Shown piece after piece: positions 1 to 6,166 of a stretch of 6,166 bases of DNA. Numbering within the stretch: position 1 is the first letter of the stretch; every line of letters starts with the position of its first letter. The stretch is taken from positions 1 through 6,166 of the forward strand of contig JAHJAP010000033.1 in the NCBI GenBank assembly GCA_018813805.1, written 5' to 3'. The position numbers and the translations under genes are program-made. This DNA is from Patescibacteria group bacterium (GTDB taxonomy: Bacteria > Patescibacteriota > Patescibacteriia > Patescibacteriales > GWC2-42-12). The notes under the pieces were generated by a model that was not told where the DNA came from, ran no database searches, and saw only the letters and a program-made list of their open reading frames with translations.

Positions 1-79
1 ATTAATTATATTAATTTTCTTAATCTAGTGTTAATTATATGATTAATATTTAATTTTAGCAAGAATAATATAAATAATG

Positions 80-250
80 TCAAGGTTTTTTAGAAATGCC
101 CTTATCAACTCGTCCACCAGCTGCTCCGATAAAAAGTTCTTTCCCAGGTTGTTCTTGTTCTGTAAATATAATTTTTCTGTTATTTAAAACCGGAAACACA
201 ATAACAGTGTCAGGACTCTTAAACTTTTTAAAATTGCGGAAAAATACCAT
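80..250 (-). pseudogene. Nudix hydrolase fragment, truncated within the Nudix box
   Basis: A 56-codon minus-strand frame runs from ATG (248-250) to TGA (80-82). Residues 14-22 (PDTVIVFPV) form the opening beta-strand typical of Nudix pyrophosphatases. Residues 25-31 (RKIIFTE) form the second strand. Residues 39-51 (LFIGAAGGRVDKG) match the usual 'LPAGGRVEKGE' entry to the Nudix box of ADP-ribose pyrophosphatase-like enzymes. The family then needs the REUXEEXGU helix that binds metal, but here the frame ends five residues later (ISKKP) in AT-rich DNA, so the catalytic half is missing. The frame is open upstream of the ATG back to a TGA near 293, so the original start may lie further out. No ribosome-binding site is obvious. 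The usual length is about 140-200 aa, so this is almost certainly a dead 5' remnant. Family identity comes from motif reading only. Confidence 0.55.
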
Positions 251-578
251 GCCGAGGCGCTTTGCGCCGAGGCTGTTTTTTACGATTTCACAAAAAGTGA
301 AAATTGGCGGTATTCATTGTACAAAATTCGAACCTTTTTTGAAAGCAATCCTGACGAGGAAATCTGAACTGCACCCCGCTACAATATGTCTGGGGCAAAG
401 GAGGCGGGGTGATGGACTCGCCCGCGCGGAGGAGGGGATGGGGAGGAATCCGCATGGACTTCTGCTTCGGCAATACCAAAACCAAGAAGCATAGCCCTGC
501 ACGCGCCTTTTGTGAAAGATTTTATCTGTTTGTGTTTGATGTTGCTAAAAAATCCCATAAAATTATTATGTAGTCCTA
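251..578. other. Gene-free region with a GC-rich island and short inverted repeats
   Basis: I see no convincing gene here. Open frames exist on both strands but give low-complexity Pro/Arg/Ser-rich translations with no family resemblance. Positions about 371-510 are far richer in G and C than the rest of the window. Visible structure: GGCGC-TTT-GCGCC at 256-268, overlapped by a direct repeat GCCGAGGC (251-258 and 266-273), and ACCCCGC (373-379) pairing with GCGGGGT (404-410). The island could be imported DNA, a dispersed intergenic repeat or an RNA leader, and the sequence alone does not decide between these. Confidence 0.4.
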
Positions 579-887
579 TTATAAATTCTCCAACCATTTT
601 ACGCCCAAATAGCCAAAGAAAATTTCTTCAATCCCGACGAGAAACCAATAACCGAAAGATTCATCAGAAAAAAATGAGAGGAAATATATACAAGCGAACG
701 GCACGCCCAATATAATAACTAGCTCTATCAAAATATTTCCCCCGCTTATTTTTTTGAGGATTCTATCTATGCTCCCGATAATTATTCGTTTCTGATGGAA
801 AAGTTTACTGAATAGCAAATCAATCAATAAAAGCCCTACTCCGAAAAGGATTATGATAACTATTGGGCCGATAAATGGGATGTGCAT
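579..887 (-). CDS. Small hydrophobic membrane protein, 102 aa, unknown function
   Basis: The frame starts at ATG (885-887) and ends with TAA (579-581). Three hydrophobic stretches are visible: residues about 4-27 (IPFIGPIVIIILFGVGLLLI), about 53-73 (ILIELVIILGVPFACIYFLS) and about 79-97 (GYWFLVGIEEIFFGYLGV). A basic loop with KLFHQKR and DRILKK separates the first two. This fits an integral membrane protein with three spans, although the third contains two Glu residues and may be interfacial. No Shine-Dalgarno sequence is seen before the ATG. It lies 51 bp downstream of the 153-aa gene on the same strand and could share its transcript. I do not recognise a family. A small multi-span protein beside an unknown soluble protein might be a partner or immunity protein, but nothing in the sequence shows that. 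Confidence 0.6.
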   Translation of the reverse strand: MHIPFIGPIVIIILFGVGLLLIDLLFSKLFHQKRIIIGSIDRILKKISGGNILIELVIILGVPFACIYFLSFFSDESFGYWFLVGIEEIFFGYLGVKWLENL

Positions 888-938
888 AAATTATATTATT
901 TACATTCAATTATTTTATTCTTAACATTTCCCTCATAT

Positions 939-1400
939 TTATAAACCATATTTCTTCTTCATTTTTATCAATTCATCTTGTGCTTGTTCAAAAAGTTTAA
1001 AAGCATTACTGCTACATTCATCAAAACTAAAACCGTAAATTTTTTCCCCATTTAATAATCTGGCTCGACTCTCTTCACAAAGACTACGATAGTATAGAGA
1101 TGAGTTTTCGGTACGTGCAAAAGTCGCCATCGGCGCTGGCACCGGAATACTATTAAATGTCTTGGCGTAAGGTTCGCCTCCGACAAAAGAATAAAGATTG
1201 GGCAACATAATAGATGCCTCCGCCCAAGCCTGTCGATAACAATTTTCAATCGCTTCACTTGTTTTGAACTCCCCATCCAAATCTCTAGCAAAACAGTTGT
1301 TGCTGATTCTATAGAACTTCGTCCTCTCTGGAATATAGGTGTTTAATATAGTGGATATATAACTTTTAACCTGCTTTGTTTCGCTATTTTCTACCTGCAC
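939..1400 (-). CDS. Hypothetical protein, 153 aa, possibly 5'-truncated by the adjacent transposon
   Basis: The only available early start is GTG (1398-1400); the stop is TAA (939-941). The predicted product is soluble and mixed, with four Cys (in NNCFARD, IENCYRQ, RSLCEES and FDECSSN) and a C-terminal amphipathic helix rich in Lys and Glu (FKLFEQAQDELIKMKKKYGL). No signal peptide or membrane span is present. I do not recognise a family. The start codon lies one base from the palindrome at the left end of an insertion sequence, and the frame stays open for eight more codons into it before a TGA. No ribosome-binding site is visible. The likeliest reading is that the real N-terminus was removed or separated by the insertion, leaving a C-terminal portion. 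A 51-bp gap leads to the membrane-protein gene downstream. Confidence 0.55.
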   Translation of the reverse strand: MQVENSETKQVKSYISTILNTYIPERTKFYRISNNCFARDLDGEFKTSEAIENCYRQAWAEASIMLPNLYSFVGGEPYAKTFNSIPVPAPMATFARTENSSLYYRSLCEESRARLLNGEKIYGFSFDECSSNAFKLFEQAQDELIKMKKKYGL

Positions 1401-1401
1401 G

Positions 1402-1430
1402 AGATGATGTGATGCCGCATCACATCATCT
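1402..1430. repeat. Perfect 14-1-14 palindrome at the transposon left end
   Basis: AGATGATGTGATGC (1402-1415) is the exact reverse complement of GCATCACATCATCT (1417-1430), with a single C between them. The right arm runs into the first terminal direct-repeat copy. No T-run follows on either strand, so it does not look like a terminator. It may be a transposase-recognised terminal structure or the palindromic target that the element chose. Confidence 0.85.
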
Positions 1431-1480
1431 AAAAAGACACCGAAAGACTCATTGATACATCATCTAAAAAGACACTGAAA
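1422..1480 (+). repeat. Two direct-repeat copies at the transposon left end
   Basis: The two 24-bp copies are 1422-1445 and 1457-1480, 35 bp apart. They share the core CATCATCTAAAAAGACAC and the ending GAAA, and differ only at C1441/T1476. They are probable transposase-binding sites. A TTGATA (1453-1458) between them could act as a promoter -35 box, but the matching -10 (TGAAAT) is poor. Confidence 0.75.
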
Positions 1481-1489
1481 TTTATGGTA

Positions 1490-1520
1490 ATATATTAGGC
1501 TAATTATTAACCTAATATAT
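1490..1520 (+). promoter_or_regulatory. Hairpin just upstream of the transposase start
   Basis: ATATATTAGG (1490-1499) pairs perfectly with CCTAATATAT (1511-1520) across an 11-nt loop, and the ATG begins four bases later at 1524. No Shine-Dalgarno sequence is visible. In mRNA read through from outside, this stem would occupy the ribosome landing site. That resembles the known way some insertion sequences avoid being activated by external transcription. The pairing is seen; the regulatory role is inferred. Confidence 0.5.
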
Positions 1521-1523
1521 ACT

Positions 1524-2307
1524 ATGAACATAGAAGCCAAAAAACAATATATGGAGATTCTAAGAAAAAGGTATTTTAAAGCCTGCAAAAAGGAAAAAGG
1601 GGAAATATTAAATGAGTATTGCGGGAATACAAAACAAGAAAGAAAATATGTTATTAAAAAATTTAATTACAAAGTAAAATTAAAAACAAAAGAAAATAGG
1701 AAAAAAAGAGCGCGTTTTTATGATAGTCATGTAATAGCGGTTTTGGTTGAAATTTGGAAAATATTTGATTATCCTTGCGGTCAAAGATTAAAAGAAATTT
1801 TAGAAACTGAGACAGAGAATTTGCGGGCATGGAAAGAAATTATTTGTTCTGATGAAATCGCTGAGAAATTAAAGAAAATGAAATCTGCTACAATTGATCG
1901 ACGGTTAGATCATGAAAAAGAAGTTTTAAAGTTAAAAGAAAAATATCGCAAAAAAAGTTCTTTTTTGCTTTCTACTATTTCAGTAAAAACTAGCGCTGAT
2001 TTTGATAGAAATATTGTTGGCAATGAGCAAGTTGATTTTGTGAAAAGCTGTGGCTCTTCAGCTGCGGGAGATTATGTAAATAACTTGTCTATTTGTGATA
2101 TTTTCAGCTCTTGGTGGGAAAAGCGAGGCAATTTATCAATTACTTAACCCAGCTGAGTTAAAGAGAAAAATTGATAAAAAATTGGATAATCTTTACAAAA
2201 TTTATCAACAGAAAAAAGGTCGAGAAAGCATTAATTTAACTAACAAATTAATCCCTTCTTTAGTGTCATTTTCCAGTATGGGGAAAGAAGAGGTTTTGGT
2301 GTCATGA
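1524..2307 (+). pseudogene. rve-type DDE transposase, internal deletion plus frame change
   Basis: The frame starts at ATG (1524) and stays intact to about 2121. It begins with a basic helical DNA-binding region (ERKYVIKKFNYKVKLKTKEN, DYPCGQRLKEILETE). The start of the integrase catalytic core follows, with candidate catalytic Asp residues in EQVDFVKSCG (about residue 171) and LSICDIFSSWWE (about residue 191). After WWE the frame runs only to KRGNLSIT and a stop at 2147. The next frame then resumes with the family's C-terminal tail, AIYQLLNPAELKRKIDKKL (about 2122-2307). The middle of the core, including the expected catalytic Glu and the 'DNGTEF'-like region, is therefore deleted, probably about 200 residues judging by the usual length of roughly 400 or more. 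The protein is surely inactive. Family naming (IS481-like or an unclassified rve group) is uncertain. Confidence 0.75.
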
Positions 2308-2334
2308 TTAAATGATTTGACACGAATGTGTCAA
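2263..2334. repeat. Right-end inverted motifs of the rve-type element
   Basis: GTGTC occurs at 2263-2267 and 2299-2303, 36 bp apart, each preceded on the left by T/A-rich DNA (CTTTA and TTTTG). These mirror the two GACAC copies at the left end, 35 bp apart. Just outside is a perfect stem, TTGACAC (2317-2323) with GTGTCAA (2328-2334) around GAAT. It contains two further copies of the same core in opposite orientations and may mark the true outer edge. Confidence 0.55.
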
Positions 2335-2388
2335 TTATGTTCGTGGACTTGAACAAAATGTAAAGGGCTTAAAACAAAATTTAATAAT

Positions 2389-2571
2389 ATGGTTTGTTCC
2401 TTTTTTAATAAACCATCTTCTTAATAATCCAATGCTATTCTCTACGTGTGGTTTTTGCCATGGACTAAAAGGATCAGCAAAATAGGGACCGTAAATAAAA
2501 TTGTGTCTAATTGTTAATTTTTCATAAAGCCTGAATTCCCACCGAAGTTTATCCTTTAACTGGCGGACTAG
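2389..2571 (-). pseudogene. IS30-family transposase remnant
   Basis: A minus-strand frame (open from 2628 to 2335) contains a clear piece of the IS30 catalytic domain. YFADPFSPWQKPHVENSIGL is followed by LRRWFIKKGTN, which corresponds to the family's '[30 protein letters not shown]' segment; the Glu in VEN is the third catalytic acid. Just upstream, LRWEFRLYEKLT resembles the family's 'DNGKEF...EKLT' block, but the DNG is missing, so the second catalytic Asp is lost. After GTN the translation (IIKFCFKPFTF) no longer resembles the family. The fragment is short, has no start of its own and no paired ends. It is a dead scrap lying between the rve-type element and the minus-strand gene pair. Confidence 0.7.
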
Positions 2572-2580
2572 AATAACAAA

Positions 2581-2611
2581 GAAAAAGAAAGGTTGGAAGT
2601 TCGACTTCCAA
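2581..2611 (-). terminator. Rho-independent terminator of the minus-strand gene pair
   Basis: Read on the minus strand, TTGGAAGT pairs with ACTTCCAA over a CGA loop (2593-2611). It is followed by CC and a mostly-T tail, TTTCTTTTTC. It lies about 60 bp beyond the stop of the 175-aa gene and is oriented to end its transcript. The T-tract is interrupted by C, so efficiency may be moderate. Confidence 0.55.
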
Positions 2612-2669
2612 ACATTAATATTTAACATTATTTATAGAAGACTAGACGCAATTATCTTGACAGTCCCAT

Positions 2670-3197
2670 TTATTTCCACCATCGTGGCAATAAATCTGAA
2701 CATTTTTTAAACCTTTCTTTGGAAACTAAATTGCGATGATTTCGCATGAGATAGGGCAGATTTTTAATTCTAGCACCGGGATAAATGCCTATAATTTTTG
2801 CATTTTGATCAGCTATCGTAATAATCGTTTGCTTATCCATATCCACCCCCGCGTCACGCAAACCATAGTCAAATGTATCTCCAGTAATTTTATAACCGGA
2901 AAGATATCCGCCAAGACATTCGACGAAATATCCACCTATACCACAACTCGATCCGATGCACATAGACTCATCACCAAGCACATACACATAAAAATCTGAT
3001 TTCGGCACCACATCATCTGGTGATGCCCAGACTGTATGCTTACCCACACCTTCAGCAGCCTGCATGCCCAAGGAGATAGTTTTATAATTCTTGGCGCCGA
3101 ACGGATATTTTTGCCAGGCAAGCACACCGACAAGTGCAAATACAATTGTTGAGAAAATTAATACAATTTTTATTTTGCGCGTGAAATATCGATTCAT
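2670..3197 (-). CDS. Single-pass membrane-anchored protein, 175 aa, unknown function
   Basis: I choose ATG at 3195-3197; a TTG two codons upstream would overlap the previous gene. The stop is TAA (2670-2672). The N-terminus is basic (MNRYFTRKIK), then hydrophobic over residues about 10-29 (KIVLIFSTIVFALVGVLAWQ), with no lipobox or clear cleavage site, so it looks like a signal anchor with the rest outside. The exported part has four Cys: two close together (SMCIGSSCG), one in YFVECLGG and one near the end (FKKCSD). Disulfides are possible. It also has acidic patches (SPDDVVPKSDF, GVDMDKQ). I recognise no family. It starts two bases after the stop of the L,D-transpeptidase-like gene, so the two are probably translationally coupled and act together, for example as an anchor, inhibitor or immunity partner. 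That last point is inference. Confidence 0.75.
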   Translation of the reverse strand: MNRYFTRKIKIVLIFSTIVFALVGVLAWQKYPFGAKNYKTISLGMQAAEGVGKHTVWASPDDVVPKSDFYVYVLGDESMCIGSSCGIGGYFVECLGGYLSGYKITGDTFDYGLRDAGVDMDKQTIITIADQNAKIIGIYPGARIKNLPYLMRNHRNLVSKERFKKCSDLLPRWWK

Positions 3198-3199
3198 AC

Positions 3200-4156
3200 T
3201 CAATTAATTACTACCAACACGCCAATGCTAACATAATCACCCTTGCGCGCCCTTAATAAAATATTACATAGCTCATCCCAGCGATCAATCTCTGTCAAAG
3301 TTACGCACCCAGCCGATCGCGCGCCAGTATGAATATAGTGATCACCGTTATGCCCGACACGAAACCACGTTTTTGCCATTTTTGACTCCGGATAATGTCC
3401 GCCACCTCGATGCGGGGCGTCCGGCATTTCAATATCATAGGAGCCTTTTTCCCATTGATTATTTTTATAGTCCGTTGCTTTATAAATTTTATTCTGAAAA
3501 TATAATTCTTTCTTAGAAACAGAGTATGTCAGTTTCGCCGATTCAGTTTGCGGATTAGTTGCCACTAAAAACGATTGCTTATCGTCCCCATATTTCAACG
3601 ACGCTCGTTCACCGCGACGAATACCCTCCAAAATCTTGAAATATTGACGCCCATTATAATTTCTTTCCAAATAAACCTTTAAATAACTTGGCAATGCGAT
3701 TTCTTTTTTTATATTATCAGATACCGCATTCACCCATCCGCCCTCGATATTATCTACATACAACACGGCATCCTCGACTGAAATTTCGACAGACACCTCA
3801 AATATAGCTTTATTTTTAGTAATAAAATTGCGCAACTCTGTAACCTCTATTTTGCATATTTCTACTTTTACAGCATTAGCTTTCAAATCAATTTTTAAAT
3901 TCAATAACCTACTACCGACATCATTAAATATCAAATCTTCTTCAATAATTTTTATACTGATTGGCAGATTGAAAATTTTATTATCACTCACAAAAGAACC
4001 AGCTGATAAATTTGGATTGATTTCACTGCTGGGTTTCAGCTTCTTTTTAAAATTAGACAAATTGCCGAGACAATCAACTTCTATTTTTACATCATCTCCG
4101 ATTAAATCGCCACTGTATTTTATTTTAACAATTTTTACTTGAATTAATTTTGGCAT
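3200..4156 (-). CDS. Putative L,D-transpeptidase-like (YkuD-type) protein, 318 aa
   Basis: The ATG is at 4154-4156, with an in-frame TAA 30 bp upstream, and the stop is TGA (3200-3202). Residues 1-150 alternate charged and hydrophobic residues and look beta-rich (VKIEVDCLG, LPISIKIIEED, LLNLKIDLKANAVKVEI), a possible adhesive or C2-like module. Residues about 205-318 resemble peptidoglycan L,D-transpeptidase-like domains: LTYSVSKKELYF, then DAPHRGGGHY (H249), TWFRVGHNGDHY, and the nucleophile motif IHTGARSAGCVTL (H276, S281, C284), closing with RARKGDYVSIGVLVV. The His-to-Cys spacing is shorter than in classical YkuD (HX14-17SHGC), so this is a divergent branch and the reaction is not certain. 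There is no signal peptide or membrane span, which is odd for a wall enzyme. A divergent cell-wall-targeting effector or an unconventional export route is possible. The gene is coupled to the downstream membrane-protein gene. Confidence 0.6.
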   Translation of the reverse strand: MPKLIQVKIVKIKYSGDLIGDDVKIEVDCLGNLSNFKKKLKPSSEINPNLSAGSFVSDNKIFNLPISIKIIEEDLIFNDVGSRLLNLKIDLKANAVKVEICKIEVTELRNFITKNKAIFEVSVEISVEDAVLYVDNIEGGWVNAVSDNIKKEIALPSYLKVYLERNYNGRQYFKILEGIRRGERASLKYGDDKQSFLVATNPQTESAKLTYSVSKKELYFQNKIYKATDYKNNQWEKGSYDIEMPDAPHRGGGHYPESKMAKTWFRVGHNGDHYIHTGARSAGCVTLTEIDRWDELCNILLRARKGDYVSIGVLVVIN

Positions 4157-4188
4157 ATTTTTTTGATTAATAATAATTTTATAACATT

Positions 4189-4217
4189 ATTATGCCCCAT
4201 ATCATAATAAAAAACAA
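4189..4217 (-). promoter_or_regulatory. Candidate sigma70-type promoter for the gene pair
   Basis: On the minus strand, TTGTTT (4212-4217) and CATAAT (4189-4194) are separated by exactly 17 bp. The -10 box lies about 32 bp before the ATG of the 318-aa gene. No Shine-Dalgarno sequence follows, so the transcript would have a short AT-rich leader. The nearby IS982 element ends about 65 bp upstream. In such AT-rich DNA, chance matches are common. Confidence 0.4.
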
Positions 4218-4280
4218 GGACAGATCAGCTTTGCTTTTTAAATAATTTTTATTTAAATCTAATATTTAGAGCACCGCTAA

Positions 4281-4299
4281 TAACCCGAATCTCGTTAGG
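4281..4299 (+). repeat. IS982 terminal inverted repeat, left copy
   Basis: TAACCCGAATCTCGTTAGG. It is the exact reverse complement of 5520-5538. The transposase stop codon (TAA, 4295-4297 on the minus strand) lies inside it. Confidence 0.9.
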
Positions 4300-5456
4300 T
4301 TGAAAGTGGCTTAAAATCTAGGCTTTTAAGGAATTTCTTGAATTGGTAACCGACCAAAACCCAAATATAATGCGCGAAGTATCCTCCAATAGATCTTGGT
4401 AAAGTTGTTTCTAAATTCATTCTCAATTTTAAAACAGAAAAAATAGTTTCAATAAGCGTTCTTTTATTTAAAACCTTCTTGTTCTTTTGTCATAATTTTT
4501 TTCACTTGCTTTTACACAAGTAAAAAGATGAATCCCTTTTTCTCTCGCTTGATTAAACAAACCTTTTCCTAAATAACCAGCATCAGCAATTATCATCCCT
4601 AAAATAATAGACATGTTGCTTAATAATTTTCGTAGCGAAGTTTTTAATTTTTGAGCGAGACGAGGTTAAAAATTATGAAGAATACCGGTGGTATTTTGAA
4701 TAATTTTTAACAAGTCGTAGCCAAAAATTAAAAAATGTGGCAGAAAAGTTATCAAGCAACAGGTCTAATATTCCAATTTTTTATTAATCCTTCTCTGTCA
4801 CCTTTATTTCCAGAAGTAAAATTTGCTTTTAAAATTTCCTTTTTTCCATTACAAATTATATGAAGTTTAAAACCGAAGAACCAACCCATGGAAGACTTTC
4901 CTCTTTTTGCAAAACCAACAGCAACTTTGTGATTAAAAATTCTTTTATTTTCACAAACTTTTAATTTGGTAGAATCTGCTATTTTATAAGTTTTTTCTGG
5001 AGTTTTGTTAAGAAAAAATTTGAAAAAAAAGTCCAACATTTCTTTTCCTAAAACAGATATTTTATTTATAGATTTTATAAAATTTTGATAATTTGGTAAA
5101 TTAGGAAAGTCATCTTTGTGATAATTAACTCAGTGATAATAAAAATCTTTCTAATTTTTTTGTCCTGTCAAATTCCTAAAAATAGAAAGGGTTGCAATTT
5201 CTGCTACTGACAATTTTCCTTTTTTAGTTGGTGGATGAGTCCTATCAACTTTTTGTAAAGGGAGGTTTTTGATTAGTTTTTCTTTTATTTCTTTGATATA
5301 ATTATCACAGAAGTTATAAATAATAAGAAGTATTTCTTTTAAATTTCTAAATATTTTATCAGGGAAATTTTCTTTTTTTGTTATTTTTTATTTTGTTGAA
5401 GTAAAGTCATGGTTTTTTTGTTTAATTTTTAATAAATTGTTATCCTTGAAAATCAT
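4295..5456 (-). pseudogene. IS982-family transposase with three stops, one frameshift and one insertion
   Basis: A start at ATG (5454-5456) fits one continuous ancestral frame. In order it shows MIFKDNN, GKLSVAEIATLSIFRNLTGQ, KTYKIADSTKLKVCENKRIF, then AKRGKSSMGWFFGFKLH, SGNKGDREG, IIADAGYLGKG and NKRTLIETIFSVLK. The family's catalytic acids are probably the Asp in IADST, the Asp in ADAGY and the Glu in LIETIF. The damage is TAA at 5388-5390, TAG at 5151-5153, TGA at 5130-5132, the foldback insertion at 4605-4770, and one missing base in the A run at 4470-4473 (minus-strand TTTT should be TTTTT). The last two premature stops fall where Trp codons would suit (QKNxKDFYYHx), consistent with G-to-A changes. 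The tail ends SLDFKPLST and TAA at 4295-4297. It is inactive, but the motifs are all recognisable, suggesting fairly recent decay. Confidence 0.85.
4610..4765. mobile_element. 156-bp foldback (MITE-like) element inside the IS982 transposase
   Basis: The two halves are imperfect inverted copies meeting at AATACC-GGT-GGTATT (4681-4695). The left end reads GACATGTTGCTTAATAATTT and the right end, reversed, GACCTGTTGCTTGATAACTT. By eye, about three quarters of positions match over some 76 bp per arm, including the shared blocks TTTTTAATTTTTG and GTTAAAAATTAT. Each side is flanked by TAATA (4605-4609 and 4766-4770), a 5-bp target duplication. Deleting the element plus one TAATA joins LIKNWNI to ILGMIIADAGY in one frame, which independently proves the boundaries. 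There is no coding capacity, so movement would need a transposase supplied elsewhere. Confidence 0.85.
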
Positions 5457-5519
5457 GGCTTTATTTTAGCAAATTATTTTTCAAAATACAAAAAGCTCCT
5501 TATTTTTTAACAAATTTAG

Positions 5520-5538
5520 CCTAACGAGATTCGGGTTA
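5520..5538 (-). repeat. IS982 terminal inverted repeat, right copy
   Basis: CCTAACGAGATTCGGGTTA. It is the exact reverse complement of 4281-4299 and lies about 64 bp upstream of the transposase start. Confidence 0.9.
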
Positions 5539-5604
5539 ATGGAAGATTTGGAGCGCACTGGTCAATCAATTTCCGAAGTCTTTGCAAAATTGTTTAAATT
5601 GTAG
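5539..5604 (+). pseudogene. Possible 3' remnant of an interrupted gene
   Basis: Immediately outside the IS982 right end, a plus-strand frame reads MEDLERTGQSISEVFAKLFK plus a final L, then TAG (5602-5604). The composition and amphipathic helical pattern look like a genuine protein C-terminus rather than random translation. The ATG could be fortuitous, created at the insertion boundary. DNA left of the element (4200-4280) has stops in all forward frames, so the upstream half is not there and may have been lost by recombination. I recognise no family. Confidence 0.35.
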
Positions 5605-5683
5605 TAGAAATAGGAAGTAAAAGTGAGGTAAGTAAATTGTAAGGAATTTTGGGTGAAAAAATCAATTTTTTATAACTTGATAA

Positions 5684-5689
5684 TATAAT
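5684..5689 (+). promoter_or_regulatory. Possible -10 box upstream of the G-tract locus
   Basis: A consensus TATAAT sits in AT-rich DNA with no good -35 box 16-18 bp upstream. A TTGACA occurs further down (5718-5723) but lacks a matching -10 at normal spacing (AGAAAT at 17 bp). TATATT (5730-5735) is a third candidate. Which of these is used decides whether the first leader segment is transcribed. Confidence 0.25.
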
Positions 5690-5733
5690 TTTTGATTAAA
5701 AAATTAATTTTTGTTCTTTGACAATTTAATATA

Positions 5734-5803
5734 TTGCTTCAGAAATTTGGATTTAAAAAGATTAAATTTAAACTTAAATTTCTGGAGCAATACTCCAGAA
5801 ATT
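5734..5803 (+). promoter_or_regulatory. Leader with mutually exclusive pairings ahead of the G-tract ORF
   Basis: Segment A is TTGCTTCAGAAATTT (5734-5748). Segment B is AAATTTCTGGAGCAA (5776-5790). Segment C is CTCCAGAAATT (5793-5803). B pairs perfectly with C as an 11-bp stem with loop CAATA. B also pairs with A over 15 positions, with a single G-T wobble. A/B and B/C cannot form together. The B/C hairpin ends seven bases before the G9 ribosome-binding tract, so switching could affect translation. The pairings are read directly; function is inferred. Confidence 0.45.
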
Positions 5804-5810
5804 AAAATGA

Positions 5811-5819
5811 GGGGGGGGG
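5811..5819 (+). repeat. G9 homopolymer in a ribosome-binding position
   Basis: Nine consecutive G, preceded by GA, end six bases before the ATG at 5826. The tract can pair with the 16S anti-Shine-Dalgarno CCUCC in several registers. Such a tract is exceptional in this AT-rich window and is prone to slippage, biological or by sequencing. Confidence 0.85.
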
Positions 5820-5825
5820 AATAAA

Positions 5826-6044
5826 ATGAAAATATTCGAAAAAGAATTTATTGAGAAAGATTTTCCAGATTTAGGTCATATTACTGAAAAAGTCCGAGCA
5901 GAGACTATGGTGAAAAATCCCGTTAGAATTTTTTGGGGGGGGAAGAGTATGAGAAAAACAGAAGAAGAGTTCTTTCAACGAAGTTACCTTAAAAGAAAGA
6001 GTTTTTTTAAGGTACCTTTGTGCTATTGGACAATAACCCTTTAA
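5826..6044 (+). CDS. Small hypothetical protein, 72 aa, with G tracts at and inside it
   Basis: The ATG follows a GAGGGGGGGGG ribosome-binding site by six bases, and the stop TAA (6042-6044) lies in the left arm of the terminator. The first 31 residues (MKIFEKEFIEKDFPDLGHIT, then EKVRAETMVKN) have a normal charged, helical composition. A G8 tract (5935-5942) encodes the Gly-Gly in FWGGKS and also stands before a second in-frame ATG (5949-5951) as a ribosome-binding site. That start would give a 31-aa product beginning MRKTEEEFFQRSYLKRKS. No family is recognised. A one-base change in the G8 tract would alter everything after residue 37. It may be one small gene, two tandem small peptides, or a slippage-broken larger gene. 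The final stretch (PLCYWTITL) is probably not selected. Confidence 0.45.
   Translation: MKIFEKEFIEKDFPDLGHITEKVRAETMVKNPVRIFWGGKSMRKTEEEFFQRSYLKRKSFFKVPLCYWTITL
5935..5942 (+). repeat. G8 homopolymer inside the small ORF
   Basis: Eight G follow a T6 run and lie seven bases before an in-frame ATG (5949). This is the second such tract within 125 bp. It serves both as codons and as a possible Shine-Dalgarno sequence. Confidence 0.8.
5985..6014 (+). other. Hairpin inside the 3' part of the small ORF
   Basis: TACCTTAAAA (5985-5994) pairs perfectly with TTTTAAGGTA (6005-6014) over a 10-nt loop, GAAAGAGTTT. A T-run (6002-6008) overlaps the loop and 3' arm rather than following the stem, so it is not a terminator itself on the plus strand. 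Confidence 0.6.
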
Positions 6045-6085
6045 TAGATTTTGCGCAAGCAATCTTTATGTTAAAGGGTTTTTTT
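6035..6085 (+). terminator. Rho-independent terminator after the small ORF
   Basis: AACCCTTTAA (6035-6044) pairs perfectly with TTAAAGGGTT (6071-6080), and seven T in total follow (6079-6085). The 26-nt loop contains AGATT and AATCT, plus the self-complementary TTGCGCAA, so the inner part can also fold. The ORF's stop codon is within the left arm. This implies plus-strand transcription of the 5690-6040 region. Confidence 0.75.
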
Positions 6086-6106
6086 GTATCGGGACTGTCG
6101 CCAATT

Positions 6107-6152
6107 AGGACATCGCAAAAGAGGGTCAAAAATATGTCCTCGTTGTTGACCC
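6107..6152 (+). other. Two interlocking stems, possible pseudoknot or switch
   Basis: AGGACAT (6107-6113) pairs with ATGTCCT (6134-6140), and GGGTCAA (6123-6129) pairs with TTGACCC (6146-6152). The arms alternate in order, so the stems can form an H-type pseudoknot or compete. The window ends 14 bases later, so what follows is unknown. It could be the start of an RNA element, a transposon end or chance. Confidence 0.35.
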
Positions 6153-6166
6153 AATAGAAACGGTTA

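Follow-up and report, generated by a model that had tools for sequence, protein, structure and literature searches.

The window, a 6,166-nucleotide stretch of a Patescibacteria group contig, carries a transposase gene interrupted by a hairpin, which raises the question of what the hairpin is and which enzyme could have moved it. The host is a decayed IS982-type element on the minus strand (4281..5538), recognised by its terminal repeats TAACCCGAATCTCGTTAGG (inverted repeat I2), by DDE_Tnp_1_3 matches and by translation; besides the insert, the translation shows additional stops and a frameshift, and the copy looks dead even apart from the insert. Removal of 161 bp yields a single frame (NWNI|ILGMIIADAGY) and a single DDE_Tnp_1_3 match of 120 bits (111 residues over 111 profile positions), compared with 90.8 and 23.3 bits for the separate pieces, which bears out the first-pass annotation in describing a mobile element nested in an IS982 gene and a natural reconstruction of the state before insertion. 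That annotation would have been contradicted by the insert being a normal part of IS982 relatives, and no other IS982 copy containing it was found in the 13 family genomes searched; it had also looked to second copies and homologous empty sites, of which the copies exist, whereas no empty IS982 site was found in the same 13 genomes, so that the pre-insertion state is read from the reading frame only.

The insert itself (4609..4766, 158 bp, plus strand in the orientation of the conserved core described below) has no transposase gene and is recognised by its fold-back self-alignment and an RNA model match. Positions 4610-4765 form a near-complete inverted repeat, as had been reported (self-alignment score 75, versus 31 for the best of 300 mononucleotide shuffles), with an RNA minimum free energy of -57 kcal/mol, and the element scores 124.8 bits on the plus strand versus 63.8 on the minus strand with an RNA model whose training set includes the window copy. 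The terminal repeats, AGACATGTTGCTTAATAA on the left (4609..4626, plus strand) and AGACCTGTTGCTTGATAA on the right (4749..4766, minus strand), are each one base off the ends of a full-length insertion sequence (L113, below). Between them lies the conserved hairpin core (4637..4736, plus strand; the insert minus its outer 28 and 30 nt), which a tree and a sequence HMM of interiors without ends show to be homologous to cores carrying other ends.

The first-pass annotation had given the element 156 bp and a 5-bp TAATA duplication, and had regarded these borders as proven by restoration of the frame; the frame argument cannot choose between the two versions, because the same 161 bp are removed either way. 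A second AGAC copy in the same genome (C25:638-808) has the flanks C-AAT|AGAC...GTCT|AAT-G, and the window element therefore starts with AGAC, is 158 bp long, and is flanked by a 3-bp AAT duplication on the left (4606..4608) and right (4767..4769). The apparent TAATA on the left consists of a chance T, the AAT and an A belonging to the element, and that on the right of a T belonging to the element, the AAT and a chance A. Among 42 copies with AGAC-class ends, exact duplications of 3 bp were found in 24, of 2 bp in three, of 4 bp in one, of 5 bp in none, and no duplication in 14; with shuffled right flanks, 11 exact 3-bp matches were obtained on average and 18 at most, a high chance level that reflects the many targets reading AAT or ATT. 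The longer duplication with the shorter element is ruled out by the C25 copy together with these duplication statistics by end class. Five other copies (L089, L104, L124, L186, L065) have AAT at one flank and ATT at the other, perhaps by recombination between copies.

On sequence grounds, the window insert is a MITE with a putative IS5-like partner. It is short and gene-free (the open reading frames reaching into the 158 bp are the broken ends of the IS982 gene and one ORF of 42 aa), has terminal inverted repeats and a duplication (AGAC...GTCT, AAT), occurs in multiple copies (in its own genome, two AGAC copies and many copies of the GGG class described below) and has ends in common with autonomous elements (L113 and L244 for the AGAC type, L265 and L300 for the GGG type). 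Further copies, the search for which had been proposed as a check, were found in its own and related genomes: AGAC ends have matches in 4 of the 13 family genomes, the exact end occurs in 14 of 380 class genomes, and the contig collection and these two sets of genomes together yielded at least 68 end-paired elements with AGAC-type ends, one end being perfect and the total of mismatches at most two. AGAC ends are also present in six IMG/VR contigs. Three cyanobacterial elements (L063, L069 and L119, 137-139 bp) have AGAC ends and 3-bp duplications and cluster apart from the Patescibacteria core.

The full-length element with the same ends, likewise proposed as a check, is a 1055-bp insertion sequence of a Portnoybacteria MAG (L113, 352-1406) with AGACCTGTTGCTTAATAA at both ends and AAT duplications, whose 306-aa ORF matches DDE_Tnp_4 (PF13359) above cut-off (77.2 bits); a 304-aa protein at another locus (L243) is 61% identical to it. 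Since both score below the cut-off of 140 bits of the NCBIfam IS5 model NF033581 (58.3 bits for L113, 80.2 for L243), the partner is called IS5-like only. Other long elements with ends of this type are L244 (1415-2480; ends AGACCTCTTGCAAAATAA, TAT duplications, DDE_Tnp_4 gene interrupted by TAA), L158 (1049 bp, duplication ATT, broken ORFs) and L106 (1001 bp, duplication AAT, broken ORFs). The ends, previously assigned to no family that could be named, match those of IS5-like insertion sequences with DDE_Tnp_4, with which the window element shares the terminal AGACYTGTTGC and the 3-bp duplications. It differs from them in having no gene and in its hairpin interior: at E ≤ 1 the hairpin model finds nothing in L113, L158 or L106, and by eye L113 and the hairpin have only about the terminal 18 bp in common.

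A second class of ends, GGGnCTGTCGCC (the GGG class), goes with 5-bp duplications and is expanded in the window's genome (G000, 689 kb), which contains 187 end matches at no more than one mismatch (90 forward, 97 reverse, against 0 and 0 in the control), the highest number in a set of 361 genomes, where the runner-up has 8 + 8. Many of these matches are near-perfect 37- or 44-bp hairpins with 5-bp duplications (for example L276 321-357 and L277 3992-4035). In 128,771 bases of own-genome contigs, a sample that excludes the window contig and includes some contigs chosen for having hits, there are 25 GGG elements, of 161/162 bp (10), 37 bp (9), 44 bp (5) and 67 bp (1), and 19 of the 25 are flanked (1.3 on average and at most 5 in shuffles) by exact 5-bp duplications, such as GTCAA, TAAAG and AAAAG at the 161-162-bp copies in L223, L224 and L225. 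In four of the five 44-bp copies the first 30 nt are identical to one arm of a 161-bp copy (the right arm in three, the left in one), and the sequence then folds back over that arm.

The GGG ends likewise have a full-length counterpart (L265, 271-1518; 1248 bp) with ends GGG[T/C]CTGTCGC[G/C]GAAAG, a TTGAA duplication and a 351-aa protein containing DUF772 and DDE_Tnp_1, which has no meaningful BLASTP match to the L113 protein (E 0.054). The best NCBIfam model for it is IS1182 at 142.1 bits, below the cut-off of 270, and it is therefore called a DUF772/DDE_Tnp_1 transposase only. Matches to this transposase occur in 8 of 379 phylum genomes; four have at least 45% identity over at least half of the protein (that of L265 itself, L299, L300 and L301), and in all four a GGG-type end lies no more than about 160 bases from the match, in a loose scan (2 mismatches in 12) that also finds matches elsewhere in loci such as L303. 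L300 is complete (1353-2558, duplication TATTA), and a fifth match above 45% identity is a 35-aa fragment (G672). A search of IMG/VR for GGG ends gave 0 hits.

Neither transposase was found in the window's genome. DDE_Tnp_4 was likewise not found in the 12 other family genomes and was present in 2 of 31 genomes with hairpins (31 tested of 62 with a hairpin or end match), and PF13359 was accordingly set aside as a marker of partners; a search for the L265-type transposase in 22 genomes, including four from the window's family, gave nothing beyond G038 itself and the fragment in G672. Because gaps in MAGs can hide multicopy insertion sequences, such absences weigh little.

The interiors of the hairpins belong to one family. 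Of the 68 end-paired elements listed, 31 are 157-161 bp long, and clustering by interior of the elements between 100 and 300 bp (single linkage, 62% identity) united 37 of them (shuffled pairs reach at most 58%). An interpretation of the length classes (50/51, 79-82, 106, 137-139 and 157-161 bp) by helical phasing was dropped, since the 157-161 peak is mostly one homologous family. With L177 added and L160 omitted, 32 of the 37 were aligned with the window copy first (alignment A1), giving 46 predicted pairs in which 93.7% of cells pair, compared with 84.5 in shuffles. Double changes affect 22 of the 46 pairs (15.8 shuffled) and 152 cells (63 shuffled), and all three values went unreached in 500 shuffles, a control inflated by kinship among the copies; slid structures gave at most 33 double-change cells versus 152, a comparison that favours the structure because it was predicted from the same alignment. 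Specific unpaired residues are also kept: G30 and A31 in 32 of 32 copies, and the facing C143 and A144 in 31 of 32, the single exception at both being the window copy.

A covariance model built from this alignment (R1), with no more than seven candidates scored per genome, has matches at E ≤ 0.001 in 46 of 379 sampled phylum genomes, including the window's own, and the best match is strong (above 58 bits) in 32 of the 46. As judged by these alignments and models, the hairpin interior is conserved across many genera of the window's phylum. Scores outside the phylum (at most 30.4 bits for two cyanobacterial loci with 137-bp elements, and 24 to 43.6 bits for archaeal MAG elements, the highest being the 106-bp L144) were rejected as evidence for the core, because the AGAC ends are part of R1, with which a 51-bp Patescibacteria MAG hairpin consisting of ends only scores 57.1 bits. 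Literature searches for MITEs or palindromic repeats of CPR, Patescibacteria or Parcubacteria, and for MITEs with different or exchangeable ends, subscription journals being outside their scope, gave, among the titles listed, none describing this family.

Homologous cores stand behind different ends. The 37 elements were supplemented by a selection of 46 R1 hits in 31 of the 46 genomes, each set of identical copies being entered as one, and among these hits the core also carries GGGTCTGTCGCCGAATAC, GAACCTCTGAAAAATG, AGGTGGTCTAAAAACTC and more. By mismatch to two consensus ends, a threshold that leaves borderline rows such as L196, L208 and L235, the 83 copies divide into 42 AGAC, 20 GGG and 21 other. 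The duplications track the end classes, with exact 3-bp duplications in 24 of 42 AGAC copies and exact 5-bp duplications in 6 of 20 GGG copies, and the 21 remaining copies have ends without a known partner, mostly without duplication. In 81 of 83 copies (all but L227 and L234) the left and right ends match each other at no fewer than 14 of 18 positions, an agreement that a small shift can lower, as the ends were set by the model match. In one genome (G162), six hairpins (L227-L232) each have a different end sequence; several of them are closely related in the core, and none has an exact duplication as long as 3 bp.

An HMM built from AGAC copies of other genomes, trimmed of their outer 28 and 30 nt, recognised, at E ≤ 0.001, 32 of the 41 copies of other classes (19 of 20 GGG and 13 of 21 other); eight gave weaker matches, and L221 escaped it. 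A further six hits at E < 0.001 lay outside the listed elements, three of them being GGG copies (L223 14875, L224 5244, L226 1390), the others L224 15, L237 2 and L238 124. Five 3-mer-block shuffles of each of 40 loci, in which palindromes are not preserved, gave 0 hits at E ≤ 0.001. The elements are indeed AT-rich and palindromic, but an origin of the core similarity in base composition and hairpin shape alone, through convergence of such palindromes, is hardly credible given these HMM results and the conserved unpaired residues.

On a tree of the 83 interiors, which rests on 103 columns and hence on few, the AGAC class requires 12 changes, at least 6 of them forced by starred branches, and the GGG class 11, at least 8 forced; AGAC and GGG considered alone require at least 6 switches. 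Both classes are clustered, with fewer changes than in any of 500 shuffles, so that ends are largely inherited with the core and switch only occasionally. Interior and end identity are correlated at r = 0.37 over all pairs; L239 and L203 are 85% identical in the interior and 28% in the ends, and own-genome L224 and L041, of a family member, 87% and 61%. The window's genome has both AGAC and GGG ends on homologous cores. The two kinds of end are alike at up to about 11 of 18 positions, and part of the change between them could be gradual.

The core is also asymmetric between strands. On the core strand of the 83 copies, G-T mismatches outnumber A-C mismatches by 331 to 103 (more G-T in 74 copies, the reverse in 5, 4 ties), the strand having been assigned by sequence similarity for 37 copies and by model score, with a possible bias, for 46; in the 46 pairs of A1 the numbers are 110 and 22. 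An excess of about 3:1, versus the equality expected of a DNA palindrome, suggests selection on a single-stranded, probably RNA, hairpin, and strand-biased mutation may also lie behind it. Rfam gave no hit for the window element at E ≤ 1, and for copies in 20 other loci no gathering score, with sub-threshold hairpins of miRNA families and an RNase P gene around one copy. That copy (G090:C2, L202 1501-1661) lies in the sense direction inside the RNase P RNA gene (69.3 bits in Rfam, below the gathering score of 100), where it is part of a 207-nt insertion in a variable helix, which we take to be P12. With ORFs called mechanically, 67 of 78 copies lie between ORFs, and the 78 hairpins have no consistent relation to the strands of neighbouring genes (four of the 83 elements had flanks too short, and L206 was skipped).

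The explanation preferred here, with a probability of roughly 0.7, is that the window insert is a transposase-less hairpin MITE with a core conserved in the phylum and variable ends, likely moved in trans by an IS5-like DDE_Tnp_4 transposase. The window hairpin would have jumped into the IS982 gene using DDE_Tnp_4 supplied in trans, and each end class would be moved by a different transposase. Were it instead a MITE of the usual kind, related to an IS5-like insertion sequence by internal deletion and having an unremarkable core that is similar through recent spread of one family, its AGAC ends and 3-bp duplications would match L113 and L244, and its end classes would cluster on the interior tree beyond chance, as observed; this account is nevertheless unlikely, as the hairpin model does not match L113, L158 or L106 and L113, by eye, shares little beyond its termini with the hairpin, the same core is found with the ends and duplication length of another transposase class, and genera that have diverged still share the core columns and the pairing. 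Lower still is the probability of a conserved family of small RNA genes, spread chiefly by other means, its outer stems drifting with compensation and AGAC and GGG duplications being a minority. The compensatory changes in 22 of 46 pairs, the G-T excess, the sense copy inside the RNase P RNA gene and the six G162 copies with different ends and no exact duplications all fit such a family, which sits poorly with the exact class-specific duplications, the resemblance of AGAC and GGG ends to those of full-length insertion sequences, the location of most copies between ORFs in no consistent strand relation, and the lack of an Rfam family at gathering score for the copies scanned.

MITEs are normally recognised by, and bound to, the ends of one transposase. 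The surprising part of the preferred reading is the conserved core with changing ends, which as a process we infer from comparison of copies: the core would persist while its ends are exchanged, probably because one arm is copied onto the other by folding back, a process seen in the 44-bp single-arm copies that may also equalise both ends of long copies, together with pick-up or drift of end sequence, and the core would be kept because the single-stranded, probably RNA, hairpin matters. A bolder version, to which we would give somewhat less than even odds, is of a hairpin parasite with a constant RNA-like core whose ends are exchangeable plugs, re-tooled through fold-back copying so as to exploit any DDE transposase at hand (IS5-like with 3-bp, DUF772-type with 5-bp duplications); if true, it would reverse the usual rule that ends define a MITE. 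A core that persists across a phylum while ends and duplication length change would mean that non-autonomous elements can switch enzyme, which would explain survival of MITEs after loss of the parent insertion sequence, as may apply to the window's genome. The conserved hairpin, which has no name, possibly functions as an RNA in these bacteria, whose genomes are very small; with 187 GGG end matches in 689 kb, its expansion in the window's genome makes the family testable.

Known systems resemble this family in part. RUP of Streptococcus pneumoniae, a 107-bp non-autonomous element with IS630-Spn1-like ends and 108 copies, reported inside more than six IS families (PMC2229807), is like the hairpin in having the ends of a known insertion sequence and in being found within insertion sequences; in the part of that account cited here it has one end type, one proposed transposase and a TA target (PMC2229807), unlike the hairpin with its core of about 155-164 bp, several end classes and 3- or 5-bp duplications. 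The MITEs QMITE1 and QMITE2 of Coxiella and Chunjie of Geobacter have size variants, and a long hairpin is the predicted fold of QMITE2 transcripts (PMC10969869). In the excerpted accounts of QMITE1 and Chunjie, variants usually keep their ends better than the remainder, and in QMITE1 ends and duplications are better conserved than the rest (PMC10969869), in contrast to the persistent core and changing ends of the hairpin family. REP and CGTC-tagged palindromes are short and of high copy number like the 37- and 44-bp GGG hairpins, and CGTC repeats, it has been suggested, could be mobilised by a broad spectrum of transposases (PMC3733652); the hairpins differ from REP in that their duplications and ends suggest DDE transposases, not RAYTs, and the 44-bp forms in being folded-back arms of a longer element.

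The window has three other features of note. A lone GGG-type end (GGGACTGTCGCCAATTAG, 2 mismatches) lies near the contig end (6091-6108), and a separate small hairpin with 26-nt arms, 85% complementary, and a 9-nt spacer is found at 5732-5792. In the region covered by 1422-1480 and 1524-2307, the direct repeat ACATCATCTAAAAAGACAC(C/T)GAAA occurs twice, beside a split ORF that may be another decayed mobile gene.
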